From Cheiracanthium punctorium (Eukaryota > Arthropoda > Arachnida > Araneae > Cheiracanthiidae), in the NCBI GenBank assembly GCA_038373885.1, contig JAWZYV010013538.1, positions 1-64,000 of the forward strand: DNA of 64,000 nt, in the 5' to 3' direction. The translations under genes were made by a program, and so were the position numbers. Of this stretch, positions 1-64,000 are shown piece by piece. Position 1 is the first letter of the stretch; every line of letters begins with the position of its first letter. The notes below the pieces were generated by a model. The model was not told where the DNA came from. It worked only from the letters and a program-made list of their open reading frames with translations, and made no database searches.

Positions 1-2181
1 AAACAGTTTGTTCCCAAAAAATTATTTTTCTTCCTAGTTCTTGTAAAAACTTAAAAGGCAACCCTAGTAGTACTTTAGTGTGCGTATTTAAAATATAATT
101 TTTTTTTTCATTGCCTATAGATTCACGTAAATAATGGGGTAGGGGTAATAGTGTTCTTGAATCTCCATTGCTGGTGACTAAAACGCATCTTTTTAAGTAG
201 CTGTCTATTCTTTATTATCAATATAGATTAAAAAGTTTATATTAAAATTAAAAAAAATTATATTATTTTTGTAAATTTTATAAGTTAGTGCGTAACAAAT
301 ACAATTTACTATGAAGAATTGAAAAAATTTTAGTGCTATTGAAAATTTTTAACGGATATTTAAAGTAAAACTTACTATCAATCAAATTTTATAGTAAGAA
401 TGGACCCGCCCCCTACCACGAGAAAGTTTTACCTCCCACTATAAGCGGTTGGCCTATGACCGCTTATTATGGCACAATTATTTTTACTAAGCATCCATTG
501 CTTTTATTTTCAGAAATCAAGACCACCAGGTGACCGAGAGGTCTTGGACCTTCCTTAAACGTGACCATCCATCCCTGTGAATTATGCTGCGGATTTGACT
601 TGCACACGCCCATAATCCTCAAATCTCTTATGTTTGCCTCTGCCACGTGTTTTGAATGTAAACAAAGAGATTTACGCTTCAGTTTTAGGAGGGAAGTCCA
701 GATGATAAGAAACTCCAATTATAATTTTGCTTTCTGCTCCAGCATACTTTATACCTCAATACGTTATGCAAGAGACGTATAACATTTTGAATGACAGATT
801 ACTTTTGAAGACAGAGACTGCGAGACTGCAGGTTTTTTTTTTTTTTTTCATAAATAAACTAAACTAATAACGTAAGAGACTTGAAAATTTTTAGGGTGTC
901 TCTTCACAAGCTGAACTAATAAGCTCTAACAAATGATAAACTCCAGGGATCGATGCAGACTAAATTTGGATCCGTTTTACGGCCCCTTCTCAGAATTATA
1001 ATCGATTAAAACGCGCTCTTCACAAAAATGCTATCGATTAAAATAGCCCTTTTTTGGCATTTTACCCAATATGTTTTATTATTTATTTATTTATTTGTAT
1101 TTTTAAAGAAAAAACGTGACTTTTAAAAAATTGATATGAAAATTCACAAAAACGGATGTTGAAACTCACAAAAATTGACTTTAAAATTCACAAAAATAGG
1201 ACCCTGGAAAAAATTCTTGTATCGACCCCGGAACTTATGCCCCTTAAGAAATTTTCACTATGTATTATTTTGTGAAACGTAGATTTGCAGTGCTATTTCG
1301 TGTTTAAGAATATTTTAAGAAAATTCAATAAAATACACAGGTTTTTTTCTTCGTACCTGTGAATAGCACAACTTCTGAAGAGACAGCCTGAATTTGTCAT
1401 AGATCTAAATTGATATGTATCCGTCGAAACGAAGATGCGATGTTCCGTCTTATCTTATGGGGAAAATTATAGTATGTGCAAGCTTTTGAATATTTTGTCT
1501 CAGGTTTTCTTTTTCTCTGTCCAGCTACTGATTCGATGTATTCGTACCTTTTCTGAAATTTGGATATTTCTTCTGATACTGCTTTTAAGTTTGTAATGCA
1601 CGATGCAAAACTGGCTTTTCAAATTTCAGCTGAATATTACCTTAAGAAGTAAAATATATGTGTAAAAATCCAGGTTGTACCACTTCAAAATAAAACTTTT
1701 AACGCCACTAATTCAAAACAATGAAACATTAAAGCTAAAAAACGTTTAAAATTCACGCTGTTGGGCAGATAGTTTTGAAATTTTTCATTATTACGTAGAA
1801 AAATTAAAATGTCGAAAAAAAACTGAAAATTCACCCATTCAATAATTTTTAAGTGATTTTTCGTAATTTTCACCTCTCTCAATATCCGATGGTATAACGG
1901 TAGTCAAAAAAGTGAGTTATCATATAAGAGATCTTGTCATTTTGATGTCACGATTTTAAAAATGTGTTATGTGTTAGAAACTGAATTAGGTAAATCATGC
2001 TTCAAACTGAAAACTACTATTGAGCAACATAACTTCCTAATATTTATGACTTCAGCTAGAGATTATCAAGATTGAAGATTAACCTTTTGTCATGAGAACA
2101 ACAAATAAAAGATTTATCAATGCTTGAAATAAACGTTAAGCTAGTATTTCAATGGTTCTCATAAACAATGGACCAAGAATA
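1..2181. other. AT-rich intergenic sequence, nothing recognised
   Basis: No open frame in this stretch resembles a known protein and no splice-flanked coding block was seen. It is AT-rich with homopolymer runs, for example a T run near 832-850. Short open frames near 467-782 on both strands overlap one another and have no recognisable motif. Confidence 0.4.
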
Positions 2182-2880
2182 TACAGGGTGTCCCATAACT
2201 ATTTATACAAAATTTAAGGGGAGATAGGCCACATCATGGATCCCACAAGAGTGATCTGGGTGGACATCTGGGTTCAGGGCCTGGCCCTACGGAGTTTCAA
2301 TTATTAATTGTACCTGATACAAACTAGAAAAAATATTTTGAAAAAAATTTTATCGACCAAAATTTTAGAATACTGCAGCTAATTGTAAAATTTAAAATAA
2401 CATATTTATGATATAAACCGTTTATCATAAAAGTTTAGTAAAATTGTCATTGCGTGAGTTGTGTGAACTTGTGTGCATATTACCGCCATCCTTTCATCCT
2501 GCCAGGCCCGCCGAGAGAGAGGTACAGGAGTGGCAATTGCCCCCGGTCCCGGGCTTTAGGTTGAGCCAGTAACTGGATCGAAATTTCATCATGTATAAAT
2601 TTTTATTTTAAATAAGTCAAATATAACCATTATTAGCCATCCTAAAGTTAAGCTATTTTATTATGGAACTGAATGCACATTCATATGGTACTTCTCTGGT
2701 CATTTTTAAGTATCATAATTTTTATAAATATAGATTGGACTTTTAAAATAGTAACCATAATTATTCCAAATATTTGCAGGCTAAATTACATTCTAAGAGC
2801 ATGGGTAAGAAATAACAGTGCATTTTTAATGCAGCACATAGCTGGAAAAAAAGGGGGCATGGATCTGAAGGGAAAGCGTG
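2182..2880. other. Intergenic sequence with an isolated CAGGGTGTCCC-type end
   Basis: A CAGGGTGTCCC motif near 2184 matches the outer end of the foldback family seen at 35145 and 52696, but the following bases differ and no partner end was found. A GC-rich patch at 2495-2580 looks like the outer end of a DNA transposon (CAGGCCCGCCG), also without a partner. Nothing coding is recognised. Confidence 0.3.
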
Positions 2881-2965
2881 CAGTGATAGCTGGGTTTGAA
2901 CCCAGGGACTTATGGGTGGTAGAATGAGGCGCAATCCGGCTCGGCCAAAAGGTACCCATTCGAAC
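2880..2965 (-). repeat. tRNA-derived SINE, promoter part (downstream unit of array)
   Basis: On the minus strand this stretch carries RNA polymerase III internal promoter boxes. The A box (TGGCCGAGCCGG, complement of 2936-2947) fits TRGCNNAGYNGG. The B box (GGTTCAAACCC, complement of 2892-2902) fits GGTTCRANYCC. They are about 33 bases apart, as in tRNAs. The T-arm does not pair as a real tRNA would, so this is a SINE rather than a tRNA gene. It directly abuts a second unit at 2966-3360. Confidence 0.6.
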
Positions 2966-3360
2966 GGCCTTCAATTGCCGGGTGTTGTGTGCGCGGAGGT
3001 GATCGTGCCGCCACACTACTCACCCCCTAGAGAGTCAGTCGGAGGCTGACGAACGATGTTCCAAGCGTTATGGAACGCTGCCACTCGTTGTGGACTTTGT
3101 GAGGTTGCTGCCGCTCGTTGCGGACTTTGGGGAGGTCGCTGCCGCTCGTTGCGGACTTTGAAAGAGAGCCGAGCGAGAGATGGAAGAGGTCGGTGCTGGC
3201 GTCATCTGTCGTTATTAGCGAGAAGGAGAATGCATGTTCGTAGTCCGGGTCATCAATGCGGGGAGAGCGTGCGGCGAGCGCTGGGTTTGAACCCAGAGAC
3301 TTATGGGTGGTAGAATGAGGCGCAATCCGGCTCGGCCAAAAGGTACCCATTCGACCGGCC
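2966..3360 (-). repeat. tRNA-derived SINE, complete unit (about 395 bp)
   Basis: The minus strand has an A box (complement of 3327-3338) and a B box (complement of 3283-3293) identical to those of the neighbouring unit. Next comes a GC-rich body with a 30-31 bp minisatellite repeated about three times (3077-3162), then a conserved tail at 2966-3015. The antisense reading of the promoter part gives a short frame containing FWPSRIAPHSTTHKSLGSNP, which I recall from many predicted orb-weaver spider proteins; it is repeat-derived, not a gene. The unit ends at 3360, exactly where the Transib-like element is inserted. Confidence 0.6.
3077..3162. repeat. 30-31 bp minisatellite inside the SINE body, about 3 copies
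   Basis: The phrase GCTGCCGCTCGTTGCGGACT followed by TTGGGGAGGT recurs at 3077, 3107 and 3138, with few substitutions. It is GC-rich, unlike its AT-rich surroundings. Confidence 0.6.
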
Positions 3361-4469
3361 CACAGTGGAGTATTCGTATCAAAATCCTGGCTAAAAGTCG
3401 AAAATTTTAAATTTGTTTAAAAACAGTAATATATATGTTTTTGGATAGCCTAGTAACTGATGCATCATGAGATACATGTTTTTCGACCATAATTCATATC
3501 CAAAAGATGCAACACTCGGTTTAAAAGCAAGTTTCTTCATTTACGGCAAGAGATTTCAGCGTTTTCTATTATTTCGTCTTGCATTTTTTACGAGCTCTTT
3601 AAATTAATTTACTGGTTTGATACTTAGTATAATTGAAGTAAAATATATGTATTTTAATTATATGTATCTATTAGCTTGAAAAAATAATATGACTTTATTT
3701 TAAAAAATTGTAAACTTTTTTTTTCTAATTTTTTTTCAAAAATTCACATTTCAAAAAGCTTTTTGAAGGGGTGTCGCGGCTTGTCGCGCCCAATTTCAAC
3801 TATAATCGTAATTATTACAGTATTGAGTGTCTATTCCAAGAAAAAAATGTTCCCCCAACATCCACCATTTTTATAAAAAAAATTATTTATACAGCGCCAT
3901 TTTTATTTTTTCGATAATTTTTCGACGGGTGATCGCAAAAGCTATACAAACATACGCACTTCTATTTCTCATAAACTATAAATTATGTGCAGGTGTTTGG
4001 ATAAAGTTATATAAAATTCATTTTAGTCAAGATTTAACATCAGTATTTTAAATTCAGTATGTAATTTCTTATTTTTCTGATGTAAATTTGCTATAAGAAG
4101 AAAATTTCTACATATTCCAAAATTGCCCTTTCTTAGTCATGTAAATAGTCCCATCTATTTACAGCTTAGTTTTCCATTTATGTAGTAAATTGTGTTCAAA
4201 GCAAAAACTCCCCATTTTTGGTTCTCAAAGGTTGGCAACTGTGACTTCGGGTCATTGAAGTGTGAGTGTGTAAACAGAAAAGTGCTGGCTTGAAATAAAT
4301 TACTTTCTCCTCGAGCTTGGAATGAGATTTTATGGGTTTTCAAAGGGGGGCATCTTTTAAGCAGTGCCCTTATATGATCTGCTCTAGATAAAGGCCAATG
4401 AAAAAGAGCAAGCCTTATAGCAGTGAGACCCTATAACTTCTTCTTCCAGAGGGGTCCGATGGTGCTCTA

Positions 4470-4514
4470 TCTCTCTCTCTCTCTCTCTCAAAAAAAAAAA
4501 AAAAAAAAAAAAAA
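4470..4514. repeat. (TC)n followed by poly(A)
   Basis: A CT dinucleotide run is followed directly by about 25 adenines inside the Transib-like element. This may mark the tail of an old retroposed insertion or simple slippage. Confidence 0.6.
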
Positions 4515-4768
4515 GGAAGAAGGAGAAGAAAAAGAAAAAGAAAGTGATTCTGAGTGAAGACGAATATCAGAGTTCAAAAGAATCGGAATGAAAAAGTTAA
4601 TCGTCAGAAGTCATTAGAAAACTAAGATCCAAATAGTAACTACATTTAGAAAAGTGGAAAATCTGAAAACTTTTATGATAAAAATTGATTTATAGATAAG
4701 TAGTATTATATTTATAAGTATTATTATAAGTAAAGTATTACATTTATATATTTTTATTGTGGTTAAGG

Positions 4769-5095
4769 CAGCGTTTCTCAACCTGTGGGGCGCGCCCCCC
4801 AAGGAGGCGCAGAGCGTTTCCAGGGGTGGCACGAGAAAAACCAAAGAGCAAGTAATGATGCACGATTTTTAAAAATCGCCTAATTTATTCTCATTTTTAC
4901 TCAAAAATATATCCATTTTCGCTTAAAATGTTCATTCAAACTTTACTGATTACATTATTTTGTAGAAAATTCGACTAAATGTACATTGTTAAAGATTAAA
5001 AAACTGAATGTATGCTGAACAATGTGAAGGGGGGGGTGCTACCGTAAGTTAGCCTTTGTTGGGAGGGGGTGAAGTTAAAAGGTTGAGAACTGCTG
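4769..5095. mobile_element. hAT-type MITE (327 bp) nested in the Transib-like element
   Basis: The ends read CAGCGTTTCTCAACCT and, on the complement of the right end, CAGCAGTTCTCAACCT (14 of 16). They resemble Charlie-type hAT termini. A perfect 8-bp target duplication GGTTAAGG flanks it (4761-4768 and 5096-5103). It has no coding capacity. Confidence 0.8.
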
Positions 5096-5487
5096 GGTTA
5101 AGGCACGGCTATTTTCCTCACGGGAAGGTTTGCCTTGGCGGAGGGCTTTTTAAGAGACTCTAATGCGTATTCACGTGACATCTGGAGAAAATCGCCCAAA
5201 ACTCCAGACCGTTAGATCGACAGCCGCGTGTTATTACATTTATAAGTGGTATTATACAAAAGCAGTACTTCCCAGTAAGGGACACTCCCCGGACAAGACA
5301 TTTGTTAGAAACCAACTTCGAGTCGTTTAGCGATATATCGCCAAATTTGGCGACAGCACGCTTTTTTATATAATTTAAGAAGTATGTAATACTAAAAAGT
5401 AAGTCAAAAGTCAACAGTAATGATTTTAACGTTAAAACACATGAAAAATATTTTTGGCCAGGATTTTGACACAAATACTCCACTGTG

Positions 5488-5537
5488 CGGCCTTCAATTG
5501 CCGGGTGTTGTGTGCGCGGAGGTGATCGTGCCGCCAC
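5488..5537 (-). repeat. tRNA-derived SINE tail, split from its promoter part by the Transib-like insertion
   Basis: This block is nearly identical to the SINE tail at 2965-3015. Removing 3361-5487 plus one CGGCC joins it to the unit ending at 3360 in the same way that the units at 2880 and 2966 are joined. It is therefore the continuation of the array. Confidence 0.65.
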
Positions 5538-6237
5538 AGGTCCAACCTCTGATCCTGGGTCCAGGGCCCGTAATGGTATGTCGGGGTCATGGGTCACATA
5601 ATAAGAAATCAGAATCACAAACGCAGTCAAAACGCAGTTTTCACTTACCAGTTAATAATCAATTTGGGAAAAGTGTTGAAGTGTTCTAATTTCTTAACCG
5701 TTTTTCATAAACAACAAGCTCGTCATCAAAAATTTTATCCAGGAAATCAAATAGAATTTTAAGCTATATCAATTTTAGTCACACATTTTCAGAGAAAAAT
5801 GCATTAGTTTTTGGCGAACAATACTCGTAAAATTCACTAATATTTCAGCACTTGTTCCAAAGTGATTATTAACTAAGACGATTACTTTTCCGACCCCACA
5901 TGGCTATGTTATTCTTATTCCTTATTATTTGCCCTGCCTCCAGGGCCGCTTTTCCGATTAGGAAGCTAGGCACGTGACTAGGGCGCGAAACATTTGGGGG
6001 TGCATAAAACTGAAGGGCGAAAAAAAAGCATATTTGTACTTGCTTGAAGAACTTTAGATTTAAAAAACTGTCGTGCCCAAAGTTACGACAATGCTTCAAA
6101 CATGACGGGAGTGTACTCAGGTCTGTTGTCAATTTACCATGATAATTTAAAAAAAGGTGGGATGGAGGAGGCGTGGTGCCGTAAGGTAAGAAATGAACAA
6201 GAGTGGCCAAACCATGCCACTATCCTTCCTTGCGACT
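5538..6237. other. Intergenic sequence, nothing firmly recognised
   Basis: It holds a GC-richer patch near 5540-5600 and a CAGGGCCGCTTTTCC motif near 5940 that looks like a hAT-type end without a partner in the window. The frames on both strands (near 5420-5690 and 5869-6210) show no known motif. Confidence 0.3.
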
Positions 6238-6568
6238 CAAGGCCGTAGCCTGGATTTTTTTTCGGGGGGGGGCACAACATGTACGCTCATTATACCTATG
6301 TTCATACATATATAATTTATATATGTGTGTATATAAAACTATTAAATTTTTTTTTTTTGAAATTTTTAGAACATTTTATTTCTTTAAACGTTTAAAGGTT
6401 TTTTACTTTCCAAACATGTACTATGTAAGGAAAGTATTGCAATCATGAAAAAATTCGAATTCGAGATTTTGGTGTATTTACACGTTTTGAGGTCTTCTGA
6501 ATTCATTTATGCTATTTTTACGAGATGTATGTGTGTATGTGAGTGAACACGATAGCTCCTTAACGGGG

Positions 6569-7005
6569 CATTCGATTGAGCTCAAATTGGGTATATATGT
6601 TATAAACTACCATCGCAAGACCGGTATTGATTTTGGTATGTATAGGACTTAGTTTTTCTACAGGTCTACATAATGGCCTATGGGGAGAAATTCTTGAAAG
6701 TGCGCTAGCGTTTAAGCGGTACATTCGTTGAGCTCAAATTGGGTATACATGTTATAAACCACCATCGTAAGACCGGTATTGATTTTGATGTGTATAGGAC
6801 TTATAGGTTTTCTACGGGACTACGACAAAGATTTCTTTTACATTATGGCCTATGGGGAGAAATTCTTGAAAGTGCGCTAGCGTTTAAACGGCGCATTCGA
6901 TTGACCTTCAATTTGGTACATATGTTTGAATTATTCGTCGAATAAAATTTATTTAAATGCTTGGTCATGATCTTAATCGTAAGTGTTCGGAAAGTCGAGT
7001 GGAGT
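6569..7005. repeat. ~173-bp tandem repeat, first block
   Basis: Units begin near 6569 and 6720 and share the phrase CATTCGATTGAGCTCAAATT and a GCTAGCGTTTAAACGG end. The first unit has lost about 20 bases. The block ends with a conserved flank (6920-7005) that also closes the second block at 8070-8158. The period is not a multiple of three, so the short open frames that translate as ...LHYGLWGEILESALAFKRR... are by-products, not a repeat protein. Confidence 0.65.
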
Positions 7006-7151
7006 CACGCGAGATTTTTTAAATTTATTTTAATTTTTCTCTTATAAATTTTATTCACTGCCATTGTCAGAAATTCTGCTGCATAAGAGAAAATTAACTA
7101 AGCCACTACCTGCTCCAACCTAACCCTGATTTCTACCGAAAAATATTTTTA

Positions 7152-7334
7152 CTGTGAAACCTCCGAAAGTTGGACACTTGCAGTTGGTTAAACAGGTGTG
7201 TCCTCAAAATGTGTCCAATTTACTTATGGAGGTATGTTTCAGTGTAATATAATTGACACATTCGTTCTCCAGAAATTGTCCCAACTTATGGGGGTTTCCC
7301 ACAACTTATGGGGGTTTCTTTGGAGGTTTCACTG
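7152..7334. mobile_element. pogo/Tigger-type MITE (183 bp)
   Basis: The left end is CTGTGAAACCTCCGAAAG and the complement of the right end is CAGTGAAACCTCCAAAG. TA dinucleotides flank both sides (7150-7151 and 7335-7336). The CAGTRAAACCTC pattern is typical of pogo-group termini. Confidence 0.6.
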
Positions 7335-7574
7335 TATCTGGGCCATAATCTAAGATTGAAATAGACTCACAATAAATAATTGGAACCGGGAGAATATTTT
7401 CATAGTGGCAGCCAAACCTGTTTAACAATTAGATGGCTTGAAAATGAATCGGAATTGATATTAAATACAATGGCGTAGACATTTTTGAGAGGGCAGATCA
7501 TAATCTAAAAGAAACATAGCAAATCTTGTTGCATAATAAAGAAGTAGAAAGTTTTTTTTTTTATCACGAAAACT

Positions 7575-8158
7575 ATAGATGATTTTGGTGTGTATAGGAC
7601 TTATAGTTTTTTCTACAGGGCTACGACAAAGATTTCTTTTACATTATGGCCTATGAGAGGAAATTCTTGAAAGTGTGCTAGCGTTTAAACGGTACATTTG
7701 ATTAAGCTCAAATTGGGTATGCATGTTATAAACCACCGTCGCAAGACCGGTATTGATTTTGGTGTGTATAGTACTCATAGTTTTTCTACAGGGCTACGGC
7801 TAAGATTTCTTTTACATTATGGCCTATGGGAGGAAATTCTTGAAAGTGCGCTAGCGTTTAAACGGTACATTCGATTGAGCTCAATTTGGGTATACATGTT
7901 ATAAACCACCGTCGCAAGACCGGTATTGTTTTTTATGTATATAGGACATATAGTTTTTCTACAGGGCTACGACAAAGATTTCTTTTACATTGTGGTATAT
8001 GGGGAGAAATTATTGAAAGTGCGCTAGCGTTTAAACGGCGCATTCGATTGAGCTTCAGTTTGGTATATATGATTGAATTATTCATTGATTAAAATTTATT
8101 TAAATGCTTGGTAATGATCTTAATCTTAAGTGTTCAGAAAGTCGAGTGGAGTCACTCC
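7575..8158. repeat. ~173-bp tandem repeat, second block
   Basis: A partial unit at 7575-7693 is followed by units starting at 7694 and 7867 (spacing 173) and a final partial unit at about 8040. All are close copies of the block at 6569. The terminal flank 8070-8158 matches 6920-7005, so a segment of several units plus flank was duplicated within the element. Confidence 0.65.
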
Positions 8159-8775
8159 AGATTTTTAAAATAGCGCACCAAACTTATTAAACCATCATAA
8201 AAAGTGACCAGAGTTAGGAGTGGAGCCAGAAAGCTAGTATTAATTATAGGTGGAAGCAAGCAGCCGATACCGCAGATCACTATGCATGATAACAGGGTTT
8301 TGTAGCCCCGTGATAGCGATCAGGAATATTGTGATCGCTATCACGATATTCGCGATATAGCCCGTAAAATAATAATTGTCAGTTTCTTCTCTTGTGTTAT
8401 TTCCGTTCTTTGAAAGGAATAATTGTAGATTTTTCATAAATTTGAATTTCTTTGAATTTGGCGACCCCCGATTTGCGCACCGATGCTCTAGAGCATCAGA
8501 ATAAACTAATCAGAGACATCATTTCATCCAGTGTAACTCAAATGTTCTTTTATTTTGTGCCCGGCATTTCTCCTTCTTGGGATCTTTGGTTATCAGAGGA
8601 TTAAAAATGTATTTTCATTTTAAATTTATGAACGCTTTAGATTTTTTTTTCAAATGAGGAAAAAATAAATACTCGTCTACACGTTTAATTTCCCCTTGGA
8701 AAAAAAAAGAGATAAATTTCGGGGGGGGGCTCGGGCCCGTCGGGCCCCTCCCCTGCCTACGGCCTTGTTGCGACT

Positions 8776-9613
8776 GCCAGTTGCCAGTCCGTTACGCGTC
8801 GATTCCAGAGGTGGTGGATAACGGAGACTCTCCAAAGAGCAACAACAAAGAAAGGGAAAAGAGTAAGAGACTGGCAAGGCAAGAACTGAAGGAGGGTTTG
8901 CTCTTGAAATATTGGGGGGGGGGCTAACAATTTGAAGTGCTTAGGGCGTCGGGGAGGTTAAAAACGGCCTCCCTACCTCCCCTTGAATTTTGCACTAATA
9001 GTTAGGGACACCCTGTAGATTGAGGATGAGAATCTTAGTTCTCTGAGGCATAACCTCTTAACTGCAAGTGAGATTACAGCTGCCTTATCGCCGAACCGCA
9101 AGTGCGATTGCGTGCCATAAACAAACTTCTTGATTTTTCGAAGCTGCACAAGTAACCTCCGGAGTAAAAAAAAAAAAAGAGGGAGAGAGAGAGAGGCCCG
9201 CTTGCACATTATTCGGTCGGCGTTTGTTGCACAGAAACACATATACCAATCATTAACGAATAACGTAAACTTTAATTTGCTATACACAAATTTCCATAAG
9301 GAGCTATCTTCAAAATTAAGTCATCAACTTTATTTTTTCCAATAGAAGTGCGTAGATTTCAAAAATCTAATTCATTTTAACTCCGGATAGCAATTTTAAC
9401 TACGTTCGAACCAATAATTAATGAGTTATGAGCTTCCAAAATTTCCCTTCCTTTATGGTAACTATTTTTCGCACTTTGATTAATATCTCATTTAATATTG
9501 ATATTAAGAAGCTGATTTTCATTCGTACTTTTAAAACTAAACTGCCCAAACATAACTTACAGTTATTATAACTTTTTAATAAAATATTAATGTGAGTAAT
9601 TTCAAAAAACCCT
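8776..9613. other. Intergenic sequence, nothing recognised
   Basis: A GGACACCCTGTA motif near 9006-9017 matches the outer end of the CAGGGTGTCCC family in reverse, without a partner. A minus-strand open frame at 8973-9287 has no known motif and overlaps a low-complexity GA-rich stretch. Confidence 0.3.
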
Positions 9614-9838
9614 CACCCTCAAAAAAAAAAAAAAAAAAAAAAAGGTATTCGAGTATGAGATAAATTTCCTACGTTGGTTTCGTATATTAAAAATTATTTA
9701 TCATAGAATATGAATTAGGCTATGTATAAATATGACATTCCATATTTCTGTCAAGTTGTGCGTTTTTCAAAAACTCAATTATTATTAGCAAACCTAAAAT
9801 AGGAAATTTCTCTCCCGAATACGTTTTTTTTTATGGTG
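9614..9838. mobile_element. MITE family A, copy 1 (about 225 bp)
   Basis: The near-palindromic ends share CACCCTC followed by poly(A) and GTATTCGAGTAAGAGATAAA-like sequence. The internal part matches the copies at 11249 and 12117. A poly(A) expansion lengthens the left end. The right side is followed by TA. Confidence 0.6.
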
Positions 9839-10132
9839 TATAGAGCTGTTTCACCTACGTCATTATCACTACGTCACACCTTAGAAACTATCTTTTTTTT
9901 GGTCAAACATACGTTCATTTGAGAATAGTCATTAGCCGAAAACGTGGCTTTGTATCCCTAAATATCCGAGTTGACATTTAAAAAAAAATTTCAGTGACGT
10001 CACGTGAAAATACTCTATGTGCGAAAGTTTTACGAGAAAGGTAAGCCTTTATACATTCACCATACATACCTTTACATACTATATATTTACCTAAACATAA
10101 TTACTAATACATAATATATATTTACCTATAAC

Positions 10133-10937
10133 TAAGGTGACCATACGTCCTCGAAATTCGAGGACAGTCCCCAAATATAGATCTTTTTTTCATTTTGTCC
10201 CCAAAAATACTTTGTCCCCAAATTTAAAGATTTGTACCTTTTTTCCCTAAAAGTTTCCGTTTAGTTTATTTCTTTCAGAGAAAACTGAAGAAATAAGAAA
10301 AATAAACCGACTAAAAGCGCCATCTACTCTGAGAAACAATGAAATTCGATCTCTGAAAACGTTTGTTGTCATTGTGTATGTAGCGTGTACAGACATTCAA
10401 TAAAGTATCCGACTATGAGCCAAATTTCCCATTTCAGTTTTGTTAATGATTAATCACGTTTCATGAAGAACTATGGTTTAAATATGAAATTGGCGTAAAA
10501 AATTTTCTTGCACTCGAATCCTTTTTTTAGAGGGTGTACAAAGTTTCATGAAAAATTATCACAAAATGATCCAATGTAAATGACTTCTGAAAAATAAAAA
10601 TACTATTCCAAGAGTTAAATTTTGAATAAATTGCAATATTTCAACATGATCTTCCTTTCACATTTCTGGTTTAAATAAATATTTATAAATGAAAGAAATG
10701 CTTCCATTAATTTATTAGAAATAAGAATACACAATTGATACACAAGATCAAGAGCTATCAGAGTTCATTTTTAAGTATCAAAGTCAGTCAAGATTTAAAG
10801 TATGGGTATACATAGTAAAATGTTGTGTCCTCGAATAAGTCCCCAAAAATATTTTCTAGTGTCCCCAAGTTTTCCTTGGACTCGAGGACAATGCTTGATT
10901 TCTCCCCAAATTACTGTTTAGAAATATGGTCGCCTTA
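10133..10937. mobile_element. hAT-type element, Zaphod/Tip100-like ends (805 bp)
   Basis: The ends are TAAGGTGACCATA and, on the complement of the right end, TAAGGCGACCATA (12 of 13). The CCCCAAA/GAGGACA-rich subterminal region resembles Zaphod-type hAT termini. An 8-bp target duplication CCTATAAC flanks it (10125-10132 and 10938-10945). It has no transposase frame. Its right-hand part is matched in inverted orientation at 11120-11894. Confidence 0.7.
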
Positions 10938-11119
10938 CCTATAACCTAAGTATATTGTAAACAAACACATCTCCTAAGCGACGAAACTGAAGTTGTTTGT
11001 AAAGGCAAAAGAAACTGATTGCACTGAACAAACGCATTCCAGTTTTATTACGAAAACTCATGCAATGCAACGAGTTTATCGTTTATGAATGCGCCCTTCG
11101 TCTAACAATAATGCTAGAT

Positions 11120-11894
11120 TAAGGCGACCATATTTCTAAACAGTAATTAGGGGACAAATCAAGCATTGTCCTCGAATCTAAACAAAACTTGGGGACACTA
11201 GAAAATATTTTCGAGGACTTATTCGAGGACACAACATATTACCACGTACACCCTCCAAAAAAAGTATTCGAGTAAGAGATAAATTTACTTTTTAGATTTG
11301 CGAATAATAATTGAGTTTTTGAAAAACGTAAAACATGACAGAAATATGGAAAGTCATATTTATACATAGCCTAATTCATATTCTATTGTAAATAATTTTT
11401 AATATACTAAACCAACGTAGGAAATTTTTATTCGAATACTCTTTTTGGAGAGTGTATACCAGTATACCCATACTTTAAATCTTGACTGACTTTGATACTT
11501 GAAAATGAACTCTAATAGCTCTTTATATCAATTGTGTATTCTTATTTCTAATAAACTAATGGAAGTATTTCATTCATTTATAAATATTTATTTAAACCAG
11601 AAGCATGAAAGGAACATCATGTTGAAATATTGCAATTTATTCAAAATTTAACTCTGGGAATAGTATTTGTATTTTTCAGAAGACATTGCTTTTTACATCG
11701 TATCATTTTGTGATAATATTTCATGAAACTTTGTACACCCTCTAATAAAAGTATTCGAGTGCAAGAAAATTTTCGTACGTCAATTTCAAGCATGGTTCTT
11801 CATGAAAAGTGATTAATCATAAACAAAACTGAAATGGGAAATTTGGCTCATAGTCGGATACTTTATTAAATGTCTGTACACGCTACACACACAT
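11120..11894 (-). mobile_element. Second Zaphod-like copy, inverted and truncated
   Basis: It begins with TAAGGCGACCATA and reads as the reverse complement of 10376-10937. Similarity stops at about 11894, so the other terminus is missing. MITE family A copy 2 is inserted in it at 11249-11454, splitting the similarity. With the copy at 10133 it forms an imperfect inverted repeat with arms of about 560 bp. Confidence 0.65.
11249..11454. mobile_element. MITE family A, copy 2 (206 bp), nested
   Basis: The ends are CACCCTCCAAAAAAAG and CTTTTTGGAGAGTG, flanked by TA on both sides (11247-11248 and 11455-11456). Its internal sequence is the reverse complement of copy 1. It interrupts the Zaphod-like copy at 11120-11894, so it inserted later. 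TA duplication and short ends suggest Tc1/mariner mobilisation. Confidence 0.7.
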
Positions 11895-11922
11895 TAGATT
11901 TAGCAGCTAGATTTAATGTATA

Positions 11923-12114
11923 CCGGAGCCATCGTGATTCTACTGGGCCTACTTGTGCACTCCGAAAGAGGCCCACGGACGCTTCCTTATTGGTTAGATC
12001 GGCCGTTAGATGACGTGTCTAAGCGCTGGAACCAATAAGTGAGTATCCGTAGGCCTCTTTGGATGACTCATCGGAGTACACAAGCAGGCCCAGTAAAATC
12101 AAGATGGCCCCGTG
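11923..12114. mobile_element. Long-palindrome MITE (about 192 bp)
   Basis: The two arms, about 85 bases each, are imperfect reverse complements. Shared blocks include TACTGGGCCT, CTTGTG, ACTCCGA, AAGAGGCC and CTTATTGGTT. TA dinucleotides lie outside both ends (11921-11922 and 12115-12116). The right TA is also the left TA of the next MITE. The RNA would fold into a long hairpin if transcribed. Confidence 0.6.
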
Positions 12115-12116
12115 TA

Positions 12117-12321
12117 CATCCTCCAAAAAAAGTATTCGAGTAAGAGATAAATTTCCTACGTTGGTTCGTGTATAAACAATTTACTTATCAGAATATGAAT
12201 TAGGCATGCTTATAACTTTCCATATTTCTGTAGAGTTGTACATTTTTCAAAAACTCAATTATTATTCGCAAATCTAAAATAGGAAATTTATCTCTTACTC
12301 GAATACTTTTTTTGGAGGGTG
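12117..12321. mobile_element. MITE family A, copy 3 (205 bp)
   Basis: The ends are CATCCTCCAAAAAAAGTATT and, on the complement of the right end, CACCCTCCAAAAAAAGTATT. Near-palindromic subterminal sequence (GAGTAAGAGATAAATTTCCTA type) is present at both ends. TA flanks both sides. It has the same orientation as copy 1. Confidence 0.7.
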
Positions 12322-13733
12322 TAAGCCATATTAGGACGAAAAAAAAAAAAAAAAAAAAACGCAAACCAGAACTATAAGGGGTAAATAACGAAATTTTTAC
12401 GCAGCAGCTCATTGAATTGAAAATCCTATTTCACTCTAAAATTCTTAGAAAATCTACTAATTTATATATTTTTTTCATTTTATTACCTGACTAAATTTAA
12501 AAAAAAACATTCTGATGAATAAATTTTTAAAGATGCTGTAGTTGGATAAATAATTGTATTTCCCATAGATGTAGAATTTTTTTTTGGAAACAATCTCAAA
12601 AATTAGTAATTATGCTAAACATTCAGAACACAAACTGTTTTTGAAAGAGAATTTTTCTTTTCTATCCGATGATATAACGATCGTTTTCCTGCAGGTATTA
12701 TTTGCGCTCCTATCGCTGGATATCTGCAAAAAATTGCTCAAAATTTCTTAAAATATGGAATTAAAAAATTCTTCAGAATTCCCCCCCCCCCAAAAAAAAA
12801 AAAAAAATCACTCCGAGGTGCGTAGCTTCACGCTCACAACTTCCTACCAAGTCTCGTAATTCTACATGTAGCAGGAATTCTAAGGTTTGCTTAACCAATT
12901 TAATCCATTACCCAACGACTTGAATTTAGTGTAGTTCCTGAATGTTAAAAATCGGGTTTCTCCCATTAAGGGAGACGGGGATTTTTGGATAATTCCACTG
13001 ATTTCCATGTTAAATTTGTGTTTTGTATTTTTTTTTTCTTATCTATAACTCCGATTCGATTTTGGTTCTGTTTTTGTGCATACTCAAAAAAGTATCAAAG
13101 ATTCAGATGACACAGTCTTAAATTTATCAAACATATATAATATTTAATATTTTGATAAAATATATTTGGCGAAGAGCTGCCTTCCAGCGGGCGAATTTTT
13201 TATTTTATTAAAATGTTACCAAGTTTTGATGCATTTAAGAAAGTGTCATCTGATTCTTTCACACTTTATCATTTTTTTACGTATGCACAAAAACAGAATC
13301 AAAATCGCAGTTATAAGTAAGAAAAAAATATTTAAAACAGCTCTCCTTCTAATTCTTCCTTAAAATTGATCAATGAAAGATGCTTGCTCGTCACGCAGAC
13401 AGTATTGCTCTGGGCTCGGCTAACGTCATTTTTATATACCTACACTGACGCGGATGCTTTAGATTAATGTCGTATCGAACAAACTTCAATCGAACAGAAT
13501 GAGCAAGCAAGCGAATAAGACAAATCAAAACATTATTCGAATTCATGTCCAACTTGTTTATAGTTTATTTGCTATTTAATTTTTGTTGGGTAGTTACCAT
13601 TGAATTATAATTTTATTTCTTCGAAGAAACGTATGTTAGTAATGATAGAGTAGTATTCATAATTTCATACCGAAATCAAACTTTTTTTGTGTCGATATCT
13701 GTAAGTTTTTTGTTTGAATTCAAATTATTCAAA
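12322..13733. other. ISY1 upstream region; promoter not resolved
   Basis: AT-rich sequence with poly(A) and poly(C/A) tracts near 12340 and 12780. The last ~350 bases before the ISY1 start are somewhat less AT-rich and contain a TATATA at about 13433. I cannot assign a transcription start or a core promoter element with confidence, and no open frame of note is present. Confidence 0.3.
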
Positions 13734-13736
13734 ATG
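13734..13736 (+). CDS. ISY1: ISY1 coding exon 1: the ATG alone
   Basis: The start codon is followed at once by the consensus donor GTAAGT (13737-13742). Intron 1 is short (13737-13835) and ends in a T-rich tract and CAG. The next exon opens with GCA CGA AAT, giving the family's invariant M-ARN start. If the intron were read through, the frame would start MVSSLFFFP and lose the family match. The untranslated part of this exon is not delimited. Confidence 0.85.
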
Positions 13737-16700
13737 GTAAGTAGTCTATTTTTTTTTCCTACTATAAAAATTCTTTAATGTGTCTTGTACAACTGTTTAA
13801 ATATCCTAATTAATTAATTAATACTTTTTTTTCAGGCACGAAATGCAGAAAAAGCAATGTAAGTAAACAAGCATTTTATCAATTTTGTCTGCATTAAAAA
13901 AAAAAGAAAAGTCTCGTACGCAAAATATAATGCTGAATGTTAAATCTTCTACAAAAATTAAATGCTAAACCTTTGGGCTGCTCAGAAGGCATATACTCCT
14001 AAAACGTGAATAGCATTCCAGCACACTGCACCTTGAAATCAAAACAAAATTCAAGGAACAGCTTTAGTATTGCGCACCTGCCATTCTTGGCGCCGTTTGT
14101 TTTTTGCCAAACCTGCACCAAGTACCGTGTTTTGTAAAAGGTTTACCTTTCAGACTCTTGATGCTACTCCCGAGTTTCAGAATATCAGACACCTTGTTTC
14201 CAGACACAAAATCGTAACAAAATACACTTTCATCTACAGTTACTACGATATTATTATCCAAGAGCACTACATAAAAGTAAATGCATGTCATTGCCTATAC
14301 CTTCCTAATTTTTTTTATTTTTCGTTAATTTTAAAATTATCACTTTTTCCCTCCTACAAAAGCATTTTTATAACAACAATACAAACAATAATTGTCAGCA
14401 ATCCCTAGTCAACACAAAACTCCCTGAAGCTTGAAATTAAAATTCTCCCAATTGATATCCCTTATTATCTCAAAGACATTGCACAAATATATCCTATCGT
14501 AAAAGGTCTTTTTTTAAAAACATTACCATTTAAATTCACAACAAACTACGGGTTCCATCAATAAAAGGTAGCCATTTTTTTTCTAAATGCAATATCGTGA
14601 CAATATAAAACATATTTAAACAAAATTCCTCGTGAACTTAAATATGAAATATCTATTTGCAACTACTCACTTTCCCAAACTTTTCCCACTAACTTGAAAA
14701 CTCAGACGTAAAATGCCTAGTCAGAAAAAACTTACCTTTAACTTCTCAATGCAAGTCCCGATTACAAAACGGTGGCCATTTTCTTTCTCAACACAAAATT
14801 GTTGACAATAAGAATATATTTAAACTTAATTCCACATGAACTCATGCTTAAAATATCTGTTTGTAAAAGGTTTACCTTTCAGACTCTTGATGTAACTCTT
14901 AGCTTTCCCAAATGCTTCCACTAATTTGAAAAATCAAAACTGCTCTTTATATTCCTTTAAAATCCACTTACTTTCCCATCACAACACTAATTCTAGTTTT
15001 CAACAAGCCATAGCAAAGCACATGCTGACCCACACTCGAGATGCTACTTCCACCAATTTTCGAAGCAAAAATAATTAAATTCCTGAAACTTAAACAAACA
15101 GCAGTGCTGTAATCGCCGCTTACTGATTTGTCGATAGATCTCTATTCGATCTTGTAATGTATAGGTGAACTCATAAAACAGTTTGGGTTGCCACATTTGA
15201 CAGTTTATTATCAGGCTTGGTGATGTCATTTGGTGAGAAATTTGGGTGGGCGATACTAAAGGCTAGCCAAATTCAATATCACATCCAAAGTGATACATGC
15301 TTTTCAAAGACCATCATCAATTTGAACCTGACTCAAAAGTACAAGCGTCATTATTCCATTATTTCTTTGGTTTTGTCTTTTTGTTTAAGAAAAGTGTGCT
15401 TCTAATTTTTAGAATAAAACTTTGTGTGCAAGTTTTTAGTAAGACAAGTAACATTCTTCTTGGTATAAAAATACAAACAAGTAAATTTTGTGTGCCTAAC
15501 TTTAGTAATTTGCACTGAAAATATTATTTAAACAGCGTAAATTGCACAAAATTTAGAGGATGTTTGTGGATTATAGCACCCACTGAAATACAATTGCCAA
15601 GTGACCCATAGTATATATCACCAAGATGGTATTGATATAATTTCATGAAAATGCTACCCATTCCTATAGACATTTGCATTCCTGAAGCATAGTGACAATC
15701 TTGACATACCATATTTACCCGCATATAAGTCGAGAAATTTGGGACAAAAAAAAGGCTTTAAAGTGTGTGTGTGGGGGGGGGGTTCGACTTTACGAGGGTT
15801 CTTAATTTTTAATTTCTTTTTTTTTTTATCAGAAGTCAAAAATACCCTTTTAAAAGACAATTGTTCCCTTCCCACATTCCATAGCACAATGACGTTGTTT
15901 AGTTTGATTTTTATACCAAGAAGAATGTAGTGATACAAAGATTGAAAATGTGTATCATGTTGCTGTTGTTGTGAGATTACGGCCAATTAGTTACACGTGG
16001 GCTCTAGGCAGAAGGGTAGGATGCCCCCGTGAAGGTCTTTCTAAGGGATCCTAACCCAATACGCATGTCATGATGAGCCGATGACGGCGAAGGAATTTTC
16101 TGAATCGTTTGACAAGTCCGATACTGAATCTGATCTTGAATCAGTTTAACTTTGTATATAAGTACTTTATCATATCATACTATCAGTAGCATCCTATTAT
16201 TATTATTCATTATTTTCGGTTTAATTCTGTATACTACTTTTGCATAATATTATCTTTATTATTGAATATTTAGTACTTTCTTTTTTTCCAGATGATTTTG
16301 AATAAATGTATTTTTTTTTAAATTAAAGTTTCTTGATAAGGTGGAAAGTGGCGGGTTGACTTAGCAGGATTTAAAAAAATTCAAATTCTTAATCAGAAAA
16401 GTGGGGGGTCGACTTATACGCGGGATCAACGTATACGTGGGTAAATACCATAATTAATATGTTGCCAAGCAAGCCCAGTGGCCACTATAATGCAAAAGTA
16501 CAATTTACAGCTTAAGTTAGAAAATTCACTGGTTTTACTTTTATTTTCTGTCAAATCTCATTGCTTACTATATTTTCAAATAATCTAATTTTGTTGCTCT
16601 AAATTAAAATTCTATGAATACCGAATGAATTTATTTTAGGACGACCCTGGCTCGTTTTCGAGCTGCTCAACTTGCTGAACAAGGAAAGGGGCAACAGGAG

Positions 16701-19700
16701 CGTCGACCATTTCTAGCTTGTGATTGTGACAATCTGAAATCCGCTGAAAAATGGAGAAAACAAATTATTGGAGAAATCAACAAAAAAGTTGCACAAATCC
16801 AGAATGGTTTGTATCAAATCCAGCTTTTATTTTACCACAAGTTATTTATGTATTATTAGCTTTATTAAAATGAAGTAAAATTTTTGTATTTATGCTGGTG
16901 ATATACCATGCTAAATTCTTGTGAGACTTCATGTGACCTAAAATATTTTTTAAGGGAAAAAAAAAAAAAAAGAACTCTTAAAAGATACATTTCAAAGTCG
17001 TTTTCTTTTAGATTATGGTTTCTAGACTTAATAAATCATGATGTCATCCTGACATGTCCAAATTACTATGTTATTTCATGTGTGCAAGAAAGACAACAAT
17101 AGTATCTTTAATGCCTCAACATCCTGTTCTATAAAATATTAGGTGTACTGGAAAGTAATGTCCTTTCATTACATAAAATTTTCAGCAAGTATTGAATTAC
17201 AAAAAGCTGTGCCTGAATATAGATTCATATTTGTTAAATTTTAAAATAAGAATTTTATAGATAATATTTTTCTTTAAAAAAAAAATGGTCACCCTCCCCC
17301 CTTTTTGCATGTCTGCCCTCCTTGGAGGAATCTATTCTAAATGTTCTGAAATTTATTTTTAGTTATTCATGAGTGCTGTATTTTACAGCAAGAATTTTAT
17401 GGATACATCTTTTCTTTGAGATTCCACAGGATATGGGAACAGAACATTTTGGCCCCCTATCCTTCATAAAGTACAAATTTAGGAAAGTGCTCGCCAATGC
17501 AGCACAACTAAAAAACTCACACAGGTGCCAAATTTCATATTATTAGCTTCAGTACTCTTGACTAGGCAAAATATTGAAGTACGAAATATGGACAGAAATT
17601 TCCAGTAGACCTAATACACTAATTAGCTAATCATATAAAGTGCACTTTTGTGCTTCAGTACTGTATATTTTAAAATATACTACTGTAGTAAATTTAAGCT
17701 TTCTTATACTGTTTTACTCATAAATTGCTATTTTATAATACAAAAATGTATCAGTTCTTCTTTCTGTTGTGGAACAGGATGCAGTTTTTGACATTTATTT
17801 ATTTATCAAACAGCAAAGCTGTGGAGGTCATTTGCCCGATTTGCTATTCTATACATAACCTTGTCCTACATACTTTACGTTTCAATAAAAAAATAAAATA
17901 AAAGGGGGAAAAGCTGTGTTTTCTATTTAATTCAAATCTTGTGTCAATTTTGAGACACCCTATATAATGAAAATTATTCAAAATAATAGTAATAATAAAA
18001 TTGAAACAAAGGATATTTTGATGAGGAAAAAAAATGTTTATGAAATAACAATAAATAAATAAATAAATAAATAAATTTGGCATGCATTATTTTTAATTGC
18101 TTTACAGGAGTAATTTTACATTACTTTTTTATATGTATTATAGAATTGCTTTTTTTCTTCCCTAATGTGTTTAAAATTATATAAATTTTGTGATTAGTAC
18201 ATTTGTAAAAAAATGAAAAAAAAAAAAAAAAAATTTTATCAATAATTTTAATTTGAGCAATGTATATTAGGTGTGTGTATGTTATGTAAATATATTTTTA
18301 ATATTTTATCCTATTTAAAATATGTAAATTGATAAAACTTAAAAGTGTCAGATGAGTTTTTTTAAATTTTTATGAAAAGCATTAAAAATGCTGTATGTGT
18401 GCTATTTAGTAAAAATCATTTAAAATGTTGCATGCACACTTATTTGGCGAAAATCATCAAAAATGTCATTTGCATGTTGTTATTTTACATTTTGAGTATT
18501 CCAAAAGTTGGCTACTGTGCAAAGATTTCAAGAAGTACCTATATAAAAATGCCTTTCTGACAAAAAAAGAAAAGAAAAGAAAAAAGAAAAGTCTAGTTTC
18601 AGAATTTATTTTTTATTTATGTAATGCTAAAATAAATGCATTATAATAAATGAACTTCAATTAATTTTCTGATTTCTTAGCTGGATTAGGCGAATTTCGA
18701 ATACGTGAACTCAATGATGAAATCAATAAATTGCTTCGTGAAAAAGGGCATTGGGAAGTAAGAATAGTTGAACTTGGAGGTCCAGATTATTCGGTGTGTA
18801 AGATGCAATTTATGCTTTTTTCTTTGTTTTTCCTTTATTTTGTTATTTATTTTCAGTAGTTATTTATGAAATTGCTGTAATAATGATTAGATGTCTAATG
18901 ACCAGAATGTTTATGAATTGATGATGCACCTATGACAAGTCTACATGGTGACATGATCAAAGATGACATCCCTGGCAATCTGCACTATGTTGTCATGTTA
19001 CAGAATCAGTCTAGTAAAAAAAAATCACAATCCTTAATATAATAAAAAACTATTTTGAAAAAAATAATTATTTTGTTTATTTGTTTTCTTTCTTTCTTTC
19101 TCATTTTTTTTTAGAATTAATCATTACTATATCAATTTCCCAACTCTCAATTATCAAGTTTCTGCACAAACTTTAAAAGGAAAATAATCAGTAGCTGTTC
19201 TATAAGATAGTTTGTGTTGATACTTATCAAGATAATTCAAGTTTCCCATTACTAGATTTTTTGGGATTTGAGGCAGCTAGTAATTTCATTAAAGAAAACA
19301 TGAATATGTTAGCATCACAGTTTTTATTGGACCTTATTTTACTTTTAAGTTTTACCTGGAAATTAAAAGAAAATCAGCCTTCTCCTTGAAAATATTTTAT
19401 AGCTTTTCAAATTTAAAATTAAACTTTGTAATTAATCGAATGTAATTGCAAAATATAAAAGATTCTTTGATCATGAGCATCTACAGTATAGATTACACCA
19501 TAAAAATGCAAACATATGTATGATTTAATATTTAAGATGTGCAGTGAACTCTCCGTAATCTGAATTAATTCTTCCAGAAGGATGTTCAAATTGCTAAAAA
19601 AAAAAAAAAAAATTGGATTATGGAGGGTGTTGGGAGAAAAAAAAAACTGTATTAAAAATAAAACACAGTACTTTATTGTTACTGAATACATAAATATTAA

Positions 19701-22700
19701 ACTTAACCCTCTCGCTGTGCATTCCTGCTCCCTGCCAGACACCTTTGAGCTTTGAAAAGCGTGCGCAAAATGCTACAAAAAATTCTTGTATATTTTGCAG
19801 AAATGTAGACAACTAACACCATCTGTTTGCCAACATCTAAATAAAACCATTAAACATCATAGAAAAGCTGAAATGAAACCATGAACAGGGAAAGAGCTGG
19901 TTTCACAGTTAAATAGATGGCAAAAATGCATCCCCGCTGAAGTCATGGATTATGCAAATTTTGCCACTATGTTGCCCATGGAAATTGTGGGATGCGCAGC
20001 AAGAGGGTTAATAAATACATGTACATGAAAATCATTACCGTTTTAGCGCAAATATAACGCAACCCTGCAATTTTTCATCAAGATCATTGGAAAAATCCTA
20101 TATTTAAACCTCGAATTTAGCATGAGTCAAGTTTTTTACTGGAAATGATCAGTCAAAAAACATTGTGTTATATTCGGGGTATTACGGTAATCATTTATTC
20201 TTTTTTTATTTATTCAACATTTTTTTCATTGCTCCTTCTCCCTTATAAATTGTGAATATTTGCTGTGACAGTTTTTGGGAGTAAATAAATTCCAAAACTG
20301 AATGATCACTCATTTGGCTCTTCTATCACTATATTTAATATTTCATCTTTCAGTAGTGAAGGGAAATAAATTCGAGAAAAATAATAATAGGTAGAAATGC
20401 TGTTCGTATGTGTGTTTTTAAACAAATGTAATTCCCCCAAAATTTCAATTTGTCAACCAGTTACGGTCTTTCATATCACTCCTCTGCCTCCACAGACAAA
20501 TAATTTTTCCATTCTAATTCCGACTTTTTAATTTTTCTCCCTGTTAATATTACTGGAGTGTTTAGATTACTGAAACTCCAATTACTGGAAAGCACCATAT
20601 TTCTTTTCTTTTTTTAATGTGCCACTTGTAGCTATGTGAAAATTTTAATGCTCTGTTTCTATTGACTTGCATACAGCGAATCTTTGCTGATGACTTTCAA
20701 TTTGAAAAAAGAAAATCTGAAACACTTTCATGTTTTAAATTTGTACTAAAGTGCACATATTAACAGTGCATCATAAAAAAACTGTCGGTCTTTCATGTTT
20801 CATTAAGTATAAAAATAATTATCCATGTGTCAGTCCTATTTGTCTTCCATTATATTAGAAAGTGTATCATAATCTATTTGCCAGTCTTATTTGTCTTCCT
20901 TATTCCATTACATTGAAAAGTGTATCACAATTCACGAGTCTGCCTTTTTCCTTAAAACATTTGTTTTAGAATTATAATCTGTATTAAAATAACCTACTAA
21001 AACTTTTACAATCTTTGGTAGGCAAATTCTAACCATACTTTACTTTAATAACTACTGTTTGGAAAGTGTATCATAATTCATAAGTATGCTGTATTTGTTT
21101 TCCTTGTTCTGTAAAACAGTTTTTTGGAATTCAAATCTTTATTAAGTTCATCTTCTAAAACTGTTTTACAATTTTTGTCAGGCATATTCTAACTATACTT
21201 CACCTTTATAGATGCTTATTAATATTTTCATCAAATAGCAGTAGGGTTTGGCAATTTTCTCTAAATACAGATGATATCGCCAAGCTGGGTTCAGTTTTTG
21301 GGACTTATTTTTTGGTAACAAACTTAGTGAATCATTAAAAATGGCCAGCCTTGGTAATTCTTAAAATACTACTGCCTCACCGCTATCTAGGGAATGGTTT
21401 ACACTTACTTCAGCTTTATTTGTAAAATTGATTAGATATTGACAATCCGCATAGACAAAAAATTGTGTCTGAATTTAACCCTCCAAGCGGCTGGGACGTA
21501 AAATGCCGTCCACTTCATTCCAGTTTTCACTGCAATGCATCTATAATTTAAATTACTTATAACATCAAGGTATCATAAAATATATTTCGATATTCAAGCT
21601 AAGAGGTATTTTAGGAGTTAACTTTTTAATAATTACAAATCTTCCTATGAAAATTTTATTTTTTAATTAATTTTAAAGCTGCATGAAAATTTTACCGTGC
21701 AAACAACTTTACATTATTTGCCCATTTTCAAGACGCTTAGAGGGCTAATAGCTTTCTGTTGCTAAAAATGTATGTGTAATGTTTTTTGACAACATGTGTA
21801 GTTTTTTTTCTTCTAAAGAAAAATATAATCACTTTTTATGTTATCTCTCTTATTTCATATTCTGTGTGTTTTCTAAAATGTTACACATGTATTTCTAATT
21901 AATGATATTTTGTTTCTAATAGAAACTTGGTCCAAAAATGTTAGATCATGAAGGTAAAGAAGTACCTGGAAACAAAGGATATAAGTAAGTCTGTTTTTCT
22001 TAACTTAGTGTTTATATGGTTTACTGGGGATTAACTTATTAAAAAAGACAAAAGTGACTTTTTTTTTTTTTTTTTTTTTTTAAATCTGAAAAATAGGATT
22101 TGTGCAGCCATGAAATTTTCATGTTGACCACTCTTTCATAAGTTCTACATTCGGAAATTTTAACATGCTTTTATTACTTTCACCTGTATGTATGAATTTA
22201 ATGGAATTTTAAGACTTTTTAGGTGATAGTCGTCAACAAGTCAAGATAAAAGAAAACTTGTGGTTATAGAAATAAGGTCAGCAAAAGTAAACATTTCATA
22301 ATAGTTTTTCATTATTTGCACTAAAGCATACTATTAAAAAAAAAATAATAATAAATGATTGCCAAGGAAGGTCTATTGGTAGTAAGTAGAACAAAGCAAA
22401 CAAAGTACACCCACTTAAAGTATATGGGTCTCCTATTTTAGCTTTGTAAATTAGCATTTTGAAAAAAAAAAGAACAACAACAAAAAAAAAAAAACCTACA
22501 CAAATGGGGGGGGGGATATGTGAGGTTTGGTTAGAATAGTTTTTGATTCACATTATAAGGACAATGCTTTATATTTAAAACTGAACTATAAAGTTCTACT
22601 TACATTCAAGTACTTTTGTGAGAGATTTTTTTTTTTTTTTAACTCCATACCAAAGTTATTACTTTTATTTAACAAAAAGAACTATTAATGTAACTGAATA

Positions 22701-25700
22701 AAGATTATTTGCTATTTGTAACTAATTGTATTTTTGTACTACAGCACACTTGTTATTTGATGTGGGCAGGCTTGTTGAATTCACATTTTGTACTGTGTGG
22801 AAAAAAAATTATCACATTCTAAATGTAGTAAGAAGCACTGACTACATACAATGAAGATCTTGTACTTAAAATGTTGAACTTTAAGACAAGTTTTAATGTG
22901 AAGAAATGTTTAATTGACAATTTAAAATTCTGCATTGATTTTATGAATATTATTCTTTATAATATTAACCTTTTGTTAGTGGCATGACTACCAGGAAAAA
23001 ATAAAGACCACAGCCTGGAATCTATACTGAATGTGTACTACCTTTGTTTGCTTTTACTATACATGTGTTATTACTTAACTTTAATAATTTTGAAAGTTAA
23101 AAAAAAATTCTGACTTCTAAAAAGCAGGAAGTATTATGTTCTACACATAAAAAAAAAAAATAATAGTAATAATAATGAATGTACCGTAATAATTTTTTAT
23201 CTAGCGGATGGATTTAAAAATTCTTTTAAATTCAAAAGTGGATAGCTAAGGGATGCTCCCATATTAATTTGATTATGTTCTGATGATATTATCATTTGAA
23301 AATCAAAACAAACTGTGTTTTTAAACAAATGCTTATTGGGCTGCCAGTAATACTGTTAGAAGTAATGGTACAGCTTGGATATTTGTCACATGGCAAGATG
23401 AAACATTTCGCACTGTTAAATATGTTAATCTGTCAAGGACTGTGTATAGCAGTATTTAGAGAACTGTTTCAAATGCAGTCATAATGGGAAATGATTATCC
23501 ATTATGTGCATGCACAAATCACCAAAGAATTAAAAGTTGCTGCTGGTGGCAGATATTCAAGATTTTCTGCTAGAATTTTTCATTATAGTGAAGTAATTTG
23601 AAATCTGTTTCGCTCTCTCTCTCTCTCTTTTTTAATCATACTTCTCAGTAAATGGTGTTAAGTTTTAATAATATTCTCTCCTCTTTCTCAAATATTGTGT
23701 TCAACATTTTTAAAAATTTTATTATTCTAGGTATTTTGGATCATCAAAAGATTTACCTGGTGTTAAAGAATTATTTGAACAAGAACGTAAGTATATTGTT
23801 ACAAAAATTTGCTTGTAAACTATTTACTTTAAGGTACATCCAACAGTAAATATGTTTAATTATAGTCAGTTAATTATGCTTTTCATAAAAAATTCTTAAT
23901 ATAGATTAGCTTTGTTTTATTAGTAAGTAAACAGTACAGTGTTCCTGCTTATATCCTAATTAACAATTTTAGTACATAAATTTAAACTCTAAGAATACGT
24001 TTAAGCATTTTTCCAAAGAAACACTGCTTTAAATTTTGTTTCTTATATAAATTTTATCATAAGTAATATAAATTCAATATTTAAGTACAGTTTTAAAAAG
24101 TGTATTTTACCTGTGGAGCTGCGGTAATTTATAGGTATTATATAGGTTTATGAATTCAGTGGTTATCAAATACTTAGCAGAACTTTTCTTTATTTAAAAT
24201 ACAATCAAACCTGTCTATCTTGAATCTCTTGGGAAAGGAAAAAAAATTCAAGAGGTTTCAAGTTATAGGGTTTTAAATATTTACTTAAAAAATGTCTTGA
24301 CAACTGATGTTGTTGAAAAATACAGTGATATGATTGTAGATTAATTATGCATACATCCAAAACTTTTTTTTATAATATGTAATGTATGTTTAGCAATAAA
24401 TACAAATTGTCACAATTACTTTTGATATCTAACTTTCTTTGTTTTGATTAGCTTTCTAAAGTTAATATGAGCTGAAACTTTCTTGTGGTCAACACTTTCC
24501 TGAGATTTAAGAAGTTTTTAAGAGTTCTACAGTCTTCTCTGCTTCTTTTGTTGTTCTTTTTAATGCATTGGTATGCAGCTTTTTTTTGTTGAAAAAGATG
24601 CTCTTTAAGCATAATTTTAGTAACATACATTATTCAAAATTTGAGATACAGAGGTTTTAAAGGATATTGATTTGCAATAAACTTGGAAAATACATTAAAT
24701 TGAGGTTATAAATATAGGACATTTTTGAGATTTCTAGATACAGAGATATTTGAGATAAACAGGGTCAAGATAGATAGGTTTGACTGTAGTTGAATATATA
24801 GATATGTATGTAACACTTATACAGCTATGTGACAGTTTAATGAAAAATATTGACAGAGAGAGACTACTGACTAATACTAATTAATTGTAATGATTCTTGA
24901 TTACCTTTTAATATTTTTATTTGTATTTAAAACTTATTTAATTAGGTAAAAGGAGACATATTAATGTATTAGAGATATATGTTTACATTCAAGCAAATGT
25001 TATTTCTGCATTCACCATCATGAGAGTTTCAGGTGGTCTATCAGATGAAACTAGTTGCATGTGGTTGTTTTGGTGAAGACACACACACACACACAAAAAA
25101 TGCTGTATTTAAAATAACCAATTCTATCAACCTGCATTATTCTGTAGGTCGATAGCATTGACTATTTTGGTTTCTACAACCAAAATAGTACAACTTTCCA
25201 AAAGTTTTATGGTGATATTAAAATTAATATTATTATAAATGTTATATGCTAAGTCTCCAAGTGTCTTACAATTTGCAGTTTCTCTGCAGATAAGTACACA
25301 GTATGTTTATTTTGAATTAGTTATATAGTCCCCCCCCCCCATTTATTATATGCAAAGATAAAAAAATTTATGACTCTAAGAAAGTTTCTTTCCTTTTTTT
25401 TTTGGGGGGGGGGGGGAGGCTTTTGGTGTTCTTTTTTTTTATGTGCTCATCCTCCAAACTCAGCTAGTCCAAATTTGTGAAGATGCTTCATGAGATCATC
25501 ATGTCCGGTTTTCACTGTGAAGTTAGCAACTCGAGTAGGTCTGGGCAAATCAGAGGGAATGGGATTATCCATCCCTCAGAACAAGATTAAAGAACCCCAA
25601 GTCTTTTCCCTCACAGATGATGAAATAGTATCATGATAACTAGACCTAGACCTAGAAATAATAATTCTCTTAATGCTATGGTAATTGACATGGGTATTTG

Positions 25701-28700
25701 GCTGTGGAAGGCTAGATCCGACACTTGCAAGGGAGTCTGCTAATCAATACCTGCGATACCACAATGGCCCTCCAAACATTATAATATGTTACAAGTATAA
25801 TAATTTAATATTTTGTTTCATTATAAAGTTAGTTTGTTACCAAAGTTTAACTGCTACAGTATCATGGAATGGGAACTATTTAATGAAAACTAAATGTTGT
25901 TTTAAATAAAGTTGACTGTACAGTATGGAACCTGTTATCAGAAATGGTTGGGACCGGGTGTATTCTGGATAACTGGTTGGGGATTAACATGATATCTACT
26001 GATTTGATTGGTAGCATAAATGTTACTCTCTATTTTTGATTAGAATTAAACATTAATTTTTAATATATTAGAAAAATAATATAAAAAAAACTCTAATATG
26101 ATCAAGATAAATAATAATGATTTAGAGAGGAAGTAAATATATAACTTCTTGAAAACTTAGTCACACACTAAAAAAATAAATAAAATACCTTACCAGATTG
26201 CTTACTTTATAAATTCTAGCTGTAGTACTCAAAATAAAAAAAACAAAAACATAAGAAATATTTAAAAAAAACTCATTTTTTGCTTTTCTTTAGGAGAAAA
26301 TGGGAATTTAATCAATTGAAAAATGATTCTGGATAACTGGTTTCCGGATAAGAGGTTCCATTCTGTATTAATAAATTATCATGTGCTTCTATAATAAGCC
26401 TAAGTATTATGCGCTCTAATAAACCTAAAAATAATTCTGAATATTTACATTTGCTTTATAAAAAACTCAGCTGTTCGAGCCTCGTCTGGGCGAGATCCCC
26501 CTGAACCCCCCTAATTTTATAGTTTCATTATTGCCATATTAAAACGATATTAATTGACTTCGTCATTTTATCGCTCATTTTTCGAGTATTTTGCCTGGTA
26601 ACCCTATGTTGAAATTTTTATGATTGTAACCTATTTATAGAAAAATACATGGGATGCATATTCTACAGCTTACGAAATATTGTAACAACAGATTAAAGCT
26701 GTTGTGAACTAATAGTATTTAAATATATGTAAAAAATACATGTGAAGCATATTCTATAGCTTACGAAATACTGTAACAATAGATTAAAGCTGTTGTGAAC
26801 TAATAGTATTTAAAAATACATGTAAAATTATGTCGCATACTTTTATGTCACTTTTCTATGTCACATTTTTCAATAAAGGGTGTTGAGAGATAAAATGACA
26901 TAGTCATTAATATTTACAAAAATCTTGCAATTATCAAGTGCAATAAAACCTCTAAATAGCAGATACCAGCAAGGCCACAATTTGTCTACTAATGAGATTT
27001 GTTCGCTATCAAGGAGTGCTGATATTGATAGAAAAATCTCATAATATTTAAAAACTTGACATTAATACATATGTTTAAATATAATTGGTGAATATGTTGT
27101 CATACATTAAAATTGATAAAATTGAATGCACTTACTTTCCTAGTGAAACTGCTTCAGCTTTATAAAAATTAATTAAATCTAAATCAATTTTTTTTTTCTG
27201 CAAACTAATTTATTTAAAAAAAAGAAGGAAAAAACCACAAGTGTTTGCTTTACATATCTATAATTATTACATTTATATTAGTTACATTTTTTTTCTAAGA
27301 AAATGTTTAGTTTATTTATTTATTTATTAAATTTAGTCTACTGTCCATAAAAATGTTTGCAATGCTTTTTTGAATAGCAATGATGTTGAGATTATAACAT
27401 TTTTTAGAGTGGGATAACTAAAGCAATATGACCTTCTTGAAGAATTTTTTCATTGTTAAAAAAAGTGAAGTTAATCCACACATTCTAAGATGGAAACATT
27501 GAAAGCCTGTCTGTTAACAAGAGTGCTAAAGAAGAATGAAGTGCATTATCTGCCTGTCCAAAAGTCCTGTGGGTTAAAAATATAAGTTAATTGGGAGTGT
27601 CCGTTAAGGGTGGTTTTAGTATATGCATATTTTTTCCACTCATAATTTTTTGCTGGTCATTAAAGATGTACATTTTCTTTTTTAATTACTACTTAAACTA
27701 AAAACTTCATTATGAAGCTATACAGCAGATAGTGATTGCTTATATGAGAGTGATATGAAAAATTAAATAATGCCTGTTTGAGCACACACACCATTGTGGC
27801 AGTTAATTGCTGGTAAAGTAAACAAACCAACAAGGTAGTTAAAGAAAGGTTTAAAAAATGCAAAATGGGAAGTTTGGTCAAAAATTATGAATTATCTATA
27901 TATTGTGTAAAATTAGAAATTATTATCTAAATGGTCTTAATTCGACCCTCTTACAAATATCACATTTAATTCTTTGAGGCAATAATAGTCTTCTTTTCAA
28001 ATATCTTCAAGCTTACTAAGTGCTTAATGTATGCTTATTAAGTAAGCAAACTAAAAATTTGAAAAATATGATGCAACAAATGAAAATTTTACCTAAATTA
28101 CTTATTTCCAAACATTTGTGTTAGTGTTTGTTTTAAAACCTTAGGATGCTCCAATCAGAGCTTTTTATGAACAATGTACAGTACCATAATCAGTTAGTAG
28201 TATATTTCTGTTGTGCCAGGAATTTCAATTATTTTTTCCCCTATTCTAACCCCTCATCAAAGAGAATTTTATCAGAATCTGACTCAGAATCTTCTTCATT
28301 TGTTGAACCTTAAAAAATGTTTACCTTCTAAACACAGAATAATTTCTTCGTCTGTCATTTGACTGATTCATCCCTATTGAGGATTCAATGTACAGTGTTC
28401 TTCATACAATGATTCACCTTCAAATTTTTTCTTGGCATACAGGAGTAACTCCCTTGCCCTTCCTTTGCAAAATTTCTGCTAAATTCAGACCCCACATAGT
28501 CATCATTTTCAGTGTGGATGAATAGAGATGACCATAAATTGTGCCAAACACTAACTGCCTTGTCACCAAATTTCCGACCAGTTGTCATTTTAGAAAAAAT
28601 TAATAAGGTATGGAAAATCAACAGTTTGCTATGAAAATAATTCACCATGATGATGAATGTGTCGCATTCATTGTTAAATTTCAATTTTAGTTAACTGCTA

Positions 28701-31700
28701 GTTTCACTGTTTATGTATGTGTGTGTGTTTCTGGAGATTGCAGATATTTGGGAGTCGACTGCAGTTACAAAAATATTTAGTCATATGAATTTTTGTTTTT
28801 TAACTAATACTCACATTGTTTATTTATTTTTATGCTTGTATCTCATTTTTCTGTATATTTGTTTAAAAAAAAAATAGCTCCCCCACCACCTAGAAGAACT
28901 CGTGCAGAAATGATGAAGCATATTGATGCAGATTATTATGGGTATCGTGATGATGATGATGGTACACTTATTCCTTTAGAAAAAATAAAAAGTGAACAAT
29001 TGGCAAAAGAAGCCCGAGAAAAATGGCTAGCAAATAAAGATAACACAAATATGGAAACAGATGAAAATGATATTATTGCAATTGCTGATGAGCATATGGT
29101 TAGTATTATTTGTTGAGATATTTAACTGATATATAATAAGATGTGATGTTTTCATTAATGAAATAGGCATTTAAATAGAATTTTAACAGTTTTAAAAATG
29201 AAACGCAAAACTTAAAAAATTAGTATTGGTGAAAAATAAGTATTGAAAGATAAGTAGTTTTAATTTATATGAGGCTTGCATTACAGAAATAAAATGTATA
29301 TCATTCAAAGTGTCTATCTTTTGTACTTGCATCTGCTATACTTACCTAATTTGATGCTATACCTTAAACCTGGCAAGTTCTTGTAGTGATGGGTTGAAAG
29401 GATCTAGCTGTACTTCCATGGCGAAACTACTCCCAATATGAACCTGTATCGTAGCCTATGTTATATTGTAGAGGGCGCTGATAGTAGTTATTAGCCCTAT
29501 GTTCTAGTTAATTAAGAAGCTATTTGAAAAAAAAAAAAAAAAAAGTGTCCAGAGACGATTTTTTTAAAAGCCAGATATCTGGTCAGTTGTTAATTTTAAT
29601 GCTAGGAAAATAAATCTAAATGAAAGTGTTATAGTACACTTTACAGTTAATTTATAGCAGTTTCCTATGGGACAAGTATAAATAAAAGTATTAAAAAAGG
29701 TAAATAAAAATTTTGTCAATCAATTTCTATCAGATTTAATCGAATTACCACTTTGAAAAAAATATGTAATAATTGCCTATGTCTTGCCTAACAGCTTGCC
29801 AAGTTTCATTTAAATCCAAGAGGTTCTACATTTTGGGGGGGGGGGAAGTAAGTGGACCTTCTTATGACTAGTATGTTGACGCTTTTAATTTGTATTACAT
29901 TTCAATAATCTTTGAAAAAATTGCATTTCAACAGCTCATAAAATGTATATCAACACTTAGTGGAATCAACTAGCCTATTACAATGTTTTTTTAAATATGT
30001 AATAATAATTTAATAATTTCTAATAATAATTTATGTTAAATAATGAAAATCATATTGGTGATTCTCTTGGTCTGCAAACTCTTTTACATCAAAATAATCT
30101 TAAAATTGCAGACCATGTATTTGAGTCGCTGAGTTGTGACTCACAGCTGGAATCGACGAAAACAACATTTTCACCAACTGCTTGTACGTGTACTCATGAA
30201 CACATCGTAATTAATGAAGATAGTGAAGATGATGAATAAAAGTTATTTTTTTATGAATATCAGTTTAATTATTACTGAGAAAAGATCATTCAATTTCCTT
30301 TTAAACCTTTCATGCTCAATATTATTGAAAAACTAAAAATGTAATAAAAAAGCATTGACATAGTAATCCAGTTGTGAGTCAGCACTTCGTCAGAAAGCGT
30401 ATGTTTTATGTTTTGTCTATCATTCACATTTTTAATGATTTTATTGTGCAACTCTACTTCGGAAAATATATATGTTCCATATATATTTTGTAGGTATCCA
30501 GTAATGCAACAAAGAGATCTTAAGTTCGGTAACATTTTGTTGTCTAAAACATTATCTAAGAGCCACAACTTTTGCAAAATTGTGCAGTAAACTGCTTCGA
30601 CAACCCAACCTACTTTAGTCACTTTCCTAGAAGACTCATTAGCTTCAGTAGTTGCAAGTTGATACCATCTTCCTATTATTGCTGGCATAAGCAGTTGGCA
30701 GCCTTTCTTGGTAATGTACATTTCAACGACTCTAAATCAGCAGTCTGCAATTTTAAGATCGTTTTGATGTAAAAGAGTTTGCAAACCATGAGGATCACCC
30801 AATATGTTTTTCATTATTTAACATAAATTAATATTGCATATTAAATTATTACATATTATTAAATTATTATTACATCTTAAACATTGTAATAAGCTAGTTG
30901 ACACCACGAAGCATTGATATACATTTTAGGAGCTGTCAAAATGCAATTTTTTCAAAGATTATTGGAATGTAATACAAATTAAAAGTGTCAGCATAGTAGT
31001 CATAAGAAGGTCCACTTACCACCATCGTTTTTTACTCTCGGAAATAAAATGTGGCTGAAAATAGCAAAAAACCACTTAAAAATTAGTATTCAGTCCTATA
31101 TCCAATAGCAAAAAACCACTTAAAAATTAGTATTCAGCCCTATATCCTACTTTGTTTATGGTCTTAGTTTTTAATATGTAGTCACATTAAACATGCATGA
31201 TTTTGTAGGCATAAAAATGTTTTTTTTATTTAATTTGTTTAAAAATGTAACTTTTTTAGCATTGTAATTGTAGCCCTTCTAAGATTGAATATTCTTTTAT
31301 GTAAACTCTATTGCTGATGACAATTGTATGTTGACTGAAGTAGATAGTCAACTAAGGGATTGAGAAATAATTAAGTAAATTTCAATTATTCTTTTTAAAA
31401 TGGTCATAAAAATAGTTTTTAATTAGTTTTAATCATGGAATAAAATCTAATTATGAAATCTTGTGTATAATCTGTAACTTAAGGGAACATTCACGTCATT
31501 ATATTCTCTTAATTCTTTTTTTTTTTAAAGTATTTATTCTATGTTGTGTTTGATTTATGTTTCATGATTTGAATTTTGCTTTTTAGAGTGATGGGGAACA
31601 TTCAGATGATGACAATAGGTCTGATGAAGAAAAGGAACCAAGATTTATTGCACATGTTCCTGTTCCAACACAACAACAGGTAAATTTTTATTTTTCACAT

Positions 31701-34700
31701 GTAGTCAAGTAGCCCATATACTCATCTTATTTGAAGAATTATTTAATGACCTGCAGAATCTAAAATGTTCATAGAATTATTTTGCTGGTAGCATAATTTT
31801 TACATCACTGTTTGCTGACTTGACACGAAAACTTAAACAGCTTTAAAATTAGCACTTTAGTTTTTAATTTGATTTGTCCTTGAAATTTTAAAATTATAAA
31901 TTGGAAATAGAGTCTTTGGTAAATAAAATTAAAATTTCTTGAGAGAGAGAGAAAAAATAAAACTTTAAAAAAATCCTTCAATGTTAATGTGCTCATGAAA
32001 ATGCACTCATTCCTTTATTTTTCTCCACTTCCTTTGGCTGTATTCATACCCTGTAAGAATTTCGGAAATGTTCATTTATTAGAAATCACTGATAGCATCA
32101 TATTAATTAGTAATATAAAAATTTAAAGTAACTTAAATGAGTTAAGGAGCTGAAAGAGAACATTATATAACAGAAAAGTAATTAAAATTTGTACTTGGGA
32201 TCTGTATTTGGTGTTGGGATAATTTGGTTTCAATACTTAGTACATAGTCTAAATATCAACAAAGGAATATTTAGAGATTTAACTTGAATTTAGTACTGTT
32301 TTACGTGGGCTATTGAACTATTTCAATGTGTGCTTGGGCAACAGCAAGTATGGAGATGATTGCATTATAATCTCCATTTAGCATGGTCCAAAATAATGGA
32401 TGTAATTATGGTGAGAAAGGCCAATATAACTGATTATGGTAACCTAGAAATTCCTTTTCAATTCTTTCTGATAGCAAGTTTTTTTAATAGCTTTTTCAAA
32501 CTTAACTTTAATATTTAATTGGTTTTTATTAAACAGAGAGCTTTATGTTTGTATTGATTGTTTATTCATAGTTTTGGGTAAGTTAGCATTGATTTGGTAG
32601 TATTTTATAGTGAATAATTTTATTTATTTATTATTTATTTTGTTTATTTGCCAAGTAGTAAAAAATTTTTTGTTTTTTATATTTGATGGGGTGAGCATAA
32701 AGGATATATTTTGATTTTAATGGTGAAATAATTTATGCAAGGTATTAGTTGCGAATTGCATGTTTTTTATTTGCTACGATTTTTAACCGTTTTCTTTTTA
32801 GATATTCTTGATTCAATAATTCAAAATTTGTTTTAACAGTAGGTTGGAATTAATATTTACGGGAATTCTATTTGATCAAAGTTTTATATGTACGTACATA
32901 CTTGTAATATCTGTTTAAAAATTACAGCATATTGAAAAAGATGTAAAATTCATTAAAAATTTTACAAGTAAAATTACAAAACGGTGATTATTTCCAGTGA
33001 CTTTGTTGATTGTTAGTATTGAAATTACAAAAAATATATAAAATTGTTTGCTGCATTTTGTTATTTTACTTATTTTTGTAGAGTTCTATTATTTCTGATC
33101 ATCAAATCTCTTGGAGACCGGTAATTTAGAGGCTTTTTTTTCGGTTTCCAAAGAATCACCAAGATAGGGCTTGCATTGTAGCTGCACCTAGGTTTATATT
33201 TTTCCTTCCACAAAAGTGCAATAGGCAAGTGGTGTGGTAAATTTTGCTGGTTTACCGCTCTTCTGGTGGTCTGCTGTGTGAGGTGCTACCATTTATGTGA
33301 TATCCCATGTTAAAAGAATTACCATTAGCTGATAGGAAGTTAGCACTTGGAATTATTTTACTGTAGTATAAGCATATTAAATACGGTTATTCATCTGCTT
33401 ATTATTAAGCGTGTATTTTTAAAAAAAAATATCTTTCAAATTTATTAACCTTTATGTAATATCAAAAATTTTGTAACTAAAAAAAAAAACACTAGAATCT
33501 CCTTTTTAAAATATTGTGTCATATTTGTGAAGAATGTTTTTACAAAAACTACAATGAAATGTTTTAATCCATTAAGGTCATCTGCAGTATGACTGGGCTA
33601 ACACAATGTTCATGATGTGTAAATTATATGATGAAATTAAACAGTTGTCCACATTATAATGTGTTTTCTTAGGTATATTAATGCCTTAACTTAAACCTAA
33701 AAAACAGTGTTATATATTGTAGAAATGAGGCATTTTACAATTGAGGCTGTCTTCTATAAACCAAGTATTATTATTATTATTATTATTATTTTTTTATCAT
33801 GAATTGCACTGATATGGTTTTTGTGTCATGTTACAATCACCCCAGATTTATATTCATATGATTGTAACAGCAAACTTTTCATCACAAGTTTTACAATCAT
33901 GAATATTTTAACACTGACATTTTGTATGGATCTGAATGGTGTTGAGCAGAGGTCTCCAACTTATGCCTGTGGGCCATGGCATCTACCAATCATTTTACTT
34001 GTGTCTGCTGATGTGCCACCACATTAAAAATGTATGAGTTTTGGATAAAATATTGCTTTAAAGGTTTTCTCATTTTTAATGGACAACCACACAAAAGTAA
34101 AATGCTGTCGAACACAAATCTAAGCAAAATGTGACTGATATCTTTTCCCCTTGACCTGTATAATCCACCCAGATGTTTTGCTAAAAGTCACATAGATGTT
34201 GATATATTTTCCTTTATAAAGAATTTTATACATCGTAGATTTTGCATGCATTATTTGTTTTACATAAGTGTATTAACAATAATTTTTTTATGCTAAATTA
34301 TGCTTGAAAATTGCAAATAAAACTATGATCACCTCTAAATTCATTTGAAAAAACAAATTGTGTTCTCCTTCCAACCCACATTCTAGAATGTGCTCTTAGG
34401 TAAAGAGTTCGGTAAAACAGGTTGTGGACGCCTGATGTACCGTGTTTTGATAGCTTCGAAATTTTTAAGATTCTTATGATGGCAAATGATTAAATGTGTC
34501 ATACAGTATTGTTACTAACACTGTAACACCAAAGTTTTGTTTACTGAGAATAATGTTTTATGTTATTCAACTTGATGAAAATTTTAATCCACGACTATCA
34601 TAATTGTATGAAAAATATTTTGTGTCACTTATATTTTATTAAATAAACCTTGAAAGAGTATCACTTTCAAAGCTTATTTAATAAAATATTTGCAATTATT

Positions 34701-34845
34701 ATATATATTCTAACTTTTATGTTTTATGAATTTGCAGATTGAAGAAGCATTAGTTAAAAAGAAGAAAGAAGAGTTATTGCGAATGTATGCATCATCAGAC
34801 ATATTGAAAGAAGATGCAGAAACTAAATCTTTAATAGGAAAATAA
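13734..34845 (+). CDS. ISY1: Pre-mRNA-splicing factor ISY1 homologue (nine coding exons)
   Basis: ISY1 belongs to the Prp19/NTC-associated proteins of the catalytically active spliceosome in the nucleus. It helps stabilise the first-step conformation, and the human protein is also in the XAB2 complex. The exons are 13734-13736, 13836-13858, 16640-16806, 18681-18793, 21923-21984, 23731-23786, 28878-29098, 31587-31679 and 34738-34845. Together they give 846 bases, 281 residues plus stop; human ISY1 is 285. All introns are GT-AG and all joins keep frame. The family signatures are near-invariant: the N-terminus MARNAEKAM, the RRPFLA block (residues ~33-38), KVAQIQNAGLGEFRIRELND (~57-76), GHWEVRI (~86-92), PKMLDHEGKEVPGNKGYKYFG (~106-126), a proline-rich turn and R-T-RAE (~142-151), and IAHVPVP (~235-241). 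Residues ~195-231 are acidic and poorly conserved, as in other animals. The start is fixed by the conserved MARN. The gene appears intact. Introns make up 96% of its length and host many transposons. Confidence 0.95.
13836..13858 (+). CDS. ISY1: ISY1 coding exon 2 (residues 2-9)
   Basis: This 23-base micro-exon encodes ARNAEKA plus two bases of the following Met. Its acceptor is TTTTTTTTCAG and its donor GTAAGT (13859-13864). The split ATG is completed by the first base of exon 3. Confidence 0.9.
14400..15060. repeat. Diverged ~235-bp tandem repeat in ISY1 intron 2
   Basis: The stretches at about 14590-14830 and 14830-15060 align in order. They share a GACAATA...ATATTTAAAC...ATGAAATATCT-like head, then TTTCCCAAA and CCCACTAA-type blocks. 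A partial unit lies further left. The phrase AAAAGGTTTACCTTTCAGAC followed by TCTTGATG appears at about 14137 and 14862. No protein function is recognised. Confidence 0.4.
15708..16453. mobile_element. Probable non-autonomous DNA transposon in ISY1 intron 2
   Basis: The left end is ACCATATTTACCCGCATATA then AGTCGA. The complement of the right end is TATGGTATTTACCCACGTAT. Both are followed by GTCGACC or TTCGACT-type sequence next to a G/C tract. The ends are thus inverted over about 20 bases. I did not find a clear target duplication and cannot name the superfamily. Confidence 0.5.
16640..16806 (+). CDS. ISY1: ISY1 coding exon 3 (residues 9-65)
   Basis: It encodes the conserved N-terminal helices: TTLARFRAAQL, ERRPFLA, AEKWRKQIIGEI and KKVAQIQN. 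The acceptor is TTATTTTAG and the donor GTTTGT (16807-16812), a weaker donor than those of exons 1, 2, 5 and 6. Confidence 0.93.
17142..17611. mobile_element. mariner-type MITE in ISY1 intron 3 (470 bp)
   Basis: The ends are GGTGTACTGGAAAGTAATGT and, on the complement of the right end, GGTCTACTGGAAATTTCTGT. TA flanks both (17140-17141 and 17612-17613). A second copy of the family lies in opposite orientation at 58481-58991. It shares the AAGCTGTGCCTGAA, GGTCACCCT, CCTCCTTGGAGGA and ACAGCAAGAATTTTATGGAT regions. Confidence 0.65.
18048..18076. repeat. (AAAT)n microsatellite
   Basis: About seven AATA/AAAT units lie in ISY1 intron 3. Confidence 0.7.
18681..18793 (+). CDS. ISY1: ISY1 coding exon 4 (residues 65-102)
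   Basis: It encodes GLGEFRIRELNDEINKLLRE and GHWEVRIVELGGPDYS, both strongly conserved. The acceptor is TTTCTTAG and the donor GTGTGT. The join to exon 5 falls between codons. Confidence 0.93.
19542..19630. mobile_element. Possible very short pogo-type MITE in ISY1 intron 4
   Basis: CAGTGAACTCTCCGTAATCT at the left resembles pogo termini. GGATTATGGAGGGT at the right is its imperfect inverse. The right terminus lacks the CAGTG end, so this is tentative. Confidence 0.3.
19707..20007. mobile_element. TTAA-type (piggyBac-like) MITE in ISY1 intron 4 (301 bp)
   Basis: It is flanked by TTAA at 19703-19706 and 20008-20011. The ends are CCCTCTCGCTGTGCAT and, on the complement of the right end, CCCTCTTGCTGCGCAT (14 of 16). 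A TTAA target with CCC-starting ends is the piggyBac hallmark. It has no coding capacity. Confidence 0.65.
21479..21744. mobile_element. TTAA-type (piggyBac-like) MITE in ISY1 intron 4, second copy type (266 bp)
   Basis: The left flank is TTAA (21475-21478) and the right flank CTAA, one base changed. The ends are CCCTCCAAGCGGC and, on the complement of the right end, CCCTCTAAGCGTC (11 of 13). The ends resemble those of the element at 19707 only in CCCTC. Confidence 0.5.
21923..21984 (+). CDS. ISY1: ISY1 coding exon 5 (residues 103-123)
   Basis: It encodes KLGPKMLDHEGKEVPGNKGY plus two bases of Lys123. The acceptor is TTCTAATAG and the donor GTAAGT (21985-21990). Confidence 0.93.
23731..23786 (+). 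CDS. ISY1: ISY1 coding exon 6 (residues 123-142)
   Basis: It encodes YFGSSKDLPGVKELFEQE after completing Lys123. The acceptor is TTATTCTAG and the donor GTAAGT. Confidence 0.92.
24202..24786. mobile_element. pogo/Tigger-type MITE in ISY1 intron 6 (585 bp)
   Basis: The left end is CAATCAAACCTGTCTATCTT followed by GA. The complement of the right end is CAGTCAAACCTATCTATCTT followed by GA (20 of 22). TA flanks both sides (24200-24201 and 24787-24788). No transposase is recognised. Confidence 0.7.
25440..25620 (-). pseudogene. LINE reverse-transcriptase ORF, C-terminal fragment
   Basis: On the minus strand the sequence reads approximately GMDNPIPSDLPRPTRVANFT then VKTGHDDLMKHLHKFGLAEF. This matches in form the TGHD-containing region after the RNase H domain of arthropod Jockey/RTE-type LINE polyproteins, where a zinc knuckle normally follows. 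Here the frame stops just after LAEFGG, so the knuckle is lost. The short remnant lies in ISY1 intron 6. The family call is from memory of the TGHD motif. Confidence 0.5.
25921..26365. mobile_element. pogo/Tigger-type MITE in ISY1 intron 6, second (445 bp)
   Basis: The ends are CAGTATGGAACCTGTTATC and, on the complement of the right end, CAGAATGGAACCTCTTATC. TA lies on both sides (25919-25920 and 26366-26367). The GGAACCTNTTATCCGGA-type termini are typical of Tigger relatives. An internal TTCTGGATAACTGGTT phrase occurs near both ends. Confidence 0.65.
26641..26820. repeat. 91-bp tandem duplication in ISY1 intron 6
   Basis: AAAAATACATG, GCATATTCTA, AGCTTACGAAATA, and AGATTAAAGCTGTTGTGAAC blocks repeat in the same order starting at 26641 and 26732, with a few substitutions. 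Confidence 0.7.
26941..27619. mobile_element. Possible diverged Tigger-type element in ISY1 intron 6
   Basis: The left end AATAAAACCTCTAAATAGC and the complement of the right end CTAAAACCACCCTTAACGGA both resemble pogo-group termini. They match each other poorly, and the flanks are TG and TA. No transposase frame is recognisable. Confidence 0.3.
28878..29098 (+). CDS. ISY1: ISY1 coding exon 7 (residues 142-215)
   Basis: This is the longest exon. It opens with five prolines and RRTRAEMMKHIDADYYGYRD, then DDGTLIPLEKIKSEQLAKEA, and ends in a variable acidic linker. The acceptor is an A-rich AATAG and the donor is GTTAGT (29099-29104). Without splicing the frame would close nine codons into the intron. 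Confidence 0.92.
29848..31019. mobile_element. Foldback transposon in ISY1 intron 7 with ~270-bp arms
   Basis: The arms 29848-30118 and 30737-31019 are close reverse complements, both starting GTAAGTGGACCTTCTTATGA from the outside. The centre (30290-30736) holds a transposase remnant on the minus strand. The beginning of that coding region is also inside both arms: GLQTLLHQN, then N or D, then LKIAD. The structure therefore looks like an internal inverted duplication of the 3' half of a coding transposon. No target duplication was identified. Confidence 0.65.
30290..30790 (-). pseudogene. DDE_Tnp_4-type (ISL2EU/Harbinger-related) transposase, C-terminal remnant
   Basis: On the minus strand, from about 30790 downwards, the translation reads DPHGLQTLLHQNDLKIADC, a stop, then FRVVEMYITKKGCQLLMPAI. 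It continues through ATTEANESSRKVTKVGWVVE, AVYCTILQKLWLLDNVLDNK and LLPN-like sequence. I recognise the family pattern D-x-GFRD ... LMPA ... VTKxRWVVEAV ... DNKLLPN, in which the WVVE glutamate is the last DDE residue. The catalytic Asp of DRGFRD is preserved as the D of IADC, but an in-frame TGA follows. The N-terminal two thirds and any THAP domain are absent. It cannot be active. Confidence 0.55.
31061..31147. repeat. 44-bp tandem duplication in ISY1 intron 7
   Basis: ATAGCAAAAAACCACTTAAA, AATTAGTATTCAG and CCTATATCC repeat with a 44-base period at 31061 and 31105. There is a single base difference. Confidence 0.75.
31587..31679 (+). CDS. ISY1: ISY1 coding exon 8 (residues 216-246)
   Basis: It encodes an Asp/Glu/Ser-rich stretch followed by RFIAHVPVPTQQQ, the conserved C-terminal motif. 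The acceptor is TTTTTAG and the donor GTAAAT. Phase 0 at both ends. Confidence 0.92.
33957..34434. mobile_element. Possible hAT-type element in ISY1 intron 8
   Basis: The left end CAGAGGTCTCCAACTT and the complement of the right end CAGGCGTCCACAACCTG are similar in form to hAT termini. The flanking octamers do not match (GTGTTGAG versus ATGTACCG), so insertion evidence is weak. Confidence 0.35.
34738..34845 (+). CDS. ISY1: ISY1 coding exon 9 (residues 247-281, stop TAA)
   Basis: It encodes IEEALVKKKKEELLRMYASS and the family's short C-terminus ending LIGK. The acceptor is TTTGCAG. The stop is at 34843-34845. Confidence 0.93.
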   Translation: MEEALVKKKKEELLRMYASSDILKEDAETKSLIGK

Positions 34846-34889
34846 TGAAGAGTATTTTTTTAATCTACTGTGTAAATTGTTGTATATAA

Positions 34890-34977
34890 ATTAAAATATT
34901 TTTTAACATATAGTGTGTTTTTTCTTTTTTTTACACAAGAAATAGTCCTTTTAAGTTCAGCATTGAGAGTTAATAAA
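34890..34977 (+). terminator. Candidate ISY1 polyadenylation signals
   Basis: ATTAAA at 34890-34895 lies 45 bases after the stop and is followed about 20 bases later by a GTGTGTTTTTTC tract, a typical downstream element. A canonical AATAAA is at 34972-34977, before a long poly(A) tract. Either could be used. Confidence 0.5.
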
Positions 34978-35008
34978 GTCAAGAAATCCAAAATTAGTGT
35001 GTCGAGGG

Positions 35009-35038
<30 letters not shown>
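35009..35038. repeat. Poly(A) tract downstream of ISY1
   Basis: An uninterrupted run of about 30 adenines lies 165 bases after the ISY1 stop. Confidence 0.8.
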
Positions 35039-35039
<1 letters not shown>

Positions 35040-35144
35040 ACCAATTTTAAACAGCTAGTTTTTAGCATAAGTGGTTTGGTTTAACATTAATGGACATTGT
35101 ATTTTTCAGCATATTTTTAAGAAGTACGGATATATATATGCATA

Positions 35145-35867
35145 CAGATTATCCCTAAAAAGTGGTAATGGGTTTTAATTTTTTATCTATTACAGATAAG
35201 TGGGCAGTGTGCATAAGTTCAAAAGTTGCTGCATAAGTTTCAAAAGTTCAAAATAAGGTCGAAAATAATACTCCATTAAGAGAAAATTCCTCTTGTTAAT
35301 TTTCAAAATGTTAACTTCTAAAATTTCTAAATGACCCCATTAAAAAAAAAATCGAATTAGTAAAATGTGCCCCATTCACTGAAGAGGTGACAAAATGTGA
35401 AAACTATTCCTTTAAAAGTGTCAGAGATATAGAGATAAAAGGGCACTTTTCAATGGCTACGAAGGGGAAAAAATAATGTAGAATGATTGCATTTCAGTAG
35501 TCGTACGGAAATTATGAAAGAAAATCTTTTTTTTCCACTCTCGGAATAAACATTTTACATGCAAAATCATGTATAGTCCCCGATCATCTTTGTTTAAAGA
35601 TATCTCTGTGACTTCATATGATGAAAGGCTCAAATTTGGTACACCATGCCTTTAGTCTATGGGACACATTTTACTAATCTGGAATGTTTTTGTTCAGGGG
35701 TCGTATAAAAATTTAAAAAGTGTGACTTTTTGAAAATTAATGAGAGGATTTTTTCTTAACGGAGTCTTATTTCCGAACTTATTTTGAACATTTTTTCAAC
35801 TTACGTTGCCACTTATCTCTAATAGATAAAAAATCAAAGCTTGTTACCACCTTTTTGGGACACCCCC
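35145..35867. mobile_element. Foldback element, GGGTGTCCC family (723 bp)
   Basis: The two halves are reverse complements over about 350 bases each. The outer parts share AAAAAGKTGGTAA and TTTTTTATCTATTA then AGATAAGTGG. The inner parts share TTCAAAATAAG, TTAATTTTCAAAA and ATTAGTAAAATGTG. TA flanks both ends (35143-35144 and 35868-35869). A single-arm relative is at 52696, and an interrupted foldback relative at about 57000-58200. No coding capacity is seen. Confidence 0.6.
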
Positions 35868-35869
35868 TA

Positions 35870-38510
35870 TATGATTGGATTGCACTTAAAAATTTTTACT
35901 AAAATCTACTTTTATCAAAACTTTCTTTTTAAACTACACCTTTTATTAATTTTTTAAATTCTAAAGCTACAGAAAATTTCTCAGTTACTTTTGTTTCTAA
36001 AAATGTGTGCAGTTCCTAAACACTGCTAGATAAAAAATATTATTGAACTGTATATGCAGGCAAAATTAGTTTTTTTCTGCAGTCTGATCATAATTTACCT
36101 TGACTGACAGCCTGTGTCATATAATGTTCTTTCAGAGCTTTATACAGCAAAAAAAAAAAAAAAAAAAAAACTATATTAAATCTTTCTTTGAAAGATTAAA
36201 ATGGCCTTTAGCATACACCCACAGTTTAAAAAAAACTTCCAGTCACATTGAAAAAAATAAGAAAATACATATTCTGTACATAATATATTTTAGATGTGCT
36301 CATCTTGATTCCTAATTTAAAATAAAGCAAATCTTCGTAAAATATCTATCTGAGGGATCTACGACAATCCAATTCCCAGCAGTGAGGTAATCTTTCTCTA
36401 CTTTACAATTCTCAAACCTCAAATTGAATCTGGTAGAAAAATGCTCTCAAAAAGATGGTTTCAAATCAAAACTAGCTCAATCCAAGCTTCTCAGTTGAAC
36501 TATTATTAGCAGGTGTGCCATCAGTGCTAGGAACATGGTGCTCAAGTGCATCTGAATGCACTTTCATGTGAGAAATGTTTTTTTTTTTTATGTGCATTTT
36601 TCCAGCTTTCTAATTTTTCTTTATTGGATTTATATTTGTTTGAATCACACTCATTTGCTTAATGTTCCATGAAGTACCATACTTTTATCCATGTTCAAAA
36701 AAAAAAAAAAATGTTCCTATAGCTTGTGCTTCTTTTCAAAGCTTCTTTCCATTGAAAAGAATAAGATCTAAGACAAACAATAAGATTTAAAAAACAAAAA
36801 AAAACACTTTTAGTGTTATGGAAAGAGAATTGTGCTAGATCTCTCAGATTGCAACAAAAACCGGCTCAGTCCAAAATTCAGTTTTGAATTTCAGAGAAGC
36901 CAATGGTTTTTTTTAAAATTAAGATTTAACCTAAAATACTCAAAGGCCTCTCATCTTTACAATATTGAATTAAAATCCCTAAAATAGCATGCTTCACAGG
37001 GAAACATTTTTTGTGTTTCCTGAAAAATTCTTAAGCATGGATTGATCCCGTTTTGAAACTAAACCCCTCCATTCTGAAAGTTTTACTGTTGAAAACATTC
37101 AGGCTGAGGAGAAAAAAAAATGAAAGGTAACCCACCAATGAAAGTAAAATGTTTCTGAACATAATAAATAGTACACTGAATTCATTAGTTTTGCCTCCTC
37201 AACATAAACATCTTTTTAATAGCTTTTTAAACAAGGTTTGTAAATGATTGCAATTCGCCAGGTAAGTCAACAGTGCTGAATTCGATGGGAAAAGAGCTTA
37301 AAGGACCCATTTTACAAGAAATCTGGAACAATTTATGTAGTGGTGTGAGTGCACAGAAGCTTCTGCAAAAAGTAAACCACATATTGACATTGAAAAACAA
37401 AAGTGACAGGTGATGTTTCTGTGTCACTTTAGTGAATAATTTAGTGTTTTTAACTAAATGTTGACAAAAGTTGTAAAATCTTAGGAGCCAGCAAAATTTT
37501 TTAGGAACCCCATATATATATTGGATTACATCAATAATTTTAAAAAAAGCTAGTCGCCAAGGGATACTTTTAGTCGACTGAGTGCCCAAGTTTTTTCAAA
37601 TCCTGCTTTTTTACCCAAAATGGACAACTTGATAGGAATTTGAGGCCTCATACTTTAAAATTGTGTAACTCAATTTTATGCAAACTAATCTATTATTGTG
37701 AAAATCAATATAGGAGATTTCTCATGGGGCCAAACATGCTCTTTAGGCACTACAATACATTCCGCAACAATCACTCAGCATAGTAATCAAGCAAGATCCA
37801 CTCTACACTAATTAAGCAGTGGAAGAAAACAGCTGATTGCAAATTGGCCAATATCACTCTGCAACACAGCACTACACCAAGCTGATCTTGCTGTTGAAAT
37901 TTCCATTCTGACCGCATCCCACAGTCAGAGTTCCAGATCAGGCAATCCACTGCTGCTATTTTTCTAATTTCAATCTAATGTTTATTCCCATCATGTTTCT
38001 TGTTGACTTGTAATCCAAAGTTAGCCAAGATTAAACTTGTCTAAAACTTGCTGGCTTGTATGTTTCTTACCTCAAGCAACATCCTCAAACTAAACTACTA
38101 AGAGACGAGCAGATCCTCAAATATTTTTCTCTCCTTACTTTCAAAAGACACTTTAATAAGACTTCCAAAAATTATTTGATTATGCTTTTATGTAGAAAAG
38201 CTCTATACCCAAAATCAGAATGCTTCACACGAAAATTGAGTCATTTAAACTGGTCTTAGTTTGGCAATATCACTGGATTTAGTGAGATCATCAAATTCTA
38301 AGTATTAACCCATGAGAATTTAATGATCAGTAGCTTGCAAAGTAATGCACTGATTTACACACTCAACTAAATATAAATTTTATTCAAGTGTACATCATTA
38401 ATTTTAGCCTTAAGGTGGTAGACATAATTAGTGTTTTTGTATTTATGCACCAAAATCGCATGATTCTTTTGAAATACATCGTTTACTTTATCGATTGAAC
38501 GATGCGGATA
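35870..38510. other. Intergenic sequence downstream of ISY1, nothing recognised
   Basis: AT-rich with poly(A) tracts near 36150 and 36700. A 120-codon minus-strand frame (37227-37589) has no motif I can name and no splice context that would support it. No inverted-repeat-bounded element was found. Confidence 0.3.
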
Positions 38511-38682
38511 TGTATACTGTTATGAATTGGTGAGGTGACCTGCTCTTCAGGGATTAAATTTAGGGTAAAATTCTTATTCTACACGTCGAATATTTAAAAT
38601 TTTTATTTTGTTGCATATAGATGGGTTACCTAGAACGCGAGATTGGAAGTTTTGAACTTCCCCATTGTTTAACATAGTGTTT

Positions 38683-38765
38683 GGCGATTTGTCGTCAAAT
38701 ATTGGCGATATCGCTTAGCTGGCTTCAATTTCGGGAACTCGTTTTTCGGCGACATTTGGCGCGAT
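38683..38765. repeat. Dispersed repeat fragment shared with ISY1 intron 4
   Basis: About 80 bases (TTTGGCGATTTGTCGTCAAA, then GGCGATATCGC, GCTGGCTTCAATTT) match 21245-21330 at roughly 75-80%. A shorter related piece occurs near 5325-5355. The family is unknown. Confidence 0.4.
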
Positions 38766-38879
38766 TTTATTAATGTAGTTTGTAATGATTAGCATTAGTA
38801 TTATGATTAGCATAAGCATCATACACGACCACGACCAATAGGAAATGTCATCGAATTAAAATGTTGTCGAGTTTAATAG

Positions 38880-39440
38880 AACGTTCGCAAAACAGGTGCG
38901 AAAAGTATAAAAGGGCAGATTGCCGCAGATTCGAGAAAAGTTGTCAGCTGTCGATAGAGAAATGTTAGTTCTGTAGAGAAGCTGTGCTTCGTTGTATTGC
39001 GGAATTATAAGAGTTGCTTTCTCACTGGTTTTGAGAAGCCTTTTTAAAAACTTTTCGTTGTTGTATGCTGAGGAGAAGCAGAGAGTTTTCCTCGAAGATT
39101 TTCACTAAATTTTAGCCTGTGGAAGAATTTTACTGTATGCGAAATACAGTATCTGAGAAGGCTTATGTGATCAGCTGACTGTTCAATCAAGTTAGTGCTT
39201 GGTAATTCCTGTGAATTGTGTACTGTAGATTGTTCGCCGAATTTCTAGAACCCTTAACCTGCGGTACGTCCTGTCAGCTAAATTATTTACTAGAGCTTTC
39301 CATATAAACTAGACTTTAAGCTGCGAACCCGAAAGGCTAGCCGAGTTTTCTGCATCAATACGACGCAAACACACACACTGACAGATTTTCTGCTGTATAG
39401 AACGGAAATACATGCTCTTCCCACGGGATTGTCTCAACAA
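38880..39440 (+). promoter_or_regulatory. TATA-box region, possible LTR or orphan promoter
   Basis: TATAAAAGGG (about 38907) sits in a less AT-rich block followed by ~450 bases without a long frame. This resembles a 5' untranslated leader or an LTR U3-R-U5. A TGTTATG at 38518 could be an LTR start, but no matching 3' end, target duplication or second LTR was found. The Tc1-like element is inserted at its right side. Confidence 0.3.
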
Positions 39441-39458
39441 CTAATAGAAATGCAAATA

Positions 39459-40867
39459 CACTGCTGGCCACCCAAATTGCAACACCAAGAAAAACAAGAG
39501 ATATCACAACAAAATTTATTGTGTAGATAACATGTTGACCAAGTAACAAATGATTAAATTTACAGCATTCTATGAAGCGTAGTTCCTGCCAAAATCAGTA
39601 CCCAGAGTAGCCGCCGTTGTTGGAGATCACAGCTGCCACACGCCTCGGCATTGATTCAAAGAGACTTTGAATGTGTTCTTGGGGTACAGCAGACCAAGCA
39701 GCTTCCACACGTTGCCAAAGTTGATCTGGTGTGACAGCTGGGGATGAACTCTGGGTCAGTCGTTGAGCAACCATGGACCACATGTTTTCTATCGGCGAAA
39801 GATCCGGAGAGCGCGCCGGCCAGGGAAGCAATTCAATCTGGTGATTGACGAAGAACCCTTGGACAATGCGTGCCACGTGTGGCCGTGCATTATCCTGCTG
39901 AAATATGGCTGTTGGCAAGCCCTGAAGGTAAGAAAGGACAACTGGCTCCAACACCTCGGAGATGTAGCGCTGGCTGGTTAAAGTACCGGCAATGCGTACT
40001 AGAGGAGTGCGAGAGAGATATCCGATACCGCCCCATACCATAATACCCGGTGCAGGACCAGTGTGACGGTGCATAATGCAGCTGTTCAGCATCCTCTCTC
40101 CACGGTGTCTCCAGACTCGAATCCGACCGTCGTGGTGTTGCATACAGAAGCGTGACTCGTCAGTAAAGAGAATTTCATTCCATTCTGTCGTCCACATCCT
40201 TCTTTCATCGCACCATTGGCGGCGGAGACGTCTGTGGTTCCGCGTCAGAGGTAGACAAAGCAACGGACGTCTTGCGGACAGACCATTCTGCTGTAAACGA
40301 CGTCGAATGGTACGCGCAGACACTGGATGATGCGTTACAGACTGAATCTGCTGTGATATGGTTCGTGATGTGACTGAGCGGTCCGTCACTGCCATGCGTA
40401 CAATCTGCCTGTCATCACGTGACGTGGTGCACTGAGGTCGATGCGGTCGATCACGTCTGTCCGTCGTACCCTCCTGCACCCAACGATCACATATCCGCAT
40501 CACAGTTGTTTGGTTTCGTCCAATACGACGACCGATTTCCCTGAAAGATAACCCACAATCTCGGTATGCCACTATCCTTCCTCTGTCAAACTCGGATACT
40601 TGATCAAAAGATGATCGTTGTTTCCTACGAGGCATAATTTATCGTTTTTTTGAAAAAAAAGCAAGAAAAACACAATTGCTGTACTTGAAACCGTCCAAAT
40701 CTCCAAGCCTTAAATAGCGCTTTGAGGTGGCGCCACAGGCGCGCTTGATGTGCGTCTGCGCTGAAATTCTAATCATTTGCATATCTCACCTCAGATAATG
40801 CATGTTGTAAATTTCATATTATTTGCATGCTTCCTTCAGGGTGTTGCATTTACGATGGCCAGCAGTG
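39459..40867 (-). mobile_element. Tc1-like transposon, full length (1409 bp)
   Basis: The inverted ends start CACTGCTGGCCA at both sides, continue with a diverged triplet block and then TGCAACACC. TA target duplications are at 39457-39458 and 40868-40869. It contains a single intact transposase frame on the minus strand. Length and architecture match complete Tc1-family elements, and the absence of any frame damage suggests recent insertion. Confidence 0.9.
39595..40635 (-). CDS. Tc1-family transposase, DD34E, intact
   Basis: A DDE transposase that cuts and pastes its own Tc1-like element into TA sites. The uninterrupted frame is 346 residues, the usual length for the family. Residues ~10-50 form the first helix-turn-helix (GLSFREIGRRIGRNQTTVMR), followed by a GRPR-like RPHRPQ hinge at 63-68 and a second helix-turn-helix at ~75-115. 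The catalytic triad is visible: Asp159 in LFTDESRF, Asp248 in QQDNARPH and Glu283 in SPIENMW. There are exactly 34 residues between the last two, the DD34E spacing of Tc1 proper rather than mariner DD34D. A Gly-rich VWGGIGY block is at ~200-206. The ATG at 40635 is the first in frame and lies about 230 bases inside the right terminal repeat. It is less AT-rich than its surroundings, as expected of a recently arrived coding element. All key residues are present, so it may be functional. Confidence 0.93.
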   Translation of the reverse strand: MPRRKQRSSFDQVSEFDRGRIVAYRDCGLSFREIGRRIGRNQTTVMRICDRWVQEGTTDRRDRPHRPQCTTSRDDRQIVRMAVTDRSVTSRTISQQIQSVTHHPVSARTIRRRLQQNGLSARRPLLCLPLTRNHRRLRRQWCDERRMWTTEWNEILFTDESRFCMQHHDGRIRVWRHRGERMLNSCIMHRHTGPAPGIMVWGGIGYLSRTPLVRIAGTLTSQRYISEVLEPVVLSYLQGLPTAIFQQDNARPHVARIVQGFFVNHQIELLPWPARSPDLSPIENMWSMVAQRLTQSSSPAVTPDQLWQRVEAAWSAVPQEHIQSLFESMPRRVAAVISNNGGYSGY

Positions 40868-40869
40868 TA

Positions 40870-41517
40870 TATATTTTTAACTGCTGTATTTGTCTTAGCA
40901 AAATTTAAAACAAATTGGTTGGTTTAACGCTATCGTAAACATTTGTTTTCCGATTAGTTAAAATTGCCAAGAAATCTGTGGGAAAGAAAATTCCAATTTT
41001 TAAAGCGGGCAAGATTTTTTGTCTGCTCAAAATGTAAAATCAAATTGTTATTACTGAGTCAAAAACGCTTTAAAAGCTGAAAGTTTCGAAAAATCATTAA
41101 AAATTGGGTAAAATAAGTATAAAATGCAATAATAATCATATTTTTGCAATTTAATAAAACTTACAATGAAACACATTCTGCGGGTTATTTTTTGCTAACT
41201 TGAATCTCAATAAGGTTCGGAAAGATCTTGATCACGATGTAATTTTTTTGCCGATCTTTTTAGCATTTAGTTATTGATGTAGAACAATGTAAAAATGACG
41301 TGAATCACTTTTACAGCATAAAAAAAAATTTGCTCGGAGTATGATCCGTGAAATCCTCTGTCTAGTAATTCCTGAATCCATGATTCAAGAAAGAATTGAA
41401 ACGATGATTATACTGAAAAGAATATCAAAATTTTGTTCTTGTAAAAAGGTTCAATCTAAGGAAGGGGACTTCTCCCATTCTTATCAGTTCAGAACATTGG
41501 CGAAAATTAGCATGTGA
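40870..41517. other. Intergenic AT-rich sequence, nothing recognised
   Basis: It continues the block interrupted by the Tc1-like element. No frame or repeat boundary is recognised. Confidence 0.3.
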
Positions 41518-41525
41518 CATTGGGG

Positions 41526-44500
41526 CACGGGCGCCGACTTGTAAAAATTATTGGGGGGGCTGGTATCCTTACGGAGGTGGACGGGGGAACACAAAATCCT
41601 TCTCTCCTTTTATAATTAAGGGGTTCAGAAATTTTAGAATTGAGATTTCAAAATGTGCTTTTTTAACATAACACTTTCATGAAAATAAAAGGAATTCCAT
41701 TTAATAAATTTTTCAAAAATTTTTTGAACTCATTTTTTAAATTAAGTATTTGAACTGAAGATCTCGAATCAGTCTTCAGTACACATATGGAGAAAGCAAA
41801 TCTCCCTTCTGAAAGAACAACTGAATTTTAATTAAGTTAATAACAGCAAAACAAGTAAAATCTTTTTCGAAATGTATTTAATGATAATTTCATAGGAAAG
41901 AAAATGCATGCAGTCAAATGTGGAAAACTGTTCTGCAAAACATTACTCCAGCTAATATTTCAAAATACCCTAGAAGTACAAACGAGACGAAATACTAAAA
42001 TCTGGATTATTTTATTTACTTGCAAACATTCATCAGAGATAATTTTTACTAATACAAAATAGTATTTTTTATTTTACTACATGATGAAATACCCATAAAT
42101 TGAATCGACTTTAATTAAATGTCGCACTACTTTAAGACAGAAAAACTGATCACATTTAAATTACATTTTTTGACAACTTTTTACAGATTACACTTAAAAT
42201 TATTAAAAAAAAACATAAACAAAGAAGTAATAAATACCTCCTTTCCATGTATTAAAACAAATCAAACAAATATACAAACCATCATACAAAGTTACAAGTC
42301 CTCTCTTCGACACATACATTTTAAACGGATTTCTGTGATTTGAATTGTAAAAACAAATAAATAAATAAAATATACTTTTAAATTCATTCTCATAGTATTT
42401 TCACAGCAGGAAAAAAATTAATTTTTCAATAATATCATCCTTGTTAACATTTAAAAATGATTTAACAAAGAAATCCAAGTGCGAGAATATATCAAAATTC
42501 AGAGTCTACACTATTTTAGGTCTTCATAAACATTTTAATACTGAAAACTTTCATTTTACATTAAACTAAGAATACTCATATAATCTTTCAATAACATTAA
42601 AAATGAAAAGAAATGTTGAAATGTGGTGTTATGGCCAACTATCTGCGCGAGGGATCTAGGCCGGGGGGGGGGGCGGCTTCGTGTGGAACTTGGCATAGAA
42701 AACTCGACATATAAAATCTGCATTGCACTTTAAATCACACTTCTTTTTGGAAAACCGTTCCAGATTACCTTAACAATTATGAAAACAAATTAAACCAGCA
42801 CATAAGCAATTGGCAAATCAGAGACGCTCCTGGCAAAATGGACACATAGTAATCATTTTATAAACTAAAACCATAATGAATTATGCTATTTGAAACATAT
42901 TTTGATGATATTTGTGCAACAATATATGAAAATTTATTTTTATTCAGTACGGAGAAAAGTTGTATAAAATATAATCGTGCTTTAAATTTAAAAGTGGAAT
43001 AACACAGAAACAGATATACAATGCCAAAATTATCACTCTGAATTATTGTAGATATTTACAGACAATTTTTAAGAATACTCAATAATATGAAAAATGGAAA
43101 CAAAATGAATGAAATCTAATTCGAAATCATAGTCTACGCCATATTATTTTTAAAACATATACAAAAACTCCACTGCACTCTAAATCACCCTTCTATTTGG
43201 AAAATTGTTCCAGATTACCTTAACAATTATCAAAACAAATTAAACTAGCACACTAGCAATTGGTAAGTCAGAGACGCTTTGGCTAAATGGATACATAGTA
43301 TTCATTTTATAAACTAAAACCATAACGCATTATGTTATTTGAAATTTATTCTGATGATATTTGTGCAACAATATACGAAAATTAATTTTTATTCAGAACG
43401 GAAAAAAGTTGTATAAAATATGATTGTGATGACTGGGGTACGAAGGGTATTTTGTTTATAAGCCTTCTTATGATTACCATAGCCCGTTCGTGTAAACATA
43501 GTGCTAAAAGTTCTCCTTATTGAATTTGCAAAATATACATCCATCTAATGCAAGGTATCACTGAAATGTGCACATAAAAATTCAAGCTAAATAGTCAGCT
43601 TCAAACTTTCTAGCACATATTCATTCAAATTTCAATTAAGAAGTGTACAAAGCCAAAAAGTGTTTCTTGTGTACGAAGTCAATAATGAATCAGAATTATT
43701 TTCTCAGAGTTACATATACATATACTGTATAAATATTAACACTAAAATAGCTTTAATAATGTTTGATTATATTTTTTTCCTTCTAAATTTTAACGCAGGC
43801 CTCTAAAATGGTAGGAGCCCACAGGTGAAAGCCTACTCAGCCTAATGGGTAATCCGGCCCTGTTTAGGTATAGTCCCTCTTTCCCCATGAAGCCCCCTCC
43901 TTCCTCCTCTATAATTTTTATGGTTTTGTAGCAGTTACGCTAGTTTGATATTCCATAAATAATAATTTACAAACATAGGTGCTTTATAGAGTGCTTTTAC
44001 AGAAGAGGGAGGCTATTTGCAAGAGTGGGGTGGAGGTGGGGGTCGAATACGAGTATATGTATCACACGCCCAATTCACACATTTTTCTAAAACCATTTTT
44101 TGATTTTGATCGTTTTCTTTCATTGTGGGTTTGAGGCAACTACCCCATTCACTCTTACTTTAATCATGCTCGCTGTGACTCCCCTTTCCTTTGCCCTCTA
44201 TGTATGGATGAATATGGATGAATGCACATATTTACAAAACGGCTGCATATTTTTCTGCCAAGGAACAACGACTGAGCACATAGTCAGAATATTGTGTGCA
44301 TACTTTAGTGTTGTTATAAAATAAAGTAAATTAGTCAGAGACTAATGGTTTTCTAAAGAGGAATTCTCTTTCAGCAACACAATATGATATGTATGCACAT
44401 GATCAAGGCCTCTCTGAATTTTGGGCCTTGTCCAAGCTCGGCTTGGGCCTTCGTTTTTTTTCTTCCTTCTTTCTTGGCGAGATGGTTAATCTAGGCCCAT

Positions 44501-45679
44501 GACCTCTGGAACCGCCACTGGCACCATATGCAGCCAAGAGTAGCAAAATAATGAACCGAAATTCGCCTAAATCAACGAGTCTTCTTAAAGATTTCATGGT
44601 TTTCAAATGTTCGTTTCTAAATTTTCGTATTTATGTGTAAACTAACAAAAATGTTTGAAAATCGTAGGGGGGCTGGGAGACAGCTAAGTAGTGCTCAGCC
44701 CGCGTAGCCCTCCCCCCCCCACCTCTGATTACGCCCTTGATGGGGGATAGAGTTTTATATGTAAAGAGAAAAGATAAGAGCAAGCAATTATAAAATATAT
44801 TATCCAGAAGTTGTGCTGCTCGAAGATTTTTATGAAATCATTTTTTATTTAGCTCTTAACTGTAGCTAAATCAGAAACGTTAAGCGTTCGATATTAGTAA
44901 AGTTTTGATAAAGCGTATAAAGATATGAATACTGTCTATATCCGAAACTGTATTAAACATCAATTTTTCATCTATCTCACAAGGTTCTTCATGATTTAAA
45001 ATCTTCAAACTTAAATTTGACTATCAATTTTCTGCCTTGAATTGTTTTTAAGTCACATTTAAACGGTTTATTTTCAGCATCGAAACTTAATACTGCTGGG
45101 AAATGGGAATGTCACAATCGTTTGCAGTTTTGCACAATGGGAAAATCTCCCTTATGGTCAGACGTCTACAGAAGAGTCTGTATCTCACAATAGAACAAAA
45201 GTGAAAGCTTTTGCTGTACTGATTTAAAAAAGAAAGATTACATTACACGAGAACGACCCTCCAAAAAAAAAACGCAGTCCTCTCCCTACTAGAAAGCATT
45301 TCCATCATCAATTGTGTCACGGTGTAAAATCTGAAGGGTTCTTGTGGGGGAAAACACCCGTTTCTTTTTGCCTAGCTCTCTGATGGTCATTTGTTTGTGC
45401 TTGCGCTCTTGATAAAGAAGGTTGACATCCGTGCCTTACGGCATTACAGGCGCCCAACGTAATTCCTGAATCCCTGTGAATGAAAAAGCGGAGTGGGAGA
45501 CAGAAGAAGCTAGCGATACATTCTCTATTTTTAGGATTCTTAAGTTTAACCGATTTGGAGGAAGAAATATGATTTGGCACAAAAAAGTTGGAGTGAAGTT
45601 TTTGAAGGGGCTCAGCCCCCTGAATAAAAATATTGGGGGGGCTGAAGCCCCTTCAAGCCCCATGAAGTCGGCGCCTATG
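41526..45679. mobile_element. hAT-type element candidate (4.15 kb), non-coding
   Basis: The left end is CACGGGCGCCGACTT and the complement of the right end is CATAGGCGCCGACTT (13 of 15). A perfect 8-bp duplication CATTGGGG flanks it (41518-41525 and 45680-45687). Both ends continue into a GGGGGGGCTG-type tract. The interior is AT-rich with a ~450-bp-spaced duplication (42717-43432) and several fragments that look like ends of other transposons (44510-44530, 44690-44740, 43850). No transposase is recognised. The size and the lack of coding suggest a compound element. Confidence 0.6.
42717..43432. repeat. Two direct repeats of ~265 bp, 450 bp apart
   Basis: The blocks 42717-42982 and 43167-43432 align along their full length, roughly 85-90% by eye. 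For example, GTTCCAGATTACCTTAACAA and ATATTTGTGCAACAATATA occur in both. They lie inside the hAT-type element. Confidence 0.7.
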
Positions 45680-45687
45680 CATTGGGG

Positions 45688-47376
45688 GGAGGGGGCAAAA
45701 TGTTTCCTATTGTAGAAAATACTGTTTTCAAATAGATGATATCTGAATTTTAGGAGGGCAATTGCCTCCTCTTGCCCTTAGTAAGTTACGCCTATGGTTC
45801 AGAGTGTAATCGGGGCAACTGCCACAAACGTGGACGCAGACAGATACCGCACTTTTTCAAAAAGCGTACAGTATCCCCCTACTATTCGTGGGGATTACGT
45901 TCCTTCCTCTCCCGCAGATAATGGATGCAGTTTTGAAGTGCCTATGTATGATATGTATGTACGCTAAAATATGCTTTCCAAACACATTCTAAAGACAGTC
46001 TTACGCATTAATACGATAATAATGTAGTAGTATGCAGTAATGACAAATTAAAAACAGTAACATTGAAGTGTAATATGTAACGTTGTCTGCAGCCAATCAG
46101 CAGGAAGAAGAAACGAAAGCTCCTAAATGAGTTTGTTATTTTAAAATTACTTAATTACCAGTTATACTGTATCATCTCTCTTTTCTAATTTTTTATTTTA
46201 TATTAAGTGAGATTGTTATTTTAAAATTATTTACCAATTAAGGTGAATGTAAGCGTTTTTCTGTTAAAAAAAATGGCTTAAGAAATTCACGAAATTGCCG
46301 AAATTATGAGAAAAATAGCTTTTAAAGCAAAATCAGCAAATATGCGGGCCGCGAATGGGCAGGGGTATACTGCATTCCCATTATTATCGGGAGTGATGCG
46401 ATTCCGATTCGCTTGGAATACCCACCCAGTCTCCTTCCCTTCTGTAATATTGAGGAGTTCTTCTGCGTCAATTAGAACTGCAAACATCATGAAATTGGCT
46501 CGATAAAAACAAAACCGTAGTTTTTACGACATAGCTTCCTATTTTAATTCATGAACATATATGGAAAATTCAAGTCGATCCTAACGATATTTATTCCATA
46601 CGACACAAACATAGAATACATACATATTTTTTGCTTTATAAGGGAATAACAGACATTTTAGGATTAAAAAATGCTATGTTTAAATTGCTTTTGTCATTTG
46701 TAAAAAAAAAATATCAAAATAACTGAATGGTTGTGTTTTGCCTCCTTACTGTGCAACAAAAAGAATAACTCGAACTTCAACTCAGCTGGGCCGGTGCCAT
46801 GGCAGAAATGATTGTGTTAATATGCCTTTATGAATTATGTCGCTGGATAATTAGGCTGTTAATAGTTGATCTTTGCATGCAGACATTAACAAAAGCCTAT
46901 CCGCCTCACCAAAAAAAAAAAATTAATTAATGAAATAAAAAATAAAACAAATACTCAACGTGAAATTTAGGTTGTACGTTCCCGTCACTGAGCACGATCA
47001 ACTACTTTAAAAAAAAAAAAATGTCAAAATCTACATTTCAAAAAAGAGAATTAAAAAAAAAAAAAAAAGAAAAGAAGAGCAAGACGAAATGAGATCAGCT
47101 GATGAAAATATCCGTTTAAAAAAAAGTATGAAATATTCTTGGCAAGATTCGCCAGTTAATCAGAGCTTCTTTTATTTTTTAAAAATGTTTTTTGTTTTTG
47201 AAATGCATTACTCCTTTGATTCATTGTGAATTGTTTTAAATGTACATTTAACTCTCGGAAAGACGAAAGCTAAAAATTTTAGTATTGAAACAAATATGTT
47301 TTTAGTAACTGTATACAGATTCAAAATACAGAGAGGTACATGTCTCCGAAGGTAGTGACTCCAATGTGCCTAAAGG
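45688..47376. other. Intergenic sequence, nothing firmly recognised
   Basis: An AAGTTACGCCTATG motif near 45782-45795 looks like a right-hand hAT-type end (GGCGTAACTT on the complement) without a partner. The rest is AT-rich with poly(A) tracts near 47010 and 47055. Confidence 0.3.
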
Positions 47377-47881
47377 ATGGTTTTAATCAACCGGGTGAAA
47401 TTCCTCTGTAGTACGGAAAAGCCGCCTCCTAGATGGCTTACTCACTGCATGGGCTTCCCTACACTGTTGATTCAGCAAGGAAGGGGGATTGAAGCAGGCA
47501 GAGGAAAAGATGCTTTTTCTTCTCTCCAAGAGATCTCCATTCCTAAAGAGATTGGGGCGTTCATTTGCGCGTCGTCACCGGGCCGAGGACTTTTTCTAGT
47601 GCTTTGCTATTTTGTCAACCACAGTGCCAAATCTGAATTTAGACCCAGCAGGGATAGATGCCGACGCCGTAGCCAAGGACAACCAACTCAACTCTCGCAC
47701 ACACACATTTTCTTTCCCTTCCCGTACGTGCAACGTGGAAAGGGAGACCACTTTTTTGTCGCAAGAAAGGATCGGCCTCTTTTGCTACCAGCTGAGGAAA
47801 TTGAACCAAAACGTAATTGTCGCTCTCCTATCCTCCCCTCCATGTGCTTGCTTCAAGATATTATCAGGTGACGAGATGTGA
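47377..47881 (+). other. GC-richer block upstream of the bestrophin exon
   Basis: Roughly 500 bases are close to 50% G+C in a ~30-35% background, with overlapping open frames (longest 164 codons) that show no domain. Position and orientation 1.8 kb upstream of the bestrophin start would suit a 5' untranslated exon or promoter. A CAGGTGACG near 47865 could be a donor. This is inference, since no transcript evidence is available. Confidence 0.3.
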
Positions 47882-49490
47882 TTTGCTGTCTTCAACCATA
47901 CTCTTGTGATGACATTTGTGGTAATTATCTTTATTGGATAAGACAACAGGATTTAAGTTGATCTTTTAAAGACGTTTGAGTTTTTGATTGAATATTATCG
48001 AATTTATCCACTTCTGCATTTGCCAGTGTGTTTTTTGGTGCGCGTATCATTGAGTGGATACTGAAGATTTAATTAGCCATCAACTTTTATTGTCTTACGA
48101 TGGAACTTTGAAAAAGAATTTTTGGAATAAACACTCACGTGGAGTGTTAGACATCAGATACCACTGTCCTCAGTTTTTATGAGTTATGTGTGATTTTATG
48201 TATATATAGAACAAGTGAGGCAATTATTTTTTCCCAACATCTGCCACTTCCTTAATAATTCTAAAAATTAATTGGACGTTCCTGTGAAAGAGCTGCACAC
48301 AAGAAATGTATAAAACGGATTAGTAAAAGATCAACTTGTGAGAAATTAAAAACATGTAAAATGGACGCTATACACCTTTGCATTCTCAAGATGTGGATTT
48401 TTCCCCTCTGAAAAAGGACGTCTGGATCTCTTATCCTTTGGAATAAGTCGGGAGCACAATAAGTGCTCAGTTTTTTTGTGGCGTAGATGTCTTTAACAAT
48501 AGCTTCACAGCGGCGTGATTCAGTATTCTAAAAATAACGATAGAACTCGGTTCTCATTACAAACTGTGTAGAAAAAGTATTAGTAAGTCTGATGTAGTCT
48601 CTAATACAGTTCTAAAAGCTCAGTTGCTTTTTTGATTGGTTTCTTTCTTTTAGTTTTAATTTTTATAGTTCCTTGGATCGTGTTCTGTTCGCGAGCGCTC
48701 AGAAAACCGGCAGTTCAACTTTTTGAATTACTCAGATAAATGATAATGAAACGTGAAATAAAAGGTGAAAAATCATACCAAAAACGACGGTTAAAACGCC
48801 ATGGGTTGAAACATGCGTGTTTTTCAAGTTGACTTCTGAGCATAAACAAGTTTCACAGTGGTGAAGCAACCAATGCTTCTGGCGGTATTTTGAAATTACT
48901 GTTTTTGTGTATACAAATACGGCTATTGTTGATATTTTCCATTTTTTTCTGCAAATGCGAAAGTTTCCTTTTTTAAGACGAATAAGCTACTTTTGAAAAC
49001 TGCCTTGACAGTGTGAGGTATCATTATATACACGCAATAAATCCTGCATGTTTCATTCTTGCTAATTTGAAGACAGTACATGGTGAAGAATAATTCACCA
49101 CATCGCAGTTGGTGATTTTAGTACTGGTCCTAAAATAACGGACTGAATTACTGTAGGTGATTGTTGAAATTCCTATTACGAAAACAACTTCAAAAGGTCA
49201 CAGTCTATGTTAATCCTTTTTGAATTAGTTGGACATTTGTTATTTTTCTAGGTAGATACCTTATTTTGAAATTTCTATCAATATTGTGTCACACCATCTA
49301 TACGGCACTGCATATTTAAATCAATAGGTCGTGTAACTAGTGAAAGAAAAAATACCATCTGGCTATTTTTAATATGGCTTCTCCCGACGGCGGGACATTG
49401 GGTTCCCGTGGTTGATTACTTCCGTACCAAATCATTAAACTGCACCATAGACTGTTTTGAACAATGTATCTAAACGGTGATCCAGCAAGA
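47882..49490. other. AT-rich sequence between the GC-richer block and the bestrophin exon
   Basis: No recognised feature. It would be a 5' intron if the upstream block is an untranslated exon. Confidence 0.3.
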
Positions 49491-49697
49491 GACATTTCAC
49501 CGGTTGACGCCCTTTGGTGAAGGCAAAGGGCGGGTGGTTTCTTCGTAAGGTTGAGCGTGTTCGACTCACCTGATCGGAAGAAGGACTTCCAAAGAGTCAG
49601 GGTGTAAGAGTCGACGACGGAACCGTCGTGCCGAGAGCAGAAGCCCCCGAGTGCCGGAGGAAGCGACGCAACAGACGTAGAGTCATCATCCACCGAG
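49490..49697 (+). other. Probable 5' untranslated sequence of the bestrophin gene
   Basis: This GC-richer stretch runs without a break into the bestrophin ATG. The start codon context is CACCGAGATG. A 118-codon minus-strand frame covers it (49337-49693), but it has no motif and is best read as antisense coincidence. The upstream limit is unknown. Confidence 0.35.
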
Positions 49698-49876
49698 ATG
49701 ACTGTCAGCTACCAGTACGATGTGGCTTCTTCCGCCTCCGGGGGCTTCATTCGGCTCCTCTTCCGCTGGAGGGGTAGTGTTTGGAAGGTGGTGTACCGGG
49801 AGATGTTCTTCTTCACGGTCTGCTACGTAGTCCTGACTCTCCTCTACAATTTTGCACTGACGGAGTCGCAACAAAG
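49698..49876 (+). CDS. Bestrophin-family anion channel, first coding exon (partial gene)
   Basis: Bestrophins are plasma-membrane or organellar pentameric calcium-activated chloride channels. The exon encodes 59 full codons starting MTVSYQYDVASSASGGFIRL and going through LLFRWRGSVWKVVYREMFFF to a hydrophobic helix and FALTESQQ. The family start MT(V/I)xY, the RLLxRWRGS(I/V)(Y/W)K block before the first membrane helix and the (F/L)ALTExQQ motif just after it are diagnostic. The first transmembrane helix is about residues 36-53. The last bases are CAA CAA AG, followed by a GTTGGT donor at 49877. Reading through gives a stop after a short non-conserved tail, so splicing is required. The next exon should supply the CDxxxxLIP and TRWWNQY blocks; I did not find them before the right edge. 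The G+C content is higher than the surroundings, typical of host coding sequence. About 85% of the protein is outside the window. Confidence 0.88.
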
Positions 49877-49908
49877 GTTGGTGTCTCTCTCATTCTCAAA
49901 AGTCATAA

Positions 49909-50444
49909 CCCTTTGAAGCGCAATTATTTCCCAATGCTGAAAAAAGGGCAGCCGTTGCCATCGCTCAATTTAACTATCAGCAAAATGGCTGTCGATCGAA
50001 TCGTTCATCGCGTGGCACAGATCTAGAGACCATTTCTGACACACCCGGCAGTGCGCGCACAGTGATCTGTGGATCACAGAGATCTGTGGCATGCGATGAA
50101 CGATTCGATCGATCTCCATCTTGCTGGTAGATAAATCGAGCGATGGCAATGGCTGCCCTTTCTTCAGCATTGGGCAGTCTATTCAGTTGTTTTTCTATAT
50201 CAATATATTTCCATCGTATTCTTCCAGTTCTCAGTAGATGCCGGCGCTGTTAAAAAAAATCCTGACAATTTTACAAATAATCGACAATTTTTACGGAAAG
50301 TGATATGCTAAAATGCAAAGGATTCTCGAGTAACTATGTCACTATCAAGTATTTTTATAGAAATCAAATTTATTCTTGTGACTGACAACAGTCAAAACGT
50401 CAGAGTTTTGTGTCCTCACGGCGAAGACACCGCGCGTCAAAGGG
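49909..50444. mobile_element. TTAA-type (piggyBac-like) non-autonomous element in bestrophin intron 1
   Basis: The left end is CCCTTTGAAGCGC (flank ATAA, one base off TTAA) and the complement of the right end is CCCTTTGACGCGC, followed by TTAA at 50445-50448. The left half contains a hairpin (arms ~49918-50010 and 50090-50180, centred on GTGGATCAC). A third relative of the arm, ending CTTCAAAGGG then TTAA, is at 60413-60538. The insertion sits 33 bases after the bestrophin donor site. Confidence 0.55.
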
Positions 50445-50448
50445 TTAA

Positions 50449-51216
50449 TGCATGCCTTAGCAGACTCTCTTACTTTAATCTGGCACCCCGTGTGCTTTTG
50501 TTGATACTACTTTATTTGTTTCAATGCTTTGAAATGCTACGTGGCAACAACAACCAGCGATGCTCCGTACGGTTGCGCATTCAAAGTCCATGTGGCATCC
50601 ACCTGACCGACGGGTCGACGGGGTAAGAGACCTGAGGGGATATTGTATTCAGCAGACTCCGGTAACAACCAACCAAGAAAAGATATTTGTAGACTATCTG
50701 TTATTCCGAGGCTTCGAATACGTCTTCATTCTTCCTACAGCGGGAATTCCGAGGCGATACTGTCTTCCATTTACTAACGTTGAAGAAGCGCGGACATTGA
50801 ATCAACTAGAAGGATGTAGAGGGCGCGCACACTAAACAAAGGGTGAAACCTGGAAAAGGGGGGGCGGAACATTAGTTTTTAACTTATGCAATAATTATAA
50901 ATCATATCGAACATATGGATTTTAAAACACCTTCCAACACAATCTTATTTGGACATATATTTAATGATTTGTAAACCTTTTCGCTGTCTTCTTCTCAAAG
51001 ACACGACAACAGCAATTCTTTCTTTGTGTCCATTCTTGTTTTACGACACATGTCTCTAAATTCTCCCGCTATGGCCTAGCATGTTGCTCTGGGATGCAAA
51101 ACTTAGGAAATCACCTGGGCAACGAAATGGTATAGAAAATAGGTCTCTGTTGTTTTGTCTTTACGCCAATGGGAAGTGAACCGATTAAAACATATGAGAC
51201 TCAGGTATTAATTTGC
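50449..51216. other. Bestrophin intron 1, unrecognised sequence
   Basis: A GC-richer stretch at 50530-50840 has overlapping open frames of 90-96 codons on the + strand with no recognisable motif. They are not continuations of bestrophin. Confidence 0.3.
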
Positions 51217-51339
51217 CTATTGCTCATAGATACAAAATATAACCCAACGCTGTGAAGGATGGCTCTTTTTAAAATATTTGCAAACGAGCGTACTGTAAGA
51301 GCAGTACTGACCGCTCTTATTTATTTTACTTTTAAATGT

Positions 51340-51545
51340 GTGGTTCCTATGCTTTTGTTGATAATGTAAGACTGTTATTCCAAATATATACTGCTCCACC
51401 ACCATGTTTAACTGCTGGTACTAAATTCTGCTGTCAGAATTCTTCTCTGAGTCTTCTCCAAACCATTATTTGAGCATCAGACACAAAGTTTCAAAATTTA
51501 CTTTTGTATGCAAAGATTACTTTGCTCTATCACCAAAATTAATTT
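51340..51545 (-). pseudogene. Tc1-like transposase relic
   Basis: Conceptual minus-strand translation with a few stops gives SKVIFAYKSKF, a stop, NFVSDAQIMVWRRLREEF, a stop, QQNLVPAVKHGGGAVYIWN. This aligns with the Tc1 catalytic core from the first Asp region (normally FxDESKF, here AYKSKF, so the catalytic Asp-Glu pair is lost) to the VKHGGG-VWG block. It is clearly dead and much older than the intact copy at 39459. The termini were not identified. Confidence 0.6.
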
Positions 51546-51734
51546 TTTTCATCTCTTTTGCAAATGAATGTCGGAGTTTTCTTACTTTTATATGTTTTCC
51601 GCTAACGTTGAATTTCTAACGTTGAATAATTGGATGTCTGGGAGGTTTGGTTTGAAAGTGCATGTCACCAACTAGAGTAGGAAGTTTTGAATTTAGATGA
51701 TATAAAAGAACAATGTAGATATATTGATATATTG

Positions 51735-51774
51735 ACATTTTGTGAAAGAATTTAGAATCTTTCACAAAATGTAA
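51735..51774. repeat. Perfect 15-bp hairpin
   Basis: ACATTTTGTGAAAGA is followed, after an 8-base loop, by its exact reverse complement TCTTTCACAAAATGT. It may be a transposon remnant. Confidence 0.6.
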
Positions 51775-51904
51775 TCTAGCAAAAAATCTTTGTCTTAGAA
51801 GTGGTTATGAATTAAATCAAGACAATGACGGAAGCATACTGCTTTAAATGCACGCTTCTGGCTGCTTTATAACTGTCCCAAAACAAACAAATGTCCACCT
51901 CAAA

Positions 51905-51988
51905 CTCTAATTTTTTCCTTCTCTGATTGAGTTGTGAGGTCAATGAGACCTCACAACTCAATCAGAGCACACTTGGAAAAAAATAGAG
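51905..51988. repeat. Palindrome with a perfect 21-bp stem and a 5-base loop
   Basis: The arms are 51921-51941 and 51947-51967, with AATGA as the loop. Similarity extends outwards to ACTCTAATTTTTTCC and GGAAAAAAATAGAGT with a small offset. No mature small RNA or family is recognised. Confidence 0.75.
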
Positions 51989-52695
51989 TCAAGAATTTGA
52001 AAACATTCAATTTGTTCAAATTAACTGTAGGAAATAATGATACAAAATAAGTAAGATAACATAGGATCGGATTGCTTTTTTCAAATTAATCCAACCTATG
52101 CAAAAAAAGTAAGTTTCAAAAGCTGAAGCAACTCAATAAAGCATTAAAATTTTATTACAATTTTTTTTTTTTTTTACATTTTTTAGCTCCTTAGTTGCGA
52201 ATATCTTTGCGAGTAATTTAAATTTTTTTATGGTATGCAATTGAATTTATGTTTATTTCATACTTTAATATTTTCAAAATTTTAATTAGGTGTATAATAA
52301 ATGAATTGTATCAATTAATATAAAAACAATTTTGTATGATAAATTTTTAAACGAACTATCTTTGAAAATGATATTAGTGTCCCATTACTTTTGTGAGACT
52401 AGCTAATCTGCAGATTAACTGAATTGTTCCGTTAAAATGCGAAGCCAAAAGTTTTCCGCATTATACCTATAGGTAATGTGCACATTATCGACTTCCGTTT
52501 AAAGTTCAAAAATTAATGTAACATTGCGGTTACATTGACGGAAACATTGCGATTGTTTTAGCAAAAATGTTACTTTCATTTTAACGAGTGCCTGGTAGTT
52601 AAGGTTTAAGGTGCAGATTATCTAGCTAATTTGCAAATTACCTAAGTTATTTGAGAAATAAAACACAATTTTTGGCTCATAAAAGTGCGTATATA

Positions 52696-53115
52696 CAGGG
52701 TGTCCCGAAAAGGTGGTAACTCGCTTTAATTCTTTATCTATTATAGATAAGTGGACAATTTAAATTGAAAAAAAAATGCTTATAAAACAAGGCAGGAAAA
52801 AGGACTATTAAAAAACATTCTCTTGAAAATTAAAAAAAATATATACACTTTTTAAAATTTTTATACGACCCCCATACAAAAAAAGTGACCCATACACTAA
52901 TGAGGTGATATACAAAATTTGAGAATTGTATCCTAAAAAGTGTCAGAGATATTAAGATAAATATATGCTGACTTTACCCACTTTCCAATGGCTCTCGAAG
53001 GGAGAAAATCACGTCGAATGATTACGTTTTAGAGGTCCTGCAAAAATTGAGAAAGAATTTTTTTTTTCTTTTCTCTCTTAAACTTGTGTGAACCACTATT
53101 TAGAGGGTGTCCCCC
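52696..53115. mobile_element. GGGTGTCCC-family element, single arm
   Basis: It starts CAGGGTGTCCCGAAAAGGTG and then matches the outer-to-inner arm of the foldback element at 35145: TTATCTATTATAGATAAGTG, CGACCCCCATAC, AATGAGGTGATATACAAAATT. It ends near a second GGGTGTCCCCC at 53103-53115. Confidence 0.5.
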
Positions 53116-54517
53116 TTTTTAGGGGAAGTAGGGAGCATAAAAAATATTCAGAATGACGAAGCAATGTGAGGTAAAAAATCTTGTTATCATACACCAGTTA
53201 ATAATCACCCAGCAGAAGGTGTTGAAGTATTACTTAACTTATCTTATCAGCTTATATAGCAAATGATTGTTCTCCGACAATTAAAGCATTCAAAATGAAA
53301 TACTATTTATAACTATAGATTTGGGAACCCTAGGGCAAATAATAAAGAAGCCACACCTTTACCATTTAGTCTAAGCTTAACCATTTTCACTCTAGTAGTT
53401 ATAGTGTTCTTTTTTGTCATTTATGTCCCTGTCCCCTTAAGCTCCAGGGCGGGGCAGTACTTTCGGGCCTAAATTTACTCTTAATAGGGCCTTTTGAAGC
53501 TTACTACTGCAGGGTCTCAAAACTTTCCGTCACGCCATTGCCTAAACACCCCCTCCTGCCTTATTTTTTTTCTCTGGCTACGCCACAGCATGCGACATGT
53601 CGATGGTGAGATTTTTAAAATAGCGCACCCCTCGCCCCCCTCAATTTTATAACTTTCTTTTGCTGCAAATTAGCAGATCAACTAGCCCCAATGGTGTGAA
53701 TTTTACAACAATTTAAAAAAAAAAATCTTGATCATAAATTGTAAAAATTACAAATGAGTATCACTGAAAATAAAACTGTAACGTAGATACTACAGCTTTT
53801 AACTTTCCTACCCAAATATAGCAATTTCCTAAAATTAAAAATGACTCAAAAATTGCTAAAAATCAGAGGAAGGGTGAATTTTCAGATTTTAAAAGAAGCG
53901 TAGGTTGTTTCCTACATGTTTTTACAAAATTATGAAAAATTTCATGTCGATCGTAGTAGTCTCACGTAGTAGTTGCATTTTTTTGGCCAATTTTTCATTG
54001 TGAAAGGTCTAGGTGCAACTATTATGCGGGTTAAAATTTACTACATAATATTGTACATCTAAAGCTATTTTTTCTGCTTCAAAACAGGGGTGCGACTATT
54101 ATGCAAGGGCGACAATTACGCAAGTAAACACGGTACACTCGGTTGCATTGCTTAGTCAAGGTTACCTACCAAAAGCAGTTAATTTTTGTTGAGCACGACT
54201 CTCAGCATTTTCTCTTACAAAGAATTGTTGCCTTATCAAAAAATTTTAGGAATTCATCCAGGACTATTGTTCGTTTCGACTTCCGTATGATGGCAGATTG
54301 AATAGACAGACAGTACAGTTGAATCATAAGTACCGTCTTAATTTACCAAATTTGTCATCTATTTTATTGATTAAATTTTTGATTCTACTAATTTATATAA
54401 ATTGTAATAAAATTAAAAGCACACTTATTATATAAACATTTAAAATTTCGTTTTGCGTTAAATATAAACTCCGCTTATTAAGTCACTTTTAAGTGGCCTC
54501 CTAGAGCGATGTACTAA
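53116..54517. other. Bestrophin intron 1, unrecognised sequence
   Basis: A TCTGGCTACGCCACAG motif at about 53571-53587 looks like the right end of a hAT-type element such as the one at 59821. No matching left end with an equal octamer was found. Confidence 0.3.
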
Positions 54518-56663
54518 CAGGGGCGTAGCTATGATATGTGTGAGCGATCACGATTACAAAGTTACGAAAAAGTGATCTTAAAAAAAAGTTTATAAGGACA
54601 ATCCATACAAAAATCTTCGTTTACCTCACTGTGTGTAACGGCTTTATTTTGGTCTTCTGCTTTACTGCTTAGCCATGATGGCATTATAGTGATGACAGTT
54701 GTTGAACTGTTTCTTTCGCTTTTACTCGCTCCTTGAAAGGAGAGTCTAGGGAATGCAGGAAAGAGAGACTAAGGAATGAAATCCCGATCCCGCACAAAAT
54801 GTTTGCGGGACTAGTCTCGTGGGATTAGGACGGTAATCCCACGGGATTGAATCTGAGAAATATATTTTTATTACAATTTTAAGTCGCCTACCCAATTATC
54901 AATTGACCAAAAATGGTTGCATATGTTTGCATCTTATATGACACTACACGAATCAATAATTAAAAATTTTTAATTTAAAGCTTTAATTTTTCTAATTATC
55001 CTCCAATGTGAGTCTGGATCAAATATTGCAATCTAAATTTTTCACTAACTTCCCAATCTCCAAATGTGAACAGAAATATTTCATACTAATTTATCTTTTA
55101 GCGAACAATCACGAATTAATTATAAAAAGTTTTCATTTTAGGTTTTAATTCTTTTAAGATCACGCTTTTAGTTATTTAATTAAATTTAAAATTATTTAAT
55201 TAATTAATTATTTTTAATTATTTTACTAAAACGGGATCAAAATTAGGAAGACAAGTGACTCTTTACATTGCCTTTTTTACATTCTTTTTTAGCAACTCAG
55301 AACTAACTTAATATATTATTCTGAATATCATGACTATAATTTTCATGTTCCTGTAAGTTTTTGTATTAATTATAAAAAACATTAATTATTACTATTAAAG
55401 TTAAATTCCGTAGTACGGAAAATCTTACTTTTTCCTATTTTTCTCTTTTGAAATGAATTCTTAGCTGAATGAAATGCCAATCCCGCGAGATTGCGGGATC
55501 CAGCTGTATCAATAAGCCTCAATCCCGAAATCCCGCGAAACAAAAATTAGTGCTGCATTGCATTACCTAGGAGAGACGTGGTTCTCCATATTTTCTGTTT
55601 TGTGATTCGGTAAATTTTGAGTCCGCAGTGGCCTAATCACTAAGCTCCGTTCCCGTAAGAACACGGAGAGTGAAGCAGCCCCAGCTTGGCCAGTGCTTGG
55701 GAAGCTGAACTCCTCTCTCGGCTGGACTGCTAGGGGACCGTGTACGCCAGTGGGAGCTAGTGCACGTAAAATCTGTCGTGGCTCCAATGACCTCCAAGTT
55801 CAAACGATACCTCTGTGGGTGCCGATTTCAGGTGCTAGGTCTTTCATCTGGAATGGGTTCAAAATTAGGAGACCCCGAGGTAAGTCGGTCTTCCTCCCAT
55901 TGGGACTTATTAACCTTTTACAGGCTGTATTGGGTTCCAGGCATATTTTAAATTAGTTTTTTGCATACTTTGTCTTCTAATGCATTAATTTAAGGGATAT
56001 TGGTCATTTAAATGGTGAAATTTTTTAAAACAATTTTCAGAGTGCTCTCAATTGGGAGCATGGGTCGTTTTTGACGAAACCTATACATTGGTTTAAAAAA
56101 CTAAATATACTGACAGGTAGTTTAAATAAGTGAAATATTAAGAAATAATAAAATATTTATTATTAAATTTAAGTAAAGGTATAATTTAAGTTTGAACGAG
56201 GGGAGGGCGTATCGAGATACACCTTCTCCCAATTTATGAAAATTATTATTTTCATGATTTTTTAACCAGTTTCTCAATAATGACAGAAATACAAATTCTA
56301 TTTCAAAAAATCAAGTCATCTTTTAAATTATCTACTAATTTTCTCAAGTCAATATTGATAAAATTTCATTTAAAAAAAATTAATTCGATGCTCCCATTTG
56401 GGAACATTGGCGTGTAAAAGGTTAACATGGAAGCCGCTCCCTTTTGCTCATCGCCGTCCTTTATGGAGGATCTGGCATCTCTCCGCCGTTGCCAGAGGTC
56501 ATTAGAAACAACAACAACAGCAACAATACGTACAAAAAACCAAAAGTAAACTTAAACAAAAAACACATCGCACTCACAGGTTCGATTTGTAATTTAACTT
56601 TTGGCTCCCCCCCCCTTCTTGTTCAATGCTCGGGGCACCTGCCCCACCCTAGCTACGCCCCTG
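54518..56663. mobile_element. hAT-type element (2.15 kb) with perfect ends
   Basis: The terminal repeats CAGGGGCGTAGCTA are identical at both ends (14 of 14). The 8-bp target duplication TGTACTAA is perfect (54510-54517 and 56664-56671). Subterminal AATCCCGCGAGATT/CCCGAAATCCCGCG motifs recur at 54830-54850 and 55482-55542. No transposase is recognised in the remaining sequence. A TTAA-type element is nested at 55914-56421, so the original element was about 1.6 kb. Confidence 0.8.
55914..56421. mobile_element. TTAA-type element nested in the hAT-type element (508 bp)
   Basis: It is flanked by TTAA at 55910-55913 and 56422-56425. The ends are CCTTTTACAGG and, on the complement of the right end, CCTTTTACACG (10 of 11). 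Just inside, a TTGGGTTCC motif on the left mirrors GGGAACATTGG-type sequence on the right. The TTAA target suggests piggyBac mobilisation. Confidence 0.55.
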
Positions 56664-56999
56664 TGTACTAACAAGGTTTGAGCATTACTTGTGTTAATTT
56701 TTTTAGGCATCCTTGCGTTATATATTTTCCCTCCTCCACTCGGGTACCATAAAGAAGAGTTTGTGTCTGACACGTGTTGAAGAAGCGAATTGAGGTTGAA
56801 GAAAAAGTTATGTCTTAAGAAATATGTGCAGTTAAGCAACGGCAACAATTTGAGGTGTTTTCTCCTTTCCGTAAATAACTAGCCCCAAAACAGAACAAAT
56901 CATTTATTTTTAGCTCTCTTGGCGAGGGTCAAGGGTATTAGCCCGATAAAATATTTTAAAAATAGCTGTCTAACGTTTTTGAAGATTACATAGGGCATT

Positions 57000-58200
57000 T
57001 CCAAAAAGGGGGTAACGCGCTTTGATTTTTTATCACCCTACTATACAGTTACGCTGATCCCTGACTCACTCTTTAACCTTTCCGGGAGCTACCACTTCAA
57101 TATCAATATTTTACCGCTATTACTCCAAGAAGTTTAATAAGTTCAGAAAGATTAAAAAGCAGAAAAAGCGTAATAATATCTAAACCGTTTACACGATCCA
57201 CTTAAAAATTTGCATAATTATGTATAAAAATATGAAAAACAGTCTGCGCTACTTTAAAAATCGGAAAATCCACCGGTTCCCTCATTTTTAAGCGATTTTA
57301 TGTTATTTTCAGCTCTATTTTATTTCCGAGAGCAAAAAAAAATAGTGAATCATTTGCGTCACAAAATGAGCTGTTGCAATCGATAGGACGTCATATTCAT
57401 CACGATCTTCATGCTTTGAAAGGAAAGTATCCAATTCGTTTAAAATAGTTTTTCCAGATTACATAGTTTAATTTTTTTCCACAAATAAATCGTCTGCACA
57501 GATACAAGAAAAGCTGTGTACACAACACGAAATCTTTCGAATGCGGTAAGTTTCCGCACGTTTCTAGAAGAGCATGAAATTCGATTTGTGTGTATAATAA
57601 AAATTGAATATGAAGTTCTTTATTTTAGGTGGACGGAGATTAAGTATATTGAGTGTAGACATGCTTTCGTCGAATGTTTTTTCTAGTGCCCGCTGCAATT
57701 CCCTCCACAACTGCCTTTGATTTCTAGTTAGAGATAAGAGAGCAATGTAAATTGTAAAATTGTTCAAAATAAGGTAGGAAAAAATATTACGCAATAGATA
57801 AAAACCTCTCTCGTTGATTTTCGAAAAGTAACACTTTTTAAATTTGCATAGAATCCACGATCGAAAAAAAAATCCGAATTAATAAAATATGACACTAATG
57901 AGTGAAGTACAAACTTTCAGCTCTTCATAAAACATCTCCATAGATACATTTCAAAAAAGATGGCCAGGTGCTATACATGAATTTTAATGCAAACACTCAT
58001 TACTAAAATGCAAAAAATTATTTCCGTTCGTAATTTCTGTGGAACCTCTGACATGCAATTATCCGACGTGATTTTTTTCCATCCAAGAGTCATTAAAAAG
58101 TGGTTTAAATCTGCATATTTTATTTTCACATCTCTAACGCATTTTAGAATATTAATCCCAAATTTTGTATATCACCTCATTGTATTTTGTATGTATAATA
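57000..58200. mobile_element. GGGTGTCCC-family foldback copy, interrupted
   Basis: The left arm begins at about 57000 (TTCCAAAAAGGGGGTAACGC then TTTGATTTTTTATC). It is broken at about 57035 and resumes at about 57727 (AGATAAGAGAGCAATGTAAA, TTCAAAATAAGG). A reversed arm follows, for example TTGTATATCACCTCATTG at 58166-58183, the complement of the family's AATGAGGTGATATACAA. The interruption is the repeat at 57037-57708. Confidence 0.45.
57037..57708 (+). repeat. Unclassified ~650-bp repeat, copy 1
   Basis: It aligns with 61234-61869 from CCTACTATACAGTTACGCTG to CCCTCCA. Shared blocks include TTCCCTCATTTTTAAGCGAT, AGTTTCCGCACGTTTCTAGA and ATAATAAAAATTGAATATGA. It is inserted in the GGGTGTCCC-family foldback element. 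The ends have no clear inverted repeats. Confidence 0.65.
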
Positions 58201-58480
58201 ATTCTAATAATTAAGTAATACATTTTAAATACATGCTTATATTATGGATAAATAAAATTAAATAAATTCAAGCATCACGAATAATTCTTTCTTCTTTGTT
58301 TTGGTGGGGGGGGGGGTCATGTAACTATTTTAATATGTTGTTTTTCTGTTAAAAAGAAACTAAACAAAATAGTACAGTTTCAGAAGTCAAAACTGGTTAG
58401 TTGTAAAAAAAATTCAGTGTAAAGTGGATTAAGGAAATGTAGAATTGCACCCTCTCTTGCACTTTCAATTTCATATATTA

Positions 58481-58862
58481 GGAGGACTGGAAAGTAATGT
58501 GTTTTCGCAAGTCAATATTTCACTTAACCAAAACTACTGAAGCTAAGTAATACGAAGTACATTAACATGTACTTGGGTTTTTTAACATACGTTTTAGAAT
58601 AGGCAACATTTTCCAAACTTCGTAACCTGTAACTAATAGGGGCCCAAAATGCTCTTTTCACACAGCCCAAGTGATCTCAAAGAAAGAGAGAAAGGAAAAA
58701 GAGAGAGAGAGAGATCCATAAAATTCTTGCTGTAAAATACAACACTCATGAATACCTAAAAATTAATTTTAGTTCATTTTGAATATGGTCCTCCAAGGAG
58801 GGTAGACGTGAAAAAAAAAGGGGGTAAGGGTGACCATTTTTCATCGGGGGAAATATAAATAA

Positions 58863-58938
<76 letters not shown>

Positions 58939-58991
58939 CTTACTTCAAAATGTTACAAACATGAATTCTATGTTTAGGCGCAGCTTGTACC
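58481..58991 (-). mobile_element. mariner-type MITE, second copy, inverted
   Basis: It reads as the reverse complement of the family member at 17142-17611. One end is GGAGGACTGGAAAGTAATGT with TA outside, and the other end has lost most of its inverted repeat (TTGTACC then TA). A long AT microsatellite at 58867-58934 has grown inside. Confidence 0.6.
58867..58934. repeat. (AT)n microsatellite
   Basis: About 34 uninterrupted AT units, the longest dinucleotide run in the window. Confidence 0.9.
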
Positions 58992-59115
58992 TAATAAAAA
59001 AGTCCTTGAAAGTTTATTTATATTTTATGTAAAAGATTACATTATTTTTCGGTCCTTTGGATTGATTTCTGCTTTGATTTGCTCCTGAAAATCGAACTAA
59101 AATACCGGATTAATG

Positions 59116-59616
59116 CAGTCAAATTCGGATAATTCGAAGTTAAAAGGACGAGAGAAAAATTCGAGATACATATATTCTCTAAATAAGAAGAGATGAATAA
59201 AACAAAATTAACTCCATTATCAAAGATTTAACAGATATTTTATCTAAGAATGTGCTACATTTTTTCATGAAATTGAACGTTTTCATTTTCTTAATTATTC
59301 CTAGCTTTGAAAAAAAATGTCAGATATTTTTAATTGGTTCTTTGAATGCACTCTTTGAGTCATAAGATGTATTCCGGCCTGTCAATTGATACAAAATTTC
59401 TACATTAGATTGGCCACATGAGAATACTCCAACCCTCGTTTCTTTCCCTTGAAAGACCGCTGAAATAAATATAAAGCTGAGAAGAGTTTCAGGAACAATT
59501 TTTACCGTAATATTTTAAGGGCAATCGTACGAAAAATTCGAATTATTCACGATTTCTCAACATTATTTAGATATAGACTAGCAAAAAAATCCAAATTAAG
59601 CAAGTTCAAATTCACT
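59116..59616. mobile_element. Possible pogo/Tigger-type MITE
   Basis: The left end CAGTCAAATTCGGATAATTC and the complement of the right end CAGTGAATTTGAACTTGC share the pogo-like CAGTNAA pattern. The left flank is TG rather than TA, and inner matching is poor. Confidence 0.35.
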
Positions 59617-59820
59617 GTACTATGAAAAATACTCTTAACATTTAATATAATAAAATATATTTACATTTATTTTAATATTTTAAACAACAATTGCAATATT
59701 TGTGAAAATGTATAAATTTCTAAAATATGTATACAATATTATATCAATTTATAAATGTAAAACTTTTAGAAAGAAGAGAAGAGGATTTTATTCTGAAACA
59801 CAGATCTTATTAGTCTCAAG

Positions 59821-60004
59821 CAGGGTCGTAGCCAAGGGAGGGGGGGGGGAGATAGGGGGTCACAACCTCCTCCTCCCCCCATAAGGAATTTTTTGCCATG
59901 CAAAATGCATATTCTTCACTCCCTTATCACACACACGATACATATATGTGTGTTGCACTAGTCGTCTCGTAACCCCCCATGAAAAATTTCTGGCTACGCC
60001 ACTG
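59821..60004. mobile_element. hAT-type MITE (184 bp)
   Basis: The ends are CAGGGTCGTAGCCA and, on the complement of the right end, CAGTGGCGTAGCCA (12 of 14). A perfect 8-bp duplication GTCTCAAG flanks it (59813-59820 and 60005-60012). The GGCGTAGCCA core relates it to the elements at 6238 and 54518. Confidence 0.8.
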
Positions 60005-60412
60005 GTCTCAAGTATTTCTAAATGTGGAACTGACTTTCTGATTTCTTCAAAAACTTTATAAAACTAAAAAGTTTGCTAGGATATATATTATTTTTATCAA
60101 TAAATACAAGAAGTGTTTATATACGTGTATATGTGATTTGAGATACTTATTATTTTTTATTTTTTTATTTTTTCAAAGTTATTTAAAAATAATATTTGGA
60201 CCCCCAGCTGTGTACGCCAGTCTCTGTCGACCTAGGCATAGCTAAGCCGAAAATTTAGAGTTTGAGCACATAACATATTCAAAAGTAATAATAGCAAAGA
60301 TTCTGTAGGTTTTGAAAAAAAGAAAAGTAAAAAAAGTTTTAAAATAAATGCTTTTCTAAATACGGTTGAGCGGTAGGTGAAGGCACAGCCAGCTGTCGTC
60401 AAAAAAGGGTCT

Positions 60413-60538
60413 CTAGGCCTGTGGCACGCGATGAACGTTTCGATCGTCCGCCGTCTTGCTGGTAGTTAAGTCGAGCGATGGCAACGGCTGCCCTTTTTTC
60501 AGCATTGGGAAAGGGTTGCGCTTCAAAGGGTTAAATAA
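60413..60538 (-). repeat. Fragment related to the TTAA-type element at 49909
   Basis: About 125 bases match 49911-50031 in reverse orientation (GCGCTTCAAAGGGTTAA end, GCGATGGCAACGGCTGCCCT, GTGGCACGCGATGAACG). Only one TTAA-bordered end is present. Confidence 0.55.
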
Positions 60539-61015
60539 AGGTTCCGCTTTACGAATAACGCATCCTCGGAATTCGATAAACGTAATATCGATTCTCTGAT
60601 TCTTACTATTAAAGCAGCCGTACCTCAAGTGGAATAAAAATAATCAAACTAATGGTTCGTTAAACTCTTTTCGAGAGAGAAAATTCTTTCTCTCGAGGAA
60701 GAAAAAGTAGGTTGGAGAATAGAGAGAAGTAAAATAAAAATTTGTGTTGTTTTTCAGAGCCCGTGGCTGCCAACAATTCCCGGATTGAGTAAAGGTATCC
60801 CGTATTTTCGTTCGTCTGGCTTGCTTTGAAATTAACGGAGCCAACTTTTCGCTTACAGAAAACATAGAACTCAACCACCGGGGAATCATTTTTTTACCCA
60901 CACAACTACATCTGCGCGTTAAATTCTTTGAAAAGGAATGCCATTTTGTATTGAGAAAATTTTTTAAAATTTTAATATGGAAATTATTATCAGCTCTGTG
61001 GTATATAGCTACACT
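60539..61015. other. Bestrophin intron 1 or intergenic, unrecognised
   Basis: It holds a symmetric GAGAGAAAATTCTTTCTCTC palindrome near 60674. Minus-strand frames of 72 and 134 codons have no recognisable motif. Confidence 0.3.
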
Positions 61016-61188
61016 CAGGGGTCGCGCTGAAGATCGCCACCCTCGCAAATTGCGATAATAAAATTAGTTTGGCGAAAGAAAATACGATTTGGCGAAAATA
61101 TTCGCAATTTCTTAATGATGTCCGACAAAATATAATTTGGCAAATGGATTGGCGAAACTTTAAAAAAAAAAAAACAGCGCGACCCCTG
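61016..61188. mobile_element. hAT-type MITE (173 bp) with perfect ends
   Basis: The termini CAGGGGTCGCGCTG are identical at both ends (14 of 14). The 8-bp duplication GCTACACT is perfect (61008-61015 and 61189-61196). The interior contains repeated TTTGGCGAAA-type phrases. Confidence 0.85.
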
Positions 61189-61233
61189 GCTACACTCATG
61201 TCCTAAATTAAGGTTACACCCAACATCTATAAT

Positions 61234-61869
61234 CCTATTATACAGTTACGCTGATCCCCCGACTCACTGATTCTATAACAATTCCGGACACTCCAAGATA
61301 AAACTTTTACCACTATTACTCCAAAAGAGATTGAAAAGCTAAGCACAGAAAGCGTAATAACATCTACACCGTTTGCAATTTTTTATAACTAAGCGCAAAA
61401 ATACAGAAAACAATCATCGCTCTTTTAAAAATCTGAAAATCCACCCGTTCCCTCATTTTTAAGCGATTTTTTGATATTTTCAGCTTCATTTTATTTCCGA
61501 CAGTAAAAAAAAAAGTGAATCATTTGCTTGACAAAATACTGTAGCTGTCGCAATTGGCATGACGTCATATTGAAGTCACGTCATTTGAAACCACGGCAGG
61601 TTTTGAAAAGAAAGTTGATCCCCTCCCCTTTACGAATAAAATCTATCGTCTGCACGGAGCATTGATATAAGAGGGGATGTTTACACAAAACGAAATCGTT
61701 CGAATGCTAAAAGTTTCCGCACGTTTCTAGAAAAGCATGAAATTCGATTTCGGTATATAATAAAAATTGAATATGAAGTTATTTATTTTAAGTGGTCGAA
61801 GATTAAATGTATTTATCGACATATTTTCGTAAAATGTTTTTTCTAGCTCCCGTTGTAATTGCCTCCATG
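61234..61869 (+). repeat. Unclassified ~650-bp repeat, copy 2
   Basis: It is the same family as 57037-57708, in direct orientation 4.2 kb downstream, roughly 75-80% alike by eye. It contains an extra GACGTCATATTGAAGTCACG then TCA block (61561-61583), absent or changed in copy 1. Confidence 0.65.
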
Positions 61870-62025
61870 ACGGGCTATACAGTCGCCGCTCGTTTTCACG
61901 AACACTTGTTATTTTAGGAAGTAGTGAGTTTTCCTGAATTCACTCCCATAGGCGATTTCATGAACTGTGTGAGTGGTCCCATTTATGCCATTTGCAGGAA
62001 ACATAGAAGAGAAAAATTGGGTGTA

Positions 62026-62902
62026 CATTCTGTCAAAAAAGTGCCGGGAATTCGTCAATGAAACAAAAAATGTTTATTATTCATCCAAATTTATTTTATC
62101 GCCTTCAAAGTAGGCCCGTTTCGAAATAATACACTTATGCCAACGAACAATCCAATCATCAAAACATTTTTTAAACGCAGTTTTCGGAATCGACTTTAGT
62201 TCTCACAGCGAATTCTCTTTTATGTCTTCTATCGACTGAAAACGGGTGCCTCGAAGTGGTAATTTAAGTTGTGGAAAGAGAAAAAAGTCGGCCGGAGCGA
62301 TATCTGATGAATACAGTGGACAGAGGTGGTTCGATGGTATTTGTTAAGTTTTTAGTCAGACATACGTTCATAATGATAGCCTTGTGAGATGGTGCGTTGT
62401 CGTGGTGCAAAATCCAAGAGTTTTCTTTCCAGAAATCCGGCCTTTTTCGACGAATTTTCTCTCTCAATCGCCACATAACACTCAGATAATATTCTTTATT
62501 TACCGACTGACCTTCTGGTAAGAATTCCGAGTGCACAGCACCGCGATAATCAAAGTAAACAGTCAACATTACCTTGACTTTTGATCGACTTTGACGAGGT
62601 TTTTTTTCGGTTTCGGCTCAATTGGAAGGCGCCATTCTGTAGCTTGTTGACTGGTTTGCCTATCAAACTCGTAAACCCCTGTCTCACCACCAGTTACCAT
62701 GTGTTTTATGAATGCGAAAATCGCAAAACACACCTGAAATGAACTGACAAAATCGAGCGTTGCCTAAACAAACTAAATGACAGATAACGCTCAAACTCCG
62801 CGTCAGTATAGAGGACAGTTGTGCCAACTTGGCGACAAAAAGAATTTTGACAATCTCATTGGGCGAGCTTTTTAAATGACCAAGTAATTTTTTGACAGAA
62901 TG
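62026..62902 (-). mobile_element. mariner element, internally deleted (877 bp)
   Basis: The ends CATTCTGTCAAAAAA are identical at both sides, flanked by TA (62024-62025 and 62903-62904). Complete mariners are about 1.3 kb. This copy lacks the region for the N-terminal half of the transposase. Confidence 0.8.
62060..62702 (-). pseudogene. mariner transposase (DD34D), truncated with frameshifts and a stop
   Basis: The minus-strand reading starts at MVTGGETGVYEFDRQTSQQA, matching the first catalytic region VTGDETW with Asp and Trp replaced. It shifts frame in an adenine run before RQSRSKVKVMLTVYFDYRGA, then continues through ILHHDNAPSHK with the second Asp intact. A second frameshift precedes YSSDIAPADFFLFPQLKL (third Asp present), and an in-frame stop lies before the final ELKSIPKTAFKKCFDDWI. 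The end before the stop codon is KINLDE. All DNA-binding residues are missing. It is a dead, probably non-self-mobile copy. Confidence 0.85.
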
Positions 62903-62904
62903 TA

Positions 62905-63460
62905 TCAGAATAATGCTTCCATGCATATCTCCAATGCTACAAAAAATGTATTTAAACACGATCCAAATCATCTGCAAAGTATGAAATACATCTTACTTCG
63001 TTTCAACTATCTAGTGGAAAAAGCATGCGATGTCTACTCTTCCACTCATGTTTAGAATTCGCTTCATGCATTTTGCTAGGAAAGACGAAAATACGCAATT
63101 TTGTACTTGAATTTGTTCAACCAAAAATTTGTTTTATACTATGCTGAATGGAGATGGAAAATCAAAATATAGTGGAGAAGTAATCGCGGTCAGTAGTGCA
63201 AAAAAAAAACTTATCACTTAAATATCGCTTCCCTGCCATACTGAATCTATGGTGGAGAAGGCAGATTAACAGGTATTTTTACAAAATGTAGTAACCCTTG
63301 GCTCATTGACCATGGCCATAAAAGGGAGTTTCTGAACATGCTGGAATTTTTTGCTTATTTTGATTAGGAAGGAAGTTACGAGGAACTACCCAAAAAATTT
63401 ATGTTACGTTATGCTACTTTATATGCTACATCTGATTCTTTGCGAATCTTAAAAAAAAAT
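62905..63460. other. Unrecognised AT-rich sequence
   Basis: No coding signal, repeat end or structured element recognised. Confidence 0.3.
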
Positions 63461-63512
63461 CAATGGGTTCGACTATTGTGTTTTTTTCTTTAATTTTGTT
63501 AACACCACTGGT

Positions 63513-63655
63513 AGCATATTTTCGAGGAGGCTTCCTACAACGATGGACGGACCCAATGATGATTTTTTTAGTTTTACATAGGACCACAGACAACATATTT
63601 TCGACGGAGCCTCTACAGCGATGGGCAGACCCACTGATTTTTTTAAAATTTCTTT
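63513..63655 (+). repeat. 79-bp tandem duplication
   Basis: CATATTTTCGAGGAGGCTTC and CATATTTTCGACGGAGCCTC start 79 bases apart (63515 and 63594). Each is followed by CAnCGATGGnCnGACCCA and a T run. Confidence 0.6.
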
Positions 63656-63689
63656 TTTAGTTAGCACACCCAGACAGCTCATCAAACTC

Positions 63690-63880
63690 GCGTCAAACTT
63701 GCAGCAAGCTTGATTTATCAAGTCAATAAACTTGAATTAAGCTTGAAAATTTCAAGCGTGTAAGCTTAATGGAAGCTTGAATCAAGTGTTCAAGTTTACA
63801 ATTTCCCAGCTTGCATTAAGCTTAACGTAGCAAGCTTGAATCAAGCTTGACATAGCAAGCTTAATTTCAAGCTTAAAAAT
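63690..63880. repeat. Cluster of AAGCTT palindromes (cryptic repeat)
   Basis: AAGCTT occurs nine times in about 185 bases, mostly within CAAGCTTGA or TTAAGCTTAA contexts, separated by 8-35 bases without a fixed period. The neighbouring words CAAACTTG and TCAAGTG look like decayed copies. Confidence 0.65.
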
Positions 63881-64000
63881 TTTTTCTAAAAAAAATTTCT
63901 TAAATACACGGGGCGCCCGTCGGCGAACTCGCCCCACATATTTTATTTTTCCACTCATTTTCCCCGCTATGCTGAAATTCCAAGTTAACTTAATCTGTTT
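63881..64000. other. Right edge of window
   Basis: A short GC-richer phrase (GGGGCGCCCGTCGGCGAACT, 63910-63929) may be a transposon end cut by the window. Nothing else is recognised. Confidence 0.25.

Follow-up and report, generated by a model that had tools for sequence, protein, structure and literature searches.

A non-autonomous Transib element with CACAGTG ends, its copies and its autonomous partners in the genome of Cheiracanthium punctorium

Introduction

A stretch of 64,000 bp from the spider Cheiracanthium punctorium (C8491:1-64000 in a genome of 2.53 Gb in 15,171 contigs; hereafter the window) carries, at positions 3361-5487, a segment of 2,127 bp whose inverted ends both start with CACAGTG—i.e. 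the heptamer of the recombination signal sequences (RSS) used in V(D)J recombination. To which superfamily does this element belong, and what moved it? A first-pass annotation, made from the sequence of the window without database searches, had assigned it to Transib, placed it in a tandem SINE array next to an unoccupied site, and predicted that an active or recently active Transib/RAG1-core-like transposase with the same ends lies elsewhere in this genome. The passages on Transib in PMC4411706 and PMC7204232 give a target site duplication (TSD) of 5 bp, the former also describing the ends as similar to RSS, and a table in PMC5704228 gives CGNCG as the target. A literature search with a 14-bp string from the end found no paper.

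Results

The window element and its target site

The inverted ends (3361-3396 on the plus strand and 5452-5487 on the minus strand) agree at 33 of 36 positions, as first annotated, and the GC-only 5-bp TSD described for the element, CGGCC, is present in the flanking sequence on both sides (3356-3360 and 5488-5492). The element is read on the plus strand, the direction of the transposase in the autonomous copy described below.

The insertion interrupts a tRNA-like SINE unit that lies on the minus strand, with its first part at 3261-3360 and its second, recognized by alignment to an uninterrupted unit, at 5493-5538. That uninterrupted unit, also on the minus strand, occupies 2870-3015 and holds a single CGGCC at 2965-2969. 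When the element and one TSD are removed, the joined parts align with it over 146 bp without gaps, at 95.2% identity. The register of the array is therefore restored by excision in silico, as had been proposed, but not its exact sequence: 7 of the 146 bases are not shared between the two units, and 2965-2969 is a paralogous rather than an allelic empty site. Similarly, "array" is a fair description and "tandem" a loose one, because the units do not abut but are separated by 245 bp (3016-3260; 391 bp from start to start).

Matches to the Pol III A box (TGGCCGAGCCGG) and B box (GGTTCAAACCC), scored against the consensus forms, lie on the minus strand of the SINE unit, and copies of the unit are dispersed as in a tRNA-derived SINE. 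Specifically, a first look across the genome with the 146-bp unit yielded 2,219 candidates, 40 being scored, and among the 42 matches listed, 6 other contigs hold same-strand pairs of units whose starts are 231-620 bp apart. No tRNA was reported in the window by ARAGORN, or by Rfam at the gathering cut-off. The window also holds, on its minus strand (39595-40635), an open frame of 346 aa that by eye resembles a Tc1/mariner transposase.

Copies of the element share its ends and leave 5-bp duplications

An exact search with the 31-bp end pattern returned 610 forward and 626 reverse matches genome-wide (1,236 in total), while the reversed pattern used as a control returned none in either orientation. 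With the first 100 bp of the window element as query, 970 candidates emerged. Scores were computed for 40 of these: the window itself, at 100%, and 39 further copies, at 99%, all of which were retrieved. These 40 were chosen by similarity to the left end of the window element, and the sample is thus biased toward young, intact copies and toward that end. Complete copies with both ends number 33. Among the others, L010 and L024 had fuzzy right ends that were rejected as spurious, while in L022, L023, L029, L030, and L046 the sequence examined showed a left end only, with contig ends cutting short L023 and L029. Of the 33 complete copies, 28 fall between 1.7 and 2.2 kb in length and one is at 1.6 kb; the longest hold further insertions. 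L017 (4,568 bp) was considered as an autonomous copy and rejected, as no closed frame in it exceeds 114 aa and it consists of a 2.1-kb copy with an insert of ~2.4 kb.

Exact 5-bp TSDs flank 29 of the 33 complete copies, whereas exact duplications of 3, 4, 6, 7, or 8 bp flank none; when flank matches of 1-12 bp were checked, only lengths of 1, 2, and 5 were obtained. Random re-pairing of the flanks (2,000 trials) produced on average 4.4 and at most 11 exact 5-bp matches. The 29 duplications follow the consensus CGNCG: the first base is C in 23 of them, the second G in all 29, the fourth C in 27, and the fifth G in 26. The 5-bp GC-rich duplications anticipated for other copies are thus present, and consistent duplications of 4, 8, or 9 bp, or ends extending beyond CACAGTG, were not found apart from a single additional base in three copies. 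Specifically, in L011 and L042 an additional C separates the duplication from CACAGTG, and L023, which has a left end only, likewise has an extra C before CACAGTG. Since L011 and L042 do not pair as closest copies, imprecise cleavage at the left end may account for this base. The two remaining exceptions among the complete copies have unequal flanks (L026, CTTCG/CGGCG; L047, CGGCT/CGGCG).

The 29 TSDs do not all represent independent targets, because L015 and L027 share one CGTCG site of one repeat. Repeat units in the window at 6536-6669, 6722-6847, 7688-7821, and 7861-7994 match the joined flanks of L015 with 0-2 gaps, and those of L027, also inserted at CGTCG, match the same units over similar ranges. 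Judged by these alignments, the four units are further paralogous empty sites for the two insertions.

The first 31 bp of the left end are identical in all 33 complete copies, which were selected by similarity to this end, and the commonest 31-bp right end is present in 28 of 33. A nearly fixed difference between the two ends lies at positions 15-18, which read CGTA on the left and TGTG on the right in 33 of 33 complete copies (again, a sample drawn by left-end similarity). Among the genome-wide pattern matches listed, one end reads TGTA at these positions.

Autonomous copies carry a Transib transposase between the same ends

The transposase predicted to exist elsewhere in the genome is found at two loci. 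At C503:457916-462204 lies a full-length Transib of 4,289 bp that is bounded on either side by the 31-bp end pattern and a CGCCG TSD; the stretch taken from it (L054) contains one open frame of 679 aa (P0001). A second autonomous copy, of 4,174 bp with CGACG on both sides, lies at C13417; its right end is exactly the common end, and its left end has two differences in 31. The window element and the two autonomous copies all have CACAGTG at either end.

P0001 matches the structure 6pqn with E=9.2e-112 over residues 171-648 of 679, and amphioxus RAG1L (6b40) with E=9.7e-10. The entry 6pqn, named a putative DNA-mediated transposase, is the solved transposase of the Helicoverpa zea Transib. Across 15 aligned proteins, D272 is conserved in at least 90% and both D379 and E587 are invariant, and all three face identical residues in 6pqn; we take them to be the catalytic triad, from the alignment and by analogy with RAG1. 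A database search with the transposase found 720 related proteins. Among the 120 listed, the named ones all come from insects, and the best of these is from the stick insect Bacillus rossius, at 69% identity with 79% of the query covered.

Pfam reported no family in P0001, RAG1 (PF12940) included, and the Transib assignment therefore rests on the PDB match and on the homologues, one of which (P0018) scores 24.1 bits against a PF12940 cut-off of 25. PF26100 is precomputed for P0002, P0018, and others, and was not reported in our own domain scan of P0002 and P0018.

The frame at C13417 runs over 701 codons from stop to stop, and its last part is unlike that at C503, presumably through a frameshift. 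Over the 656 codons shared by the two copies, dN/dS is 0.38, a value indicative of modest purifying selection that is drawn from only 39 differences (16 synonymous and 23 non-synonymous). Further copies of the transposase, at 90-99%, have stops or frame breaks, or match in part. The deletion derivative appears far more numerous than its source: the exact end occurs 1,236 times, and transposase copies of nearly full length are few.

PF12940 served poorly as a probe of the genome, with no more than three weak hits (E 0.47-0.95) that all stayed below the cut-off, yet these led to a second Transib family. Its representative (L051:4367-7903, within L050/L051) is Transib-like, 3,537 bp long, and flanked by CGTCG on both sides; its ends, CACAGTGGGAAAAACGG, agree at 18 of 20 positions and begin with CACAGTG. 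The transposase of this element is broken, being split over at least two frames. With the L051 frame as query, 180 protein matches were obtained in the genome, C503 among them, and several Transib lineages are present.

The window element is a shortened C503-type Transib

The window element aligns with the C503 element in four pieces at 77-97% DNA identity: positions 1-987 with 1-1017 (86%), 993-1410 with 3418-3780 (77%), 1747-2056 with 3793-4102 (88%), and 1937-2127 with 4099-4289 (97%). The two are collinear save for a central gap and a nested insertion. The gap corresponds to a junction at 4347-4353 of the window (plus strand), where positions 1018-3417 of the autonomous element are gone, and the junction of L012, a copy of 1.8 kb, falls almost at the same place (1014/3413). 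The transposase frame (1568-3607 of the C503 element) lies within the lost ~2.4 kb except for its last part. What remains of the frame, at 4371-4466 on the plus strand, is a relic of residues 624-655 of P0001 (tblastn, 81% over 32 aa, E=2e-9). The absence of a transposase first noted for this element is thus correct in functional terms, although the relic of the C-terminus had been passed over. Collinearity and the 32-aa relic together identify a deletion derivative instead of an unrelated sequence that shares the ends only; by this alignment, the window element is a C503-type transposon minus ~2.4 kb.

A nested MITE separates two lineages

Missing from the first-pass annotation is a nested MITE of 327 bp at 4769-5095, with CAG-type inverted ends (CAGCGTTTCTCAACC / CAGCAGTTCTCAACC) and an 8-bp duplication, GGTTAAGG, on its left (4761-4768) and right (5096-5103). 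Ends of the CAG...CTG type, as found here, are those of hAT elements. The length of the duplication is also that of hAT, 8 bp in a table of PMC9033116. The MITE is carried by 22 of the 33 complete copies, and 9 of the 11 without it have a single GGTTAAGG.

The copies also differ in their distance from the majority consensus of the 33: 18, the window copy included, lie at 0.14-1.4%, and the other 15 at 3.4-5.9%. Among the copies retrieved, the nearest relative of the window copy differs from it by 1.4%. The presence of the MITE and the consensus distances together indicate that one lineage gained the MITE and that part of this lineage spread recently. As such, of the original expectation of an "active or recently active" system, it is the recent spread that the similarity of the copies supports.

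Discussion

We find it nearly certain that the window element is a non-autonomous Transib, which arose when a full-length parent of 4.2-4.3 kb lost ~2.4 kb while keeping its ends, was presumably moved in trans, and spread in a lineage that carries a MITE. The Transib identity first proposed is supported by the ends, by the CGNCG duplications (29 of 33 copies, with the permutation control and the published length), and by the RAG1-core-like DDE transposase found between the same ends at C503 and C13417, of which the window copy has the relic only. The sequence comparisons indicate an ordinary non-autonomous Transib of a documented kind, an assignment that is correct and well supported.

The likely course of events starts from a full-length Transib with one 679-aa RAG1-core-like DDE transposase, the interior of which was lost, probably by incomplete repair after excision. 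The shortened element, with both ends kept, would then have been mobilised in trans by intact transposase. We infer movement by the C503-type transposase from the shared ends, the duplications, and the established biochemistry of Transib and RAG. The same biochemistry suggests excision at the CACAGTG ends and insertion at a CGNCG-like target with a 5-bp stagger, which would yield the duplication. One lineage later acquired the hAT-type MITE and spread further, and the window copy, inserted in the tRNA-like SINE unit, belongs to it.

Could the CACAGTG start be coincidental, and the element belong to another superfamily with CAC ends (CACTA/Chapaev/other CMC) or to hAT? Starts of CAC or CA are common among DNA transposons and the nested MITE is itself of hAT type, but exact 5-bp CGNCG duplications, with none of 3, 4, or 8 bp, and a Transib transposase between the same ends led us to drop these superfamilies, and in our reading the autonomous partner refutes them; we consider this origin hardly conceivable. 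Descent from a RAG-like transposon with RAG1L and RAG2L, as opposed to Transib proper, is scarcely more credible. The heptamer is that of the RSS, and the transposase does match amphioxus RAG1L, but it matches Transib far more strongly. Furthermore, L054, in which only the first 284 bp of the C503 element are missing, holds a single ATG/GTG/TTG frame of at least 150 aa, and hence no RAG2L partner is seen among the intronless, mechanically called frames of at least 150 aa in this one autonomous copy. The end consensus given for protostome RAGL in the relevant part of PMC7204232, CACTWMCAAACKTYKBB, is also unlike the ends described here.

Another Transib family in this genome, such as the L051 type, could also be the mover instead of the C503 family. 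This is improbable, if less so than the two origins above: several Transib lineages do coexist, and L051 combines CACAGTG ends with a CGTCG TSD, but it is the C503-type transposase that the extended 31-bp end flanks. The best match to that end anywhere in L051 is 18 of 31, L051 being the one other lineage whose ends were compared, and its transposase is split.

The RSS nonamer has the consensus ACAAAAACC, to which a nonamer-like TCAAAATCC, found in both ends at an 11-bp spacer, matches at 7 of 9 positions. As 1.6% of shuffles of one end reach the same match, the likeness is weak, a hint at most. The heptamer at both ends is that of the V(D)J RSS, but the spacer is the same at both and so, unlike the V(D)J RSS, the ends have no 12/23 asymmetry. 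Asymmetric RSS-like ends and spacing have already been described for some Transibs, in the part of PMC8355894 that deals with them.

Among known systems, the closest is the Transib superfamily, typified by the Helicoverpa zea Transib (6pqn and related entries), with its RAG1-core-like transposase, CACAGTG-type ends, and 5-bp CGNCG TSD. Judged by the protein match, which is partial, the present family differs from that type. The RAGL transposons, including ProtoRAG, also share 5-bp TSDs, CAC ends, and a related DDE transposase, but differ in the points given above. The element resembles the Transib MITEs tabulated for Helicoverpa armigera and H. zea (PMC9033116), which are assigned to Transib, have a 5-bp TSD, and are without transposase; those measure 83-386 and 75-564 bp, as opposed to the 1.7-2.2 kb typical here.

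A stronger reading would have a Transib system at work in this large genome at present, comprising at least one unbroken transposase, non-autonomous partners by the hundred, and symmetric "12-RSS-like" ends that combine the exact RSS heptamer with the nonamer-like block at an 11-bp spacer on both sides. We consider it possible but doubtful; if true, it would offer a living symmetric substrate like that envisaged for the forerunner of V(D)J recombination. Transib MITEs are already known from the tabulated elements cited above. A single genome displays a Transib system in its parts: autonomous copies, a derivative shortened by deletion, and a nested MITE by which two lineages can be placed in order of time. 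The findings are ordinary transposon biology unless the C503 transposase works, in which case it would provide a further relative of RAG1 with which to study the cutting of Transib ends that carry the exact RSS heptamer.
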